A stretch of DNA of 57,869 nt, taken from assembly GCA_903872505.1 (NCBI GenBank), contig CAIQKV010000042.1, positions 65,139 through 123,007 of the forward strand, written 5' to 3'. The notes beneath the pieces were generated by a model. The model ran no database searches. It saw nothing but the letters and a program-made list of their open reading frames with translations, and was not told the origin of the DNA. Positions 1 to 57,869 of this stretch are shown in pieces. The position numbers were made by a program, and so were the translations under genes. The stretch comes from an uncultured Opitutia bacterium. GTDB lineage: Bacteria; Verrucomicrobiota; Verrucomicrobiia; Opitutales; Opitutaceae. Every line of letters begins with the position of its first letter. Positions within the stretch are counted from its first letter, which is position 1.

Positions 1-74
1 AGCTCGAAATGCGGCACCCGCCCGGTCAATGGCCGGCGCTCCAAGGCGGCGATGCAGCGGTCGCGTGGGGTCAT
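1..74 (-). CDS. Uroporphyrinogen decarboxylase (URO-D)-like protein, N-terminal fragment
   Basis: The gene reads leftwards out of the window; only about 24 codons are present. Starting at the ATG complementary to 72-74, the frame begins MTPRDRCIAALERRP and continues LTGRVPHFEL. This matches the usual opening of URO-D-family proteins (MTPRERxxAAL...DRVPxFE), which include HemE and the corrinoid or methylcobamide methyltransferases. The rest lies outside the window, so function cannot be decided. It is divergent from the HemN-like radical SAM gene at 253, which makes a tetrapyrrole or corrinoid context thinkable but unproven. Confidence 0.5.
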   Translation of the reverse strand, partial: MTPRDRCIAALERRPLTGRVPHFE

Positions 75-252
75 CGGTGTGGGCGGGCATCGCGCGCCGC
101 CGCCGCCGGCGTAACGCGTTTGCCACCTGACCGATACTACACGTCACCGCCCGCTCAATTCGCAAACGCGAAAGGACAAGAAATGCGCAGAGATTGGCAA
201 GGGCCACTGCGCGGCGGCGCCCCAAAGCGGGTCTAATGCTCCCCCGCTCCCC

Positions 253-1572
253 GTGCTCAACTCGCCCTTCATCGATGCCTTTCTGCTGCGCGCCTTCCGC
301 TTCCGGACGCGCGGCTTCCTCCGCATGGAGGACGCGCCGGGCACCGTGCCGCCGGCGCCGCGCGAGGGCACCGGCTATCTCTACCTGCACGTGCCGTTCT
401 GCGAGGTGCTGTGCCCGTTCTGCTCCTTTCACCGCGTGCAGCACCACCACGGGCAGGCGCAGCGCTACTTCGCCTCCCTGCGGGAGGAGATCCGCCGCTA
501 CCACGGCGCCGGCTACCGCTTCACCGGCGTCTATATTGGCGGCGGCACCCCCACGACCGAGCCCGGCGAACTGGTCACGACCATCGCGCTCGTGCGCGAG
601 CTCTTCGGCGTCCGCGATATCTCGGTCGAGACCAACCCGAAGGACCTGCGCCCCGAGATCCTCGAGCCCCTGCGCGCCGCGGGCGTCACCCGGCTGTCCG
701 TCGGCGTGCAGAGTTTCGACGACCAGCTGCTCAAGGAGATGGACCGGTTTGAGAAATACGGCGGCAGCGCCGAGATCCAGGCCGCCATCCGCGGCGCCGC
801 CGGGCTGTTTCCCACCCTCAACCTCGACCTGATCTTCAACCAGCCGCACCAGACCCTCGCCTCGTTCGAGCGCGACCTCGCCCTGGTGCGCGAACTCGGC
901 GCGAACCAGGTGTCGTTCTACCCGCTGATGACCTCCCCCACCGCGGCGCGGCGGATGGCCGGCGCGATGGGGCTGCCCGACCAGCGGCGGCTGCGGGAGT
1001 TCTTCTCCGCCATCGTCACGCGGCTGCAGCCCGAGTTCACTCCCACCTCCGCGTGGTGCTTCACGCGGCGCGGCCACGGCAGCGACGAGTACATCGCGGA
1101 TGCCGACTACTACGTCGGCGCCGGCAGCGGGGCCTTCAGCTTCCTCGACGGCACGCTGTACACCACCACGTTCTCGCTCGAGACCTACGCCCAGCGCATC
1201 GCCTCGGGCCTGACCGGCATCACCACCCGGCACCGCCTGACCGAGGGAGACCTCATGCGCTACAGCCTGTTGATGCGGATGTTCGGGCTGCGCCTTGACC
1301 GCGACTGGGCAATGCGCCGCCACGGGCCGCGTTTCTTCCGCAAGCTGTGGGGCGAGCTGCGCACGCTCGAGTGGCTGGGCGCGGCCCGGCGCGACGACCG
1401 CGGCTGGCAGCTCACCGAGCGCGGCATGTACTGGCTCATGCTGATGATGTCGGCGTTCTTCGAGTCGGTGAACGATTACCGCGACGCCATGCGCGCGCAT
1501 GTCCGGAAGGACCAGCACGAGACGGACAGCCTCTGCGTCCCCGCCACCGACTGGTCGGGCGTGGCGAAGTAA
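253..1572 (+). CDS. HemN/HemW-like radical SAM protein (coproporphyrinogen III oxidase family)
   Basis: A 439-residue radical SAM enzyme. The cluster-binding motif CEVLCPFC (CxxxCxxC) follows the family segment YLYLHVPF. IGGGTPT, VETNPKDLRP and RLSVGVQSF follow in the order seen in HemN/HemW proteins, and a HemN-type C-terminal region (FGLRLDRDW, LTERGMYWL) is present. HemN makes protoporphyrinogen IX anaerobically, whereas HemW acts as a heme chaperone; the sequence does not separate these from other branches, some of which are radical SAM methyltransferases. The start is a GTG with no clear ribosome site; an in-frame start further down near the ATG of RMEDAPG would remove only the weakly conserved N-terminus. 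It is divergent from the URO-D-like gene. Confidence 0.8.
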   Translation: MLNSPFIDAFLLRAFRFRTRGFLRMEDAPGTVPPAPREGTGYLYLHVPFCEVLCPFCSFHRVQHHHGQAQRYFASLREEIRRYHGAGYRFTGVYIGGGTPTTEPGELVTTIALVRELFGVRDISVETNPKDLRPEILEPLRAAGVTRLSVGVQSFDDQLLKEMDRFEKYGGSAEIQAAIRGAAGLFPTLNLDLIFNQPHQTLASFERDLALVRELGANQVSFYPLMTSPTAARRMAGAMGLPDQRRLREFFSAIVTRLQPEFTPTSAWCFTRRGHGSDEYIADADYYVGAGSGAFSFLDGTLYTTTFSLETYAQRIASGLTGITTRHRLTEGDLMRYSLLMRMFGLRLDRDWAMRRHGPRFFRKLWGELRTLEWLGAARRDDRGWQLTERGMYWLMLMMSAFFESVNDYRDAMRAHVRKDQHETDSLCVPATDWSGVAK

Positions 1573-1672
1573 CGCCGGCCCGGCAACGGAGGTTTGCCAA
1601 ACGCGCCGGCGGGCCGTCATGCTCCGGGCGAATTCGAAAACCGACCGCCGGCCGGGCCGGTAAATTCTCCGC

Positions 1673-3025
1673 ATGAATCTCATCCAGGTGCATCCCTCGG
1701 GCTGGGGCTTTCGCGAGCAGGGCGGCGGACCGGCCTTCACGCCGTGGGGCTGCAACTATTACGATCCCGAGACCGGCTGGCCGCCGCGCCTGTGGGAGCA
1801 GTTCGATCCCGGCCGGGTGGGCGCGCAGTTCGACCAGATCCGGGCGATCGGGGGCAACGTCGTGCGCGTGTTCGCGACGGTGCTGAACGTCATGGACGGC
1901 CCCGACCGGGTCAGCGCCGCCGGGTTGGCCAAGATGGAAAAGATGCTGGCGCTGGCGGGTGACCGCGGGATCCGCGTCATCTGGTCGGGCCCCAGCCTGT
2001 GGGAGGGCGCGCCGGCCTGGTGGAAGGAACCCACGCCCTTCGAAAGTTATCTCCGCCCGAAGCTGCTCAAGGCGCAGGCGGTGGCCTGGCGCGGACTCGC
2101 GCGCGCGATGCGCGGTCATCCGGCCCTGCTCGCCTACGAGCTGCACAACGAGCCCTTCGCCCCGTCGCGCCCGTCGCGGGCGCTGAGCGCGCGCTGGGCC
2201 CGGTGGCGCGCGAAACACGCGCCGCTCGCTCCCGCCGAACCGCCCTGCCCCGTCGAGCCGCTGCAGTGGGACTGGTCCGCCGACTTCCAGCGCTTTCGCG
2301 AGCAGGTCGCCGTCGACTACGTCCGGCGCATGACCGCCGCCATCCGCCAGGAGGATGACACCCACCTGGTCACGATCGGCCTGCACCAGAAGAGCGCGCC
2401 GTTCGACTGGTATCCCCCCGACCCGTATGCGGCGTTCAACCCGCACCAACTCGCGCGGTTCGTGGACTACACGTCGATTCACTTTTACCCGCACCACGTG
2501 TTTCACCCGAACATTTACCGCGATCCCTGCGAGACCGCGCTGGGCATGGCCGAGACGCTGGCGCATGCCCGGGCCGTCGCCCGCTACGTGCACACCGCGG
2601 GCCAGCCGGTCGTGATGGAGGAGTGCGGCTGGTACGGCGGCGGCGCGGTGATGACCGCCAACCGGGAACAGGCCGCGCGCACCGAGGCCGACCAGACCGC
2701 CTGGTGCACCGGGCTCGTCGCGGCCACCCGCGACGACGTTTGCGGCTGGCTGTTCTGGCCCTACCGCGACACGCCCTCGTCGCTGGACGCGAGCCGCTTC
2801 AGCGGACTGTACAACGCCGCCGGCCAGCTGAAGGACTGGGGCCGGGCCTTTGCCAAACTCGCCCCCGGGATCACCGGCGCCATTCCGCCGCGCGCCGCCG
2901 GTACCACGACGCTGCCCTTTTCGTGGGAGCAACTCGTCACCCGGCCCGAGGCGATCAAGGCCTGCCGCGCCGCCTACCTGGAGGCGTTCCGCCGCGGCGA
3001 CGTGGTGGACTTCGCGATCCGCTGA
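1673..3025 (+). CDS. Glycoside hydrolase family 5-like protein (cellulase/mannanase fold)
   Basis: A 450-residue (beta/alpha)8 glycosidase-like protein. LLAYELHNEP carries the probable acid/base Glu (family NEP motif) and PVVMEECGWYGGG carries the probable nucleophile Glu near residue 322. YTSIHFYPHH matches the conserved His/Tyr strand between them. No signal peptide is evident, so it may act in the cytoplasm on imported oligosaccharides, or export is by an unseen route. GH5 covers endoglucanases, mannanases and exo-acting enzymes; the subfamily cannot be read here. It converges on the membrane protein at 3033 with a 7-base gap. Confidence 0.8.
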   Translation: MNLIQVHPSGWGFREQGGGPAFTPWGCNYYDPETGWPPRLWEQFDPGRVGAQFDQIRAIGGNVVRVFATVLNVMDGPDRVSAAGLAKMEKMLALAGDRGIRVIWSGPSLWEGAPAWWKEPTPFESYLRPKLLKAQAVAWRGLARAMRGHPALLAYELHNEPFAPSRPSRALSARWARWRAKHAPLAPAEPPCPVEPLQWDWSADFQRFREQVAVDYVRRMTAAIRQEDDTHLVTIGLHQKSAPFDWYPPDPYAAFNPHQLARFVDYTSIHFYPHHVFHPNIYRDPCETALGMAETLAHARAVARYVHTAGQPVVMEECGWYGGGAVMTANREQAARTEADQTAWCTGLVAATRDDVCGWLFWPYRDTPSSLDASRFSGLYNAAGQLKDWGRAFAKLAPGITGAIPPRAAGTTTLPFSWEQLVTRPEAIKACRAAYLEAFRRGDVVDFAIR

Positions 3026-3032
3026 GCCGGGC

Positions 3033-4244
3033 TCAGACCACCTGGGTCTTCGCCGCCGCGCCGCCGAAGAGCTCCTTGAGCACACTCCACGCGCGCCGCA
3101 GCCCCGCATCCCTCACGCCGCCGCCGAGTTGGTAGGCGCGAACCACCGCCTCCTCGTGGCCGTGATACCGCGGCGGCAGGAGGAACAGCGTGCCGGTCGC
3201 CTCCGCGCTGATGTTGGAGAAGAACAGCCCCTTCCCCACCGCGATCCGCGCCTTTTCCACCGGCACCACGGTGTTGCGCTCCGCGAGCACCAGCCAGGGC
3301 CGGTAGCCAAACTCCAGCGCGCCGTCCGGGCGCAGCGTCAACCGGCCATAGGTGCGCGGCGGCACGTCCGTCAGGTTGGCGCCCGTGAAGAGTCGGTTGT
3401 TGTTGTCCGCCGGCGTAAACCGGTGCCGGCGCAGCGTGAAAAAATCCCAGCAGAACACCGACCCGAACACCGTCAGCCGGAACGCCCAGCCCGCCACGAA
3501 GTAGGCGATGATGATCACGACGATCGACAGCGCCGCGCCGACCCACGGGTTGACCGTCGCGGACAGCGTGAGCAGTCCGAGCAGCGCCGTCCGCATGCCC
3601 TTCAGCGCGGCGTCAATCGCGCCCCACGGGCTGAGCAGGATGAGCACGTTGATCGCGTGCGAGGCCATCCACACGATCGCGAACATCGCGACCCCGAACG
3701 GCACCGTCAGCAGGTCCAGCAGCCACGAGAAGTCGATCGCGCCGAAATGAATCATGGCCAGCCCGCCCGACGCCAGCGCCGGGCCGGCCGCGGCGGCCTT
3801 CGTGCCGACCATCAGCTTGGACAGCGTGTTCATCGTCAGCGGGATCACCGCCCCCGCCGCCACCAGGCCGCTGGCCTTGTTCTCCACGGTCTCCAGCACG
3901 TCGAGCGGCTTCTTGAAACCCGGCGGCAGGACCGCCCCGAGGCTGTCCTTGGCCGCGCACACCCCGACGATCAGTAGCGCGGGCAGGAAGAAGCTCCAGT
4001 GCGCGAACCACGGCAGCTTGGCGCGCGCCGCGTCGTCCTTCGCCGCGATGTTCAGGTACGCGCCGTACGCGGCCGTGCCGAGCAGCGGCGAGATCGCGAT
4101 GCCGGTCACGGTGGAAATGGTGCCGGCCAGCGCCACGCCCGGGGATTTTTCGGCCGCGGGCTTGGCCGCCTCCGCCGCCGGCAGCGGCCCGGCCGTCACC
4201 AGCGCCAGCAGCGCCGCCAGAAACAAGGGGGTGATTCGTTTCAT
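3033..4244 (-). CDS. Hypothetical multi-pass membrane protein with signal peptide
   Basis: A 403-residue protein that I do not recognise. It opens MKRITPLFLAALLALVTAGPLPAAEA, a typical signal peptide with an AxA-type cleavage site, which is why this ATG is preferred over an upstream in-frame one at 4280. At least five hydrophobic segments follow in the first two thirds, for example ISPLLGTAAYGAYL, FLPALLIVGVCA, WLLDLLTVPFGVAMFAIVWM and AALSIVVIIIAYFVAGWAF. A soluble C-terminal domain of about 150 residues with beta-rich patches comes after RRHRFTPADNNN. It converges on the GH5-like gene. Confidence 0.65.
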   Translation of the reverse strand: MKRITPLFLAALLALVTAGPLPAAEAAKPAAEKSPGVALAGTISTVTGIAISPLLGTAAYGAYLNIAAKDDAARAKLPWFAHWSFFLPALLIVGVCAAKDSLGAVLPPGFKKPLDVLETVENKASGLVAAGAVIPLTMNTLSKLMVGTKAAAAGPALASGGLAMIHFGAIDFSWLLDLLTVPFGVAMFAIVWMASHAINVLILLSPWGAIDAALKGMRTALLGLLTLSATVNPWVGAALSIVVIIIAYFVAGWAFRLTVFGSVFCWDFFTLRRHRFTPADNNNRLFTGANLTDVPPRTYGRLTLRPDGALEFGYRPWLVLAERNTVVPVEKARIAVGKGLFFSNISAEATGTLFLLPPRYHGHEEAVVRAYQLGGGVRDAGLRRAWSVLKELFGGAAAKTQVV

Positions 4245-4290
4245 GGCGGAAAAAATTAGCGGCCGGCCTCCGCGGCGCAAGGCGCAAGCC

Positions 4291-6297
4291 TCACGGCCGC
4301 GCGCGCTCGAGGTTCAGCCACGCCACTTCCTTCGGCGTCAGGGTCACGCCGAGGCAGACGAGCGAGCTGACCGTCTCGCCGATGACCCGCGGGCCGATCA
4401 GCGCGAACGTCGGGAACGGCTGCGCGAGCACGTAGGCCGCGGCGATCGCGATGGGCGGGACGCCCTTCTTTTTCGCCAGCTCGATGGCCCGCTCGCGGCG
4501 GGCGAAGTTGTCGTCGGCGTACCAGCAGCGCGTGAGCTGCTCGTCGCCCAGCTTGTCGCGGCCGGCCCGGTCGGTGAAGAAGCCGCGCGCCTGGCTGGAC
4601 CACGCGAGCAGCGGCAACTGGTGCTTCTTCAGCCAGCGGCGCGATTCCTTGTCGGAGGCGGCAATGCAGCCCGCCCAGACCGGGTCCACCATGCGCGCGA
4701 GGCTGAAGTTGTTGCTCACGACGCTGAAGCCCTGCAGGCCCTTGCGCGCGGCGTAGCGGTTGGCCGCGGCCACGCGGGCCAGCGTCCAGTTCGAGCCGCC
4801 GAACGCGCGGATCCGGCCCGCCTGCACGTGCGCGTTGAGCACCTCGACAAATTCCCCGACCGGGACCTCGAGGTTGTCGCGGTGCAGCATGTAGATGTCC
4901 GCGTAGGTCGTCTGCAGCCGGCCGAGCGACTCGTGGAGCTGCTTGGTCAGCCACTCCGGCGTGCACCACGGCGTGTGGGCGCCCTTGACGATGACGGCGA
5001 CCTCCTCACGCAGGCCGCGGTTCTTGATCCACTGGCCGAGCAATTTTTCCTGCAGGCCGTCCCAGTAGACATGGGCCGTATCGAACGCGTTGCCGCCCCG
5101 CGAGAAATAGTCGTCCCACATCGCCGCGCTGTACGGCATGGTGACAGTGTTGTCGCAGCCCATGATCAGGCGCGACACGGGCTTCGCCAGGTGCGGGATG
5201 GTGCCGGTGGGAATGGCGGCCCCGGCCCGGCGCGCGAGCGGCCGGCGCGAGTGCGTGGTGAGAAACTTCTCGGGCTTCTCCGCCTCGTAGGTGAGCCCGA
5301 TGGCGGCGCGCCATGCATCCAGCGCGGCCATGTTGCCCAGCGTGTCGGCCACGCTCATCGCGGACACCTCGCGCTCGCCACGCGCCAGCGCGGCGGCCAC
5401 GGCGTCGGCCTCGAGGCCGTAGAGGTTTTCCGCGGTTTTGACGGTGATCTCCTCCACCTTGCCGTCCTTGTGCAGGAAGAATTTCGCCTCGCCGCCCTCG
5501 CTCGGCGGAATCCACGGCGACGGCACGACGATCATGCCGGCGGTGCCGTAGATGCGCGCGGAATTGTCCTGGCTCAGGCCGACACTCGTCGCCACCTGCG
5601 CGACGAGGCCGTTGGCGAACTTCAGCGTCGCTGCCGCCACCACGTCCACGCCGCTCTCCGGGTGCAGCTGGCCCGCGCCGGTGACGGACACCGGGTCGAG
5701 AAACGGCGCGCCGGACATCGCGCCGGCGATGAGCCGGGAAAACGACACCGCATAGCAGCCCACGTCGAGAATGCCGCCGCCGCCGAGGGCGTTGGCCCAG
5801 AGGCGGGAATCGGCGCTGAAGGGGGCGTTGAACCCGAAGGTCGCCTGCACGAGCCGCACCTCGCCGATCGCCCCGCTTTTCACCAGCTCGACCACCTTCG
5901 CCGTCTGCGGGTGGCAGCGGTACATGAACGCTTCCGTCAGCAGCACATTGTTGGCGCGCGCCGCCTCCGCCATGACCATGGCCTCGGCGTAGTTCAGCCC
6001 GATGGGTTTTTCGCACAGGATGTGCTTGCCCGCCTCGGCGGCGCGGATGGCCCACTCGACGTGCGCCGGGTGCGGCACCGCGATGTAGACGGCCTCGACC
6101 TCGGGGTCGGCCAGCAGCGCCGCGTAGCTGCCGTGCGCGCGCGGGTGGCCGAACGCGGCGGCAAACTTCGCGGCCGCCTCCGGCGTGCGGCTGCCCACCG
6201 CCACCAGGCGGCTGTTGGTCGCGCGGGCCAGGCCCTGCGCAAAAACCCCCGCAATGCGTCCCGTGCTCAGGATCCCCCAGCCCAGCTTCTTGGTCAT
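4291..6297 (-). CDS. Bifunctional Gfo/Idh/MocA oxidoreductase - aldo/keto reductase fusion
   Basis: One 668-residue chain joins two NAD(P)H-dependent sugar oxidoreductase folds. Residues 1-345 are Gfo/Idh/MocA: Rossmann strand GWGILSTGRIAGV, then CEKPIG with Lys97, then GGGGILDVGCY with Asp178. Residues 370-668 are an aldo/keto reductase with the catalytic tetrad Asp406 and Tyr411 (FDTAHVYW), Lys438 (VIVKGAH) and His472 (MLHRDN). The linker at 345-370 is short and basic. The start is the ATG opening MTKKLGWG; the longer open frame upstream crosses the divergent TrmH gene and is rejected. The two sites may act on the same keto-sugar or inositol pathway, but no substrate is indicated. Confidence 0.88.
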   Translation of the reverse strand: MTKKLGWGILSTGRIAGVFAQGLARATNSRLVAVGSRTPEAAAKFAAAFGHPRAHGSYAALLADPEVEAVYIAVPHPAHVEWAIRAAEAGKHILCEKPIGLNYAEAMVMAEAARANNVLLTEAFMYRCHPQTAKVVELVKSGAIGEVRLVQATFGFNAPFSADSRLWANALGGGGILDVGCYAVSFSRLIAGAMSGAPFLDPVSVTGAGQLHPESGVDVVAAATLKFANGLVAQVATSVGLSQDNSARIYGTAGMIVVPSPWIPPSEGGEAKFFLHKDGKVEEITVKTAENLYGLEADAVAAALARGEREVSAMSVADTLGNMAALDAWRAAIGLTYEAEKPEKFLTTHSRRPLARRAGAAIPTGTIPHLAKPVSRLIMGCDNTVTMPYSAAMWDDYFSRGGNAFDTAHVYWDGLQEKLLGQWIKNRGLREEVAVIVKGAHTPWCTPEWLTKQLHESLGRLQTTYADIYMLHRDNLEVPVGEFVEVLNAHVQAGRIRAFGGSNWTLARVAAANRYAARKGLQGFSVVSNNFSLARMVDPVWAGCIAASDKESRRWLKKHQLPLLAWSSQARGFFTDRAGRDKLGDEQLTRCWYADDNFARRERAIELAKKKGVPPIAIAAAYVLAQPFPTFALIGPRVIGETVSSLVCLGVTLTPKEVAWLNLERARP

Positions 6298-6360
6298 AGG
6301 CGGCCAAACTAGGGGCGTCCGGCGCGCGAGTGCAATCACGGCGATGGCCTCGGAAGTAAA

Positions 6361-6377
6361 GTAACCCAATAGGTTAC
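6361..6377. promoter_or_regulatory. Candidate operator palindrome GTAACC-N5-GGTTAC
   Basis: A perfect 6+6 inverted repeat (GTAACC CAATA GGTTAC) lies in the 154-base gap between the divergent fusion oxidoreductase (start 6297) and the TrmH gene (start 6452). Its size and spacing fit a dimeric helix-turn-helix regulator site. No regulator gene is adjacent, so the binder is unknown. Confidence 0.4.
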
Positions 6378-6451
6378 ATTGCATCGGCCGCATTTCCCCA
6401 GGTTCAGGAGTGGGGATTGCACGCGGCCGGCGGTTCGTTGAGGCTCCCGGC

Positions 6452-7177
6452 ATGCCGCTGACCAAGGCCGAGCTCTCACGCCTGCGCTCCCTGCGCGAAA
6501 AGAAGCACCGGGAGGCCCTCGGGTGTTTCGTCGTCGAGGGCGAAAAGGTCGTCGCCGAGCTGCTCGCCGCGAAGTTTTCCTTCCTTGAAATCTTCGCCAC
6601 CGCGGCGTGGACGGGCCCCCGGACTTGCGAGATCACCGGTGAGGAGATGGCGCGCATCAGCCATTTCCCCGCCCCGTCGAGCGTGCTGGCCGTCGGAAAG
6701 ATCGCGCGGGAGCCGCTCACGCCCGGCGCGCTCGACCACGGCCTGACGCTGGCGCTCGACGGCGTGCAGGACGCCGGCAACGTCGGCACCCTCCTGCGCA
6801 TCGCCGACTGGTTCGGCCTCGACCGGGTGATCCTCTCGCCCGACTGCGCCGACCTGTTCCACCAGAAGGTCATCAACGCCAGCATGGGCTCGTTCGCCCG
6901 CGTCCGCGCGCACACCGCCGACCTCGCACCCTTTCTCGCCGCGGCCAAGGTTCCGGTGCTGGGCTGCGACCTGGCCGGCGACGACGTGCACGGCCTCCCG
7001 GGCCTGCGTGACGCCGTCATCGTCGTGGGCAGCGAGGGTCACGGCCTCAGCGCCGCCGTGAAAAAATCCGTGACGCGATTGGTCACCATCCCGCGGTTCG
7101 GCGGGGCGGAATCGCTCAACGCCGCGGTGGCCGCGGCGATCGTGTGCGACAACCTGCGGCGGCTGGCGCCGCGGTGA
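6452..7177 (+). CDS. TrmH/SpoU-family RNA 2'-O-ribose methyltransferase
   Basis: A 241-residue SPOUT methyltransferase. An N-terminal substrate-binding region (LRSLREKKHREALGCFVVEGEK) is followed by the trefoil-knot motifs: DGVQDAGNVGTLLRIADWF (motif 1, with Asn and Arg), VIVVGSEGHGLS (motif 2) and IPRFGGAESLNAAVAAAI (motif 3). RlmB, TrmL and TrmH groups share these, so the rRNA or tRNA target is undetermined; VEGEKVV resembles the RlmB/YsgA type. The start is the ATG opening MPLTKAELS; the frame is open further upstream but not conserved in type. Confidence 0.88.
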   Translation: MPLTKAELSRLRSLREKKHREALGCFVVEGEKVVAELLAAKFSFLEIFATAAWTGPRTCEITGEEMARISHFPAPSSVLAVGKIAREPLTPGALDHGLTLALDGVQDAGNVGTLLRIADWFGLDRVILSPDCADLFHQKVINASMGSFARVRAHTADLAPFLAAAKVPVLGCDLAGDDVHGLPGLRDAVIVVGSEGHGLSAAVKKSVTRLVTIPRFGGAESLNAAVAAAIVCDNLRRLAPR

Positions 7178-7194
7178 CGGGCCGCCGCGCGCGC

Positions 7195-7434
7195 TCAGTC
7201 CTTCCCGCCGCTTTTCCGGGACCCCTTGCCGCTCGTGTGGAGCACCATGCCGGCGAGCATGCCGATGGCGAACACGCCAAAGAAGATCAGGGCGGCCTGC
7301 GCATGGATGGGATTCTTGGCGGTGGTGCCGGCGATGGGGAAATTGAAGTCGATCACCTGCAGGTTGTTCATGCCGGTATAGAGGACGATGAACAGCATCG
7401 CGAGAAACCAAAGGGTCTTGAGGACAGCTTTCAT
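7195..7434 (-). CDS. Small LapA/DUF1049-type membrane protein
   Basis: A 79-residue protein with two hydrophobic helices: one after MKAVLKTLWFL and one at ALIFFGVFAIGMLAGMVL. A basic tail (GKGSRKSGGKD) follows. The spacing TGMNNLQVIDFNFP between the helices is typical of LapA/YciS-like proteins, which in E. coli partner LapB in control of lipopolysaccharide synthesis. No LapB homologue is nearby. It is convergent with the RNA methyltransferase gene, 17 bases away. The ATG at 7434 is chosen because the upstream extension runs into a repeat. Confidence 0.6.
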   Translation of the reverse strand: MKAVLKTLWFLAMLFIVLYTGMNNLQVIDFNFPIAGTTAKNPIHAQAALIFFGVFAIGMLAGMVLHTSGKGSRKSGGKD

Positions 7435-7491
7435 GGACCCGGAGCCTGAGTCCTCCCGGCCCGTTTGGCGAGAGTTTGCCGCGTGCAAGTT

Positions 7492-7613
7492 AACCACCGA
7501 GACACGGAGATCACCGAGAGCAATCCTTTCGGACAACCGAAAAAGCATCTGAGTGATCCGCGGTCAAAAAAATCTCCTGGCTCGCCCTCTGTGTCTCTGT
7601 GCCCTCCGTGGTT
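7492..7613. repeat. Imperfect long inverted repeat, dispersed-repeat type
   Basis: The left arm AACCACCGAGACACGGAG (from 7492) and the complement of the right arm, AACCACGGAGGGCACAGAG (ending 7613), match over about 30 bases with mismatches; about 65 bases lie between them. The arms carry the periodic CACnGAG pattern known to me from short dispersed inverted repeats in several environmental phyla. G+C is well below the flanks. It fills the gap between the LapA-like gene and the first dioxygenase. Confidence 0.6.
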
Positions 7614-7720
7614 GCCAAACAGCTTCCTGGTCGGAGCCGCCGAGCTGATTTTTCTGGGTGCATTTTCCCATGCCTGATGACTAGCGGCCGGCAAAGTTAT
7701 GTGCTAGTCACCGGCACTCC

Positions 7721-8770
7721 ATGAGCCCCGCCCCCCGTGCCACGACTCCCGCCACGCATCCTTCCCTCGTGATCGACACGGGCGGGTTCGCCGGCACGCG
7801 CCGCAGCACCTTCCCCAAAAACCGCCCGCCGGGTTATTTTTCGCCCGACGCCGACCCGGCGGCCGTCCAAGCGTTCTACGCGGCCAACGGCTACCTGGTG
7901 CTCGAGAACGGGTTCACTTCCGCCGAGATCGAGGAGCTCAAGCGCGAGACCACGCTCATCTGCCGGGGCGAGCGCGGCGAACTGCCCGACCACCCGAAGG
8001 CCCCCGCCGCCGAGTCCGACGACTCCGTGCTGTCGCGCTTCCTGTGCATCCATTTTCCGCACAAGTGCTCCGACGTGATGCTGCGCACCGTCCACAGTGC
8101 GCCCACGGTCAAGGCCCTCACCACCGTCATCGGCCCGAACGTGAAGTGCATGCAGTCGATGCTGTTCATCAAGTCCTCCGGCAAGCCCGGCCAGGCCTGG
8201 CACCAGGACGAGGATTACATCCCGACGCGCGACCGCTCGCTCGCCGGGGCGTGGATCGCGATCGACCGCGCCACCGTCGAGAACGGCTGCCTCTGGGTCA
8301 TCCCCGGCTCGCACCGGCCCGGCATCCTCTGGGAGCAGCGCTGGCACGGCGACCGCCGCTTCGACTGCGCCGAGGAGTCCGTCGACTTCCCCTACACCGA
8401 CGACCAGTCCATCCCCGTCGAGGTCGAGGCCGGCTCGGTGGTGCTGTTCAACGGCTACCTGCTGCACCGGTCGCTGCCCAACCGCGCGCCGGCGGGCACG
8501 TACCGCCGCTCGCTGGTCAACCATTTCATGAGCTGCGAGTCCCACCTGCCCTGGGGCAAGCCGCCGGAGGGCGAGCACGTCGCCCACTACGATTTCCGCG
8601 ACGTCATCATCGTCGCGGGCCAGGACCCCTACGCCTACAAGGGTTATACCAGCATCCAGACGCCCAGCGTGCGGCCCAGCGGCCAGGGCGGCTGCGACAA
8701 ATGGGGCGGCGCATCCCGCAAGTACCAGGACGAGGCGCCGGCCTCGCCCGGCCCCGCCCCAAAGTCCTAG
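7721..8770 (+). CDS. Phytanoyl-CoA dioxygenase-like Fe(II)/2-oxoglutarate oxygenase
   Basis: A 349-residue non-heme iron oxygenase. The iron triad is readable: His and Asp in WHQDEDYIP and the distal His in GYLLHRSLPN. The 2-oxoglutarate-binding Arg is in TYRRSLVNHF. NGCLWVIPGSH is a hallmark of the PhyH family. Bacterial members hydroxylate varied small molecules and the substrate cannot be read from sequence. It has no obvious operon partner; it is followed convergently by the DUF885 peptidase and is one of three unlinked family members in the window. Confidence 0.85.
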   Translation: MSPAPRATTPATHPSLVIDTGGFAGTRRSTFPKNRPPGYFSPDADPAAVQAFYAANGYLVLENGFTSAEIEELKRETTLICRGERGELPDHPKAPAAESDDSVLSRFLCIHFPHKCSDVMLRTVHSAPTVKALTTVIGPNVKCMQSMLFIKSSGKPGQAWHQDEDYIPTRDRSLAGAWIAIDRATVENGCLWVIPGSHRPGILWEQRWHGDRRFDCAEESVDFPYTDDQSIPVEVEAGSVVLFNGYLLHRSLPNRAPAGTYRRSLVNHFMSCESHLPWGKPPEGEHVAHYDFRDVIIVAGQDPYAYKGYTSIQTPSVRPSGQGGCDKWGGASRKYQDEAPASPGPAPKS

Positions 8771-8816
8771 CCCGTCGCCGGCGGGCCCATGTGACGGACC
8801 CGGCCGGCGGTCCGGT

Positions 8817-10667
8817 TCACGCCTTCTTCTTCGCCGCGATCCAGGCGCGGACGTTCTCCTCGAGGACGTCGAGCGGGACGGCGCCGTCCTTCAGCACGAC
8901 GTCGTGGAACTCGCGCACGTCGAACCGGCCGCCCTGTGCCTTGGTGCCGCCGAGCTCCTGCGTCGCCAGCGCGCGCAGCTCGAGAATCTTCATCATGCCG
9001 ATTTTGTAGGCCGTGGCCTGCCCCGCCATCACGATGTAGCGGTTGGTCTCGGTGAAGATGTCGCGCTCGCTGTTCGGCGTATTGGTGCGCAGCCAGTCCA
9101 TCGTCTGCTGGCGCGTCCATTTTTTCGCGTGGAGGCCGGTGTCGACGACCAGCCGCGCGGCCCGCCAGAGCTCCATCGTCAGCCGGCCGAAGTCGGAATA
9201 CGGGTCGGCATAGAAGCCCATCTCCTTCGGGATCCGCTCGCAGTAGAGGCCCCAGCCCTCGACGTACGCCGTGTAGCCGAAGCCAAACTTCCGGAACTTC
9301 GGGATACCCTTCAACTCCTGCGCGATCGCGATCTGCATGTGGTGGCCCGGGATGCCCTCGTGGTAGGCGAGCGCCTCCATCTCATACTTCGGCACGCCGC
9401 CCATCTCATACAGATTCACGTAGTAGGTGCCGGGGCGCGACCCGTCCATCGCCGGCTGCATGTAGAACGCGCCGCCGCTCTCGCGCTCGCGGAACGGCTC
9501 CACCGCCCGGACCACGATCGCCGCCCGCGGCTTGGTCAGGAACAGCTCGTCCAGCCGGCCGCGCATCGTGTCGATGATCTTGATCGCCCCCTCGAGGTAG
9601 GCCGCCTTGCCCTCGGGCGTGTTGGGAAAATAGAACTTCGGGTCGGTCCGCATGTACTTGAAGAACGCCGGCAGGTCGCCCGCGAAGCCCACCTGGTCCT
9701 TGATCTTCGTCATCTCGCCATGGATCCGCGCGACCTCCTTCAGGCCGATCTCGTGGATCTGGTCGGCCGTCAGGTCCGTGGTCGTCGTGCGGCGCAGCGC
9801 GTAGTTGTAGTAGTCGGCGCCGTTTTCGAACTTCCACACGCCGTCGTCGTCGGTCGCGGTCTTTTCCAGCGACTCCAACTCGGCGATGAGCGCCTGGTAG
9901 GCGGGCTTGACCGCGCCGAGCAGCGCGAGTTTGGCGTCGGCTACCAGCCGGTCCTTGGTCGCCGCGTCGGTGTCGGCCAGCTTCCCCACCTTCTTCGCAA
10001 AGTCCTCCAGCAGCGTGCTGGGCTTGCCCGAGTCGTCGAACGGCGCGCCCTTGATGATCCCGCGCGAGGATTCCAACACGAGGGGGAACACGAACTTCGG
10101 CGGGATGATCCCCTTGGCGCGGCGCGCCTCGAGCCCGACGATGAGCTGGTCGAACTTCACCTTGAGGCCGTTGAGCCGCGCGATGTAGGCCTGCGCGTCC
10201 TTCACGTCGCCGATGTTGTGAAAGTTGATCAGGAACGCCGGCGCCATCGTGTGCTCGCCGAACATCTGGTTCACCGGGTAGTTGTAGAGCCGCCATTTGT
10301 AGCCCTCGATGCCGCGCTCCGCCTGGCGGACCCACAGCCGGTAGCTCAGCTGCGTCTGGTGGTCGAGCGCGTCGAAGTTGATCGTGCGCCGCAGCTCCGC
10401 GAGGTGCGTCACGTTGAGGGCGAGGTCCTCGGTGGCGCGCGCCTCGGTGTCCTCGTCCCACTTGTCATAGTCTTTCTTGATGCCGAGCTGCGCCTGGAAC
10501 TCCGGGCTGCGGTCCACAGCCTCGTTGAAGACGCGCTCGAAAAACGCGTTGGCCTTGGCCGACTCGGCCGCGATCTGTTCCGGGGTGGCAGTGACGGCAC
10601 GCGCGGCGCCGGTGACGAGGATCAGCAAGGCGGCCAGCGTGGCCGCGCGGGGTAGGAAGGGGTGCAT
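8817..10667 (-). CDS. DUF885-family secreted peptidase-like protein
   Basis: A 616-residue protein with an N-terminal signal peptide (MHPFLPRAATLAALLILVTGAARA). The rest matches DUF885: SPEFQAQLGIK, the probable zinc motif ALAYHEGIPGHHMQIAIA, and the downstream YVEGWGLYCERIPKEMG with a further Glu ligand. DUF885 proteins are gluzincin-like metallopeptidases. The C-terminus has the usual GQATAYKIGMMKILELR segment. The start is the ATG before the signal peptide; the longer open frame upstream runs antisense through the next dioxygenase and is rejected. Role: probable extracytoplasmic peptidase. Confidence 0.85.
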   Translation of the reverse strand: MHPFLPRAATLAALLILVTGAARAVTATPEQIAAESAKANAFFERVFNEAVDRSPEFQAQLGIKKDYDKWDEDTEARATEDLALNVTHLAELRRTINFDALDHQTQLSYRLWVRQAERGIEGYKWRLYNYPVNQMFGEHTMAPAFLINFHNIGDVKDAQAYIARLNGLKVKFDQLIVGLEARRAKGIIPPKFVFPLVLESSRGIIKGAPFDDSGKPSTLLEDFAKKVGKLADTDAATKDRLVADAKLALLGAVKPAYQALIAELESLEKTATDDDGVWKFENGADYYNYALRRTTTTDLTADQIHEIGLKEVARIHGEMTKIKDQVGFAGDLPAFFKYMRTDPKFYFPNTPEGKAAYLEGAIKIIDTMRGRLDELFLTKPRAAIVVRAVEPFRERESGGAFYMQPAMDGSRPGTYYVNLYEMGGVPKYEMEALAYHEGIPGHHMQIAIAQELKGIPKFRKFGFGYTAYVEGWGLYCERIPKEMGFYADPYSDFGRLTMELWRAARLVVDTGLHAKKWTRQQTMDWLRTNTPNSERDIFTETNRYIVMAGQATAYKIGMMKILELRALATQELGGTKAQGGRFDVREFHDVVLKDGAVPLDVLEENVRAWIAAKKKA

Positions 10668-10868
10668 CGGGCCACCACACCGCAGACCCGGCCCGTGGCA
10701 ATGGGATTTTGGATGAACGGTTGCCCGGGCGGACGACGCGGCCATCCCGCGGGATTGCCTCCCGCCGGCCGGGGCGGGCACGCGCAGCCGCGTTCCCCGG
10801 TCACCCGCCGCTTCCGGATTGCAGTGCCGCCGCCCTTCCCCGGAGCATGCCCCGCCTTGATTTCCCCC

Positions 10869-11672
10869 ATGCCCACCGCCACCCCCGCCCAGCAACGCGC
10901 CTTTTTCGAGACCTATGGCATCCTCCGGCTGCCGGGCCTGGTCAAAGACCGCCTCGACGGCATCATCGCGGGCTTTGAGACCGTGTTCAAACAGCACGGG
11001 TGCAAGCCCGACGGCACGCGCCGCCGCTGCATCGTGCCGTTCGTCGACCAGCACCCCACCCTCAGCGCGCTGCTCGACCACCCCGGCATCCTCGCCGTCG
11101 TCGAAAACCTGCTCGGCCCGGATTTCAACTACGTCGGCAGCGACGGCAACTATTACACCGGCGACACCAGCTGGCACCGCGACAGCCTCTACCAGAGCAG
11201 CAGCTACCTCAAAGTGGCCTTCTACCTCGACCGCGTGACCAAGGACACCGGCTGCCTGCGCGTCATCCCGGGCTCGCACCACGACGCCGCGCTCGGGATC
11301 TTCGACGGCACCGTGACGGCGGAGCCGGAGGCCAACTTCGGCGTCCCCGGCCGCGACCTTCCCGCGGTCCCGCTCGAGAACGAGCCCGGTGACGTCCTGA
11401 TTTTCAATCATCGTGTGCTGCACTCCTCGTGGGGCGGCGGCAGCGAGCGTCGGATGTTCACGACGAACCTCGGCCGCCGCGCCAAGGACCCCAAGGAAGT
11501 CGACGACCTGATTTCCTACCTCTCCTACCACCTCCGCCCCCACGGCGACGCCCCCTACGGCAAGTTCATGCTCGAAACCGCCAGCCCCGCCCGGCTGGTC
11601 CACCTCACCCAGCCCCCGCAATTCTGGGCCGCCGCCGGCGAGCACTACAAACTGCGGACGGCGAAAGCGTGA
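10869..11672 (+). CDS. Phytanoyl-CoA dioxygenase-like Fe(II)/2-oxoglutarate oxygenase, second copy
   Basis: A 267-residue PhyH-family protein, not closely similar to the one at 7721. His and Asp of the iron site are in TSWHRDSLYQ, the distal His in FNHRVLHSSW and the likely 2-oxoglutarate Arg in SERRMFTTN. GCLRVIPGSHH is the family signature. It opens MPTATPAQQRAFFETYG, the usual helix that precedes the family core, which supports this ATG. It is divergent from the DUF885 peptidase across a 201-base gap and followed after 30 bases by the TonB-domain lipoprotein. Substrate unknown. Confidence 0.83.
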   Translation: MPTATPAQQRAFFETYGILRLPGLVKDRLDGIIAGFETVFKQHGCKPDGTRRRCIVPFVDQHPTLSALLDHPGILAVVENLLGPDFNYVGSDGNYYTGDTSWHRDSLYQSSSYLKVAFYLDRVTKDTGCLRVIPGSHHDAALGIFDGTVTAEPEANFGVPGRDLPAVPLENEPGDVLIFNHRVLHSSWGGGSERRMFTTNLGRRAKDPKEVDDLISYLSYHLRPHGDAPYGKFMLETASPARLVHLTQPPQFWAAAGEHYKLRTAKA

Positions 11673-11702
11673 TCGAGCGGCCTCCTCCGCCCAAAGCCAT
11701 TT

Positions 11703-12137
11703 ATGAACCCCAACCCCGTCCGCCTCACATTGTTGTTCGTCGTCGTGCTCGTATTGGCCGGCTGTGAAACTCCCTCTTCCACCTCGTCTGCACGTACCAC
11801 TCCCTCTCCCCTTGATCCGAAAATTCCGCCGGATGTGGTACGGATTACCGATCTCCAGCGCATCGGGGTCATGCCGGTTCCTCTGACGCAGACTGAACCG
11901 GTCTATCCACCTTCACTGGTGAAGAAGAACATCCAGGGCGTGGTGGTCGTCCAATTCATCATTTCCACCGATGGCAATGTCTACGACGCCGCTGTGGTCC
12001 GCGCACCCGATAAACTTCTGGGTGAAGCCGCGGTCCAGGCTGTTCTCCAGTGGAAATTCCGTCCGGGCATGGTCAACGGTCAGCCGGTCAACAGCCTGGT
12101 GGAAGTTCCTATCACGTTCAGCCTGTCGGACAAATAG
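11703..12137 (+). CDS. Lipoprotein with TonB C-terminal domain
   Basis: A 144-residue protein. The signal MNPNPVRLTLLFVVVLVLAGC is a lipobox (LAGC), so Cys21 is probably lipidated. After a Ser/Thr/Pro-rich linker the C-terminal 80 residues form a TonB-like domain: EPVYPPSLVKKNIQGVVVVQF, VVRAPDKLLGEAAVQAV and WKFRPGMVNGQPV. It lacks the inner-membrane helix and long Pro-rich spacer of a true TonB, so an energy-transducing role is doubtful. G+C is clearly lower than in neighbouring genes, which hints at a different origin. Confidence 0.75.
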   Translation: MNPNPVRLTLLFVVVLVLAGCETPSSTSSARTTPSPLDPKIPPDVVRITDLQRIGVMPVPLTQTEPVYPPSLVKKNIQGVVVVQFIISTDGNVYDAAVVRAPDKLLGEAAVQAVLQWKFRPGMVNGQPVNSLVEVPITFSLSDK

Positions 12138-12273
12138 CCAACCATCACTCAGCGCGGTTATCGCCTCGCTGAGTCCGTTCGTGGTGATCACTTCGCCGTC
12201 GACGGGGAGCACGATTGCGCGACCTTTCGGTTTCAGCGCCACCTCCGGACGTGAGCTATGGCGTAGGTGCACC

Positions 12274-13230
12274 TCAGGTTTTCTTCTCCGTCAGCTCGTC
12301 GTAGGCCGCGCTGAGGTTGAGCCCGAGGCGGTTGGGGAGCGGGGCGTGGAAATCCTCAAACCCCGGGAAATTCACCAGCGCGACGATCTCCGACTTCGGT
12401 TTGCCGGCGGCGATGCCCGCCTGCACGTGTGCGAGGAGCGCGGCGAGATAATCGCGCATCACCCGCATGTCGGCGTGGCCGCCCGACGGCCCGAACTTCG
12501 GGTTGGCGTGGCCGAAGATGTAGATCGCGTCCGCCGGGTAGGTCTTCATCGCCGTCTCCAGCCGCGCGATCCAGCCCTGGATGTTCGCCCCGCCGGCCCG
12601 GTCGATCACCGGGTAGAGGCGGTTGAACATCAAGTCGCCCAGGTGCACGACGTTGGCCTGCTCGAAATGGATGATGATGTCGCCGCCGGTGTGCGCGGGG
12701 CCAAAATACTTCGCGCTCACCGCCTCGCTGCCAAAATCCCGGCGCCACCCGTCGGTGAACGTGGTGTCGGGCAGGGTCTGCGGGCCGAACTTGCTGGTCT
12801 TCCCCGCGGCGAGCATGAGCCCCGGGACGTTGGCGTGTGCCACGATGGTGCGCGTGGCAGGCTTGAACACCCCGTTGCCGCCGGTGTGGTCGAGATGGTG
12901 GTGCGTGTTGATCACCGCATCGAGCATGCGGCCACCGCGGCCGGGCAGCCCCGCGAGGCAGATCGGTGCTGTGGCGGGCATCTGCGTGTCCACCACGACC
13001 AGCGCGTCCGGGCTGGAAAGCCAGCCGACGGTACCGCCACGGCCGGTGAACAGCCCGACCCCCCGCCGGAGCGGGCGGAACTCGGTGACGAGCTTGGGCA
13101 GCGGGCCGGCCGGGGTTGCGACGGGCACGGTGGTGTGTTCGGTCGATACGGCGGCCAGGAGCGACGAGCGGGCCAGCAGGCCCGCGGAGGCCAGCAGCGA
13201 CGAGCGGAGGATGAAATCGCGGCGGTTCAT
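12274..13230 (-). CDS. Tat-exported metallo-beta-lactamase-fold hydrolase
   Basis: A 318-residue protein. The N-terminus MNRRDFILRSSLLASAGLLA is a twin-arginine signal. The zinc motif THHHLDHTGGN (HxHxDH) follows, with later ligand positions in the AHANVPG, GPAHTGGDIIIHFE and IFGHANPKFGP segments. This is the general MBL-fold, close to SoxH/quinoprotein-relay-like periplasmic hydrolases; a beta-lactamase role is not implied. It is divergent from the ECF sigma gene, with a 145-base gap. Confidence 0.85.
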   Translation of the reverse strand: MNRRDFILRSSLLASAGLLARSSLLAAVSTEHTTVPVATPAGPLPKLVTEFRPLRRGVGLFTGRGGTVGWLSSPDALVVVDTQMPATAPICLAGLPGRGGRMLDAVINTHHHLDHTGGNGVFKPATRTIVAHANVPGLMLAAGKTSKFGPQTLPDTTFTDGWRRDFGSEAVSAKYFGPAHTGGDIIIHFEQANVVHLGDLMFNRLYPVIDRAGGANIQGWIARLETAMKTYPADAIYIFGHANPKFGPSGGHADMRVMRDYLAALLAHVQAGIAAGKPKSEIVALVNFPGFEDFHAPLPNRLGLNLSAAYDELTEKKT

Positions 13231-13317
13231 GGGCCGAACCTAGCAGTTTCACGCGCCTTTCCAACTGTCATTCCAGACGGGGCTTGGGACCGGCGGCGTC
13301 CCGTCCGAAAAATATCC

Positions 13318-13346
13318 TGTAACCTCTCGCCCGGCGGCGGGTTTCC
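13318..13346 (+). promoter_or_regulatory. Candidate ECF-type promoter upstream of the sigma gene
   Basis: TGTAAC at 13318-13323 is followed after 17 bases by GTTTCC at 13341-13346, about 30 bases before the proposed GTG start. ECF promoters typically have an AAC-containing -35 and a GTC-type -10 at this spacing. A closely similar pair lies at 18056. Autoregulation is common for ECF factors; assignment is inference. Confidence 0.4.
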
Positions 13347-13375
13347 CCAGCATCCAGCCATGCCCCAACCCGCCC

Positions 13376-14023
13376 GTGATTGCCGAACTCACAGAAATCC
13401 GTGTTCAACCGCACCCGTCCGTGGTTAGTTTCCCCGCGACCGACGCCGTGGACCCCGCCGACGCCACCCTCTCCGACCATGAGCTGATGCTCGCCGTGCG
13501 CGACGGCGAGCTCGACGCGCTGGGCGAGCTGTTCGAGCGCCACCACGGGCCGCTGTACGGCTTCCTCGTGAAATTCACCGGCCAGCGCACCGCCGCGGAG
13601 GACATCGTCCAGACCGTGTTCCAGCGGATGCTGAAATACCGCCACACCTACCGGGACGAGGGAAATTTCACCGCCTGGATGTACCACCTCGCGCGCCGCT
13701 GCGCCGCCGACCATTTCCGCAAGAGCAACGCCGCGCCCGCCGCCACCGATCCCGCCGACCTGCAGGACCACGCCGACGATGCGCCGCACGCCGGCGACCG
13801 CGCCGCCACGAGCGACGACCACGCCCTGCTCCACACCGCGCTCAGCCGGCTCGACCGGGACGACCGCGAGGTCCTCCTGCTCAGCCGCTTCCAGGAACTC
13901 CCCTTCGCCGAGATCGCCGCCGTGCTCGAATGCTCCGTCGGCGCCGCCAAGGTCCGCGCCCACCGCGCGCTCCGCGAGCTGCGCGACACCTATTTCCAAC
14001 TGCAACAGGAGAGACTCACATGA
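13376..14023 (+). CDS. ECF-type RNA polymerase sigma factor
   Basis: A sigma-70 family ECF factor of up to 215 residues. Region 2 is ELMLAVRDGELDALGELFERHH through AAEDIVQTVFQRMLKYRHTY and NFTAWMYHLARRCAADHFRK; region 4 is LSRLDRDDREVLLLSRFQELPFAEIAAVLECSVGAAKVRAHRALREL. The two are separated by a His/Asp-rich linker. The start is uncertain: GTG at 13376 gives about 30 extra residues, while GTG at 13449 begins closer to the conserved region. It overlaps the anti-sigma gene by ATGA, so the two are translationally coupled. It probably transcribes its own operon and perhaps the 18056 promoter. Confidence 0.88.
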   Translation: MIAELTEIRVQPHPSVVSFPATDAVDPADATLSDHELMLAVRDGELDALGELFERHHGPLYGFLVKFTGQRTAAEDIVQTVFQRMLKYRHTYRDEGNFTAWMYHLARRCAADHFRKSNAAPAATDPADLQDHADDAPHAGDRAATSDDHALLHTALSRLDRDDREVLLLSRFQELPFAEIAAVLECSVGAAKVRAHRALRELRDTYFQLQQERLT

Positions 14024-14841
14024 ACTGCACCCAAGCCCAGGAACGTTTCGCCGACCTGCTCGATGCCCGGCGCACCGGCCCCGATCACGCCGCGGTCCGC
14101 GCCCACCTTGCCTCCTGCCCCGCCTGCCAGCGCGAGTATGCCACGCTCGCCCGGACCCTCGCCGCGCTCGACGCGCTCCCCGCCGCCCCGCCCAGCCCGG
14201 CGCTCCGCCGGAATTTCTACGCCATGCTGGAGGAGGAGAAGCTCGCCGCTGCCGGCCGGCCCGCCGCGTTCCGCCGCCCGCGCCCCGCGCTCCGCTCCGC
14301 GCTCTGGCGCTGGATCCTCGCGCCGGCCGCCGCCGGGACGCTCGCCATCGCCGCCTTCCTGGCCGGCACGCGCTACGCGCCGCCCGCCGCCGCCCCCGGC
14401 CTCGACCCCGCCACCAAGCGGGAGCTCGCCGAGCTCCGCGCCCGGGTCGACTCCGTCGGCCAGCTGGTCGGCTACTCGCTCCTCCAGCAGCGCTCCACCA
14501 GCGAGCGCCTCCAGGGCGTGCTCGCCACGCTCGACCGGAAGGATCCCAGCCAGAAGGTCCTGTCCGACCTCATCGGTGCGCTGGCGCTCGACCCGAGCGC
14601 CAACGTCCGCCTCTCCGCCCTCGACGCGCTCTACCCGCACGCCAACCAGCAGCTCGTGCGCTCGGGCGTGCTCGCCTCGCTCCCGCGCGAGCAAAACCCC
14701 CTCGTGCAGGTCGCGATGATCGACTTCCTGGTCGCCGCCCGCGACCACGCAGCCGCGCCCGAGCTCGGGCGCATGGCCCGCAACGAGACCCTCGACCGCG
14801 CCGTGCGCGACGCCGCCCAGCGCGGGCTCGCCCAACTCTGA
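14020..14841 (+). CDS. Zinc-motif anti-sigma factor with HEAT-like C-terminal domain
   Basis: A 273-residue membrane-anchored protein. Residues 1-60 match an anti-sigma zinc finger: His29, Cys33 and Cys36 form HLASCPAC (HxxxCxxC). A single transmembrane helix lies near residues 93-115 (WRWILAPAAAGTLAIAAFLAG). A helical segment (AELRARVDSVGQLVGYSLLQQ) follows, and then three or so HEAT-like helical repeats (LDPSANVRLSALDAL, REQNPLVQVAMIDFLV, ETLDRAVRDAAQRGL) predicted outside the membrane. A strong ribosome site (AGGAGAG, 14007-14013) sits six bases before the ATG, which overlaps the sigma stop. The HEAT-like sensor end is unusual for this class. Confidence 0.82.
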   Translation: MNCTQAQERFADLLDARRTGPDHAAVRAHLASCPACQREYATLARTLAALDALPAAPPSPALRRNFYAMLEEEKLAAAGRPAAFRRPRPALRSALWRWILAPAAAGTLAIAAFLAGTRYAPPAAAPGLDPATKRELAELRARVDSVGQLVGYSLLQQRSTSERLQGVLATLDRKDPSQKVLSDLIGALALDPSANVRLSALDALYPHANQQLVRSGVLASLPREQNPLVQVAMIDFLVAARDHAAAPELGRMARNETLDRAVRDAAQRGLAQL

Positions 14842-14909
14842 CCCTTTCCCCAACCACGACTGGCCGCCCCAAACGAGCCACCCCACCCCGCTCCCAACCT
14901 CCTCCTCCC

Positions 14910-15956
14910 ATGAAAACCTCCCGCCTGTTCTCCTCCTTCCTGCTCGCCGCCGCGATGACCGTGCTGCTCCTCACGGCCGCCCGCGCCGATGAGAGCGAAT
15001 CCACCGCCATCAAGTTCTCCGACCCGGCCAAGCCCGGCACGCTGAAGATCAGCATCACCAACGGCGACATCCACCTGACCGGCGCCGACACCGCCGAGGT
15101 CAGCGTCACCACCGACCTCAAGCCCGAGACCCCCGCCGCGCGCCAGGATGGCCTCCGCGTGCTCACGTCGTCGGCCAGCTACTCGCTCACCGAGAAAAAC
15201 AACGTCGTCACGCTCAGCTATGGCACCGAGGGCTGGCCCGCCAACGACGGCGACTTCACCATCACCGTCCCGCGCAACACCGCGATCGTCATCAACAGCA
15301 ATTTCGGCGGCGACGTGGAAATCGGCGGCGTGACCGGCAACCTCGAGGTCAAGAGCCTCAACGGCGAGGTGCACCTCAACGACATCGCCGGGGCCGCCCT
15401 CGTCGAGACGGTAAACGGCGAGATCCACGCCTCGGTCAAGGAGCTGCATGACGGCCAGCCGCTGTCCTTCACCTCCCTGAACGGCGAGGTCGCGCTGCAC
15501 CTGCCCGCCGACGCCAAGGCCAACGTGCGCCTCCGCACCCACAACGGCTCCATCCTCACCGACTTCGACGACAAGGCGCTTGTCACCAAGACCGAGTCCC
15601 TCCGCGGCAGCGGCCACAGCCACGCCCCCCGCGCGGTCGTCGCCGGCGACAGCAACGCCGAGATGCGCGCCGCCGTGCACGAGGCCGTCCGCGCCGGCGC
15701 CGAGGCGGCGCACGAGGCCGCGGCCGCGATTCACGAAGCCGCCATTGCCGCCCGGGACGCTGCCCGGGACGCCGCCCGCGCCGAGCGCGGAGAAAACGGG
15801 GACGCCCCCGCCGCTCCCCCGGCGCCGCTCGCCCCGCTGCCACCCATGACCGGCGGCAAGATTGTCACCGGCACCCTCAACGGCGGCGGCCCGGAAATCC
15901 GCATCGCCACGATGAACGGCGACGTGACCCTCCGGAAGATCGAGCCGAAGAAGTAA
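14910..15956 (+). CDS. Secreted DUF4097-type beta-repeat protein with Ala-rich helical insert
   Basis: A 348-residue protein with a signal peptide (MKTSRLFSSFLLAAAMTVLLLTAARA). The body is a DUF4097-like right-handed beta structure with six NG turn motifs: ITNGDIHL, SLNGEVHL, TVNGEIHA, SLNGEVAL, THNGSILT and TMNGDVTL. Between the last two turns there is a roughly 55-residue Ala/His/Arg-rich helical stretch (AAVHEAVRAGAEAAHEAA and following), then a proline linker. DUF4097 proteins are often co-transcribed with ECF sigma/anti-sigma pairs, as here; their biochemical role is not established. It is third in the operon and is followed by a terminator. Confidence 0.8.
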   Translation: MKTSRLFSSFLLAAAMTVLLLTAARADESESTAIKFSDPAKPGTLKISITNGDIHLTGADTAEVSVTTDLKPETPAARQDGLRVLTSSASYSLTEKNNVVTLSYGTEGWPANDGDFTITVPRNTAIVINSNFGGDVEIGGVTGNLEVKSLNGEVHLNDIAGAALVETVNGEIHASVKELHDGQPLSFTSLNGEVALHLPADAKANVRLRTHNGSILTDFDDKALVTKTESLRGSGHSHAPRAVVAGDSNAEMRAAVHEAVRAGAEAAHEAAAAIHEAAIAARDAARDAARAERGENGDAPAAPPAPLAPLPPMTGGKIVTGTLNGGGPEIRIATMNGDVTLRKIEPKK

Positions 15957-15973
15957 TCCCGCCTGCCTGCCTG

Positions 15974-16013
15974 GCGCCGCGCGAACCTGCTTCGCGCGGC
16001 GCTTTGCTTTTTT
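15974..16013 (+). terminator. Intrinsic terminator after the sigma operon
   Basis: A perfect 12-bp stem (GCGCCGCGCGAA / TTCGCGCGGCGC) with a CCTGC loop is followed by TTTGCTTTTTT. It lies 18 bases after the stop of the DUF4097 gene and should end the sigma/anti-sigma/DUF4097 transcript. Confidence 0.85.
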
Positions 16014-16065
16014 CGCGCGGCCTGCTCCACTGCACACGGCCCTCCCACCCACCCCGCCACCCGCC

Positions 16066-16869
16066 ATGCTGCTTCAAGACCGCGTCGCCCTCATCACCGG
16101 AGCCGCCTCCGGCATCGGCAAGGCCTCCGCCCGCCTCTTCGCCCGCGAGGGCGCCAAGGTGCTCATCGCCGACCTCGACGAGGCCAACGGCCGCGCCGTC
16201 GCCGCCGAAATCACCGCCGCCGGCGGCACGGCGCAGTTTGTCCCGACGGATGTTTCCAAGGCCGCCGACGCCGCCCGCGCCGTCGCCGCCGCCGTCTCGG
16301 CCTGGGGCCGGCTCGACATCCTCTACAACAACGCCGCCCCCACCCGCCTCTGCAACGAGCGCGACCGCGCGGTGCACGAGCTGGATGAGGCGGTCTGGGA
16401 CACGATGATCAACGTCGCGCTCAAGGGCGTGTTCCTCATGTCGAAGCACGCGCTGCCGGTGATGATGCGCCAAAAACGCGGCGTGATCCTCAACACGGCC
16501 ACCATCAACGCGCTCATGGCCGAGCCGGGCGTGGACAGTTACACCGCGGCCAAGGGCGGCGTGGTGGCGCTCACGCGTTCCATGGCGCTCAATTACGCCA
16601 AGCACGGCATCCGGGTGAACACCATCAGTCCCGGCTACGTCATGACCGAGTGCCAGGAAAGCTGGGCCAAGGATCCCGCCGCGCGCGCCGCCGCCGAGGC
16701 GCTGCACCTCACGCGGCTCGGCCGGCCCGAGGACATCGCCGGCCTCGCACTCTTCCTCGCCAGCGACCAGGCGGAATTCATGACCGGCAGCAACGTGGTC
16801 ATCGACGGCGGGTTCACCGTCTTCAAGGCCCCGCCCGCCACCGGGACTTTCTTCCGGCCGGAGGCGTAA
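16066..16869 (+). CDS. Short-chain dehydrogenase/reductase (SDR)
   Basis: A 267-residue classical SDR. Cofactor site TGAASGIGKASA, the Asp of IADLDEANGR (suggesting NAD(H) preference), NNAAP, and the catalytic YTAAK are present, followed by NTISPGYVMTE. The usual catalytic Ser two residues into the SS motif is replaced: the strand reads ILNTATINAL, leaving Thr. The C-terminus ends with the FMTGSNVVIDGGFT family motif. Substrate unknown. It follows the sigma-operon terminator and starts a new unit. Confidence 0.87.
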   Translation: MLLQDRVALITGAASGIGKASARLFAREGAKVLIADLDEANGRAVAAEITAAGGTAQFVPTDVSKAADAARAVAAAVSAWGRLDILYNNAAPTRLCNERDRAVHELDEAVWDTMINVALKGVFLMSKHALPVMMRQKRGVILNTATINALMAEPGVDSYTAAKGGVVALTRSMALNYAKHGIRVNTISPGYVMTECQESWAKDPAARAAAEALHLTRLGRPEDIAGLALFLASDQAEFMTGSNVVIDGGFTVFKAPPATGTFFRPEA

Positions 16870-16910
16870 GCTGGCTTGAGCCACGGCGCACGGCCTGCTC
16901 TCGTCGCGGC

Positions 16911-17984
16911 GTGTCCCGCCCCGCCACCTCCGACTCCGTTGATCCCGCCGCCCCGCCGCGCACCTGCCGGAACTGCGCGGCACCCCTGACCGGGCCGTTC
17001 TGTGCCAGCTGCGGCCAGCACGACGTCGATTACCACCGCTCGTTCCACTACCTCATCCACGACCTGCTCGAGAACGTCTTTCACTTCGAGGGCAAGTTCT
17101 TCGTCACCGTGGCCTGGCTGCTGGCCAAACCCGGCCGCATCACCGTCGAATTCCTCGCCGGCCGCCGCGCCAGCCAGCTGAACCCGCTGCGCTTCTATAT
17201 CTTTGTCAGCGTCCTGTTCTTCCTCGGCCTGGCGCTCCTCAACCACGGCCACGTGATCGACATCCCGCGCAAGCAGGTGGCCGAGCTGCAGCTCGATCTT
17301 GGCAAGCAGGTGCAGAAAGCGAACACCCTCACCACGGACTTCACCCCCGCGGAAAAAGCCGAGCTCGTCCGGCGCCTAGCCGAGGCCGCCAAGTCCGACG
17401 GGGTTTTTGACCGGGAAACGGTGATTACCTCAATCCGGGAAGCGCGCAAAGCCGTGGAGGCCGCCCCCGCCGCGCCCGCGCGGAAGGGCGCCACGACCAA
17501 GGTGCATATCGACCGCTCCTCGTCCCTCGGCCAGAACCTCGCCCGCAAGCTCGGCTCGGGCGAACTCACCCTCACCGACATCTGGGACGCCCTCGAGCAC
17601 CGCATCCCGACGCTGCTGTTCCTCGGCGTCCCGCTGTTCGCGCTGCTGCTGAAAATCATCTCCCTCCGTTCGGGCAGGTTCTACGTCGAGCACCTCATTT
17701 TCTCCCTCCACCTGCACACCTGGCTGTTCCTCGTGTTCATGGTGGGCAACGGCTACCTGAAGCTCGCCGCGCTCGGGCCCGGCTGGCTCGCCAGCTTCCT
17801 CGGCTGGGCGCTCGCGCTCTGGGCCGGGTGGTACATATTCCGCTCGTTCCGCGTCGTGTACGGCCAGGGTCGCGTCAAGACCGCCGTGAAGATCGCCCTG
17901 CTCGGGTTCGCCCACTTCTTTGCGCTGCTCTTCCTGGCGTTCACGCTCCTGTCCGCCACCGTGGCCTGGCTGGCGTACGAGTGA
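16911..17984 (+). CDS. DUF3667 membrane protein with N-terminal zinc ribbon
   Basis: A 357-residue protein. An N-terminal zinc ribbon (CRNCAAPLTGPFCASC) precedes the conserved DUF3667 segment GQHDVDYHRSFHYLIHDLLENVFHFE and FVTVAWLLAKPGRITVEFLAGRR. Five probable transmembrane helices occur, one near FYIFVSVLFFLGLALL and four after residue 230. The central soluble loop (about 110 residues) lies between the first helix and the rest. Function of the family is not known to me. The start is a GTG giving VSRPATSDS; it lies 41 bases after the SDR stop. Confidence 0.78.
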   Translation: MSRPATSDSVDPAAPPRTCRNCAAPLTGPFCASCGQHDVDYHRSFHYLIHDLLENVFHFEGKFFVTVAWLLAKPGRITVEFLAGRRASQLNPLRFYIFVSVLFFLGLALLNHGHVIDIPRKQVAELQLDLGKQVQKANTLTTDFTPAEKAELVRRLAEAAKSDGVFDRETVITSIREARKAVEAAPAAPARKGATTKVHIDRSSSLGQNLARKLGSGELTLTDIWDALEHRIPTLLFLGVPLFALLLKIISLRSGRFYVEHLIFSLHLHTWLFLVFMVGNGYLKLAALGPGWLASFLGWALALWAGWYIFRSFRVVYGQGRVKTAVKIALLGFAHFFALLFLAFTLLSATVAWLAYE

Positions 17985-18055
17985 TTTTCGCGGAACCCGG
18001 CCCGGCCGGGGGGAGACTCAGCATCCGTCCCGCCGGGTTGTGCGTAAGGAATCAT

Positions 18056-18085
18056 TGTAACTTTTCTGCGTCATCCCGGGTCTTT
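18056..18085 (+). promoter_or_regulatory. Candidate ECF-type promoter upstream of the MFS gene
   Basis: TGTAAC at 18056-18061 is followed after 18 bases by GTCTTT at 18080-18085. It closely resembles the pair upstream of the window's ECF sigma gene (13318). An overlapping alternative, GGAATC-N15-CGTCAT (from 18049), also has ECF-like shape. The first rightward ORF is the 27-codon one at 18144, then the MFS gene. Confidence 0.4.
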
Positions 18086-18143
18086 CAGTTGCTAAAACCA
18101 CAGTATCGATTTCATCTGATCCTTTACTCGACCTTTCCCTGCC

Positions 18144-18227
18144 ATGATCGCACCCGTCATCGTCATCTTCCTTCTTACCGCCCTCGTGGCGTCCGAACCC
18201 TCTCACCCGGGTGGCGGGGATAGTTAA
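18144..18227 (+). CDS. Possible 27-residue hydrophobic peptide
   Basis: ATG to TAA gives one hydrophobic helix (MIAPVIVIFLLTALVAS) and a polar tail (EPSHPGGGDS). It lies 59 bases after the candidate ECF promoter. There is no convincing ribosome-binding site, and such short frames arise by chance. It is listed because small membrane peptides are easily missed and because of its position. Confidence 0.22.
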   Translation: MIAPVIVIFLLTALVASEPSHPGGGDS

Positions 18228-18328
18228 CTGGCTGGTGGTATTGGTTTTGTGGCTTTTGTTGGCCTGCGGGACTCGACCGGTTACTTGCGCCCGGGGTCTT
18301 TTTGCCCTGCGCTGAGGGTCGTTCCCAC

Positions 18329-19543
18329 GTGAAGCCACCCCATTTCCTGCGCGCCCTCTCCTCGCCCAACTACCGGAGGTATTTTGCCGGCCAGTGCGTC
18401 TCCTTGATGGGCAATTGGATGACGACGACGGCCGCGCTCTGGTTGGTCTACCAGCTGTCCGGCGACCCGTGGCACGTCGGGCTCGTCGGCTTCGCGAGCC
18501 AGATTCCGGTGCTGGTTCTGGCCCCGTTTGCCGGGGTGTGGATTGACCGCCAGGATGCGCTGCGGATCGTGCGGCTGACCCAGGTCCTCGCGATGCTGCA
18601 ATCCGCCGCGCTGGCCGGGCTGACGCTCACGGGCCACATGACGGTGGCCCGGCTCATCACGCTTTCGTTCGCGCAGGGCCTGATCAACGCCCTCGACTGG
18701 CCCGCGCGCCAGACGCTCACCTACCCGCTCGCGGGCGACCGGGCGCTGCTTGAGAACGTGATCGTGCTCAATTCGATCACGTTCAACCTCGCCCGGCTCA
18801 TCGGCCCGGCCGTCGCGGGTTTCGTCATCGCGGCCGTCGGGCCGGGCTGGTGCTTCGCGGTCGACACGGTCAGCTACGTGGCGGTGCTGGTCGCGCTGGC
18901 CGGCGTGCGGCTGCCACCCCCGGCCGGCCGCACGAGCGAGGCACACCCGCTGGCCGACCTGCGCGAGGGCGTGCGCTACGCCTGGCACCACCCGGCGCTG
19001 CGACGCGTGCTGCTCATGGTGCCCGTCATCGGGCTCGCGGGCTTCGCCCACAGCATCCTCGCCCCGGTGTTTGCGGAGACCATCTTCCACGGCGACGCGC
19101 GCACCCTCGGGTTCCTCATGTCCGCCACCGGGATCGGCGCGCTCGTCGCCGGCCTGAGCCTGACACTGCGCACCTCGCCGACCGGGCTGGAGCGGATCGT
19201 CGCGCTCGGGGCGGCCATCGGCGGCGCCGGCCTGGTGGGCATCGCGGTCGCGCCCTCGTTTGCCTTCGCCCTGCCCTGCTTCGCCGCGGCCGGCGCGGGC
19301 GGCGTGCTCGTCATGGCCTCAAGCAACACCCTCCTGCAGGCCACCGTCGACCATGACAAGCGGGGTCGCGTCATGAGCCTGTTCTCGATGGGCCAGAGCC
19401 TGTTTCCGCTCGGCTGCCTCCTGACCGGCGCGGCCGCGTCCGCTTTTGGCGCCCCGCTGGCGGTCGCCGTCTGCGGTGCCGTGTGCCTCGTCGCCGCGGC
19501 GGTATTTGCAAGGGGCGGGGTGGTCCCGCGCCCGCCCGCCTGA
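18329..19543 (+). CDS. MFS transporter, MFS_3/enterobactin exporter-like family
   Basis: A 404-residue major facilitator protein with about 12 hydrophobic helices. The N-terminal segment FLRALSSPNYRRYFAGQCVSLMGNWM is typical of the MFS_3 (EntS-like, 'transmembrane secretion effector') family, and loop 2-3 has FAGVWIDRQDALRIVRLTQ with the family D-R motif. Such proteins usually export small molecules; the substrate is not shown. GTG at 18329 is preferred over TTG at 18302 because it starts just before the conserved segment. It stands immediately upstream of a REPIN-like repeat and the lipid block. Confidence 0.85.
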   Translation: MKPPHFLRALSSPNYRRYFAGQCVSLMGNWMTTTAALWLVYQLSGDPWHVGLVGFASQIPVLVLAPFAGVWIDRQDALRIVRLTQVLAMLQSAALAGLTLTGHMTVARLITLSFAQGLINALDWPARQTLTYPLAGDRALLENVIVLNSITFNLARLIGPAVAGFVIAAVGPGWCFAVDTVSYVAVLVALAGVRLPPPAGRTSEAHPLADLREGVRYAWHHPALRRVLLMVPVIGLAGFAHSILAPVFAETIFHGDARTLGFLMSATGIGALVAGLSLTLRTSPTGLERIVALGAAIGGAGLVGIAVAPSFAFALPCFAAAGAGGVLVMASSNTLLQATVDHDKRGRVMSLFSMGQSLFPLGCLLTGAAASAFGAPLAVAVCGAVCLVAAAVFARGGVVPRPPA

Positions 19544-19582
19544 CCATTGCTCGGGTCTCCCGCCCGTGATTCCGATCTTCCC

Positions 19583-19646
19583 GTAGCTACGAGCGCCAGC
19601 GAGTGGAATTCCGCCCAATCGGCCACTCGCTGGCGCTCGTAGCTAC
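19583..19646. repeat. REPIN-like inverted repeat A (GTAG...CTAC, stem GAGCGCCAGCGAGTGG)
   Basis: Two perfect 24-base arms (19583-19606 and 19623-19646) flank a 16-base centre. The outer ends are GTAG and CTAC. It lies in the 231-base gap between the MFS and desaturase genes. It shares its terminal tetranucleotides and architecture, but not its stem sequence, with repeats at 45451, 48000 and 48846. Confidence 0.8.
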
Positions 19647-19728
19647 CCAAAGCTGATCCCTGCCGCGCGCAGAGCGCACGGCCCACCCAAAACCGGCCAC
19701 GCCCGCCACTTTCCGGCATCCCACCTGC

Positions 19729-19756
19729 TTGCTCACGCGTAAACACGGAGTATCCT
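19729..19756 (+). promoter_or_regulatory. Possible sigma-70 promoter for the lipid block
   Basis: TTGCTC (19729-19734), a 16-base spacer and TATCCT (19751-19756) sit about 19 bases before the desaturase ATG. Matches to consensus are four of six in each box, so this is suggestive only. Confidence 0.3.
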
Positions 19757-19774
19757 TCCCTTTCCGCGCCTCTG

Positions 19775-20803
19775 ATGTCCCGTCCGCTCCCCTCCACTTC
19801 CCCGCACCGCCGCGCGCTCGCCGCGCTGGTGCAGTGGTTTGACGCCGACCACGCGCCCGGCGGGGCCGAAAAGATCCGCGCCGAGCCCGACGGTGTGGAA
19901 TGGGTCCGCTGCATTCCCTTCCTCATTCTGCACGCGGGCTGCCTGATCGTGCTGTGGGCCGGCTGGAGCCCCGTCGCGGTCGGGACCGCCGTGGCGCTCT
20001 ATTTCGCCCGGATGTTCGCGGTGACTGGCATTTACCACCGCTATTTTTCCCACAAGACGTACCGCACCTCGCGCGCCGGCCAGTTTCTGCTGGGGCTGTG
20101 GGGGGCGACGGCGGTGCAGCGCGGCGCGCTGTGGTGGGCCTACCACCACCGCAACCACCACCAGCACGCCGACGGGCCGGACGATGTCCACTCGCCCCAC
20201 GTGCATGGTTTCTGGTGGTCGCACCTCGGCTGGATCACCAGCCGCCGCAATTTCCCAACCGATTACTCGAAGATCCGCGATCTCGAGAAATTTCCCGAGC
20301 TCGTGTGGCTGAACCGGTTCGATACCGTCGTGCCGATTCTCTTCGCGACCGCGCTCTGGGGCGCCGGCTGGCTGCTCGAGCGCCACGCGCCCGGCCTGCA
20401 CACCACGCGCTGGCAGCTGCTCGGCTGGGGCTTCTTCGTCAGCACGACCTGCCTCTTTCACGGCACGTCCTGCATCAACTCCCTCGCGCACCTGCTGGGT
20501 CGCCGGCGCTTCCCGACCGCCGACGCTTCGCGCAACAGCTGGATCCTCGCGCTTATCACCCTCGGCGAAGGCTGGCACAACAACCACCACCGCTACATGC
20601 ATGCGACCCGCCAGGGCTTCTATTGGTGGGAATTCGATCCCACCTACTACGGGCTGAAACTGCTCTCGTTCACCGGCCTCATCTGGGACCTGCGGCCTGT
20701 GCCGGCGTCCGTGCTGGCCGAGGCCGCGGCGGCCGGCCGGGTCGCCGCCCCAGCCCGGCCCGGTGGCGCGGGGATTGAATCCGCACCCCCCTCCTGCGCG
20801 TAA
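19775..20803 (+). CDS. Membrane acyl-CoA/acyl-lipid desaturase (delta-9 type)
   Basis: A 342-residue integral membrane di-iron desaturase. The three histidine boxes are complete: HRYFSH, HHRNHHQH and HNNHH (in GEGWHNNHHRYMHATRQ). Hydrophobic pairs lie before and after the first two boxes, and FDPTYYGLKLLSFTGLIWDL is typical of the stearoyl-CoA/delta-9 desaturase C-terminus. It should introduce a double bond in saturated acyl chains, giving the substrate for the methyltransferases encoded downstream. It is first of eight co-directional genes with short gaps; its stop is 10 bases from the next ATG. Confidence 0.9.
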   Translation: MSRPLPSTSPHRRALAALVQWFDADHAPGGAEKIRAEPDGVEWVRCIPFLILHAGCLIVLWAGWSPVAVGTAVALYFARMFAVTGIYHRYFSHKTYRTSRAGQFLLGLWGATAVQRGALWWAYHHRNHHQHADGPDDVHSPHVHGFWWSHLGWITSRRNFPTDYSKIRDLEKFPELVWLNRFDTVVPILFATALWGAGWLLERHAPGLHTTRWQLLGWGFFVSTTCLFHGTSCINSLAHLLGRRRFPTADASRNSWILALITLGEGWHNNHHRYMHATRQGFYWWEFDPTYYGLKLLSFTGLIWDLRPVPASVLAEAAAAGRVAAPARPGGAGIESAPPSCA

Positions 20804-20813
20804 TCAGGGCTCC

Positions 20814-22100
20814 ATGGCTAAACTCGCGATCATCGGCACCGGCATCACCGGCCTCGGCTGCGCCCATTTCCTCCACCGGCAGTTCGACCTCACGCTGTTC
20901 GAGTCGGCTGACTATGCCGGCGGCCACACCAACACGGTCACCGTCGCCGAACCCGGCACCGGCCGGCCGGTGCCCATCGACACCGGGTTCATGGTGTTCA
21001 ACCACGTCACCTACCCGCTGCTCACCCGGCTGTTCCGTGAGCTGGCGGTGCCAACCAAGCCGACCCGGATGTCTTTCAGCGTGCGCCATGCCGGCAGCGG
21101 CCTCGAGTTCGCCGGCTCCTCGCTCAACCACCTCTTCGCCCAGCGCCGCAATCTCCTCCGGCCGCGTTTCTACCGGATGCTCGCCGCTGTCAGCCGCTTC
21201 AATCGCGAGGCGGTCGCCGCGCTCGACGATCCCGCGGTGGCGGCCGAGACCCTCGGCGACTACGTCCGGCGCCGCGGCTACGGGGAGGATTTTTTCAACC
21301 TCTACCTCGTGCCGATGAGCTCCGCGGTCTGGAGCACGCCGCCCGAGCTGATGCTGGCCTTCCCCGCGACCTCCCTGCTGCGCTTCTTCCACAACCACGG
21401 TTTTCTCGGCCTCGACACCCAGCACCAGTGGTGGACCGTGGACGGCGGCGCGCAAACCTACGTCGCGAAGATCTCCGCGCCGTGGCGCGACCGGCTCCGG
21501 CTCGGCTCGGCCGCCACCCGCATCGTGCGCTCGCCGCGCGGCGTGACCGTGCTGACCTCCACCGGCACCGCGCACCAGTTCGACCAGGTCATCCTCGCCT
21601 GCCACGGCGACCAGGCGCTGCGGCTGCTGGTCGAGCCCACGGCGGACGAGGCCCGCCTGCTGGGCGAGTTCAAGTACCAGCCCAACACCGCGACCGTGCA
21701 CACCGACACGAGCGTCATGCCCCGCACCCGCCTCGCGTGGTCGAGCTGGAACTACGAGATCAACCGCGACCCCGCCGGCCGCATCTCCGCCGCCACCCAT
21801 TACTGGATGAACTCGCTGCAGGGTGTCTCGGACCGCGAGAACTATTTCGTCACCATCAACCGGCCCGAGGCCATCGCCCCGGACAAGGTCCTCCGCCGCA
21901 TCGCCTACGAACACCCGCTCTTCAGCCTCGGCGCGCTGCACGCCCAGGCCGGGCTGCCCGCGCTCAACGCCGCCGCCCGCGGCACGACCGGGACGTTCTT
22001 CGCCGGCGCGTGGCAGCGTTACGGCTTTCACGAGGACGGCCTGCTGAGCGCCTACAACCTCAGCGCCCAGCTCCTCGGCCGCGACCCGTGGCCGGCGTGA
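20814..22100 (+). CDS. FAD-dependent amine-oxidase-like oxidoreductase (COG2907 type)
   Basis: A 428-residue flavoprotein. The N-terminus KLAIIGTGITGLGCAHFL is a GxGxxG dinucleotide fold ending in FESADYAGGHTNTV; the C-terminal FAD segment is GTFFAGAWQRYGFHEDGLLSA. The VDGGAQTYVAKI and SSWNYEINRD segments are typical of the 'predicted NAD/FAD-binding' family nearly always encoded next to DUF1365 and CFA-synthase genes. In related clusters flavoproteins of this type act on modified acyl chains, so a desaturase or reductase acting on the lipid is likely, but its reaction here is inference. Confidence 0.88.
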   Translation: MAKLAIIGTGITGLGCAHFLHRQFDLTLFESADYAGGHTNTVTVAEPGTGRPVPIDTGFMVFNHVTYPLLTRLFRELAVPTKPTRMSFSVRHAGSGLEFAGSSLNHLFAQRRNLLRPRFYRMLAAVSRFNREAVAALDDPAVAAETLGDYVRRRGYGEDFFNLYLVPMSSAVWSTPPELMLAFPATSLLRFFHNHGFLGLDTQHQWWTVDGGAQTYVAKISAPWRDRLRLGSAATRIVRSPRGVTVLTSTGTAHQFDQVILACHGDQALRLLVEPTADEARLLGEFKYQPNTATVHTDTSVMPRTRLAWSSWNYEINRDPAGRISAATHYWMNSLQGVSDRENYFVTINRPEAIAPDKVLRRIAYEHPLFSLGALHAQAGLPALNAAARGTTGTFFAGAWQRYGFHEDGLLSAYNLSAQLLGRDPWPA

Positions 22101-22173
22101 ACCCGGCGCGATTGCTGCGTCCATGCCCCCGCCTTGCCCGTAGCAACCCTGCCGCCATGATGCCACCCGCCGC

Positions 22174-23034
22174 ATGAATTCCTGCCTTTACGAGTGCCAC
22201 ATCATGCACGCGCGCTTCGCCCCGCGCCCGCACCGCTTTCTCTACCGGATCTTCCTGTTCGCGATCGACCTCGACGAACTCGATGCGCTGCACCGAGGGC
22301 TGGCGCTCTTTTCCGTCAACCGCGCCAACTTCTATTCCTTCCGCGAACGGGACTTCCTGCCAACGAGCGAGCCCGTCCACAACGGCTCGCCCGAAACGTC
22401 CCCGCCAGCTGGCCGCCTCAAGGCCCGCGTCACCGCCTTTCTCGCCGCCCGCGGCGTCGACCTCGCCGGCGGCCGCGTCCTGCTGGTCACCCTGCCGCGC
22501 GTCCTCGGCTACCTGTTCAATCCCGTGTCGTTTTACTTCTGCTACGACCGGGCCGGCACGCCCGTCGCCGCCCTTGCCGAGGTCACCAACACCTTCAAGG
22601 AAATGAAGCCGTACTTTCTCGGGCCTGCGACCCGGGCCGCGGCCGATGGCGCGTTCCGCCTCCGCACGCCCAAGCATTTCTACGTCTCACCCTACACGGA
22701 CGTGGACGTGGACTTCGACTTCACCCTGCGGGCACCCGCGGACCAGCTCGCGGTCCAAATCGACGACTACCTCGGGGCCGACCGCACGCTCACCAGCACC
22801 CTCACCGGCCCGCGCCGCGAACTCACCGGCGCCCGGCTGGCCTGGTATGCGGTGAAATACCCGCTGATCACCCTCCGGATCATCGCGCTGATCCACTGGC
22901 ACGCCTGCCGGCTCTGGCTGAAGCGTGTTCCGTGGTTCGCCAAGGCTGCCCGCCCCGCCGACCAGCGCGGCCTCTACCGTCCGCATTCCTCGCTCGCCCC
23001 CGCCGCCAACTCTCCCGCCACCTCCCATCTTTAA
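22174..23034 (+). CDS. DUF1365 family protein
   Basis: A 286-residue protein of the DUF1365 family (COG3496). Readable family segments are HARFAPRPHRFLYRIFLFAIDLDEL, RVLLVTLPRVLGYLFNPVSFYFCYD, ALAEVTNTFKEMKPYFL, KHFYVSPYTDVDVDFDFTL and LAWYAVKYPLITLRIIALIHWHACRLWLK. The family is consistently found between an FAD oxidoreductase and a CFA-synthase homologue, as here, and is thought to take part in lipid modification; no biochemical activity is established to my knowledge. The fold has no obvious catalytic signature. The ATG follows the FAD gene by 73 bases. Confidence 0.88.
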   Translation: MNSCLYECHIMHARFAPRPHRFLYRIFLFAIDLDELDALHRGLALFSVNRANFYSFRERDFLPTSEPVHNGSPETSPPAGRLKARVTAFLAARGVDLAGGRVLLVTLPRVLGYLFNPVSFYFCYDRAGTPVAALAEVTNTFKEMKPYFLGPATRAAADGAFRLRTPKHFYVSPYTDVDVDFDFTLRAPADQLAVQIDDYLGADRTLTSTLTGPRRELTGARLAWYAVKYPLITLRIIALIHWHACRLWLKRVPWFAKAARPADQRGLYRPHSSLAPAANSPATSHL

Positions 23035-23052
23035 ACGAACAATTGCCACGCC

Positions 23053-23076
23053 ATAGTCCCGTCGCAGCGGGACGTA
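23053..23076. repeat. Possible solo REP-like hairpin
   Basis: GTCCCG-TCGCAG-CGGGAC (23056-23073) forms a 6-bp stem, preceded by ATAG and followed by GTAG. It may be a degenerate single copy of the GTAG repeats or a simple hairpin; it sits 20 bases before the CFA-synthase-like ATG. Confidence 0.3.
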
Positions 23077-23092
23077 GGCGGGCCGACCCAGC

Positions 23093-24376
23093 ATGAACCC
23101 TCCCTCCTCCTCCCCGGCCCTGGCCGGCTTCGCCCGCGCGCCCGGCGCCTCCTTCGAGCAGCGCGCCGTCCTCGGCGCCCTGGCTGCGATGCCCCGCGGC
23201 CGCCTCCGCCTCGAGCTGCCCGGCGGCGCCGCGGCCGAGTTCGGCGCGGGCGCCGAGCGCCTGCCGCTCGACCTGCCCACGACCGCCAACATCCGCGTGC
23301 TCCGGCCGGCGTTCTTCAAGAAATGTTTCTGGGCCGGCGACATCGGCTTCGCCGAGTCCTTCATCGACGGCGACTGGGAGACGCCGGACATCGCGGCGGT
23401 CGTCGCCTGGTTCATCCTGAACGTCGAGCACGCACCCACGCTGTCCGGCTCGCAACGGGCCCGCTCGTTCGCGCTCAACTTCCTGCGCCTGGCCAACCGC
23501 GCCGGCCACCTACTCCGGCCCAATTCCCGCGCCACGGCGCGCCGCAACATCCGCGAGCACTACGACCTCTCCAACGACTTCTTCGCGCTCTTCCTCGATC
23601 CATCGATGATGTACTCGGGCGCGCACTGGCCCCGGCCCGGCCTCACCCTCGCGGAGGCCCAGCGCGAGAAAAACGACGCGCTGTGCCGCAAGCTCCGGCT
23701 CACCCCCGCCGACCACGTGCTCGAGATCGGCAGCGGCTGGGGCGGCTGGTCGCTCCACGCGGCGCAAACCTACGGCTGCCGCGTCACCACCGTCACCATC
23801 TCGCAGCAGCAGTTCGACCTGGCGACCGCGCGGGTCGCCGCGGCCGGGCTCGCGGACCGCGTGGACGTGCAGCTGCGCGACTACCGGGACCTCGCCGGCC
23901 GCTTCGACAAGGTCGTCTCGATCGAGATGATGGAGGCCATCGGCCACCGCTACCTGCCGGCGTTCTGCGCCACGCTGGACCGCGTGCTCAAGCCGGACGG
24001 CCTGCTCGCGCTCCAGTTCATCACCTGCCCGGACGGCCGCTACGACGAGTTCCGCCGCGGCGTGGACTTCATCCAGAAGCACATCTTCCCGGGCTCGCTG
24101 CTGCTCTCCCTCAACCGCGTCAACGACCAGCTCACCCGCGCCGGCGGCTTCGTGCTCCACGGCGTCGAGGATCACGGCCACGACTACGTGCCGACCCTCC
24201 GCGCGTGGCACGAAAACTTCCGCGCGCGGCTCGCCGAGGTCCGCGCGCTCGGGTTCGACGACCGCTTCATCCGCAAGTGGAGCTACTACCTCGGCTACTG
24301 CGAGGCCGCCTTCGCCCTGCGGAACATCTCCGTCGTCCAGACGCTGCACACGCGGGCCAATAACATTTCGTTCTGA
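23093..24376 (+). CDS. Cyclopropane-fatty-acyl-phospholipid synthase family methyltransferase (altered carbonate site)
   Basis: A 427-residue SAM-dependent acyl-lipid methyltransferase of the CFA family. An N-terminal lipid-binding domain (GDIGFAESFIDGDWETPDI) precedes HYDLSNDFFALFLDPSMMYS and the SAM motif VLEIGSGWGGWS (209-220). Compared from memory with E. coli Cfa, the carbonate-binding Cys139 (YSCAYW) is Gly176 here (YSGAHW) and His266 is Gln308 (LALQFI). Glu281 and Tyr365 correspond to the retained Glu239 and Tyr317. Loss of two carbonate ligands suggests a methyl or methylene branch product rather than a plain cyclopropane ring. Neighbours support action on unsaturated phospholipid chains. 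Confidence 0.87.
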   Translation: MNPPSSSPALAGFARAPGASFEQRAVLGALAAMPRGRLRLELPGGAAAEFGAGAERLPLDLPTTANIRVLRPAFFKKCFWAGDIGFAESFIDGDWETPDIAAVVAWFILNVEHAPTLSGSQRARSFALNFLRLANRAGHLLRPNSRATARRNIREHYDLSNDFFALFLDPSMMYSGAHWPRPGLTLAEAQREKNDALCRKLRLTPADHVLEIGSGWGGWSLHAAQTYGCRVTTVTISQQQFDLATARVAAAGLADRVDVQLRDYRDLAGRFDKVVSIEMMEAIGHRYLPAFCATLDRVLKPDGLLALQFITCPDGRYDEFRRGVDFIQKHIFPGSLLLSLNRVNDQLTRAGGFVLHGVEDHGHDYVPTLRAWHENFRARLAEVRALGFDDRFIRKWSYYLGYCEAAFALRNISVVQTLHTRANNISF

Positions 24377-24389
24377 ACCCGCCCGCACC

Positions 24390-24797
24390 ATGATCCTCTT
24401 TCTCCGCGGCCTGTTCCTCCTCGTCCTCGGCTCGATGCTCTGGGTCACCAGCTGGGCCAGCCTGCACTGCCCGCTCTTCGCGGTCCCGCCCGGCGTGGCC
24501 ACCCATCCCTGGTTCATCGCGACGCTCTTCGACGCCTACTGGGGCTTCACGACGTTCTTCGTGTGGGTCTGCTTCAAGCAGACCGCCTGGACCGCGCGCG
24601 TGGCGTGGTTCGCCGCCATCATGCTGCTCGGCAACATCGCCATGTCCGCCTACTGCCTCGACGAGTTGTTCCGGACGCCCCGGGACGGCCGCCTCGCCGA
24701 CCTGCTGACCGCGCGCCGCGACGGCCCCGGCGGGCTGGGCCTGGCGCTGGCCGCCCTCGGCCTCATCGTCGTGGCGGTCGCCCTGCCGCGCGGCTGA
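24390..24797 (+). CDS. DUF1475 small integral membrane protein
   Basis: A 135-residue protein with three to four helices: LRGLFLLVLGSMLWVTSWA, WGFTTFFVWVCFKQTAW, RVAWFAAIMLLGNIAMSAYCL and GLALAALGLIVVAVALP. The opening and the central DAYWGFTTFF...WVCFKQ segment match DUF1475. The family occurs with CFA-synthase homologues. Function unknown; a membrane accessory role in lipid modification is the context-based guess. It lies 13 bases after the methyltransferase stop. Confidence 0.75.
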   Translation: MILFLRGLFLLVLGSMLWVTSWASLHCPLFAVPPGVATHPWFIATLFDAYWGFTTFFVWVCFKQTAWTARVAWFAAIMLLGNIAMSAYCLDELFRTPRDGRLADLLTARRDGPGGLGLALAALGLIVVAVALPRG

Positions 24798-24862
24798 ACG
24801 TGATTCGCCGCTCGCGAACACGGCTTGTGCCGGGCGGCCGCGTCATCTAGCCATTACCGCCT

Positions 24863-25411
24863 GTGTCTAAGCCCGCCTCCAACGTCCCGCCTGCGCCCCG
24901 GCGCACTTTCTGGCAGCGGCGCGTGCGCGACCCGATCGTCGCCCAGCTCACCCAGGGCATCAGTCCGGAGCAGATCGCCCTGACCATCGCCGTGGGCAGC
25001 GCCTTCGCCATTTTTCCCGTGCTCGGCACCACGACTCTGCTGTGCTTCCTCATCGCCCTGGTCCTGCGGCTGAACCAGCCCATCGTCCAGCTCATCAACC
25101 AGGCCCTCTGGCCGGTGCATATCCCGGCGATCTTCGGCTGCATCTGGCTGGGCGAGGCCATCTTCGGCGCGCCCCACGTGCACATCAACATCCGGTTCCT
25201 GCGCCACATGTCCGCGCTGGTGTGGAATGATCCCGCCCTGTTCTTCCACCAGTTCGGCCTGACCGTGATGTACGCCGTCGTCGCGTGGGCGATCCTGGCG
25301 CCGTTCTACATCGCCGCGGTTTACCACATCGCGCTCCCCATCACCCGCGAAGTCACCTACCTGAAGCACAAGGCGGAGACGACGCCGGGCACCCGGCCGC
25401 CCATGCCATGA
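24863..25411 (+). CDS. DUF2062 membrane protein
   Basis: A 182-residue protein starting at GTG. The DUF2062 signature QLTQGISPEQIALTIAVGSAFAIFPVLGTTTLLC is followed by LRLNQPIVQLINQALWPVHIPAIF and a C-terminal hydrophobic segment (VVAWAILAPFYIAAVYHI). DUF2062 proteins are small inner-membrane proteins often encoded with glycosyltransferases or lipid enzymes; their activity is unknown. Its stop overlaps the DUF1295 start by ATGA. Confidence 0.82.
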   Translation: MSKPASNVPPAPRRTFWQRRVRDPIVAQLTQGISPEQIALTIAVGSAFAIFPVLGTTTLLCFLIALVLRLNQPIVQLINQALWPVHIPAIFGCIWLGEAIFGAPHVHINIRFLRHMSALVWNDPALFFHQFGLTVMYAVVAWAILAPFYIAAVYHIALPITREVTYLKHKAETTPGTRPPMP

Positions 25412-26196
25412 GCGCCGGCCCGCTGCTGCTGATCGCGCTCGGCGTCCTCTGCGCCGGGTTCGCCGGTCTTCACCTCGTCGCCCGCCGCCTCGACAACTAC
25501 GGCATCGTGGACATCGCGTGGTCGTATGCGTTTGGCGCCCTCGCGGCGTTCTACGCCCTGGCCGGACCCGGCTGGCCGGTGCGCCGCGCCCTGCTCGCCG
25601 CCCTGGCCGTCCTGTGGAGCGCCCGGCTCGGCACGCACCTCGCCGTCCGCGTGATCGGGCACCACCCGGTCGAGGACGGGCGCTACCGGCAGCTGCGCCA
25701 GGACTGGGCGGCGAACTTCACCGCCAAGATGGCCGGCTTTTTCCAGCTGCAGGCCGTCTCCGTTGTCCTGCTCGGCGCCGCCTTCCTCGTCGTCTGCCTC
25801 AACCCCGCCCCGGCCCTCCACCCGCTGGAACTCGCCGGCGCCGCGCTCTGGCTCCTCGCGATCAGCGGCGAGGCCGTGGCCGACGCCCAGCTCGCCGCCT
25901 TCAAGCGCGACGCCGCCAACCGGGGCAAAGTCTGCGACGCCGGCCTCTGGCGCTACAGCCGGCACCCGAACTATTTCTTCGAGTGGCTCGTCTGGGTGGC
26001 GTTTTTCATCTTCGCCCTCGGGTCGCCCGGGGGGTGGGTCGCGATTATCGGCCCGGCCAGCATCCTTTACCTCCTGCTGCGCGTAACAGGGATTCCCATG
26101 ACCGAGGAACAAAGCATCCGCAGCCGCGGCGACGCCTACCGCCGCTACCAGCGCACCACGAGCGCCTTCGTCCCGTGGTTTCCGAAAAAGCCGTGA
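25408..26196 (+). CDS. DUF1295 protein (steroid 5-alpha-reductase-like fold)
   Basis: A 262-residue polytopic membrane protein. VARRLDNYGIVDIAWSYAFG, GRYRQLRQDWAANFTAKMAGFF, CDAGLWRYSRHPNYFFEWLVW and GIPMTEEQSIRSRGDAYRRYQRTTSAFVPWFP are the DUF1295 hallmarks. The last two segments match the NADPH-site region of steroid 5-alpha-reductases and isoprenylcysteine methyltransferases. A lipid double-bond reductase role fits the context. It overlaps both neighbours (ATGA before, GTGA after), so all three are translationally coupled. Confidence 0.88.
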   Translation: MSAGPLLLIALGVLCAGFAGLHLVARRLDNYGIVDIAWSYAFGALAAFYALAGPGWPVRRALLAALAVLWSARLGTHLAVRVIGHHPVEDGRYRQLRQDWAANFTAKMAGFFQLQAVSVVLLGAAFLVVCLNPAPALHPLELAGAALWLLAISGEAVADAQLAAFKRDAANRGKVCDAGLWRYSRHPNYFFEWLVWVAFFIFALGSPGGWVAIIGPASILYLLLRVTGIPMTEEQSIRSRGDAYRRYQRTTSAFVPWFPKKP

Positions 26197-27203
26197 TTGA
26201 CCGCCTGCTCGAAAAAAATCTCCTGCCCGACTGGCTGGTGCGGATCGGCATCCGCCGGCTGCTCGCGCAGCGGCTGCGCGAGGAGACGGCCCGCTACTCG
26301 GCCGACGCCTATGTCGCCGACCTGAAAACCCGGCCGCTGGCCGAGCAGACCGCCGCCGCCAACGAGCAGCACTACGAGGTCGCGACCCCGTTCTACCAGT
26401 TTTGCCTGGGCAAGCGGCTCAAGTATTCCAGCTGCCTCTACCCGACCGGGGCCGAGTCGTTGGACGAGGCCGAGGAGTGCATGCTCGCGCTCTATACCGA
26501 GCGCGCCCAGCTGGCCGACGGGCAGAACATCCTCGAGCTCGGCTGCGGCTGGGGCTCGCTCGCGCTCTACAACGCGGCGCGGTTCCCGCACTCCCGGATC
26601 ACCGCCATTTCCAATTCCCGCACGCAGAAGGAATACATCGACACCGAGGCGCGGAAGCGCGGCCTCACCAACCTCCGCATCCTCACCTGCGACATCAACA
26701 CCTTCGACATCGCCCCCGGCCAGTTCGACCGCGTCGTCTCGGTCGAGATGTTCGAGCACCTGAAGAACTACCAGCGGCTGTTCGCGCACATCGCCCGCTG
26801 GCTGAAGCCCGGCGGCCTGCTGTTCGTCCACATCTTCACGCACTCGCGCCTCTCCTACCACTTCGTCGCCCGGGACGCCTCCGACTGGATGAGCCGCTAT
26901 TTTTTCACCGGCGGCCAGATGCCGGCGCACGACCTGCTGCCGCGGTTCCAGGATGACCTGAAGCTGGTCGCGGACTGGAAGGTGGACGGCACCCACTACC
27001 AGCGGACGGCCGAGCACTGGCTGCAAAACATGGACGCCCACCGCGAGGAGATCCGGCCTCTGTTCATCGACACCTACGGCCGCGACCAGGCCACCAAGTG
27101 GTGGGCCTACTGGCGCGTGTTTTACCTGAGCTGCGCCGAGCTCTGGGGCTACCGGGACGGCAAGGAGTGGATCGTCAGCCACTATCTGTTTCAAAAACCC
27201 TGA
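26193..27203 (+). CDS. CFA-family methyltransferase resembling plant coclaurine N-methyltransferase
   Basis: A 336-residue SAM methyltransferase, second of its superfamily in this block but without the long N-terminal lipid-binding domain. SAM motif ILELGCGWGSLALY is at 113-126. QKEYIDTEARKRGLTN, VEMFEHLKNYQ, FQDDLKLVADW and ELWGYRDGKEWIVSHYLF follow the order and wording of the plant coclaurine/pavine N-methyltransferases, which belong to the CFA superfamily. The start is a GTG overlapping the DUF1295 stop. It probably methylates a lipid or amine made by the operon; the context favours lipid. Confidence 0.85.
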   Translation: MIDRLLEKNLLPDWLVRIGIRRLLAQRLREETARYSADAYVADLKTRPLAEQTAAANEQHYEVATPFYQFCLGKRLKYSSCLYPTGAESLDEAEECMLALYTERAQLADGQNILELGCGWGSLALYNAARFPHSRITAISNSRTQKEYIDTEARKRGLTNLRILTCDINTFDIAPGQFDRVVSVEMFEHLKNYQRLFAHIARWLKPGGLLFVHIFTHSRLSYHFVARDASDWMSRYFFTGGQMPAHDLLPRFQDDLKLVADWKVDGTHYQRTAEHWLQNMDAHREEIRPLFIDTYGRDQATKWWAYWRVFYLSCAELWGYRDGKEWIVSHYLFQKP

Positions 27204-27221
27204 CCCGCCGCCCGCCGCGGC

Positions 27222-30200
27222 CTAGCCCGGCAGCTTGAAGCCCTCGAACTGCGCCTTCAGGTCCTGCAGGAACGCCGCGGTGCCCGCGCCGTTGACGACC
27301 CGGTGGTCGAACGTGACCGACAGCGTGACGACCTCGACCGGGTGGATCATGCCGCCGTCGTTGATCATCCGCTCGTGCGCCGTGCCCACGAAGAGCGTGC
27401 TCATCGCCGGGGGCACCACGATGGGCTGGGCCTTCTCGATCCCGAACGCGCCCAGGCTCGTCAGGTTGAGCGGCGACTGCACCTCCTCGACCCGGCCCGC
27501 GCGCGTCGCGTCCACCGCGGCGGCGTAGGCGGTGACAAACTCCGGCCAGCTCAGCCGGTTGCTCCGGCGCACGACCGCCGTGCCCAGCCGGTCGCCCTCC
27601 AGCGCCACGGCGATGCCCAGCTCAAACTCGGCCTGCTCCAGGATCGCGCCGTCCTTCGCCACGATCCGACGGAACGGCGCGTGCTGCTCCATCGCGCGGA
27701 CGACGCACCACGCCATCATCACCGACGGCGACGGGGCGTCCTTGCCGGATTTTTGCTTCGCCGTCTCGCGCGCGGTCCGGATCGCGGCCCAGCGCACGTC
27801 CAGCTCCATGTTCGCGGGCACGACGCTGTCGAGCCGGCGGGTGATGGCGGCGGGCAGCGCGGGTTCGCGCCGCTCGCCCGGCCGGGCGGCGGGGGCGGCC
27901 GGAGCCGCCGGGCGTTGCTGGAGCTGCTGCAAACTGGTGGGTGCGGCGGCCATGGCCGGCGCGGCGCCGGGCGTGACCAGCGCGATCTCCTGGCCGATCT
28001 CGACCACGTCGTCGGGCCGGATCTTCCACGCCTTGAAGGTGCCGGCGAACGACGCCTCGATCGGGTAGACGGCCTTGTCGGTCTCGACCTCGCAGAGCAC
28101 GTCGTCGAGGCTCACCTTGTCCCCGGCCTGCTTGTGCAGGGCGACCACGCGCGCCGAGCGCAGGCCCTCGCCCATGATGGGCACTTTCACGACGATGTCG
28201 CTGGTTCCGGGCACGGGGGTGTCTACCGGCGCCGGTGTCCCGCCGGAAGCCGAAACCGCCGAGGCGGCCGAAGCGGACAGGGCGCTTTGTCCGGCACCAG
28301 CCGAAGGGACGCGCTCCAACCTGGTCGCCACCACGCGGCGCAGCGCCGCCACGATGCGCGGCGTGTCGGGCAGCGCCGCGTACTCGTAGACCGGGCTGTA
28401 GCCGATCATCACGTTGCCCTTCGACACCAGCACGGGCGGCGCCACCATCCGGCTCCAGACATCGGGCCGGCCCGCGAGGTGGGAGATGATCATCTGGCCG
28501 ACGGAGCAGTTCTCCGTGTCCTCCTGCACCACGACGAGCCGGCCGGTCTTGCGCACCGACTCCTCGATCATCTCGCGGTCCCACGGCACGATCGAGCGCA
28601 GGTCGATCAGCTCGACGCTGACGGCGCCCGCCACTGCGGCGACGGCCTCGAGGGATTTCTCCATCGTGTTGCCCCACGCGACCAGCGTGACGTCGCGGCC
28701 GGCGGTGCGGCAGCGGGCGTGGCCGATCGGCACCGCCATCGCGGGCTCGTCGAGCTCGTGCTCGGCCCAGAGCAGGTGCTTCGGCGCGAGGAAAATCACC
28801 GGGTCCTCCGCATGCATCGCCGTCCAGAGCAGGCCGGCGGCATCCTCCGGCGTGCTGGGGATGACGACGTTGAGCCCGGGAAAATGCGCGATGGCCGCCT
28901 CGTTCGCCTGCGAATGCCAGAGCGAGCCGCCCGGCAGGTAGGCGCCGTAGGGCGCGTAGATCACGACCGGGCAGGACCACTGGCCGTGGGTGCGCCAGCG
29001 CAGCGTCGCGAGGTTGGTCACCAGCTGGTTCCAGCCCGGGTAGATGAAATCAATGAACTGCAGCTCGAACACCGGCCGCTTGCCGTAGCTCGCGAGCCCG
29101 CAGGCCACGCCGAGGATCGTGCTCTCCGCCAGCGGCGAGTTGAACACCTGGTCGGGAAAGTCCGTCGAGAGTTTCTGCGTCAGGCGGAACACGCCGCCCT
29201 TCGGGTCCTCGATGTCCTCGCCGAAGATCAGGCGGCCCGGATCCGAGTCGAGCCCGGCGCGGAGCGTGAGGTTGATCACGTCGCCCATCCGGTACTTGCC
29301 CGGCCGCAGCACCTGCTCGTCGAGCTGGGCGGGCTGCGAGGAGACGTTGGCCTCGAGCTCGTGCGCGACCGGATTCTCGGCCAGCTCGGCCGCGGCGTAG
29401 TCGAGCCGCACGCGCTCCTTGATCTCCCGGTCGAGCGTCTCGAACTCCGGCTCGGTGAGCTCGCCCTCGGCGAGGAGCTGCGCCTTCAGCGTCAGCAGCG
29501 GGTCGCGCTCCCCGAGCGCCGCCAGGTCCTCCTTGCTGCGGTAGATGGCCTGGTCGTCGGAACTCGTGTGGCTGGAGAGCCGCTCCAGCTTCAGCCAGAG
29601 CAGCACCGGGCCCCCGCCCGCGCGGATCTCCGCCACGGCGGCCTCCGTGGCGGCGTGGACCGCCTCGACGTCCCAGCCGTCGAGCACCCGCCACTGTTCC
29701 GCGTTGAGCACCGCGAGGGCGCGCGGCGTCGTCCGCCGCGTCGGCGTGCTGATGCCAAAGCCGTTGTCCTCGACGACGAACAGCAGCGGCAGCTTGCGCT
29801 CCTGCGCAAAGCACACCGCCTCGAAGAAATCCCCCTGCCGCGTCGCCGCGTCGCCGACCGTCGTGACCACGAGGCTCTGCTTCCCGTCCAGCTGCATGCC
29901 CCACGCCATCCCGCAGGCGGGCAGCAGCTGGGCGGCGGTCGGCGTGGGCACGCTCCAGATGTTCTGCGCGCGGTAGCTGTAGTGCGACGGCATCTGCCGG
30001 CCGCCCGACGACGAGTCGCGCTTCGCCATGTAGTCGAGCGCCAGCTGCCGCGTGGTCACGCCGCGCCCGAGCACCAGGCCGCGGTCGCGGTAGTACGGCA
30101 CGATGTAATCCTCCGGCTGCAGCTGCACCCCGATCGCGGCGAGCGCCTCGTGGCCGCGGCCGGACACGTGAAAGTGCCCCTTGCCCTGGCGGTTGAGGTT

Positions 30201-30293
30201 TTCCTCGCGCAGGTCGCCGTGGCGGCTTTCCAGGATGGTGGTCAGCAGCCGGCGCTTGAGCGAGGGGGACAGGCGGGAGGCAACAGCGGGCAT
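27222..30293 (-). CDS. Single-chain 2-oxoacid dehydrogenase: E1-alpha + E1-beta + lipoyl domain + E2 catalytic domain
   Basis: A 1023-residue fusion. E1-alpha (about 1-320) has the thiamine-diphosphate region VGDAATRQGDFFEAV to VVEDNGFGIS (147-182). E1-beta (about 330-660) has FGEDIEDPKGGVFR, FNSPLAESTILG and HSQANEAAIAHFPGL. A Ser/Ala/Pro linker leads to a lipoyl domain (about 698-775) with the modifiable Lys740 in VETDKA, then an Ala/Pro linker, then an E2 acyltransferase domain (about 812-1023) with His997 in FDHRVVNGAG. The usual DHRxxDG is N-G here. No peripheral-subunit-binding domain is visible between lipoyl and catalytic domains. GDG is GDA in the cofactor motif. The start is the ATG opening MPAVASRLSP. 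Likely substrates are branched-chain 2-oxoacids or pyruvate; no E3 gene is nearby. Confidence 0.9.
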   Translation of the reverse strand: MPAVASRLSPSLKRRLLTTILESRHGDLREENLNRQGKGHFHVSGRGHEALAAIGVQLQPEDYIVPYYRDRGLVLGRGVTTRQLALDYMAKRDSSSGGRQMPSHYSYRAQNIWSVPTPTAAQLLPACGMAWGMQLDGKQSLVVTTVGDAATRQGDFFEAVCFAQERKLPLLFVVEDNGFGISTPTRRTTPRALAVLNAEQWRVLDGWDVEAVHAATEAAVAEIRAGGGPVLLWLKLERLSSHTSSDDQAIYRSKEDLAALGERDPLLTLKAQLLAEGELTEPEFETLDREIKERVRLDYAAAELAENPVAHELEANVSSQPAQLDEQVLRPGKYRMGDVINLTLRAGLDSDPGRLIFGEDIEDPKGGVFRLTQKLSTDFPDQVFNSPLAESTILGVACGLASYGKRPVFELQFIDFIYPGWNQLVTNLATLRWRTHGQWSCPVVIYAPYGAYLPGGSLWHSQANEAAIAHFPGLNVVIPSTPEDAAGLLWTAMHAEDPVIFLAPKHLLWAEHELDEPAMAVPIGHARCRTAGRDVTLVAWGNTMEKSLEAVAAVAGAVSVELIDLRSIVPWDREMIEESVRKTGRLVVVQEDTENCSVGQMIISHLAGRPDVWSRMVAPPVLVSKGNVMIGYSPVYEYAALPDTPRIVAALRRVVATRLERVPSAGAGQSALSASAASAVSASGGTPAPVDTPVPGTSDIVVKVPIMGEGLRSARVVALHKQAGDKVSLDDVLCEVETDKAVYPIEASFAGTFKAWKIRPDDVVEIGQEIALVTPGAAPAMAAAPTSLQQLQQRPAAPAAPAARPGERREPALPAAITRRLDSVVPANMELDVRWAAIRTARETAKQKSGKDAPSPSVMMAWCVVRAMEQHAPFRRIVAKDGAILEQAEFELGIAVALEGDRLGTAVVRRSNRLSWPEFVTAYAAAVDATRAGRVEEVQSPLNLTSLGAFGIEKAQPIVVPPAMSTLFVGTAHERMINDGGMIHPVEVVTLSVTFDHRVVNGAGTAAFLQDLKAQFEGFKLPG

Positions 30294-30410
30294 GAATACT
30301 CCGGGGGCGGGGAGGGGCGGGTTTGGCGCGCGGCAAGGCTCACGCAATTGCCGGCCATGGCAACGCGTTTTCCATACTCCCTTCGGCGTAAAAAGGCCGC
30401 CCGGGATCGG

Positions 30411-32420
30411 CTACGGGCGGACCGCCCCGAGGGTCCGCGCATGGCGCATCAGGCCGCCGCGGAAAGCCGGGAATCCCGCGCCCATCAGCAGCGCAAAGTC
30501 GGCGTCCTCCGGGGACTTGAGCACGCCCGCGTCGAGCACGCGCTTCGTCTCGTCGATCATCACGCGGTTGAGCCGCTCCGTGATCGCCGCGGCCGTGAGC
30601 GGTGACGTCGCCGCCGGCGCGAACTGCGCCATGGCCGGGTTGAACGCCTCCTTGCCGCCGGCGTAGGTATAGAAGCCCGTGCTCGCCCCGTTCTTCCGGC
30701 CCTTCATCCCGGCCGCGAGCATGCGCCGGCAGACCGTCGCGCCGGTGAAGCGCCCCGGAAAATAGTGCGCCATCTCCCCGTAGATGAAATCGCTCACGTC
30801 CACCCCGACCTCGTCGATCAGCCGCATCGGGCCCATCGGCCAGCCCCAGCCGCGCATCGCCGCGTCGAGCTCCGCCGTCGCCACGCCCTGCTCCCAGAGC
30901 AGGCAGGCCTCGTTGAGGTAGAAGAAAAGCACCCGCGTGACGAGGAAGCCGGGCGACGACCGGCAGATGACCGGGGTCTTCCCCAGCGCCTTGGCGAACG
31001 CGAGCGCGCGTTCCGCCGTCACGCGGGTCGTGTGCGGACTGAGCACCAGCTCCACCAGCGGCATGCGGCTCACGGGATTGAAAAAATGCAGGCCGACGGT
31101 GCGGCCGGGCTCCGCCACCTTCGCGGCCAGTTCCTCGATCGGCAGCGCCGAGGTGTTTGACGCCAGCACGCAGTCGGGCCGCACCACCGCCGCCAGCTCC
31201 GCGAAGAGCTGCTGCTTCACCGCGACGTCCTCCGTGATTGCCTCGACCACGAGGTCGCATTCGCCAAATCCCTCCCACGCCGTGGTGGTCCGCACGCGGG
31301 CCAGCCCGGCGGCCGCCGCCTCCGGCTTCAGTTTTTTCCGCGCCACCGCCTCGTCAAACACGCCGCGGATGACCGCCAGCCCGCGCGCGACGAACTCCGG
31401 CTGCACGTCGCGCAGCACCACCTCGTAACCGCAGGCGGCGCACCACTGCGCGATGCCGGAGCCCATCACGCCGGCGCCAACCACGCCGATCTTCTTGAAG
31501 GGGACGGGCGCCGCGGCCGCCGCAGCCGGTGGAAACCAGGCGTCGACCGTGAGCTTCTTGACCGCGTCCTTGAGAAAAAAAACGTAGATGAGGTTCTTGC
31601 AGACCTCGCCCGCGGTCACCTCGCCGAAGATCCGGGACTCCACCGCGAGCGCCGCGTCGACCGGCTGCCCTGCCGTCTGCTCAACCACCGCGATGGCCTG
31701 CAGCGGCGCCGGCTCAAAGCCCCGCGTCTTCTTCGCGGTCACCGCGCGCAGCCCGGCGAAAAACGCCGCGTCCACCGCGGGTGGCGCCGCTCGGGCGGGA
31801 AGCCCGTTCGCGGCCAGCCGGAGCGCGGCGGCCTGCGCGCGCACCTTGAGTTCGGCCGCGGGGGCGAGTTCGTCGACGATCCCGAGGCGGAGCGCCTCCG
31901 CGGCGGGCAGGAGCGTGGCCTTGAGGAGGCAGTCCAGCGCGGCCGCGGCCCCGATGAGCCGGGGCAGGCGCACCGTCCCGCCCCAGCCGGGAATCGTCCC
32001 GACGCTGGTCTCCGGCAGGCCGATGACGGTCTCGCGCGCCTCGCTCGCGATGCGCCAGTGGCTGGCCAGCGCCACCTCGGTGCCGCCACCCGCGCAGGCC
32101 CCGTGGATGGCGCACACGACCGGCACCTTGAAATTGGCCAGCAGGGCGAAGCACGCCTGCCCCTCGCGCGAGACCGCTATCGCCGCCGCCGCGTCGGGCA
32201 GCTGCGCGAGCCACTTGAGGTCGGCCCCGGCGATGAAGATGCGCTCCTTCGCGCTCAGCACGACGACCGCTTTCACGGGCTGCGCCGCCAGCGCGGCGAG
32301 CGCCGCGCGCAGGTCGGCAAAGACGGCGGGGGTGAGCACGTTGACCCGCGCGGCCGGATCATCGAACACGATCCAGCCAATTTGGTCGCGGTCCACGGAA
32401 TGGGTGACGGTCGGATTCAT
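30411..32420 (-). CDS. Fused enoyl-CoA hydratase / 3-hydroxyacyl-CoA dehydrogenase (FadB/FadJ-like)
   Basis: A 669-residue beta-oxidation enzyme. The hydratase half (1-190) has the oxyanion segment FIAGADLKWL and two candidate catalytic Glu residues in CAGGGTEVALA and IGLPETSVGTIPGWGGTVRL. The dehydrogenase half has the NAD-binding IGVVGAGVMGSGIAQW, the catalytic His-Glu region VGLHFFNPVSRMPLVELV, and the C-terminal FLVTRVLFFYLNEA and GWPMGPMRLIDEVGVDV. It converts trans-2-enoyl-CoA to 3-oxoacyl-CoA. It lies upstream of, and could be co-transcribed with, the E1/E2 fusion (117-base gap); both feed acyl-CoA metabolism. No thiolase is adjacent. Confidence 0.92.
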   Translation of the reverse strand: MNPTVTHSVDRDQIGWIVFDDPAARVNVLTPAVFADLRAALAALAAQPVKAVVVLSAKERIFIAGADLKWLAQLPDAAAAIAVSREGQACFALLANFKVPVVCAIHGACAGGGTEVALASHWRIASEARETVIGLPETSVGTIPGWGGTVRLPRLIGAAAALDCLLKATLLPAAEALRLGIVDELAPAAELKVRAQAAALRLAANGLPARAAPPAVDAAFFAGLRAVTAKKTRGFEPAPLQAIAVVEQTAGQPVDAALAVESRIFGEVTAGEVCKNLIYVFFLKDAVKKLTVDAWFPPAAAAAAPVPFKKIGVVGAGVMGSGIAQWCAACGYEVVLRDVQPEFVARGLAVIRGVFDEAVARKKLKPEAAAAGLARVRTTTAWEGFGECDLVVEAITEDVAVKQQLFAELAAVVRPDCVLASNTSALPIEELAAKVAEPGRTVGLHFFNPVSRMPLVELVLSPHTTRVTAERALAFAKALGKTPVICRSSPGFLVTRVLFFYLNEACLLWEQGVATAELDAAMRGWGWPMGPMRLIDEVGVDVSDFIYGEMAHYFPGRFTGATVCRRMLAAGMKGRKNGASTGFYTYAGGKEAFNPAMAQFAPAATSPLTAAAITERLNRVMIDETKRVLDAGVLKSPEDADFALLMGAGFPAFRGGLMRHARTLGAVRP

Positions 32421-32540
32421 GGGGTGGGGTTTTGCCGGGCGAGCATGCGCGCGCCGGCGTGGGTTTCAAATCATTGCGGCTCGTCGCGGCCGACCCGCCC
32501 CACCCTCCGAACCCCGGCCACTTTCCGCGTTGCGGGAAAA

Positions 32541-34421
32541 ATGAGAACGGGAAACATTTTCCCGATGCCACCGCGCCCCGCGATTTCGCGCAGCTCACCC
32601 CCGGACGGCGGCGCCCGATCCGCCCTCCCCGGGTGGCTGGTCTGGCTCGGCCTGGCCGTCCTGTGCGTGCTGGCCTACTACCCCGCGATCCACGGCGGTT
32701 TCCTCTGGGACGACGAGGCGCATGTGACCAAGGCCGAACTCCGGCCGGCGGCGGCCCTCGGGCGGATCTGGTTCGAGCTCGGCGCCACGCAGCAATACTA
32801 CCCGGTCCTGCACAGCGCATTTTGGGTCGAGCACCGGCTGTGGGGCGACACGGCGGCGGCCTACCACTGGCTGAACCTCCTCCTCCACGCCACGGCGGCG
32901 GGCCTGCTCGTGCGGGTGCTGCAGCGGCTGGCCATCCCCGGGGCCTGGCTCGCCGGCCTGGTCTTCGCGCTGCACCCCGTGGGCGTCGAATCCGTGGCCT
33001 GGATCTCGGAACAGAAGAACACTCTCTCGGCGGTGTTCTACCTGCTCGCGGTACTGGCCTACCTCCGCTTTGACGAGGCGCGCGGTGACGCCGCGCCGTC
33101 CGCTGCCTCGCCCGCCCCGGACCGCGCCTGGCGCACCTACGCCCTCGCCACCGTCTTTTTCGTCCTCGCGATCCTGACCAAGTCGGTGACCGCCACGCTG
33201 CCGGCCGCCTTGCTGGTGCTCGCGTGGTGGCGGCGCGGCGCCCTCTCGTGGCGGCGCGATGTCGCTCCACTGCTGCCGTGGTTCGCGCTGGGGATCGCCG
33301 CCGGCCTGTGCACCGCGTGGGTCGAGCGCAAATTCATCGGCGCGGCGGGCACGGCCTACGACCTGAACGCCCTGCAGCGCTGCCTGCTGGCGGGCCGCGT
33401 CGTCTGGTTTTATCTCGGCAAGCTGCTCTGGCCTGCCCAGCTGAGCTTCGTCTACCCGCGCTGGACGATCGACGCCGCCGCGGCGTGGTCGTATGCGGGC
33501 GGCCTCGCGGCGCTCGCCGTGCTGGCGGGACTCTGGCGGCTTCGTCACCGCTCGCGCGGGCCGCTCGCGGGCGCGCTGTTTTTCGGTGGCACGCTGTTTC
33601 CGGCGCTCGGGTTCTTCAACGTCTACCCGTTCATCTACTCCTACGTCGCCGACCACTTCCAGTATCTCGCCTGCCTCGGCGTGATTGTGCCGGTCGCGGC
33701 CGGGCTGACGCTGGCCCTGGCGGCGCGGCCCGCCTGGGCCCGGCGCGCGATTCCCGCCGCGCTCGTCGGGGTGCTGGGCCTGCTGACCTGGCGCCAGGCG
33801 CACGACTACCGCGACAACGTCACGCTCTATCGTGCGACGCTGGCGCGCAACCCCGGCGCCTGGATGGCCGCCTACAATCTCGGCATGGAACTCGCCGCAC
33901 GGGGCGAAACCGACGCGGCGATCGCGTCCTACCGCGCGGCGCTGCACCTCCGGCCCGGTTACGCCGAGGCCCACGGCAACCTCGGCATGGCGCTGCTGGC
34001 CCAGCCGGACAAGAAGGCCGAGGCGATCGCGCAGCTGGAGACCGCCGTCCGCCTCAAGCCGGAGCTCTGGCAGGCGGAAAACAATCTGGCCAACACGCTC
34101 GCCACGATGCCCGGCCGCGAGGACGAAGCCATCCAGCACTACCAAGCCGTGCTGCGCCAACATCCCGAAAAGGCCGAGATCCAGATGAACCTGGGCATTG
34201 CGCTGCTCGGCCGGGCCAACCGCCAGGTCGAGGCGATCGGCCACCTGGAATCAGCGGTCCGCACCAACCCAGACCTCTGGCAGGCGCACTACGTCCTCGC
34301 CCACGAATTGCTCAGCCTGCCGGATCGCCGCGCCGAGGCCATCCCCCACCTCGAGGCCGTCCTCCGCCTCAACCCTGGCTTCACCCCGGCCCGCGAGCTG
34401 CTCGACCAGCTGCGGCGCTGA
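32541..34421 (+). CDS. TMTC-like membrane protein: GT-C-type transmembrane domain plus TPRs
   Basis: A 626-residue protein. About nine to ten hydrophobic helices cover residues 35-420. The first periplasmic loop has HGGFLWDDEAHVTKAEL, whose acidic pair resembles the catalytic D/E motif of GT-C glycosyltransferases and of the animal TMTC O-mannosyltransferases. ALHPVGVESVAWISEQKNTLS and FFNVYPFIYSYVADHFQYLACLG are also TMTC-like. Five TPR units follow (about 430-626), for example AYNLGMELAARGETDAAIASYRAAL. A protein O-glycosylation role is inferred from fold only. The ATG at 32565 is an alternative start. Confidence 0.75.
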   Translation: MRTGNIFPMPPRPAISRSSPPDGGARSALPGWLVWLGLAVLCVLAYYPAIHGGFLWDDEAHVTKAELRPAAALGRIWFELGATQQYYPVLHSAFWVEHRLWGDTAAAYHWLNLLLHATAAGLLVRVLQRLAIPGAWLAGLVFALHPVGVESVAWISEQKNTLSAVFYLLAVLAYLRFDEARGDAAPSAASPAPDRAWRTYALATVFFVLAILTKSVTATLPAALLVLAWWRRGALSWRRDVAPLLPWFALGIAAGLCTAWVERKFIGAAGTAYDLNALQRCLLAGRVVWFYLGKLLWPAQLSFVYPRWTIDAAAAWSYAGGLAALAVLAGLWRLRHRSRGPLAGALFFGGTLFPALGFFNVYPFIYSYVADHFQYLACLGVIVPVAAGLTLALAARPAWARRAIPAALVGVLGLLTWRQAHDYRDNVTLYRATLARNPGAWMAAYNLGMELAARGETDAAIASYRAALHLRPGYAEAHGNLGMALLAQPDKKAEAIAQLETAVRLKPELWQAENNLANTLATMPGREDEAIQHYQAVLRQHPEKAEIQMNLGIALLGRANRQVEAIGHLESAVRTNPDLWQAHYVLAHELLSLPDRRAEAIPHLEAVLRLNPGFTPARELLDQLRR

Positions 34422-34442
34422 ATCCGCCGCGCCGGCCACGGT

Positions 34443-35231
34443 TCACCGCGGGCGGCTGGTGCCGAACTTCCGCAGGTATTTCAGCGCAACCTCGAACTCG
34501 TGCGGCAACGGTGCGCGGAGCGTGATCGGCTCGCGGGTGGCCGGGTGCTTCACGGTCAGCTCGTTCGCATGCAGCGCGAGCCGCAGCAGCAGCGGCTTTT
34601 CGTCGTCGCGGCCCTTGTAGCCGCGCTTCAGGTCCGAGAGCAGCAGCTTGATCTCCGGATCGCCGTAAAACGCATCATTCAGGACCGGCGCGCCCGCCGC
34701 GGCCAGATGGACGCGGACCTGGTGCGGGCGGCCCGTCAGCGGCCGGCACTCCAGCCAGGCAAACCGGCCGAACCGCTCGAGCACGCGGAACTCCGTCACC
34801 GATTCCCGGCACCCTTCCCCGCGGCCCACGCGCATCCGGCCCGGCTCGCGCAGGTCGTCGCGCAACGGGAGGTCGACGGTGAACGCCTCCGGCAGGCCAC
34901 CCCCGGGGGCGCGCAGCGCCACAGTGTCGCGCAGCGCCCGCTCCGGCGGCAGCACCGCGACCAGCGCGAGGTAGCGCTTGTCGGCCGTCTTCGACTGGAA
35001 CTGCCCGCTGAGGAAATCGAGCGCGGGCTTGGTTTTCGCGCACAGCAGCACGCCGCTCACCTCGGGGTCGAGCCGGTGGACGTTGGCCACCGCCGGGCCG
35101 TATTTCGCCCGGACCGGATCCATGAGGTTCTCCATCGCCTTGCCCCGGCGCTCGCCCGCCACCGGCAGGCCGCTCGGCTTGTCGAAGGCGAGCAGATCGT
35201 CGTCCTCGTGGATAATGGGCGGGAGCGGCAT
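34443..35231 (-). CDS. RluA-family RNA pseudouridine synthase
   Basis: A 262-residue enzyme. The catalytic Asp lies in VHRLDPEVSGVLLCAKT (family HRLDxxTSG; Thr is Val here). FDKPSGLPVAG, KRYLALV and LTGRPHQVRVHLAAAGAPVLNDAFYG complete the RluA signature. There is no S4 domain at the N-terminus, as in RluA, TruC and RluC-type short forms. The RNA target is undetermined. It converges on the TMTC-like gene and is transcribed away from the TlpA-like gene upstream. Confidence 0.9.
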   Translation of the reverse strand: MPLPPIIHEDDDLLAFDKPSGLPVAGERRGKAMENLMDPVRAKYGPAVANVHRLDPEVSGVLLCAKTKPALDFLSGQFQSKTADKRYLALVAVLPPERALRDTVALRAPGGGLPEAFTVDLPLRDDLREPGRMRVGRGEGCRESVTEFRVLERFGRFAWLECRPLTGRPHQVRVHLAAAGAPVLNDAFYGDPEIKLLLSDLKRGYKGRDDEKPLLLRLALHANELTVKHPATREPITLRAPLPHEFEVALKYLRKFGTSRPR

Positions 35232-35304
35232 GCGTCACCGTGAGCACGCCAGAGCCGGGCGAAAAGTCACGCCCGGGTTTGCGCCGGCCGGGGGCCGCGG
35301 CCGC

Positions 35305-35814
35305 TCACTTCAGGTACTTGAGCAGCCGCTCCTCGTACACGGCCATGGGTTCGGCGCCGTCCTTCCGGTCGCGAAGGTTGCCCTCCCGGTCGATGATGAA
35401 GGTCGTGGGAATGTATTCCATCCCGCCGAACGCCGCCTGGATGTCGTCATCCGCCATGACGATCTGGTAATTCACCCCGTGCTTCTGGATGAAAGCCTTC
35501 ACCGTCCCGGCGGCATTTTTGCCCTGGTCGCACGCGACGCCGATGATCACGAGGCCGTCCTTGCCGTATTTCTTCTGCAGCTCGATGTAGCCGGGAATCT
35601 CCGCCCGGCAAGGCGGGCACCAGGTGGCCCAGAAATCCACCACGACCACCTTGCCCTTGAACTGGTCGGAGCTGACGACCTGGCCGTCTACATCCTTCAA
35701 TTTCCACGCCGGTGCGGGCGTGGCGGGGACCGGCTCGGCCCGGAGCAGGGCCGCGGCGGCGAGGGTGAAGGCAAGGCCAAGGAAGCAGCGGCGGAAAATC
35801 ATGGGGAGCAGCAT
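35305..35814 (-). CDS. TlpA/ResA-like periplasmic thiol-disulfide oxidoreductase
   Basis: A 169-residue thioredoxin-fold protein with a signal peptide (FRRCFLGLAFTLAAAALLRA). The redox motif is CPPC in FWATWCPPCRAEIPGYIEL, and the cis-Pro region is YIPTTFIIDREGNL. TlpA/ResA family members reduce disulfides in the periplasm, for example for cytochrome c maturation. The ATG at 35802 (MIFRRC) is an equally good start. It lies between the RluA and LysR genes with no clear partner. Confidence 0.87.
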   Translation of the reverse strand: MLLPMIFRRCFLGLAFTLAAAALLRAEPVPATPAPAWKLKDVDGQVVSSDQFKGKVVVVDFWATWCPPCRAEIPGYIELQKKYGKDGLVIIGVACDQGKNAAGTVKAFIQKHGVNYQIVMADDDIQAAFGGMEYIPTTFIIDREGNLRDRKDGAEPMAVYEERLLKYLK

Positions 35815-35880
35815 ACGGGTAAGAGGCGCGAACGCCCGGTTTGTTCCCGGCCCCGCCCCCCGTCCCCGGCCCGCCCGGCG

Positions 35881-36774
35881 TCAGGCGCTGCCGGGGATGT
35901 CGAGACCGAGGGTCTCGATGAATTTCTTCATCGCCGGCGTGAGCACGCGGCCCTTGCGGTGGAGGATCGCCAGCGGGCGGGTGAAGTCCTTGCCCTTGAA
36001 ATGCACGGCGACGAGCGTCCCCTGCTTCACTTCCTGCAGCACGGTGGCCTGCGGCACGATGGCGATGCCGTGGTCGATCTCGACCGCGCGCTTCACCGTC
36101 TCGATGTTGTCGAACTCCATCACCGGCTCGATCTCGAGCTTGTGGTCGCGGAAGATCTGGTCGACCGCCTTGCGCGTGGGGATGTCGGGGTCGAAGCCGA
36201 TGAATTTCTGCCCCGCCAGCTGCTTGAGGTCGATCTCCCCGCCCTTCGCGAGCGGATGCCCCGGGTGGGTGATGAGCACGAGGTGGTCGTCGCGGAAGGG
36301 CAGCGCCTCGATCTGCCGCTGCTTGACCGGGAAGGCCACGAGCCCGAAATCGACGGCGTTGTGGAGGATGTCCTCGTAGACGAGGTTGGAGCGGCGGTAT
36401 TCCACGCGCACGTTGACCGAGGGGTAGTCGTGCAGGAATTTCTTGATGTAGGCCGGCAGCTCGTGCAGGCCGATCGAGTAGATGGTCGAGATGCGGATCG
36501 TGCCGCTGATGACCTTCTTCATCTCCTGCAGCTCCGAGAGCAGCTTGTCGTAGGTGTGGAGAATCTCCTTCGCCGACTCGTAGACCCGCTGCCCCTCGCG
36601 GGTGAGCTGGAACTGCTTCTGGCTGCGGTCGATCAGCAGCGTCTTGAAGTGGCGCTCCATGGCGCGCGCCTGCTGGCTGACCGCCGACTGGGTGATGCCG
36701 TTGAGCTTGGCGGACTTTGAAAAGCTCTTCGTCTCGACCAGGTCGGAGAAGATTTTGAAGTTTTCGATTTGCAT
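35881..36774 (-). CDS. LysR-family transcriptional regulator
   Basis: A 297-residue LTTR. The N-terminal winged helix-turn-helix is FKIFSDLVETKSFSKSAKLNGITQSAVSQQARAMERHF; the periplasmic-binding-like effector domain begins near residue 90 (ISGTIRISTIYSIGLHELP). It resembles the CysL/CbbR-like branch. It is divergent from yggS across a 75-base AT-rich gap, the usual position for a LysR-regulated promoter, so yggS or autoregulation is the first candidate target. The gene is richer in Lys codons than its neighbours. Confidence 0.9.
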   Translation of the reverse strand: MQIENFKIFSDLVETKSFSKSAKLNGITQSAVSQQARAMERHFKTLLIDRSQKQFQLTREGQRVYESAKEILHTYDKLLSELQEMKKVISGTIRISTIYSIGLHELPAYIKKFLHDYPSVNVRVEYRRSNLVYEDILHNAVDFGLVAFPVKQRQIEALPFRDDHLVLITHPGHPLAKGGEIDLKQLAGQKFIGFDPDIPTRKAVDQIFRDHKLEIEPVMEFDNIETVKRAVEIDHGIAIVPQATVLQEVKQGTLVAVHFKGKDFTRPLAILHRKGRVLTPAMKKFIETLGLDIPGSA

Positions 36775-36849
36775 GTCTGACTCGGGGTTGCGCGGACCAT
36801 AACTATCGCTAATTTAACCGCAACCCATAAGCAGTGTCACTTTTAAGTC

Positions 36850-37554
36850 ATGTTTATCACTTATGATGAGTTCTCCCGCCGCGCGGATGCCGTCCGCGCC
36901 GACATCGCCGCGGCCTGCGCGCGCGCCGGCCGCGATCCGTCGGGGGTCGGGCTGCTCGCCGTCACCAAGTCCCACCCGGTCGCGGCCGTGGAATATGCCG
37001 CCCGCTACGGCCTGCCCGCCGTCGGCGAGAACCGCGTGCAGGAGGGCGCCGACAAGCGCGCCGCGACCACCGCGGAGGTCCGCTGGGAGCTGATCGGCCA
37101 CCTCCAGTCGAACAAGGCGAAGCTCGCCGCGACGCATTTTGACCGCGTGCAGAGCGTCGACAGCGAGAAGCTGCTCCGGCTGCTCGACCGCGCCGCCGCC
37201 GAGCTGGGCAAAATTCTGCCCGTGCTGCTTCAGGTCAACGCCGGCCGCGACCCCGCGAAATTCGGGGCCGAGCTGGAGGACGCCCCGCGGCTGCTCGACA
37301 CCGCCCTCGCGCAGAGTCACCTGCAGGTCGAGGGCTTCATGACCATCGCGCCGCTGAGCGACGACGACTCGGTCGCCACCCGCACCTTCACCACCCTGCG
37401 CGAACTGCGCGACCAGCTCGCCGGCGAGACCGGCGCCCTGCTGCCCGAGCTCTCCATGGGCATGAGCGGCGACTACGCCGCCGCCATCGCCGCCGGCAGC
37501 ACCCTGGTGCGCGTCGGCACGGCCCTCTTCGGCGCGCGCGACCCGGCGCCCTGA
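36850..37554 (+). CDS. YggS/PLPBP family pyridoxal-phosphate homeostasis protein
   Basis: A 234-residue alanine-racemase-fold protein. LLAVTKSHP carries the PLP-binding Lys, followed by GENRVQEG, WELIGHLQSNKAK, EGFMTIAP, ELSMGMSGDYAAAIAAGSTLVRVGTALFG. The family buffers PLP and has no strong catalytic activity. It is the first of four co-directional genes (yggS, SirB1-like, aroE, prepilin peptidase). The upstream gap shared with the LysR gene probably holds its promoter. Confidence 0.92.
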   Translation: MFITYDEFSRRADAVRADIAAACARAGRDPSGVGLLAVTKSHPVAAVEYAARYGLPAVGENRVQEGADKRAATTAEVRWELIGHLQSNKAKLAATHFDRVQSVDSEKLLRLLDRAAAELGKILPVLLQVNAGRDPAKFGAELEDAPRLLDTALAQSHLQVEGFMTIAPLSDDDSVATRTFTTLRELRDQLAGETGALLPELSMGMSGDYAAAIAAGSTLVRVGTALFGARDPAP

Positions 37555-37617
37555 GCGCCGGCGCGATTCCTTCCTTTCCGGGTTGCCAGCGCGGCGAAAC
37601 CTTCCTCGCCTGAGCGC

Positions 37618-38484
37618 GTGGAAACCGCCCAACTCGACGAAGCCCGGCAGCAGGCGCTTCGCGATCTGCTCGACGATTCCAGCCCGGCGGTGCGCCGGGC
37701 GCTGCTCGCCTACTTCACCGCGCTCGGGGCGCCGGCGCTGCGCTTCCTGCAGGAGACGACCCGCAGCACCCACCGCCCGCTCGCCCGCCAGGCCGCGGCC
37801 TTCCTCGGCGAGCTGAATTTTTCCGACCCGGTCGCGGAATTCCGAGATTTCATCCGCTCGCTCCAGTATGAGCTCGAGACCGGCTCGCTCCTGCTCAGCC
37901 GCACGGTGACGCCGGGGCTCGATGCCGGCGCGTGCTGCGGCGAGCTCGACCGCATCGCCAGCCGCTGCCGCGAGCTCATCAGCGAGCCGGCCAGCACCCG
38001 CGAGCAATGCCGCATCATCAACCGCGTGCTGTTCCACGAGTGGGGCTTCCACGGCAACGTCGAGCATTACACCGACCCGCGCAACAGCCTGCTCGACCAG
38101 GTGCTCGCGCGCCGCACCGGCATCCCGCTGTCGCTCAGCGTCGTCTACCTGCTGGTGGCCGAGCGGCTCGGCCTGGCGCTGGAGCCGGTCGGGCTCCCCG
38201 GCCACTTCATCGTCGGCTGCTTCGAGGATTCCCCGCCGTTCTTCATCGATCCCTTCGACAAGGGGGTCTTCCTCGACCCCGACGAGATCTTCGCCTTGCT
38301 GCAGGCCAACCAGATCACGCCCCAACTCACCGACCTCGCGCCCACGCCGGTCCGCGAGGTGCTCTGCCGCAACTGCCGCAACCTGGCGAACCACTACACC
38401 GCGGCCGGCGACGCCGAGCGCGCCCGGCTCTTCGCCGGCTTCGTCGTGGAGTTCGAGACCACCCACGAGCGCGCGCAGCCGTAA
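37618..38484 (+). CDS. SirB1/transglutaminase-like family protein
   Basis: A 288-residue protein. The core is the SirB1-type region: INRVLFHEWGFHGN, DPRNSLLDQVLARRTGIPLSLSVVYLLVAERLG, GLPGHFIVGC and FFIDPFDKG. The transglutaminase core is recognisable, but the usual active Cys is not obvious at the S-L-S-V-V-Y position, as in other SirB1 proteins. An N-terminal helical segment (SPAVRRALLAYFTALG) looks HEAT-like. The start is a GTG 63 bases after yggS. Function unknown. Confidence 0.8.
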   Translation: METAQLDEARQQALRDLLDDSSPAVRRALLAYFTALGAPALRFLQETTRSTHRPLARQAAAFLGELNFSDPVAEFRDFIRSLQYELETGSLLLSRTVTPGLDAGACCGELDRIASRCRELISEPASTREQCRIINRVLFHEWGFHGNVEHYTDPRNSLLDQVLARRTGIPLSLSVVYLLVAERLGLALEPVGLPGHFIVGCFEDSPPFFIDPFDKGVFLDPDEIFALLQANQITPQLTDLAPTPVREVLCRNCRNLANHYTAAGDAERARLFAGFVVEFETTHERAQP

Positions 38485-38533
38485 AAAATCGCCTCGTTCC
38501 CGCCGGCGTTCCCCGCTCTGCTGCCCTGAACGC

Positions 38534-39454
38534 ATGCGCGCCGCCGACCCCGTTCTCACCCTCCGCGACCTCGAGGCCTGGTCGCGCCCCGGCGTGGCCC
38601 TCGCCGTGGTCGGCCATCCCGTGGCGCATTCGCTCAGCCCGCCGATGCACAACGCCGCGCTCGCCGGGCTGGCCCGCACGTCGCCGCGCTTTGCCGACTG
38701 GAGTTACTTCCGCTTCGACATCGCCCCGGCCGACCTGCCCCGCGCACTCGAGCTCTTCCACGCGAAGAAATTCCGCGGGCTCAACCTCACCGTGCCGCAC
38801 AAGGTCCTCGCCTTCGACCTGGTCGCGTCCGTCGCCGACGCCGCCCGGCCCGTCGGCGCCGTCAACACCCTGCTCTGGACCGAGCGCGGGTGGCTCGGGC
38901 ACAACACCGACGGCTACGGCCTCGCCACGGCGCTGGCGCAGGACCTGGGCTGCACCCTCACCGGGACCCACGTCATCCTGCTGGGCGCCGGCGGCGCCGC
39001 CCGCAGCGCCGCGGTCGAGTGCCTCGGCCGCCGCTGCGCCTCGCTCAGCCTTGGCAACCGCACGCGCGCCCACCTCGACGCCCTGCTGGCCGTGCTCGCG
39101 CCCCAGGCCGGCGGCGTGCCGCTGCGGGGCTTCGCCCCCGGGGCGCCCCCCGCCGACCTCCCGGCGGGCGCTCTCGTGATCAACGCCACCAGCGCCGGCC
39201 TGCGCGCGGACGATCCCGCGCCGATTGATTTGCAGCGACTGCCCCGCCCCGCCAGCGTGTGCGACATGATCTACAACCCGCCGCAGACCCCGCTGCTGCG
39301 CGCCGCGGCGGCGCTCGGCCTCCCGCAGGCCAACGGCCTGTCGATGCTCGTCCATCAGGGCGCGAAGTCGCTCGAGCTCTGGAGCGGCGCGCCCGCCGCG
39401 CAGACCGCCCCGACCATGCAGGCCGCCGCCCGCGCCGCCCTGCCGCCCACCTGA
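38534..39454 (+). CDS. aroE: Shikimate dehydrogenase
   Basis: A 306-residue AroE. The substrate site has VGHPVAHSLSPPMHNAAL (family SLSP), NLTVPHK with the catalytic Lys, and VNTLLW...GHNTDGYG with the catalytic Asp. The nucleotide-binding loop is LLGAGGAARSAAVECL, and the C-terminus has NGLSMLVHQGAKSLELWSG. It reduces 3-dehydroshikimate with NADPH in aromatic amino acid synthesis. A DAHP synthase gene lies 4.7 kb further on but not in the same operon. Its stop is three bases before the prepilin peptidase ATG. Confidence 0.93.
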   Translation: MRAADPVLTLRDLEAWSRPGVALAVVGHPVAHSLSPPMHNAALAGLARTSPRFADWSYFRFDIAPADLPRALELFHAKKFRGLNLTVPHKVLAFDLVASVADAARPVGAVNTLLWTERGWLGHNTDGYGLATALAQDLGCTLTGTHVILLGAGGAARSAAVECLGRRCASLSLGNRTRAHLDALLAVLAPQAGGVPLRGFAPGAPPADLPAGALVINATSAGLRADDPAPIDLQRLPRPASVCDMIYNPPQTPLLRAAAALGLPQANGLSMLVHQGAKSLELWSGAPAAQTAPTMQAAARAALPPT

Positions 39455-39457
39455 ACC

Positions 39458-40366
39458 ATGACCGACTACCCCGAGTTTGCCGCCGCGTTCCCCTGGTTTT
39501 TCCCCGCCGTCGCGGGGGTCTTCGGGGCGATGGTCGGGAGTTTCCTCAACGTCTGCATCTACCGGATCCCGGCGGGGCAGTCGATCGTCACGCCCGGCTC
39601 GCACTGCGCCTGCGGGAAACCCATCGCGTGGTACGACAACCTCCCGGTCCTGAGCTGGTTCATCCTGCGCGGCCGGGCGCGCTGCTGCGGCCGGCCGTAC
39701 TCGTTCCGCTATGCGTTCGTCGAGCTGCTGACCGCGGCGCTCTTCCTCGCCTGCTGGCTGCTGTTCCCGCCCGCCAAGGCCGTGTGCGGCATGGTGTTCG
39801 TGAGCGTGCTGGTGGCCGCCACGTTCATCGACCTCGACCACATGGTCATCCCGGATGTGTTCACCCTCGGGGCCGGCCTGCTGGGCGTGTTGCTGTCGTT
39901 CATCCTCCCCGCGCTGCACGGCCAGCACGGCGGCATCTTGGTCGTCGACAGCCTGCGCTCGGGCACGGCTGCTATGCAGGGGCTGCTCGTCGGCTCCGGC
40001 CTCGTGCTCTGGATCGCGCTGCTCGCCGAGCTGGCACTGAAGAAGGAGGCCATGGGGTTCGGCGACGTGAAATTTGTCGGCATGATCGGCGCGTTCTGCG
40101 GCTGGCAGGGCGCCGTTTTCTCGGTGTTCGGTGGCGCCGTCGTTGGCACGGTCTGGTTCGTCCTGGCGCTGCTCTGGCAAAAGGTGTCCGGCAAGGCCTC
40201 GGCGGCCGCGCCCCCGTCGGAGACGCCCGAGGGCGAGCCCGCCCCGCTCGGCTTCGGCATGCACGTGCCCTTCGGCCCGATGCTCGCCATCGCCGGCCTG
40301 CTCTACTTCCTCGTCTGCCACCGCTGGGTCGCGGGGTACTTCGCGAGCCTCGGCGAGCTACTGTAA
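39458..40366 (+). CDS. Type IV prepilin peptidase/N-methyltransferase (PilD/A24 family)
   Basis: A 302-residue polytopic membrane protein. The aspartyl protease pair is readable: FIDLDHMVIPD and GFGDVKFVGMIG. The N-terminal methyltransferase domain has MVGSFLNVCIYRIP and WYDNLPVLSWFILRGRARCCGRPYSFRYAFVELLTA. The cytoplasmic cysteine motif, normally two CxxC pairs, here reads CAC and CC. It should cleave and methylate type IV pilin-like precursors. No pilin genes are nearby. It overlaps the end of galK by 9 bases tail-to-tail. Confidence 0.9.
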   Translation: MTDYPEFAAAFPWFFPAVAGVFGAMVGSFLNVCIYRIPAGQSIVTPGSHCACGKPIAWYDNLPVLSWFILRGRARCCGRPYSFRYAFVELLTAALFLACWLLFPPAKAVCGMVFVSVLVAATFIDLDHMVIPDVFTLGAGLLGVLLSFILPALHGQHGGILVVDSLRSGTAAMQGLLVGSGLVLWIALLAELALKKEAMGFGDVKFVGMIGAFCGWQGAVFSVFGGAVVGTVWFVLALLWQKVSGKASAAAPPSETPEGEPAPLGFGMHVPFGPMLAIAGLLYFLVCHRWVAGYFASLGELL

Positions 40367-41500
40367 CGCCGCCCCGTCGCCGGTCGACGCGCGCAGCACG
40401 TCGGGCCGGGCGCCGAATTTTTCCGCGTAGGCCGTCGCCACCGCCGTCGCCTGCGCCTCGCTGAACTCCGGCGTCGTCAGGGCCATCACCGCTCCCCCGA
40501 AACCGCCGCCCGTCAGCCGGGCGCCATGGACATGCGGGGCGGCCGTGAGCTGGTCGACGAGGAAGTCGAGTTCGGGCGTGCTGTTCTCGAACAGCAGCTG
40601 GGAACTGCGATGCGACGCCGTGAGCAGGCGGCCCGCCGCCGCAAGGTCGCCCGCCCGCAGGGCGGTCACCGTCGCGTCCACCCGCGCAATCTCCTCCACG
40701 ATGTGCCGGGCGCGCCGGAACTCCACCGGCGGCAGCTTCGCCCGCGCCGCCTCCAGCGCCGCCGGCGACACGTCGGCCAGCAGGGCCACGCCGAGCAGCT
40801 GCGCGGCGGCCATGCACTCACGGTGCCGCGCCGCGTACAGCCCGTCGACCAGGGCGTGCTTCGTGTGGGTGTTGAAGACCCAGAATCGCGCCGCGGCGGG
40901 CAGCGGCACCGTGGCAAAACTCGGCCCGCGGCAGTCAATGTGGACAAGGTGGTCCTTTTGGCCGAAGCCCGACACGCCCTGGTCGAGGATGCCGCACGGC
41001 ACGCCGACAAAGTGGTTCTCCGCGCGCCGGCAGAGCTGCACGACCGTCGCGCGCGGCGCGTCCTGCCCGCCCAGCGCGAGAAACGCCAGCGCCGACGCCA
41101 GCTCCAGCGCCGCGCTGCTGCTCAGCCCGGCGCCCGAGGGCAGGTCCGACAGCGCGAGAAAATCAAAGCCCGCCGGCGGCCGCAGGCCGAATTCCGGCAA
41201 CGCGGCGATGACGCCCAGCGGGTAGTTCAGCCAGCTGCCGGCGCCGCGCTGCTTCGCCGGGGGATTTTCCACCGGCAGCGTCTTGATCGCGCCCCCCGCC
41301 TCGCTGCAAAACCGCCGCCGTCCGTCGTCCCGCGCCGCCACCGCCACCCAGATGCCCCGGTCGATCGGCACGCCCAGCACCGTGCCGCCGTTGTAGTCGG
41401 TGTGGTTGCCGATGAACTCCAGCCGGCCCGGCGCCCGCGCGATCACCGCCGGGGCGCGGCCGAAGCGGGCGGCAAATTTTGCGATGAGTTCTGCTTTCAC
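40358..41500 (-). CDS. galK: Galactokinase (GHMP family)
   Basis: A 380-residue GHMP kinase. The galactokinase signature is GRLEFIGNHTDYNGG; the usual Glu before His is Asn here, a contact to the sugar in known structures. The ATP-binding motif is LPSGAGLSSSAALELA and the third motif is GARLTGGGFGGAVMAL. Overall length and order match GalK, which phosphorylates galactose at C1 in the Leloir pathway. No galT, galE or galM is adjacent. The start is a GTG. The Asn substitution leaves room for a related sugar. Confidence 0.85.
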   Translation of the reverse strand: MKAELIAKFAARFGRAPAVIARAPGRLEFIGNHTDYNGGTVLGVPIDRGIWVAVAARDDGRRRFCSEAGGAIKTLPVENPPAKQRGAGSWLNYPLGVIAALPEFGLRPPAGFDFLALSDLPSGAGLSSSAALELASALAFLALGGQDAPRATVVQLCRRAENHFVGVPCGILDQGVSGFGQKDHLVHIDCRGPSFATVPLPAAARFWVFNTHTKHALVDGLYAARHRECMAAAQLLGVALLADVSPAALEAARAKLPPVEFRRARHIVEEIARVDATVTALRAGDLAAAGRLLTASHRSSQLLFENSTPELDFLVDQLTAAPHVHGARLTGGGFGGAVMALTTPEFSEAQATAVATAYAEKFGARPDVLRASTGDGAALQ

Positions 41501-41576
41501 GCGGGAAAATTCTGTTCGGGGCGTTTGCCCGGCGTTGCCGCCCCGCGCCCGGCAGCGGCACGGCGCGGCCGCGGGT

Positions 41577-41852
41577 TCACACCGCCGCCTTGAGCGCGAG
41601 CCCGGCCTTGAAGCGGATGGTCTTCATGGCGCGGATCTTCATCGGGCGCTGCGTGTGCGGGTTGTAGCCGCGGCGCGCGGCGCGCGTCGCGACGGCGAAG
41701 GCGCCAAACCCGACCAGCGAGACCTCGCGGTCGCGCCGGAGGCCCCGGCCCACCGCCGCGAGCACGGCTTCCACGGCGCGCTCGGCGGCCGCCTTGGAAG
41801 TTTCGGCGCCGAGGTGGTTCTGCACTTCGTCGATCAGTTCAGCTTTGTTCAT
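41577..41852 (-). CDS. HU-family DNA-binding protein
   Basis: A 91-residue HU/IHF-type protein: MNKAELIDEV opening, EVSLVGFGAF central strand, and the DNA-binding arm GYNPHTQRPMKI (family GRNPxTGxxI) followed by FKAGLALKAAV. It bends and compacts DNA as a dimer. The ATG at 41852 gives the standard length; the longer open frame upstream is out of family. It lies downstream of the ygfZ and 74-codon genes and may be co-transcribed. Confidence 0.92.
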   Translation of the reverse strand: MNKAELIDEVQNHLGAETSKAAAERAVEAVLAAVGRGLRRDREVSLVGFGAFAVATRAARRGYNPHTQRPMKIRAMKTIRFKAGLALKAAV

Positions 41853-41911
41853 GAGGGGTTGGGGAGGCCGGACCGCCAAACGAAGAAACGCCGCCGCGTG
41901 CGGCGCAATCC

Positions 41912-42136
41912 CTAACCGCGCGGGCCCGGGGGCGCCGGGAAATCCGGCGGCACCTCGCCGTTGCGGCCGGCGATCACGAGTTTCAGCAGGTGCGCCAGCG
42001 CCGCCTCGCGCGTCACGCCACGCTCCGCCGCCAGCTGCGCGGCCCGTTTCTGCAGCTGGGCCGCCATCGTCACCGCCTGCGCCGGGCTCGAGCCCAGCCG
42101 CTCGCAGAGCGCGCGCAGTTGTTCCTCCTCGCTCAT
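41912..42136 (-). CDS. Small helical hypothetical protein (74 aa)
   Basis: I do not recognise this protein. It is mostly helical and charged: EEEQLRALCERLGSSPAQAVTMAAQLQKRAAQL, then GVTREAALAHLLKLVIAGRNGEVPPDFP. Its ATG overlaps the ygfZ stop (ATGA), so it is probably translated with ygfZ. The single Cys and short helices give no functional clue. Translational coupling is the main evidence that it is real. Confidence 0.6.
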   Translation of the reverse strand: MSEEEQLRALCERLGSSPAQAVTMAAQLQKRAAQLAAERGVTREAALAHLLKLVIAGRNGEVPPDFPAPPGPRG

Positions 42137-43005
42137 GGGGTGTCACCCACACTGATGGCCGGCGCACCGCCCGGCGTCACGGCCAGGCCCTGGTCCCGTC
42201 GGAGTTGCGTCAGCGCGACCAGGGCGAACCCGATCCACTCCGCGCCTTCGCGCGCGGTCGAGCGCAACTCGCCGGCCTTGCGCTCACCTTGGTACAGCAC
42301 CGTTGCCCGCGGCGGCGGCTCCCCGGTGCCGCGCACGCGGATCAGCTGGCGGCGCACCTGGCCCATGGTCTTCAGCCGCGCCATCACCTCCTGCCCGAGG
42401 TAGCACCCCTTGGTGTAGGAAATCGCCTCGGTCTCGAGACCTCCTTCGTTGGGCAGGTCCGCCGGGCCGATGTCCGCCGGTACCGCCGGGATGCCGGCCG
42501 CGATGCGTTTCCATTCCATCTGCCCCGCCGACCGCGCCACCCCGCCGGCCGGCGGCGCGCTCAATCCGGTCCCTGCGCTCACCGGGAAAATAATCTCGGT
42601 GTGCGGGTCGCGCGTGCGCCGGCCGGCAAAACTCCACCTTGAATCGCCGGCGCCAGGATCAACGGCCGCGCCAAAGACCGTGAGTCCCGCCATGGATTCC
42701 GTGACATCCGCGATCACCACGTCGTCCGCGATGATGTAGGCCTCCAGCCGCTCGCGAATGACCGCAGCCGGTGAAAAATAACTCACGATCCACGCCTCCC
42801 GGTCGGAAATCTTCCGCACAAAACTGTCGGCCAGCACTTTTCCCTTCTGGTTCAGCCAAAGCCCGTAGACCGCGCCGCCTTTTACGTCTTGATGCAAATC
42901 ATTGGTAAACTGCCCTTGCAGAAAGCTTAGGGCATCATCCCCAGTTACCTGCAGGCAAGCCGCTGGCTTCCATTGGTAAAAAGCCGGCTCATTAGAAAAA
43001 TTCAT
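42133..43005 (-). CDS. ygfZ: YgfZ/GcvT-domain folate-binding protein
   Basis: A 290-residue protein. The YgfZ signature is KGCYLGQEVMARLKTMG, with the redox Cys. FLQGQFTNDLH, GLWLNQKGKVLADSF and LPNEGGLETEAISYTKGC follow the family order. YgfZ uses tetrahydrofolate and supports maintenance or assembly of some Fe-S enzymes. The ATG opening MNFSNEPAFYQW is chosen over one 36 bases upstream because it begins at the family N-terminus. The first 150 bases are notably AT-rich compared with the body. Confidence 0.9.
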   Translation of the reverse strand: MNFSNEPAFYQWKPAACLQVTGDDALSFLQGQFTNDLHQDVKGGAVYGLWLNQKGKVLADSFVRKISDREAWIVSYFSPAAVIRERLEAYIIADDVVIADVTESMAGLTVFGAAVDPGAGDSRWSFAGRRTRDPHTEIIFPVSAGTGLSAPPAGGVARSAGQMEWKRIAAGIPAVPADIGPADLPNEGGLETEAISYTKGCYLGQEVMARLKTMGQVRRQLIRVRGTGEPPPRATVLYQGERKAGELRSTAREGAEWIGFALVALTQLRRDQGLAVTPGGAPAISVGDTP

Positions 43006-43122
43006 TAGATTAAAAAGATGCTGTTCTTCAGTGATTAACAAAACAAAGTGGAAGAAATTGATAACTTTTAGTTGACGATGTGGGAATCTCGGGTAGCTAT
43101 CACCTTGTCAGTTTTATCACTT

Positions 43123-43143
43123 CTCCCGCCTAGCGGGAGTTTT
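43123..43143 (+). terminator. Terminator-like hairpin 1 in the DAHP synthase leader
   Basis: CTCCCGC-CTA-GCGGGAG (43123-43139) is followed by TTTT (43140-43143). It lies in the gap between the divergent ygfZ and DAHP synthase genes, where there is no upstream rightward gene to terminate. Confidence 0.6.
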
Positions 43144-43163
43144 GGGGTAATTAAGAAAGCAAA

Positions 43164-43201
43164 GGCCGGCCACTTAGGGGTAAGTGGCCGGCCACTTTTT
43201 T
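43164..43201 (+). terminator. Terminator-like hairpin 2 (possible attenuator) in the DAHP synthase leader
   Basis: A perfect 13-bp stem, GGCCGGCCACTTA / TAAGTGGCCGGCC, with a GGGG loop (43164-43193) is followed after AC by six Ts (43196-43201). It is the strongest intrinsic terminator shape in this part of the window and ends 77 bases before the DAHP synthase ATG. Premature termination control of the aromatic pathway is a plausible reading. Confidence 0.7.
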
Positions 43202-43277
43202 GACCGGATCCCAAGGATATGCAAGCCGGACACCGGGCTTGCGCCGCCGGCGGCAAACCCGCCAAGCTGGCCCGCTC

Positions 43278-44333
43278 ATGCAGAGAACATCGGACATCAA
43301 TGTCGTTGAGACGCGCTCACTCCCCTCGCCCGCCGCGCTGCTGGCCGCGCTGCCCAAGACCGAGGCGCAGGCGGAATTTGTCACCCGGGCGCGCCGGGAG
43401 ATCCACCGGCTCATTTTCACCGACGATAAACGCTTCCTGCTGATTGTCGGACCCTGCTCCATCCACGACCTCGAGGCCGGCCGCGACTATGCGCGCCGCC
43501 TGGCGGCGCTGGCGCGCGAGGTATCCGACCGCGTGATGATCGTGATGCGCGTGTATTTCGAAAAACCGCGCACGACGGTCGGCTGGAAGGGGCTCATCAT
43601 GGATCCGCACCTCGACGGCTCGCACGACATCGCCGCCGGCCTGCGGCTGGCGCGCACCTTCCTCCGCGACGTGCTCGACCTCGGGCTGCCCACCGCGACG
43701 GAGCTGCTCGACCCCATCACGCCGCAATACATTGCCGATCTCATCTGCTGGTCCGCCATCGGCGCCCGCACCACCGAGTCGCAAACCCACCGCCAGATGG
43801 CGAGCGGCCTGTCCATGCCGCTGGGGTTCAAGAACAGCACCGACGGTTCGCTCCAAGCCGCCGTCAACGCCATCAAGGCCGCCGCCCAGCCGCAGACTTT
43901 CCTCGGCATCAACCTCGACGGCTCCGCCTCCGCCATCGTCACCCGCGGCAACCCCGACTGCCACGTCGTCCTCCGCGGCGGCGCGGCCGGGCCCAACTAC
44001 TCGCCCGCCCACATCGCGCAGACCGAGCAGCTCCTCGCCAAGGCCGGCCTCACCAAGTCCATCCTCGTCGACTGCTCGCACGACAACTCCGCCAAGCAGC
44101 CCGAGCGCCAGCCCGAGGTCATGCGCGAGCTGCTCGCGCAGATCGCCGCCGGCAACGCCTCCATCATGGGCGCGATGATCGAGAGCAACCTGGGCGCCGG
44201 CAGCCAGCCCTTCCCCCAGCCGAAGGAAAAACTGCGCTACGGCGTCTCCATCACCGACGCCTGCATCGACTGGCCGACCACGGAAAAACTCGTCCGCGAG
44301 ATCCACGCCGCCATCGCGCCGCGGTTCCAGTAG
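43278..44333 (+). CDS. 3-deoxy-7-phosphoheptulonate (DAHP) synthase, class I (AroF/G/H type)
   Basis: A 351-residue enzyme condensing phosphoenolpyruvate with erythrose-4-phosphate, the first step to aromatic amino acids. Family segments: LLIVGPCSIHD, MRVYFEKPRTTVGWKG, PTATELLDPITPQYIADLI, WSAIGARTTESQTHRQMASGLSMPLGFKN, LRGGAAGPNY and LVDCSHDNS. The metal and PEP ligands lie in these. Which aromatic amino acid inhibits it cannot be read safely. The ATG opening MQRTSDINVV is preferred over the upstream in-frame start at 43200, which falls in the hairpin T-run. Confidence 0.93.
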   Translation: MQRTSDINVVETRSLPSPAALLAALPKTEAQAEFVTRARREIHRLIFTDDKRFLLIVGPCSIHDLEAGRDYARRLAALAREVSDRVMIVMRVYFEKPRTTVGWKGLIMDPHLDGSHDIAAGLRLARTFLRDVLDLGLPTATELLDPITPQYIADLICWSAIGARTTESQTHRQMASGLSMPLGFKNSTDGSLQAAVNAIKAAAQPQTFLGINLDGSASAIVTRGNPDCHVVLRGGAAGPNYSPAHIAQTEQLLAKAGLTKSILVDCSHDNSAKQPERQPEVMRELLAQIAAGNASIMGAMIESNLGAGSQPFPQPKEKLRYGVSITDACIDWPTTEKLVREIHAAIAPRFQ

Positions 44334-44465
44334 GCGCCGGCCTCGCCCGGAGCGCGGCCCCGCGCCGGGTCTTCCCCGCCCCCGCGCCGGCTCCCGGAAT
44401 TCCATCGGTCCGCCGAAATTCTGGATGGTCTTCGCGTCTTTCGCAGTTAATTTCCCGCCCCACCC

Positions 44466-45449
44466 ATGAAAACCCCACTTCGCGTCGCCGTCACCGGAGC
44501 CGCCGGCCAGATCGGCTACTCCCTCCTTTTCCGCATCGCCTCCGGCGCCATGTTCGGCCCCGATCAGCCCGTCATCCTCCAGCTCATCGAGGCCCCGGTC
44601 GAGAAGGTCATGCTGGCGCTCGCGGGCGTCGCGATGGAGCTCGAGGACTGCGCCTTCCCGCTGCTCAAGGGCATCGTCCAGACCTCCGACCCCGCCATCG
44701 GCTTCAAGGACGCCAACTGGTGCCTGCTCATCGGCGCCAAGCCGCGCGGTCCCGGCATGGAGCGCGCCGACCTGCTCAAGGACAACGGCAAGATTTTCAT
44801 CGGCCAGGGCCGGGTCATTGACGCCGTTGCCGCCGCCGACGCCCGCGTCTGCGTCGTCGGCAATCCCGCCAACACCAACTGCATGATCGCCGCCAGCCAG
44901 GCCAAGCGCCTGCCGCCTGAGCGCTTCACGGCGATGGTCCGCCTCGACCAGAACCGCGCCCAAACCCAGCTCGCGCAGAAGGCCGGCGTCGATCTCACCG
45001 CCGTCAAAGACATCTTCATCTACGGCAACCACAGCCCGAGCATGTTCCCGGCCTACGCCCAGGCCACGATCAACGGGAAACCCGCGACCTCGGTCATCAC
45101 CGACACGGCCTGGCTGCAGGGACCGTTCTGCGAGATCGTCGGCAAGCGCGGCGCCGCCGTCATCGCCGCCCGCGGCTTGTCCTCCGCCGCCTCCGCGGCC
45201 AACGCCCTCGTGGATCATGTCCGCTCGCTCGTGACGCCCGGCGCGATCCATTCCCTCGCGGTGAAATCGAACGGCCACTACGGCTTCGACGCCAATGTCT
45301 GGGCCGGCATGCCCGTCCGCACGACCACGCCCGGCAGCTACGAGGTCATCACCGGCCATGCGATGGATGACTTCGCCAAGTCGAAGCTTGCCGCGACGAA
45401 CAAGGAACTCGTCGAGGAGCGCGCGTTCGTCGCCGAGATGATCGCGTGA
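44466..45449 (+). CDS. mdh: Malate dehydrogenase
   Basis: A 327-residue NAD-dependent malate dehydrogenase of the cytoplasmic-like (type 2) group. [17 protein letters not shown] binds the cofactor; [15 protein letters not shown] and NPANTNCMI are the mobile-loop Arg and substrate regions; [11 protein letters not shown] (usually LDHNRA) and [10 protein letters not shown] contain the catalytic Asp-His pair area. It interconverts malate and oxaloacetate in the TCA cycle. A GTAG repeat begins two bases after its stop. Confidence 0.93.
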
Positions 45450-45450
45450 G

Positions 45451-45536
45451 GTAGGGCGGGGCTTCGACCCGCCCTTTCCGTTTACACGCCAACCGCAGTT
45501 CCGTCCAAACCAGGGCAGGTCGAAGACCTGCCCTAC
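45451..45536. repeat. REPIN-like inverted repeat B (GTAG...CTAC, stem GGGCGGG/CCCGCCC type)
   Basis: The left arm at 45451-45475 (GTAGGGCGGGGCTTCGACCC...) and the right arm at 45512-45536 are inverted copies with compensating changes; each arm is itself a small hairpin with a TTCG-type loop. Ends are GTAG and CTAC. The right end supplies the TAG stop of the GH78 gene (complement 45533-45535). Confidence 0.78.
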
Positions 45537-47866
45537 CCCAGCCGCAGCGTCTGGCTCCCGGGCCGCAGCGCGATTTCCCGGCCGGCCCAGACAAACACGC
45601 CGGTCGTTTCCGGCGGCAACTCCACCGTCGCCTCGACGCAGCCGTTCGCAAACTTCGCGCGCAGCCGGATCGTCCCCCGCGGGTGCGGCAGGTCGCTCTC
45701 GATTGATTTCAGCGTGCCCGGCTGCGGCGCGATGCGCACCTGCCGGAACCCCGGCGCGGTCGGGCGGATGCCCGCCACCGTCGCATGCAGGTGAAACACC
45801 GGGTGCGCGCCCCAGGCATGGCAGTCCGACCGCGCGGGCTCGGGGCTCTCGACGGGCGTCTTGAAGCCCTGCGTCACGAGCCCGCGCCACATGCCAAGTT
45901 TCTCCAACACGAGGTCCCCGCGGCCGGCCCGGCCCAGCGCCTCGAACAGGTAGTGCTGGAAATAAATCGTGGCCGCCGCCAGCCCGTTGGCCGCGGCGTC
46001 CGCCCACTTCGCCGGGTCCGGCACGCGGAGTCCGCCGATCACGGCCAGCGCCTGCCCATGCTGGCTGAAGGTCGCGTGCGAGTCATCGTCGGCCCACAGG
46101 CCGCGCGCCTCATCCCAAAACACGCGGCTAATTGATGCCGCGACTTTCGCGGCGCGCTCCGACCAGCGCGACGCCATCCGCGCATCGCCCGCCCAATTCT
46201 CCAGGTCCGCCGCGCGCTGCAGCGTCAGCAGGTATTGCAGGCTGACCAGCGCCGAGCGCCGGCCCTCGCGCTGGCCCGGCGGCCAGCCGGCATACCAGCC
46301 CGGCACCCAGTCCATGAACAGCCAGCCCGGCGGCTTCACCAGCAACCCGTCGGCGTCCTCCTCCGTCTGCAACGCCTCCAGCAGCGCCCGCATCCCGGGC
46401 AGCCGCTGCTGCAGCCAGGGCAGGTCGTCGCGCCAGAGCGCAAAGTCATGCAGCATCCACGGCCAGATCATGGCAAACGTGGCGCTTTCCTGCCGCAGAT
46501 ACGACGGGTGCCGCATCGTGGGATAGCCGCTGCGGGCCCGGGAGAGGTCGAACAGTTCCATGCCGCGCCGGGGAAGCCGCTCCTCACCCGCCATGACGTA
46601 GGCCAGCAGCATCTGGATGCGCGTGTCCGCCACATACATCATCTGCTCGTAGTACGGGCAATCGACGAAGATGTCGTGCATGCACGCGCGCAACCCGCGC
46701 TCGCTCAGCTCCACGATCGGCGGCAGCGTGGCATCGTCGGACGCAAACGCCGCCCGCGGCGCCAGCGGGAAGCCCGTGCGTTCCACCGCCAGCGTCTGCA
46801 GCACCACCGGCTTCGCCCCGACCTGCACGCTGATCATCAGGTAGCGCCCGGCCCGCCACCATGGCGAGCTCGCCCACCGGCGGCCGCTCCCGCCCAGCCG
46901 CCACTTGTCGCCAAAGCCCATGAAGGTCTTCCCCGCCACCGCCGCGCGGTCGCCCTTCGGCCCCGGGGTGTTGTCGAACTTCGGGGCCAGCCGGTCAAAG
47001 AGCGACTCCGCCCATTCCCAGCGCACGGTCGTGCCCGCCCCGCCGGAAAATTCCAGCAGGGGGTAACCGCAAAGATAATCATCGGTGTCGATCAGCACCG
47101 TGACCTCGTGCCGCGCCGGCAACTCCAGCGGGGTCCCGTTGCGCAGCAGACGCGTCCAGCCGGCCACTTTCTCCGGCGTCACCTCCTGGCCGAATTTAAA
47201 GGTCTGCGTCCGGGCAAACCGCGGCAAGTGCGCCCGCACCCGCCCGCCCCGCCAGAGGTCATGCCGCTGCTCGGGCAACGCGGACGGCAGCAGCGTCCAG
47301 CCCGCCTCGACGATGCCCGTCACATTGACCGGAATTGGGCCGCGCACCACGGCCGGCTTCACCCACTTCAGCTTCCGCGCATCCAGCTTGGAAAGATCCA
47401 TGTGCCCCGAGCAGCCGATGACGTGATAGGAGCGGTTCAGTTTCTCCCCCCACACCAATCCCTGCAGCCGGCCGGCGCGCCAGGGGGCGATTCCGGTCGT
47501 GAACCGCTCCGCCGCCCGGTCGAGGCCGGCGCACGCAAAACCTCCGCGCCAGCTCATGCGGCCCTCGGGCGCCTGCGGGGCGCGCGCCCACCAGACCAGC
47601 GCTTCCAGCCGGTGCGCCCCCGCCGCGAGCTTGATTTCATAGGTCGCATAGGACCAGTGGGACACATCACCGGTATCCGGCCCCCGGGCAATCAGCGCGC
47701 CATCGAGCGCGAGCGCATAACAGAGGTCGCCGCTGGCCTGGAGCCGCACGGTCTCCGCTCGCGTGGACTTGAAGTTCAGCCGGAACAGCACCGCTCCCGG
47801 ATCGCCTTCCGCGAGGTCCGGGTGCCAGAGCCACGCCGCGCCGTCGAGCACGTGCCGCGGCTCCAT
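45533..47866 (-). CDS. Glycoside hydrolase family 78-like alpha-L-rhamnosidase
   Basis: A 777-residue protein with GH78-like architecture: N-terminal beta-sandwich domains (HVLDGAAWLWHP, GTTVRWEWAESLFDRL), an (alpha/alpha)6 catalytic region with the signature IFVDCPYYEQMMYVADTRIQMLLAYV (acidic residue near the family DCPxREr motif), DGLLVKPPGWLFMDWVPGW, and the C-terminal beta-sandwich (GFRQVRIAPQPG, GTIRLRAKFANGCVEATVELP). DCPYYEQ replaces the common DCPxRER. It probably removes rhamnose or a related sugar. No signal peptide is evident from this ATG; an alternative ATG at 47944 adds 26 residues. The stop codon lies in repeat B. Confidence 0.82.
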   Translation of the reverse strand: MEPRHVLDGAAWLWHPDLAEGDPGAVLFRLNFKSTRAETVRLQASGDLCYALALDGALIARGPDTGDVSHWSYATYEIKLAAGAHRLEALVWWARAPQAPEGRMSWRGGFACAGLDRAAERFTTGIAPWRAGRLQGLVWGEKLNRSYHVIGCSGHMDLSKLDARKLKWVKPAVVRGPIPVNVTGIVEAGWTLLPSALPEQRHDLWRGGRVRAHLPRFARTQTFKFGQEVTPEKVAGWTRLLRNGTPLELPARHEVTVLIDTDDYLCGYPLLEFSGGAGTTVRWEWAESLFDRLAPKFDNTPGPKGDRAAVAGKTFMGFGDKWRLGGSGRRWASSPWWRAGRYLMISVQVGAKPVVLQTLAVERTGFPLAPRAAFASDDATLPPIVELSERGLRACMHDIFVDCPYYEQMMYVADTRIQMLLAYVMAGEERLPRRGMELFDLSRARSGYPTMRHPSYLRQESATFAMIWPWMLHDFALWRDDLPWLQQRLPGMRALLEALQTEEDADGLLVKPPGWLFMDWVPGWYAGWPPGQREGRRSALVSLQYLLTLQRAADLENWAGDARMASRWSERAAKVAASISRVFWDEARGLWADDDSHATFSQHGQALAVIGGLRVPDPAKWADAAANGLAAATIYFQHYLFEALGRAGRGDLVLEKLGMWRGLVTQGFKTPVESPEPARSDCHAWGAHPVFHLHATVAGIRPTAPGFRQVRIAPQPGTLKSIESDLPHPRGTIRLRAKFANGCVEATVELPPETTGVFVWAGREIALRPGSQTLRLG

Positions 47867-47999
47867 GTTGGGCGTGCCATGCGGCACGGCGGGATTGGCA
47901 ACACGACGGCACACGGCTTCACCGGCAAAAGGGGCAAAAAGCATTCCCCGGATTAGGGGGCGGAGCGCCGGGCGGGCGAGTGATTTCTTGGAAGACTTT

Positions 48000-48067
48000 G
48001 TAGGGGTGCAGTCTTGCTGCACCCTCCGAGGACCGTCGCACAGGGCGCAGCAAGTCTGCGCCCCTAC
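48000..48067. repeat. REPIN-like inverted repeat C (GTAG...CTAC, stem GGGTGCAG/CTGCACCC type)
   Basis: Arms of 26 bases at 48000-48025 and 48042-48067 are inverted copies with three differences, and each arm is itself a hairpin (GGGTGCAG-TCTTG-CTGCACCC in the left one). Ends are GTAG and CTAC. It lies upstream of the GH78 gene and 21 bases past the end of the next gene. Confidence 0.8.
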
Positions 48068-48088
48068 ATCGGCAAACGGGAAACCGCG

Positions 48089-48784
48089 CTAGACCAGCAG
48101 CCCGGCCAGCACGCGATTCACGGCGAAGGCTCCGCGCACGGCGGCAAAAGCCGCCATCAGCTCGTGCGGCGCCCCGGCCCGCGGAAACACCATCTCGATG
48201 GCGGCACCGGTGCAGCGGACCTGCGCGTCCACGCCCGCGACGCGGATCAGGCATTCGCGGCAGTCCGACGGGTAGCTCACCGTCAGCCCGCCCTCGCCGT
48301 CCAGCGCCTCGATCACATCCACCACCGCCTCGACCTTCGCGCCCTTTTTCAGGGCGAAGGAGATCTCCGAGAACCAGCCGGCAAAGATCGCGGCAAACTC
48401 CTCCGTCTGCGCCAGCTCAGCGCTGCCCAGCCCGCGCAGGGTCGTCGTGACCGCGTACCGGGCGGGCGCGGCGTCCTCGAGCGCATAGAAAATCTCCACG
48501 GTAAAATCCTTCGCCGTCAGCACCGCGCCGCCCCCGGCCACGCTGAGCGCGACGTCCTTGCGCTTGTAGCCGAGCCGGGCGCGCACGTCCTGGAACAGCT
48601 GCTCCGCCTGGCCGGCCAGCTCGCGCTCGCAGAGCTTGCCCAGGAACGCGTTCGTCACCGCATTCGCGGCATCCGGCACCGTGTGGTGCCCTTTCTTGAA
48701 GCCGCTAAGCGCCTTCACCAGCCCGCCCGCGCGACCGGTGAAGCTGATGCCGGCAATGATGCTGGAAGGAAGTTCGCCGGTCAT
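48089..48784 (-). CDS. Hypothetical protein, 231 aa
   Basis: I do not recognise this protein. It opens MTGELPSSIIAGISFTGRAGGLVKALSGFKKG, has LCERELAGQAEQLFQDVRARLGYKRKDVALSV, then alternating strands and helices with a central FTVEIFYALEDAAPARYAVTTTLRGLG and a Cys pair in SYPSDCRECLIRVAG. There is no signal peptide or clear transmembrane helix. Codon use matches the neighbours and the frame is clean, so it is likely real. Repeats flank it on both sides (48000 and 48846). Confidence 0.6.
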   Translation of the reverse strand: MTGELPSSIIAGISFTGRAGGLVKALSGFKKGHHTVPDAANAVTNAFLGKLCERELAGQAEQLFQDVRARLGYKRKDVALSVAGGGAVLTAKDFTVEIFYALEDAAPARYAVTTTLRGLGSAELAQTEEFAAIFAGWFSEISFALKKGAKVEAVVDVIEALDGEGGLTVSYPSDCRECLIRVAGVDAQVRCTGAAIEMVFPRAGAPHELMAAFAAVRGAFAVNRVLAGLLV

Positions 48785-48845
48785 GCGCCGCTGAGCAAAC
48801 CCGGCGCCTCCCGCACCGCCAACCCGAAAACACTCCGGGCAGGAA

Positions 48846-48901
48846 GTAGCGCAGGCGTCCCGCCTGCATTGATTCCGAAGCAGGCGGGACGCCTGCGCTA
48901 C
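48846..48901. repeat. REPIN-like inverted repeat D (GTAG...CTAC, stem GCAGGCGTCCCGCCTGC)
   Basis: Two perfect 22-base arms (48846-48867 and 48880-48901) with a 12-base centre. Ends are GTAG and CTAC, and each arm contains GCAGGCG-TCC-CGCCTGC. It lies in the 124-base gap between the 231-aa gene and a small membrane protein gene. Confidence 0.82.
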
Positions 48902-48908
48902 GCAAAAC

Positions 48909-49199
48909 TCAGGCCGCGGTCCGGCGGCCCCGGCGGCAGAGCGAAACCAGGCCGACGACGGCCAGCACCGGCAGCCAGACGGGCGACAGCACGGCGAGCA
49001 CGACCAGCGCGACCGCCAGCAAGCCCGCCACCAGCGAGAGCCCGGTCGCCGCGAGCGCGGCCAGGCCGCCGGCCAGCAGGGTTCCGATGACCAGCAGCGC
49101 CGCGAATCCCAGCATTACCGGGACGAGCAGGACCGGGCAAAAATGGAGGCAGGCCAGCGCGAGCAGCCCGATGAGGAGGATTTTCCAGAAGGTTTTCAT
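48909..49199 (-). CDS. Small hydrophobic membrane protein (96 aa)
   Basis: Starting MKTFWKILLIGLLALACLHFCPVLLVPVML, the protein is nearly all hydrophobic: three to four helices rich in Leu/Ala/Val, with a basic tail (CRRGRRTAA). It has no recognisable domain. The ATG at 49199 is preferred over one 54 bases upstream because it begins directly with the helix. Function unknown. Confidence 0.55.
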   Translation of the reverse strand: MKTFWKILLIGLLALACLHFCPVLLVPVMLGFAALLVIGTLLAGGLAALAATGLSLVAGLLAVALVVLAVLSPVWLPVLAVVGLVSLCRRGRRTAA

Positions 49200-49333
49200 G
49201 CCCCCAGAACACCGCACCCCGCCAAAAGTCGCAGCCAGCCCCGGCGTCCGCACCGGTCCAAGCCCAAGCTTGCCAGCCGGCCGGTTCCCCGCCGTGGTGG
49301 TGGCCGCGTCGTTTTCCCCGCCCGCCCCACCCG

Positions 49334-50251
49334 ATGGTCACCTCCGCCCCCCTGTTTTCCGTCCGGCACGAGCTCGACACTTCCCCCGAGGCGTTCGGGG
49401 AATTGCGCGATTCTTCCAGCTGCCTGGACCAGCCAGAGGTGCTCCGCGCGCGGCTCGCGGAGGACGGCTATCTGTTCGTGCCCGGTTTCTTCAACCGCGA
49501 CCTGATCCAGGCGGCGCGCGGGTCGGTGACGGACCGGCTGGCGGCCGAAGGCGCGCTCGATCCCGCCTTTCCCACCATCGAGGGGATGGGCCGGCCGGAC
49601 AAACCGCTGGGCTTCCGGGGCGACCTCGCGAAAAACAATGCGGCGGTCGAGCGCGTGGTCTACGGCCCGGAGCTGCTCGGGTTTTACGAAAAACTCTTTG
49701 GCGAGCCGGTGCGGCACTTCGACCACACCTGGTTTCGCGCGATCAGCCGCGGCCAGGGCACGCCCCCGCATTGCGACCTCGTGTACATGAGCCGCGGCAC
49801 GCACCAGCTGCTCACCTGCTGGATCCCCTACGGCGAGGTGCCCCTCGAGGTCGGCGGCCTCATCCTGCTGGAGGGCTCGCACCGGAAGCAGGACCGCCTC
49901 AGGAGTTACCTTGAGGTCGACGTGGACCTCTATTGCGAGAACCAGCCGAAACAGGTGGAGAAGGTCGTCGCCAAGGGCGGCTGGAGCCACCCGGGCTGGC
50001 TGACCTACAACCCGACGGTGCTGCGCGAGCGGCTCGGCGGGCGCTGGCTCACCGCGACGAACTGGCAGCCGGGCGATTTCCTGACCTTCCCGATGACGAT
50101 GGTGCACGCGAGCCTCGACAACCAGACGAACCGCGTGCGGCTCTCGTCCGACACCCGCTACCAGCGGGCGAGCCAGCCCGCGGACCCGCGCTGGATCGGC
50201 GCCGACCCCGCCGGGCACGGCCCCCGCGCCAAGCAGGGCATGATCTGCTGA
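49334..50251 (+). CDS. Phytanoyl-CoA dioxygenase-like Fe(II)/2-oxoglutarate oxygenase, third copy
   Basis: A 305-residue PhyH-family protein. The iron site is TPPHCDLVYMSRG (His, Asp) with a distal His in PMTMVHASLDN and the 2-oxoglutarate Arg in NRVRLSSDTRYQ. EVGGLILLEGSHRKQDRLRSY is the family signature. It differs clearly from the two copies at 7721 and 10869, so this is not recent duplication. It converges on the solute-binding protein gene with a 13-base gap. Substrate unknown. Confidence 0.83.
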   Translation: MVTSAPLFSVRHELDTSPEAFGELRDSSSCLDQPEVLRARLAEDGYLFVPGFFNRDLIQAARGSVTDRLAAEGALDPAFPTIEGMGRPDKPLGFRGDLAKNNAAVERVVYGPELLGFYEKLFGEPVRHFDHTWFRAISRGQGTPPHCDLVYMSRGTHQLLTCWIPYGEVPLEVGGLILLEGSHRKQDRLRSYLEVDVDLYCENQPKQVEKVVAKGGWSHPGWLTYNPTVLRERLGGRWLTATNWQPGDFLTFPMTMVHASLDNQTNRVRLSSDTRYQRASQPADPRWIGADPAGHGPRAKQGMIC

Positions 50252-50264
50252 ACCCGCCGGCGCG

Positions 50265-51857
50265 CTACGGCGCCGGTTTCGTCTTCGCGAGTTGCAGCTG
50301 CATCTGCAGCGCGAGGCCCTCGGACATCGTCTGCGACGCTTCGGCTTCCTCGCGGCGGGTCTTCGCCTTTTCCCCGGCCAGGCCGGCCCAGCCCGCGATC
50401 ACCGGGTCCTGCGGCTTCACCAGCACCAGGGTCGCCCTCATCTCGGCGTTCAGGTCCATGCGCATCGCCGCCGGCATGGCCGCGTCCATCGCCGCGGCGA
50501 ATTGCTCCGCGCTGCCCTGGTCGCCGGTCAGGTGGTAGAAATTCCGGTCCCACCCGGTGCTGACCTCGGTGCCCAGCGCATCATACGGTGCCTGGCCGAC
50601 CGAGAGGCCCTCCTGGTAGTCGCGGAAATTCCGGATCTCCTCCGGCACGACCACGCCGTTCACCGCCGGCAGCCAGAGGCTCGCGTCGGTGAAGAGCTGG
50701 TTGCCCGGCACGCTCGTGAGGAATTTCAGGAAGTCCAGGGCCTCGGCCGGGTGCCGGCTGGCCTTGTTGAGGTACATGGACAACGAGGTCTCGCCGATGC
50801 CCTCGCCGCCCTGGCCCACCACGAACCGGCCGACCTCCGGGTCGTCCGGCATCGCCTGCATCAGTTTCATCGGCTGGATCTTGAACGGCGCCAGCCGCCG
50901 CAGGCTCGTCGCATCCCACGTGCCGTAAAAGAAGAACAGCGCCTGGCCGCGCAGGAACTCGATCATCGCGTCGTCGCGGCGCAGCTGGATGAAGCCCGGC
51001 TTCATCGCGTTCGTGGCCTCGCGCACCAGCTGCAGCCCGGCGAGCACGGCGGGCTCGCGGTAGCGCCAGCGGCCCGCGAGGTAGGCCGCGAGCATCTGCC
51101 GGTTGTAGAGGTAGAGCATGCCGGCGTCGTCCAGCCGCTGGGCCACGCCGATCAGCGGCGCCACGAACACGGCTTCCGCGACCGCGCGCGTCGTGTCGCG
51201 GCTCCCGGCCAGCCCCGAGATCGGGCGGCCGGTTTTCCGCGAAAACTCCTTCACCGCCGCGAGGATTTTCCGCAGGTCGTCGAAGTTCCGCGGGACCACG
51301 ACCCGGCCCAGGACTTCCTTCATCAGCTCCACGTTGCAGAACAGCCGCAGCGTGACCTCGGTGATGTTCACCGCGTAAATCTGTCCGGGGTCGGGCGAGT
51401 CCCGCTTCGGCGCGAGCAGCTTGTCGTGGAACGTGTCCTGCCACGGGATCTTTTCCTGCGAGGTCCCGCGGTTGTAGGGGTTCGGCTTGGCCAGCTCCGC
51501 CGTCAGCGGCGCGAAGTAGCGGGCCGGGATGTCCTTCTCCCCGGGCAGCCAGGCCCCCCATTCCATCAGGTCCGGGCCCGTGTCGCCCGCGAGGTTCGAG
51601 CGCATCCACTGCGGGTAGATCGTCGCACCGGGGATCTGCAGCTGCACGACGTGCACGCGCGGGTTGAGTTCCTCGTAGCGTTTGATCGCCGCGTTGATGC
51701 CGTCGGGTGGGCCGCGCTCAATCTGCCAGTGGGCGAAATAAATCGTGACCTCGCGGTGGCGGATCACGGGCTCGGACCGGGTGAAGACCCAGTACACCGA
51801 GGCCGTGAAGGCCGCGACCAGCAGCCCGAGGCCGAGCCGGGCCCGGAGCCGCCTCAT
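50265..51857 (-). CDS. Membrane-anchored extracellular solute-binding protein (family 1-like), copy A
   Basis: A 530-residue protein with an uncleaved-looking N-terminal anchor (RLGLGLLVAAFTASVYWVF) and no lipobox. The body is a family-1-type binding protein: EVTIYFAHWQIERGP, YEELNPRVHVVQLQIPG, MEWGAWLPGEKDIPARYF, NPYNRGT and LFFFYGTWDATSLRR. A C-terminal extension (about 470-530) is helical. Its ATG overlaps the stop of the TPR-like gene and has a strong ribosome site (AGGAGGG, complement of 51864-51870). It is a close paralogue of the protein at 52734. No ABC permease or ATPase is nearby. Confidence 0.82.
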   Translation of the reverse strand: MRRLRARLGLGLLVAAFTASVYWVFTRSEPVIRHREVTIYFAHWQIERGPPDGINAAIKRYEELNPRVHVVQLQIPGATIYPQWMRSNLAGDTGPDLMEWGAWLPGEKDIPARYFAPLTAELAKPNPYNRGTSQEKIPWQDTFHDKLLAPKRDSPDPGQIYAVNITEVTLRLFCNVELMKEVLGRVVVPRNFDDLRKILAAVKEFSRKTGRPISGLAGSRDTTRAVAEAVFVAPLIGVAQRLDDAGMLYLYNRQMLAAYLAGRWRYREPAVLAGLQLVREATNAMKPGFIQLRRDDAMIEFLRGQALFFFYGTWDATSLRRLAPFKIQPMKLMQAMPDDPEVGRFVVGQGGEGIGETSLSMYLNKASRHPAEALDFLKFLTSVPGNQLFTDASLWLPAVNGVVVPEEIRNFRDYQEGLSVGQAPYDALGTEVSTGWDRNFYHLTGDQGSAEQFAAAMDAAMPAAMRMDLNAEMRATLVLVKPQDPVIAGWAGLAGEKAKTRREEAEASQTMSEGLALQMQLQLAKTKPAP

Positions 51858-52672
51858 GCGCCGCCCTCCTGCGCGAGCCGGCGGTTCACCGCCTCGAGCT
51901 TCTGCCGGATGGTGAACGCGCGGACATTCGTCGGGTAGTTGGCGAGGTAGCGCTCGAAATACTCCCGGGCGCGCGCCCAGTCGCCGCCGCGCTCCGACAA
52001 CACGCCGATCTGCACGATGAGGTCCTCGCCCGCCGTGCCCGTAATGCCCCCGACCTGTTCGGCGGCGATGAGATGCGGCAGGTACCGCGCCAGGGGCTGG
52101 TGCAGCACGATGCCGGCCTGCCCGATCTGCAGGTCGAGGTCGCGCCGCAGCAGCGGCTCCGAGATGCGCGGGAGCAGCGCTTCCGCCGGCGCCAGGCGGT
52201 CCGCCGCCGGGTCGGTCGAGTCGGGCAGGAGGTACAGTTTCAACAACCCCAGTTTCACCAGCCCCAGCTGCGCCCAGTGGCTCTGCGGCCGGCGCGCGGC
52301 CAGTTCGGCGTACTGCTGCGCCGCCTTCGGGAAATCCGGCTCGCTGAGATGCATCTGGTAGATGCGCGCCCGCAGGTAGGCCGCCTCCGCCGCGATCTCG
52401 TCCGGGCCCGGCGCCAGCTCCGCCAGCACCGCCTCGGCCTCGCGCATGCTCGCATCCGACGCCGGTTGCGCGCCGATCCGCCCGGCAGCCCAGGCGAGCC
52501 GTTCCGCGCGCGCGCTGGCGTCGCGGCGGAGCAGGCGGAGCACGTCCTGCGGACGGCTGTTGGTCAGGGCCGTCCAAGCCGGGTCCAGGTCGGCGGGTGC
52601 ACCCGCGCCCGCCGCGAGCAGCGGCCAGATCAGCAGGGATAAAATGATTCGCGCGGGACGGACGGAACGCAC
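51854..52672 (-). CDS. Secreted TPR-like helical-repeat protein, copy A
   Basis: A 272-residue protein starting at GTG with a signal peptide (RIILSLLIWPLLAAGAGA). Helix pairs follow with TPR-like spacing: AEAAYLRARIYQMHLSEPDFPKAAQQYAEL, RPQSHWAQLGLVKLGLLKLYL and GGDWARAREYFERYLANYPTNVRAFTIRQKLE. It is a paralogue of the protein at 54332 (shared SHWAQLGLVKLGLL and DxLxLQI segments). It is translationally coupled to the binding protein that follows. A scaffolding role with that protein is likely. Confidence 0.75.
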   Translation of the reverse strand: MRSVRPARIILSLLIWPLLAAGAGAPADLDPAWTALTNSRPQDVLRLLRRDASARAERLAWAAGRIGAQPASDASMREAEAVLAELAPGPDEIAAEAAYLRARIYQMHLSEPDFPKAAQQYAELAARRPQSHWAQLGLVKLGLLKLYLLPDSTDPAADRLAPAEALLPRISEPLLRRDLDLQIGQAGIVLHQPLARYLPHLIAAEQVGGITGTAGEDLIVQIGVLSERGGDWARAREYFERYLANYPTNVRAFTIRQKLEAVNRRLAQEGGA

Positions 52673-52733
52673 CCGGCCATGGTGGAAGTTCGACCCGCTC
52701 CGACAAGCACTACCGGAGAAATTATTCGCCGCG

Positions 52734-54335
52734 TCACTTGGCCGGGCCCGCCACGGCGAGCTGCCGGCTCATCTGCAGCATCAGCGCCTCGGACTGGGTC
52801 TGGGAGCTTTCCAGCCGCTCGCGCGCCAGCGGCAGGTTGGGATCCTGCGGCGACCGCCGGCTGAGCGCCGCCGCCGCCATGATGCGGACGTCCTGCGGGC
52901 GCACGATGATCCCCCGGTTGGCGATTTCCTTGCCCAGATCCGACCGCACCGCCGCCGGCATCTCGGCCTCCATCGCCTCCACGAACCGGTCCACGCTCCC
53001 CTGCGCCCCGGTCAGCAGGTAAAAATTGCGGAGGATCGCCGCGTTGACGCTCGAGCCGATCGTCATGTATTCGGCGCCGAAGGAATAGCAGTCCAGCGGC
53101 GTCTTGTAGGCGACGATGTCGGGCGGAATCCTGACCTCGCGGGTCGCCGGCAGCCAGCCGCTGTGGTCCGTGAACAGCTGGCTGCCCTCCACGCTGGTCA
53201 TGAAGTGCAGGAAGTCGATGGCCTCCCGCTGGTGCGGGCTCTGCTTGTTGAGATAAAACTCCATGGCCGTGCCGCCGCCGCCGTCCGCAAAGGCCCCGAA
53301 GAAATACGGCCCCATCACCGGGTCGTCCTTCGTCGGCTGGGGGAACCGCAGCACGTCGATCGGAAAGTCCGCCAGGCCCCGGATGCTCGTGCCATCCCAC
53401 GTGCCGGCGAAGATGAACAGCGCGTCACCCCGCAGGAATTCCTGCGTCGCGGCGTCGCGCAGCGACTGCACGAAGCCGGGCTTCATGTTCAGGCTCACCT
53501 CGCGCATCAGGGCCAGCCCCGCCCGGATTTCCGGCGAGCGGTAGCTCCAGTGCCCGTCGAGATACAGGCCGAGCGCATCCCAGTTGTAGAGCGCCAGGGT
53601 GCCGTGGCGGTCATTGCGCTGGCTGCGCTGCATCATCGAGCCTCCCAGGAGCACCTGCAGCAGCCAGGTCGCGTTGTCGCGGGCGCCCGCCATGGCGTGG
53701 ATCGGCCGCCCGGTGCGGTTCGCGTAGGCGGTGACCTCGCGGAAGAGCACGCGCAGTTCCGCGAAGGTCCGCGGCGTCCGCGTCGAGCCGGTGATTTCCT
53801 TCAGCAGGTTCCGGTTGCAGAACAACCGCACCGAGACCTCCGTCAGAGTCGCCGCGTAGAACTGCCCCGGGTCGGGAGCGCTCACCCGCTGGGTGAGCAG
53901 GCCGTCGGTGAAGGTCAGCACCCAGGGCACCTTTTCCAGCGGCGTGCCCCGGTTGTAGGGATTGGGCCGCTGCATCGCCTCGGTGATCGGCTCAAAGTAG
54001 CGCGCCGGGATGTCCGTCAGCCCGTCGAGCCAGACGCCGTACTCGATCAAGTCCACGCCCTTCCCGCCGACGAGGTTGGTGCGCATCCACTGGTTGTAGA
54101 CGCGACCCGGCACCAGGACCTGCTCCACCTTCACGCGCGGGTTCAGCTCCTCGTAACGGCGGATGATGGCATCGACGCCGTCCGGCGGCCCCTTCTCGAT
54201 CTGCCAGTGGGCGAGGCGGATCGTCACCGGCCGGCTCGACACCACGGGGGTCGAGCGCGTGAAGACCCAGTACACCGCAAAGATGTACCCCAGGACCAGC
54301 AGGCCGAGACCGATCGAGTTGGCGCGCACCTTCAT
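52734..54335 (-). CDS. Membrane-anchored extracellular solute-binding protein (family 1-like), copy B
   Basis: A 533-residue paralogue of the protein at 50265. The anchor is SIGLGLLVLGYIFAVYWVF. PVTIRLAHWQIEKGPPDGVD, YEELNPRVKVEQVLVPG, YGVWLDGLTDIPARYFEP, NPYNRGTPLEKVPW and LFIFAGTWDGTSIRG line up with copy A throughout. A helical C-terminal tail is present here too. Its ATG overlaps the upstream TPR-like gene, with an AGGAGG site seven bases before it (complement of 54343-54348). The ligand is probably a carbohydrate by family, but this is not shown. Confidence 0.82.
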   Translation of the reverse strand: MKVRANSIGLGLLVLGYIFAVYWVFTRSTPVVSSRPVTIRLAHWQIEKGPPDGVDAIIRRYEELNPRVKVEQVLVPGRVYNQWMRTNLVGGKGVDLIEYGVWLDGLTDIPARYFEPITEAMQRPNPYNRGTPLEKVPWVLTFTDGLLTQRVSAPDPGQFYAATLTEVSVRLFCNRNLLKEITGSTRTPRTFAELRVLFREVTAYANRTGRPIHAMAGARDNATWLLQVLLGGSMMQRSQRNDRHGTLALYNWDALGLYLDGHWSYRSPEIRAGLALMREVSLNMKPGFVQSLRDAATQEFLRGDALFIFAGTWDGTSIRGLADFPIDVLRFPQPTKDDPVMGPYFFGAFADGGGGTAMEFYLNKQSPHQREAIDFLHFMTSVEGSQLFTDHSGWLPATREVRIPPDIVAYKTPLDCYSFGAEYMTIGSSVNAAILRNFYLLTGAQGSVDRFVEAMEAEMPAAVRSDLGKEIANRGIIVRPQDVRIMAAAALSRRSPQDPNLPLARERLESSQTQSEALMLQMSRQLAVAGPAK

Positions 54336-55174
54336 CGCCGGGCCTCCTGCGCCTTCGCCTCGAGCGCCGCGAGATCCTCCAGCCGCCGGCGCACGGTGAC
54401 GCTGCGGATGTTGGGGGTGAAATCTCGCAGGTAGGCCTCGAAGTAGGCGCGGGCCTGCGCGTAATGCCCGGCCCGCAGCGAAAGCTCGCCGAGCTCGATC
54501 GCGAGATCCTCCGGCGCCTGCCCGACCAGGCCGCCGATGCGGTCAACCTCGATCAAATGCGGCAGCACCGTGTCCAGCGGCTGCTCATAAAACGTCCCCG
54601 CGTGGGCGATCTGGAGATGCAGGTCGCGCTGCAGCTTCGTCTCCTTGATCCGCGGCAGCAGCGCCGTGGCGGCGGCGATCCGCTCGGCGGGGGCCGCGGG
54701 TTCCGGCAGCGCGTAGAGCAGCAACAGCCCCAGTTTCACGAGGCCCAACTGCGCCCAGTGGCTGTCCGGATGCCGCTCCGCGAGCGCCCGGTACAGCGCG
54801 GCCGCCCGGACGGGGTCCGGCTGTTGGTAATGCACCTGGTACAACCGCGCCTGCAGGTAGGCGGCGGCGTCCGCGATTTCATCCTGGCCCCGCGCCAGCT
54901 CCGCGAAGACCGCCTCGGCCTCCTGCAGCCGGTCCGGTGTCACCGGCTGGTAGTCGATGACAACCACGGCCTGGGCGAGGGCCTGCTCCCGCGTCGGGGC
55001 GCCCGGGATCCGGTCAAGGCGCGTGTAGGCATCGCGCGCCAGACTGCCCGCCATCAGCTGCCAGGCCGCCGCGATGTCGGCGTCCGCCGGCGGGCCCGCC
55101 CCGGCCAGCAGCGGCAGCGCGAAACCCAGCCAGGCGGCGCCCCAGCGGGGCAGCTTTGGAATGAGGGCAGGCAC
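54332..55174 (-). CDS. Secreted TPR-like helical-repeat protein, copy B
   Basis: A 280-residue paralogue of the protein at 51854, starting at GTG. The signal peptide is WGAAWLGFALPLLAGAGPPA. AAYLQARLYQVHYQQPDPVRAAALYRAL, HPDSHWAQLGLVKLGLLLLY and AGHYAQARAYFEAYLRDFTPNIRSVTVRRRLE match copy A in order. It is first in the four-gene run TPR-B, SBP-B, TPR-A, SBP-A, all minus strand with ATGA overlaps inside each pair. Confidence 0.75.
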   Translation of the reverse strand: MPALIPKLPRWGAAWLGFALPLLAGAGPPADADIAAAWQLMAGSLARDAYTRLDRIPGAPTREQALAQAVVVIDYQPVTPDRLQEAEAVFAELARGQDEIADAAAYLQARLYQVHYQQPDPVRAAALYRALAERHPDSHWAQLGLVKLGLLLLYALPEPAAPAERIAAATALLPRIKETKLQRDLHLQIAHAGTFYEQPLDTVLPHLIEVDRIGGLVGQAPEDLAIELGELSLRAGHYAQARAYFEAYLRDFTPNIRSVTVRRRLEDLAALEAKAQEARR

Positions 55175-55256
55175 CCCGCCATCGTTGGAAGCGCGGCCGG
55201 CGACGACAAGAACTACCTGCGGCCGCGCTTCGCCTTTGCCATATAATCAATCGCCG

Positions 55257-55640
55257 TCAGCCCAGCGGTTGTCCGATATCGATCCGGTTGCCATCGGGAT
55301 CGGCGATGATGAAATCCCGTAGGCCATAGGCTTGATCGCGGAGGCCCTTGATCACGCGCACGCCCTTGCGATTGCAGAAGTCATAGAGCGCGGTAGCATC
55401 GCTGACCATAAGGTGGCAGGCCTCGTGCGTGCTCGCCTGATGCTGCCGGTTCAGCGTGAGGAAAAGCTCGCCTTCCCCCTTGCGCAGGATGGCGAAGCCG
55501 ACGGGATTGCCGTTCTCGAACACTTTGGTCATGCCGAGTACGCCGACGTAAAAAGCCAGCGCCTTGGCCATGTCAGTCACCTCTATTACGGCCGCGATGC
55601 GGCCGAACTTGATCTGTTCTGGGATGATTTCAGTCGTCAT
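55257..55640 (-). CDS. VOC-superfamily (glyoxalase/bleomycin-resistance-like) protein
   Basis: A 127-residue protein with the two beta-alpha-beta-beta-beta modules of the VOC fold: AVIEVTDMAKALAFYVGVLGM and GFAILRKGEGELFLTL, then CHLMVSDATALYDFCNRKGVRV and GLRDFIIADPDGNRIDIG. The end DPDGNRIDIGQP is the usual metal-side motif. It could bind or detoxify a small hydrophobic compound or act as an isomerase. Its base composition is visibly less G+C-rich than the surrounding genes, which hints at separate origin. Confidence 0.82.
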   Translation of the reverse strand: MTTEIIPEQIKFGRIAAVIEVTDMAKALAFYVGVLGMTKVFENGNPVGFAILRKGEGELFLTLNRQHQASTHEACHLMVSDATALYDFCNRKGVRVIKGLRDQAYGLRDFIIADPDGNRIDIGQPLG

Positions 55641-55816
55641 GTTTCAACATTTGCAGATGGGCGTTGGATTTTCGCTCCGGCGATGCGGGCGAAAAACCGG
55701 CGGCCCGGTTGGCGTTGACGAGGCGATGCCCGGGAAAATGAAACCCTCAAGAATCAGGTTTCAGCAAAAGCTTTCCCTGATAACCCATGCCAAGTCGAGT
55801 GAGGTTTTTGCGGCGT

Positions 55817-57709
55817 TCAGAGGATCCCCCGCTCGAGCCAGGCGTGCTCCCCCTTGATGATTTGCTGCGCGAGGTCGTAGCCGTGCTGGTCGGAGTTGTG
55901 CCCGACCCCCGCGAAGTTCTGGGCGATCCGGAGGTGCGCCTGCGCGGCGAAGTCATCCACCAGCGCGAACACCTTCGCTTCGGGCTCGCCGTCCGCCAGC
56001 AGCTTCTGCGCGAACACGCAGCTGGCCGCGATGGCGAACAGGTCCGCCCCGATGTCCGCCAGCCGGCCGAGCAGCACCTGCCGCTTCTCCAGCTTCACGC
56101 CGAACTTGATCATCTGGTGGAACAGCGTGCGCGCCAGCTTGCGGCTGAGCGCCGCCACCCGGTTGAAGTGCCCCGCAAGGTGCGGGTGCATGTCCGCCGG
56201 CGCGCTCCCGTTAAAGGGCAGCCACTGGGCGGGATACCACCAGGTGTAGAATTTCGCCGCGGCCCAGGCGCTCCGGAGCCGTTCGCCCCACGGGCGCTCG
56301 GAGTTGAGCGCCACGCCCGCGATCTTGAGGTGCGGGTCGAGCGCCTCGCGCATGATGAAGAGCCGCATGATCTCGGAGGAACCCTCGAAGATCGTCGTCA
56401 CCCGGTTGTCGCGCATCAGCCGCTCGACGGGATGCGGCTTCTCGCCGCGCGCCTTCAGCGACGACACGTCCTCGTAGCCGCGGCCGCCACGGATCTGCAT
56501 CACGTCGTCGAGGCACAGCCAGGCCTTCTCGGTACCCCACAGCTTGCACATCGAGGCCTCGAGGCGGATGTCGGCCTTCTTGTCGCGGTCCACGATGCGC
56601 GAGGTGACGATCAGCATCGCCTCCATCGCGAACGCGTGGGCGGCGATGCGGCGGATCTTCTCCGCCACCGCCGCGTGCTGCCCGACGGGCACGCCCCACT
56701 GGATGCGCTCCCCGCCCCATTCGCGCGCGATGGCCAGCGAGCGTTTGGCCACCCCGATGCTCGACGCGGGAATGGACAGCCGGCCGGCGTTGAGGGTCGA
56801 CAGCGCGACCTTCAGCCCGCGGCCCTCGCCGCCGACGATGTTGGCCTTCGGCACGCGGACCGAGTCGAAGGCGATGACGCCATTGTAGAGCGCGTGCAGG
56901 CCCATGAACTGGCAGCGGTGCTTCACGGCGATGCCCGGGGACTTCGCCTCGACGACAAACGCCGTGAGCTGGGTGCGCGGCTTGCCGTCGACGAGCTTCG
57001 GCGGCGTGCGGGCCACGACGATGAACAGCCCCGCCCGCGTGCCGTTGGAGCACCAGAGTTTCTCCCCGGTGATGAGATAGTCGTCGCCGTCCGGTTTCGC
57101 CTCGGTCGTGAGGCGCGCCGGGTCGGAGCCCACGCCGCCCTCGGTGAGGGCGAAGGCCGACAGCTCCCCGCCGGCAACGCGCGGGAGGAACCGCTGCTTC
57201 TGCTCGGGCGTGCCGAAGAGCATCAGCGGCTGCGAGACGCCGACCGACTGGTGCACCGAGACGTGCGAGAAGATGTTCATGCAGTGGCTGGCGATCAGCA
57301 GGCACGCCCGGCAGTAGGTCGTCTGCGAGAAGCCCAATCCGCCGTACTCACGGGGCACCTTGATGCCGTAGGCGCCGAGCTTCGCCAGCCCCGCCATCAC
57401 CGCGTCCGGGATCTCCCCGGTCCGGTCGATCAGGTCGGGGTCGACGTGGTCGCGCAAAAACGCCCCCAAATCGGCGAGGAACCGGTCGGCCCGCGCCTTC
57501 TCCGCGGCGTCGAGCTCGGTGACGGGATAGAGTTTGCCGGGCCGGAAGCGGCCCATGAAGAGATGCGCGACAAAGCTGAGGTCGTCGTGCGACTCGCGCG
57601 CGGCCTCCGTGACTTGCAGCGCGGCGCGCTGCCCTTCGTTCATCTTGGACATGTCGATGACGGAACGGCCGTCATCGGATTTCTGGGGCGGGGTATCGGG
57701 AGCAGGCAT
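55817..57709 (-). CDS. Acyl-CoA dehydrogenase with C-terminal extension (VLCAD/ACAD9-like)
   Basis: A 630-residue FAD enzyme. LGAYGIKVPREYGGLGFSQT, the flavin site FALTEGGVGSDPA, the WCSNGT strand, the IRGGRGYEDVSSL segment and the catalytic Glu in VTTIFEGSSEIMRLF are in family order. About 190 residues follow the catalytic region, as in very-long-chain acyl-CoA dehydrogenases. It performs the first oxidation step of fatty acid beta-oxidation, and would complement the FadB/J-like gene at 30411. The ATG opens MPAPDTPPQK; later in-frame ATGs exist near residues 20-23. Confidence 0.9.
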   Translation of the reverse strand: MPAPDTPPQKSDDGRSVIDMSKMNEGQRAALQVTEAARESHDDLSFVAHLFMGRFRPGKLYPVTELDAAEKARADRFLADLGAFLRDHVDPDLIDRTGEIPDAVMAGLAKLGAYGIKVPREYGGLGFSQTTYCRACLLIASHCMNIFSHVSVHQSVGVSQPLMLFGTPEQKQRFLPRVAGGELSAFALTEGGVGSDPARLTTEAKPDGDDYLITGEKLWCSNGTRAGLFIVVARTPPKLVDGKPRTQLTAFVVEAKSPGIAVKHRCQFMGLHALYNGVIAFDSVRVPKANIVGGEGRGLKVALSTLNAGRLSIPASSIGVAKRSLAIAREWGGERIQWGVPVGQHAAVAEKIRRIAAHAFAMEAMLIVTSRIVDRDKKADIRLEASMCKLWGTEKAWLCLDDVMQIRGGRGYEDVSSLKARGEKPHPVERLMRDNRVTTIFEGSSEIMRLFIMREALDPHLKIAGVALNSERPWGERLRSAWAAAKFYTWWYPAQWLPFNGSAPADMHPHLAGHFNRVAALSRKLARTLFHQMIKFGVKLEKRQVLLGRLADIGADLFAIAASCVFAQKLLADGEPEAKVFALVDDFAAQAHLRIAQNFAGVGHNSDQHGYDLAQQIIKGEHAWLERGIL

Positions 57710-57747
57710 GGGGTAGGCGGCGCGCCGGGCCGCGTTGAATTTTTCCC

Positions 57748-57776
57748 ATACAACCGTGGCTTTATGACACGGTCAA
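57748..57776 (-). promoter_or_regulatory. Possible sigma-70 promoter of the acyl-CoA dehydrogenase gene
   Basis: On the minus strand TTGACC (complement 57771-57776), a 17-base spacer and TTGTAT (complement 57748-57753) lie about 39 bases before the ATG. The -35 matches five of six consensus bases; the -10 is weaker. The AT-rich tract that follows supports a promoter region. Confidence 0.38.
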
Positions 57777-57869
57777 CGGCGGCGCTACCGGCCGGGCAAC
57801 CTTCACCCGCGCCGTTCGTCTCGAGAGCCGGGCTGACCATGGATTGTTAAGCCGGAAGCCAGGAAACCA

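Follow-up and report, generated by a model that had tools for sequence, protein, structure and literature searches.

Gene organization of the locus

The window analyzed here, a stretch of 57,869 nucleotides from an uncultured Opitutia bacterium of the family Opitutaceae, harbors a block of eight genes on the forward (+) strand (19775–27203). Genes were delineated from reading frames, from which the start codons were also chosen, and assigned by Pfam profile matches, with each named family above its own cut-off. In order, the block encodes a membrane fatty acid desaturase (19775–20803, PF00487, 2e-13), a FAD oxidoreductase homologous to UfaD (20814–22100, PF01593, 2e-22), a DUF1365 protein homologous to UfaO (22174–23034, PF07103, 2.5e-74), a first CMAS/CFA-type, UfaM-type SAM methyltransferase (23093–24376, PF02353, 1.1e-83), a small DUF1475 membrane protein (24390–24797, PF07343, 3.1e-08), a DUF2062 membrane protein (24863–25411, PF09835, 3.9e-12), a DUF1295 membrane protein of the steroid 5-alpha-reductase/ICMT superfamily (25408–26196, PF06966, 2.8e-69), and a second CMAS-type methyltransferase, the putative FufM orthologue (26193–27203, PF02353). 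Successive genes are separated by 10, 73, 58, 13, 65, −4, and −4 bases; both negative values are stop/start overlaps (ATGA and GTGA, respectively). Coordinates and order, as obtained from the reading frames, reproduce the single-direction arrangement with gaps from −4 to 73 bases given in a preliminary description of this DNA. The families and gene order uphold its prediction of an operon for membrane-lipid-chain modification, equipped with its own desaturase and with two different methyltransferases of the CFA superfamily. The 5′ border of the block is marked by a perfect inverted repeat (19583–19646; two 24-nt arms, 16-nt spacer) located between an upstream MFS gene and the block. One arm of this REP-like element, allowing ≤2 mismatches, occurs at 27 sites in the same genome versus none for the reversed control.

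Surveying gene neighborhoods, a check named in the preliminary description, revealed all eight genes in this order and on one strand in 10 of 29 stretches drawn from same-family genomes, a set that includes L068, L041, and short contig-end stretches. Given this recurrence, the gene order is not a product of chance. The order also recurs, without DUF1475 and DUF2062, on the gammaproteobacterial (Acinetobacter) plasmid pYUSHP14-1 (NZ_CP090068; 27–52% identity per gene), where a sensor kinase and a response regulator follow the cluster and a lipocalin gene lies upstream; this cluster is known from annotation, and no functional study of it was found. DUF1475 was not detected in L047, L048, and L061–L063, though the core genes are kept there, and tblastn showed DUF2062 to be absent from several relatives with core genes. 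Both are accessory proteins. DUF1365 and the UfaM-type domain were fused in one reading frame in 9 of 12 stretches chosen for long frames.

Homologues of the furan fatty acid enzymes

Purple bacteria are known to contain furan fatty acids, which are lipids with antioxidant function. The block holds a homologue of each of the four enzymes in the published route to dimethyl furan fatty acids (PMC7380195), and the adjacency of these UfaM, UfaD, UfaO, and FufM homologues bears out an earlier pointer to furan fatty acids. The FAD enzyme is 39% identical to its UfaD counterpart in R. palustris (431 aa) and 42% identical to that in C. johrii (426 aa); the match is near full length, and the FAD gene neighbors DUF1365 in each compared UfaD counterpart locus. 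The DUF1365 protein, the sole DUF1365 match in its genome, shares 41% and 33% identity with the UfaO counterparts of R. palustris and C. johrii, respectively. An alignment of eight DUF1365 sequences contained 19 invariant positions, and no solved structure of this family was found among the structure matches. With 33–42% identity and gene context as their basis, the two proteins are putative UfaD and UfaO matches.

A 70-row methyltransferase tree placed the first of the two enzymes inside the UfaM clade (33 rows, support 100/99) with its R. palustris and C. johrii counterparts, apart from E. coli Cfa and the other CFA of its own genome. The second shared a separate clade (34 rows, support 100/100) with the R. 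palustris FufM counterpart, to which it is 50.3% identical over 334 aa. R. palustris XCP genes were assigned to RPA numbers by identity and elimination, this strain differing from CGA009. This assignment agrees with published values: the other two R. palustris members share 37% and 28% identity with C. johrii UfaM, compared with 38% and 26% published for R. sphaeroides UfaM (PMC7380195).

At the sites of Cfa residues C139, E239, H266, and Y317, the first methyltransferase carries G, E, Q, and Y, and the second S, E, H, and Y, with F replacing I268; C, E, H, and Y are kept by E. coli Cfa, the CFA on contig C19 of the same genome, and R. palustris C12. The bicarbonate-site residue set of Cfa was thus found in neither block methyltransferase, and we reject two independent cyclopropane synthases on the basis of the tree and these residues. 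Q at the H266 position is no proof of methylation without ring closure, since cotton cyclopropane synthases also show Q there. Taken as a whole, the sequence identifies the first methyltransferase as a predicted UfaM-type enzyme, not a classic cyclopropane synthase. The last gene is a proposed FufM orthologue that would add the second methyl group to the furan ring.

The desaturase matched the mouse-type acyl-CoA desaturase 1 chain 4ymk (1.1e-19), and its translation holds the histidine clusters HRYFSH, HHRNHHQHAD, and HNNHH. It is 48% identical to the desaturase at the equivalent place on the Acinetobacter plasmid. This acyl-CoA desaturase-type enzyme could supply the first double bond.

Predicted pathway and product

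Most probably, the block is a self-contained operon for furan fatty acids whose substrates are the acyl chains of existing membrane phospholipids. In the proposed pathway, the desaturase would put a cis double bond into a saturated chain, after which the UfaM-type enzyme would add a methyl group and shift the double bond. The UfaD-type FAD enzyme would then add a second, conjugated trans double bond, yielding a conjugated diene, and the UfaO-type DUF1365 protein would insert O2-derived oxygen, closing a monomethyl furan. Addition of a second methyl group by the FufM-type enzyme would give the dimethyl furan fatty acid. All steps after the initial desaturation have been shown experimentally for homologues (PMC7380195). 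The preliminary description considered the product not predictable from known pathways, a view we revise because the second methyltransferase groups with FufM and the three other enzymes match UfaD, UfaO, and UfaM of the published route; mono- and dimethyl furan fatty acids would be the expected products. If the desaturase is of the delta-9 type, the furan ring would be placed at C8–C11, two carbons nearer the carboxyl end than in the known 9M5/9D5 acids. By analogy with the role reported for 9M5, the furan lipid probably protects the membrane as an antioxidant.

Compared with the purple-bacterial pathway, the block adds the desaturase, DUF1475, and DUF2062, and whereas fufM (RPA0924) of R. 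palustris lies apart from ufaMOD (RPA2569–2571), here all are together, with no ChrR-type regulator scoring above the cut-off. We regard the block as a condensed version of an established pathway, joined by one conserved partner, DUF1295. This recasts it as a testable prediction, namely a dimethyl furan fatty acid whose ring position would follow from the block's own desaturase, and a single DNA segment may suffice to make furan lipids from saturated chains. A literature search found no paper on this gene block.

Alternatively, the block might make cyclopropane or plain methyl-branched chains, with DUF1295 or the FAD enzyme saturating a methylated olefin to give a branched chain. The membership of both methyltransferases in PF02353, the additional match of DUF1295 to the steroid reductase family, and the part played in cyclopropane synthesis by cotton enzymes that bear Q at position H266 are compatible with such products, but we consider them unlikely: the first methyltransferase falls in the UfaM clade, another CFA, retaining the classic C139/H266, is encoded on contig C19 of this genome, the R. 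sphaeroides FAD homologue desaturates rather than reduces, and such a route leaves DUF1365 and the FufM-type enzyme without a place. Actinobacterial 10-methyl fatty acid systems consist of a methyltransferase and a FAD reductase.

DUF1295 and the second methyltransferase

The description of DUF1295 as reductase-like was sustained by a match above the cut-off for Steroid_dh (PF02544, 3.6e-08); the protein also exceeded that for ICMT (PF04140, 2.9e-05). Among solved structures, the DUF1295 profile gave its best match to ICMT 4a2n, a SAM-type methyltransferase (9.7e-05), and a weaker one to 7c83, a reductase of the NADPH type (0.056). The motif RHPNYFF was invariant in 12/12 aligned DUF1295 sequences, followed by E or Q, and this C-terminal RHPxY-type motif together with the profile match places DUF1295 in the superfamily.

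Across 193 genomes of the phylum, out of 200 requested, 53 contained DUF1295 at E ≤ 0.001, of which nine under 100 bits were dropped and 44 kept as strong matches. DUF1365 was also present in 43 of these 44, and a FufM-type gene (E ≤ 1e-60) in 36, being absent from the other eight; all 38 carriers of a FufM-type gene encoded DUF1365 and 36 of them DUF1295 (kinship ignored throughout). Within the 48 DUF1365 genomes the link between DUF1295 and FufM was weak (Fisher p 0.054, kinship ignored). A strict tie of DUF1295 to FufM therefore fails in the phylum, where DUF1365 is tracked more closely (43/44 versus 36/44). In one genome (G162), DUF1295 was interrupted by a stop. In eight named purple-bacterial genomes DUF1295 did track FufM: the five with FufM have an adjoining DUF1295 of 205–215 bits. 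R. rhenobacensis and C. johrii encode UfaM and UfaO, with neither FufM nor a DUF1295 of the 205–215-bit type, and R. capsulatus has no UfaM, UfaO, or FufM and a DUF1295 of just 23.6 bits. When viral contigs were scanned for relatives of DUF1295, none of the 35 pattern matches proved to be one. From these genomic patterns, we infer that DUF1295 is a conserved partner of the furan fatty acid enzymes, a link for which a literature search found no paper.

The eight strong-DUF1295 genomes without a FufM-type gene indicate that the DUF1295 and FufM parts are separable, and a Phyllobacterium plasmid carries DUF1295 with UfaD/UfaO and no second methyltransferase within the stretch seen. Both would fit a block whose route in this host goes no further than the monomethyl furan, its last two genes acting on a different lipid. 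We consider this very improbable, as fufM immediately follows DUF1295 in R. palustris, the two overlap by 4 bases both in the block and in R. palustris XCP, and production of the dimethyl furan by the R. palustris enzyme has been demonstrated in vivo as well as in vitro. Least probable of all is a coclaurine-type small-molecule N-methyltransferase placed in the operon for another purpose: among solved structures, plant N-methyltransferases (coclaurine, pavine, and tetrahydroprotoberberine) are closest to the second methyltransferase by sequence kinship (coclaurine N-methyltransferase 4.1e-77 versus cyclopropane synthase 3.2e-31), but we reject it on the 50% identity to the FufM counterpart, the shared clade, and the restriction of FufM-type proteins to DUF1365 genomes in the phylum set, with the Arabidopsis FufM homologue in the same plant group being a lipid-droplet protein. 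The block shows no alkaloid genes.

With a dimethyl furan as the favored product, DUF1295 might also act in its renewal. Singlet oxygen opens a methylated furan to an ene-dione, and a saturated 1,4-diketone can lose water and close to a furan again. Because DUF1295 is a relative of enzymes that reduce the enone C=C in steroids, we tentatively propose it as an ene-dione reductase that would use NAD(P)H to form the saturated 1,4-diketone, with furan re-closure recycling the scavenger. This role is doubtful; if true, the membrane antioxidant would be renewed in place rather than consumed. The role of DUF1295 can be addressed at once, since deletion strains of RPA0923 (likely the DUF1295 gene) and of RPA0923 plus fufM are listed in a published strain table (PMC7380195).

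Eukaryotic parallels and regulation

Arabidopsis AtUFAMD1, AtUFAO1, and AtFUFM1/LIME1 comprise homologues of UfaM plus UfaD, UfaO, and FufM on lipid droplets (PMC10940516). Their genes are scattered, in contrast to the block, with UfaM- and UfaD-like regions joined in one protein; in the passages considered, function is proposed by homology only. In Chlamydomonas, singlet oxygen induces a DUF1295 gene, a DUF1365 gene, CFA1, and CFA2 (the last also labelled coclaurine N-methyltransferase) in a SAK1-dependent manner (PMC4067076); unlike here, the passages considered link these genes neither with furan fatty acids nor with a single pathway. In both bacteria and algae, the conserved membrane protein DUF1295 may belong to the biology of furan fatty acids.

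The preliminary description had also linked such gene sets to ECF/singlet-oxygen regulons; no such link was found in this host. ChrR (TIGR02451) was above the cut-off in none of 41 family genomes, with the Caulobacter positive control detected; weak matches occurred in 7 of the 41, the host genome not among them. The 400 bases preceding the block, and those preceding its counterparts in 12 relatives, contained no sigma-E-like motif, and on these two results a ChrR-run regulon in this host is judged unlikely. Applied to 12 outside loci, the same kind of scan recovered the motif just ahead of the gene in only two, UfaD of C. johrii and a Rhizobium FAD gene. Related clusters on Rhizobium and Burkholderia plasmids adjoin an ECF sigma factor and an anti-sigma factor.

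Results and discussion

Eight genes on the + strand (window 19775-27203), separated by 10, 73, 58, 13, 65, -4 and -4 bases, probably constitute a compact and complete operon for dimethyl furan fatty acids, as judged from sequence. The preliminary description was right about the eight-gene block, and Pfam bore out, gene by gene, its naming of a desaturase, an FAD oxidoreductase, DUF1365, a CFA-type methyltransferase, DUF1475, DUF2062, DUF1295 and a second methyltransferase. Its view that the product could not be predicted from known pathways does not hold, as counterparts of UfaM, UfaD, UfaO and FufM are all present. In R. sphaeroides, the CFA homologue UfaM methylates cis-vaccenate, the FAD protein UfaD yields a methylated conjugated diene, and the DUF1365 protein UfaO inserts O2-derived oxygen to give the monomethyl furan fatty acid 9M5; an additional methylase of R. 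palustris, FufM (RPA0924; 26% identity to UfaM, encoded away from the ufa genes), converts 9M5 to the dimethyl acid 9D5 (Lemke et al. 2020, PMC7380195). The block is a variant of this already known pathway.

A perfect inverted repeat belonging to a REP-like family (window 19583-19646, 24-nt arms), which follows an MFS transporter gene, marks the upstream limit of the block. One arm occurs at 27 places in the host's draft genome (3.55 Mb, 121 contigs, 94.8% complete) at ≤2 mismatches, often in head-to-head pairs and at several places close to contig ends. Convergent genes on the - strand form the downstream limit: a 2-oxoacid dehydrogenase combining E1 alpha, E1 beta, lipoyl and E2 acyltransferase domains in a single 1041-aa reading frame (window 27222-30347) and, adjoining it, a FadJ-like fused enoyl-CoA hydratase/3-hydroxyacyl-CoA dehydrogenase (window 30411-32420). 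The sole tRNA call, tRNA-Glu (window 10479-10569, - strand), a probable false positive, falls within the coding frame of a DUF885 protein.

The first methyltransferase shares 44% identity over 359 aa with the Cereibacter johrii UfaM counterpart and 31% with the other CFA protein of its own genome (contig C19). In a 70-row tree it falls within a 33-row clade including the R. palustris and C. johrii UfaM counterparts (support 100/99), separate from E. coli Cfa, the C19 protein and a third R. palustris member; the program warned of a possible false grouping of two long branches, C19 and C12 (an R. palustris CFA-type row). At the position of the bicarbonate ligand H266 of E. coli, Q occupies all 33 rows of this clade and H all three classic CFA rows, a difference to be read cautiously because cotton cyclopropane synthases share the change to Q (PMC3132707). 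The separate CFA-type enzyme (G000:C19:9332-10144; loci L001 and L196) keeps the classic residues of the bicarbonate site, so cyclopropane fatty acids may be made in this host as well. Identities to the R. palustris and C. johrii counterparts were 39% and 42% for the FAD protein, and 41% and 33% for the DUF1365 protein. Searches for a second DUF1365 match in the same genome, and by sequence for a DUF1365 relative with a solved structure, returned none. Among 12 phylum stretches picked for long-looking frames, nine (L209-L217) carry DUF1365 and a UfaM-type domain in one open frame, a natural fusion in other phylum members that ties UfaO to UfaM.

Eight named purple-bacterial genomes were searched for the FufM comparison. 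At E ≤ 1e-15, R. palustris XCP has three CFA-family members: the neighbour of DUF1365 (UfaM), a protein of full CFA type and the neighbour of DUF1295. The last was taken as FufM because the identities of C. johrii UfaM to the latter two (37% and 28%) are close to those published for UfaM with RPA3082 and RPA0924 (38% and 26%; PMC7380195). To this presumed FufM, the block's last protein is 50.3% identical over 334 aa; its closest solved structures are plant coclaurine-type N-methyltransferases (4.1e-77, versus 3.2e-31 for cyclopropane synthases). The 34 FufM-type rows all fall into a single group in the 70-row tree (support 100/100) and carry F at the position of E. coli I268.

The block desaturase, one of five desaturase-family genes in the host, resembles acyl-CoA desaturase 1; were it a delta-9 enzyme, the ring would lie at C8-C11. 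The likeliest role of the predicted lipid is that of an antioxidant, because 9M5 is reportedly lost upon singlet oxygen exposure and reportedly protects cells (PMC7380195).

The part of the block worth following up is DUF1295. It is dispensable for the published furan chemistry, because FufM on its own gave 9D5 in R. sphaeroides and in vitro (PMC7380195), and the genome of C. johrii, a relative of R. sphaeroides, contained no DUF1295 match. The block protein matches DUF1295 strongly, with the steroid 5-alpha-reductase and isoprenylcysteine methyltransferase (ICMT) families also above cut-offs; twelve aligned relatives share RHPNYFF followed by E or Q. Against solved structures, the DUF1295 profile matched ICMT at 9.7e-05, the record of a mitochondrial import subunit at 0.0055 and a steroid reductase at 0.056. 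The XCP locus suggests that RPA0923 is the R. palustris DUF1295 gene; the accessible sections of Lemke et al. (PMC7380195) list RPA0923 and RPA0923 + RPA0924 deletions and contain no result for the RPA0923 deletion. One table in PMC4067076 reports SAK1-dependent singlet-oxygen induction of Chlamydomonas CFA1, CFA2, one DUF1365 gene and one DUF1295 gene. None of the papers retrieved linked DUF1295 to furan fatty acids in the text accessible.

Across 193 phylum genomes (each ≥90% complete), DUF1365 was detected in 48, DUF1295 (≥100 bits) in 44 and FufM-type proteins (E ≤ 1e-60) in 38. All 38 FufM-type genomes had DUF1365 and 36 had DUF1295 (exceptions G097 and G131); DUF1365 accompanied DUF1295 in 43/44 (exception G185), and 10 of the 48 DUF1365 genomes were without FufM. 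Co-occurrence gave Fisher p ≤ 1e-28, values that ignore shared ancestry; restricted to DUF1365 genomes, the DUF1295-FufM association had p 0.054. The two genes lay ≤1 kb apart in 26/38 genomes, on the same strand in every case (26/26).

Within the family, 29 of 41 genomes gave a DUF1295 match, and the 29 stretches centred on these matches were compared. All eight genes recurred in identical order and strand in 10, and the order FAD-DUF1365-CFA-DUF1295-FufM in 18; many of the remainder were truncated by contig ends or by the choice of stretch. DUF1295 and FufM genes were both found in 26 and were neighbours in 25 of these (gap 6-144 bases); in L063 the DUF1295 match was weak and away from the FufM gene. 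Three loci (L047, L061, L062) form a divergent variant whose 3' end carries a different desaturase and in which DUF1475 and DUF2062 were not detected; neither was detected in L048.

Neither the block nor 12 relatives showed a sigma-E-like motif within the 400 bases upstream, which is weak evidence because the same pattern was found in only 2/12 outside loci, directly before C. johrii ufaD and a Rhizobium FAD gene. ChrR exceeded the cut-off in none of the 41 family genomes, with weak matches in seven. On Rhizobium, Burkholderia and Cupriavidus plasmids, DUF1295-FufM pairs lie near FAD-DUF1365 and mostly CFA genes too; sigma-70-family genes are close to the cluster in both Rhizobium records and the Burkholderia record, and a ChrR-family gene is near it in R. 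sp. CIAT894 and Phyllobacterium. FufM was not found within the Phyllobacterium stretch, which does contain DUF1295, FAD and DUF1365. An Acinetobacter plasmid, like the block, carries desaturase-FAD-DUF1365-CFA-DUF1295-FufM in the same order. On beta- and gammaproteobacterial plasmids (L069, L071, L072), chalcone-isomerase-family and lipocalin genes accompany the furan fatty acid genes; their products are possible lipid-binding helpers.
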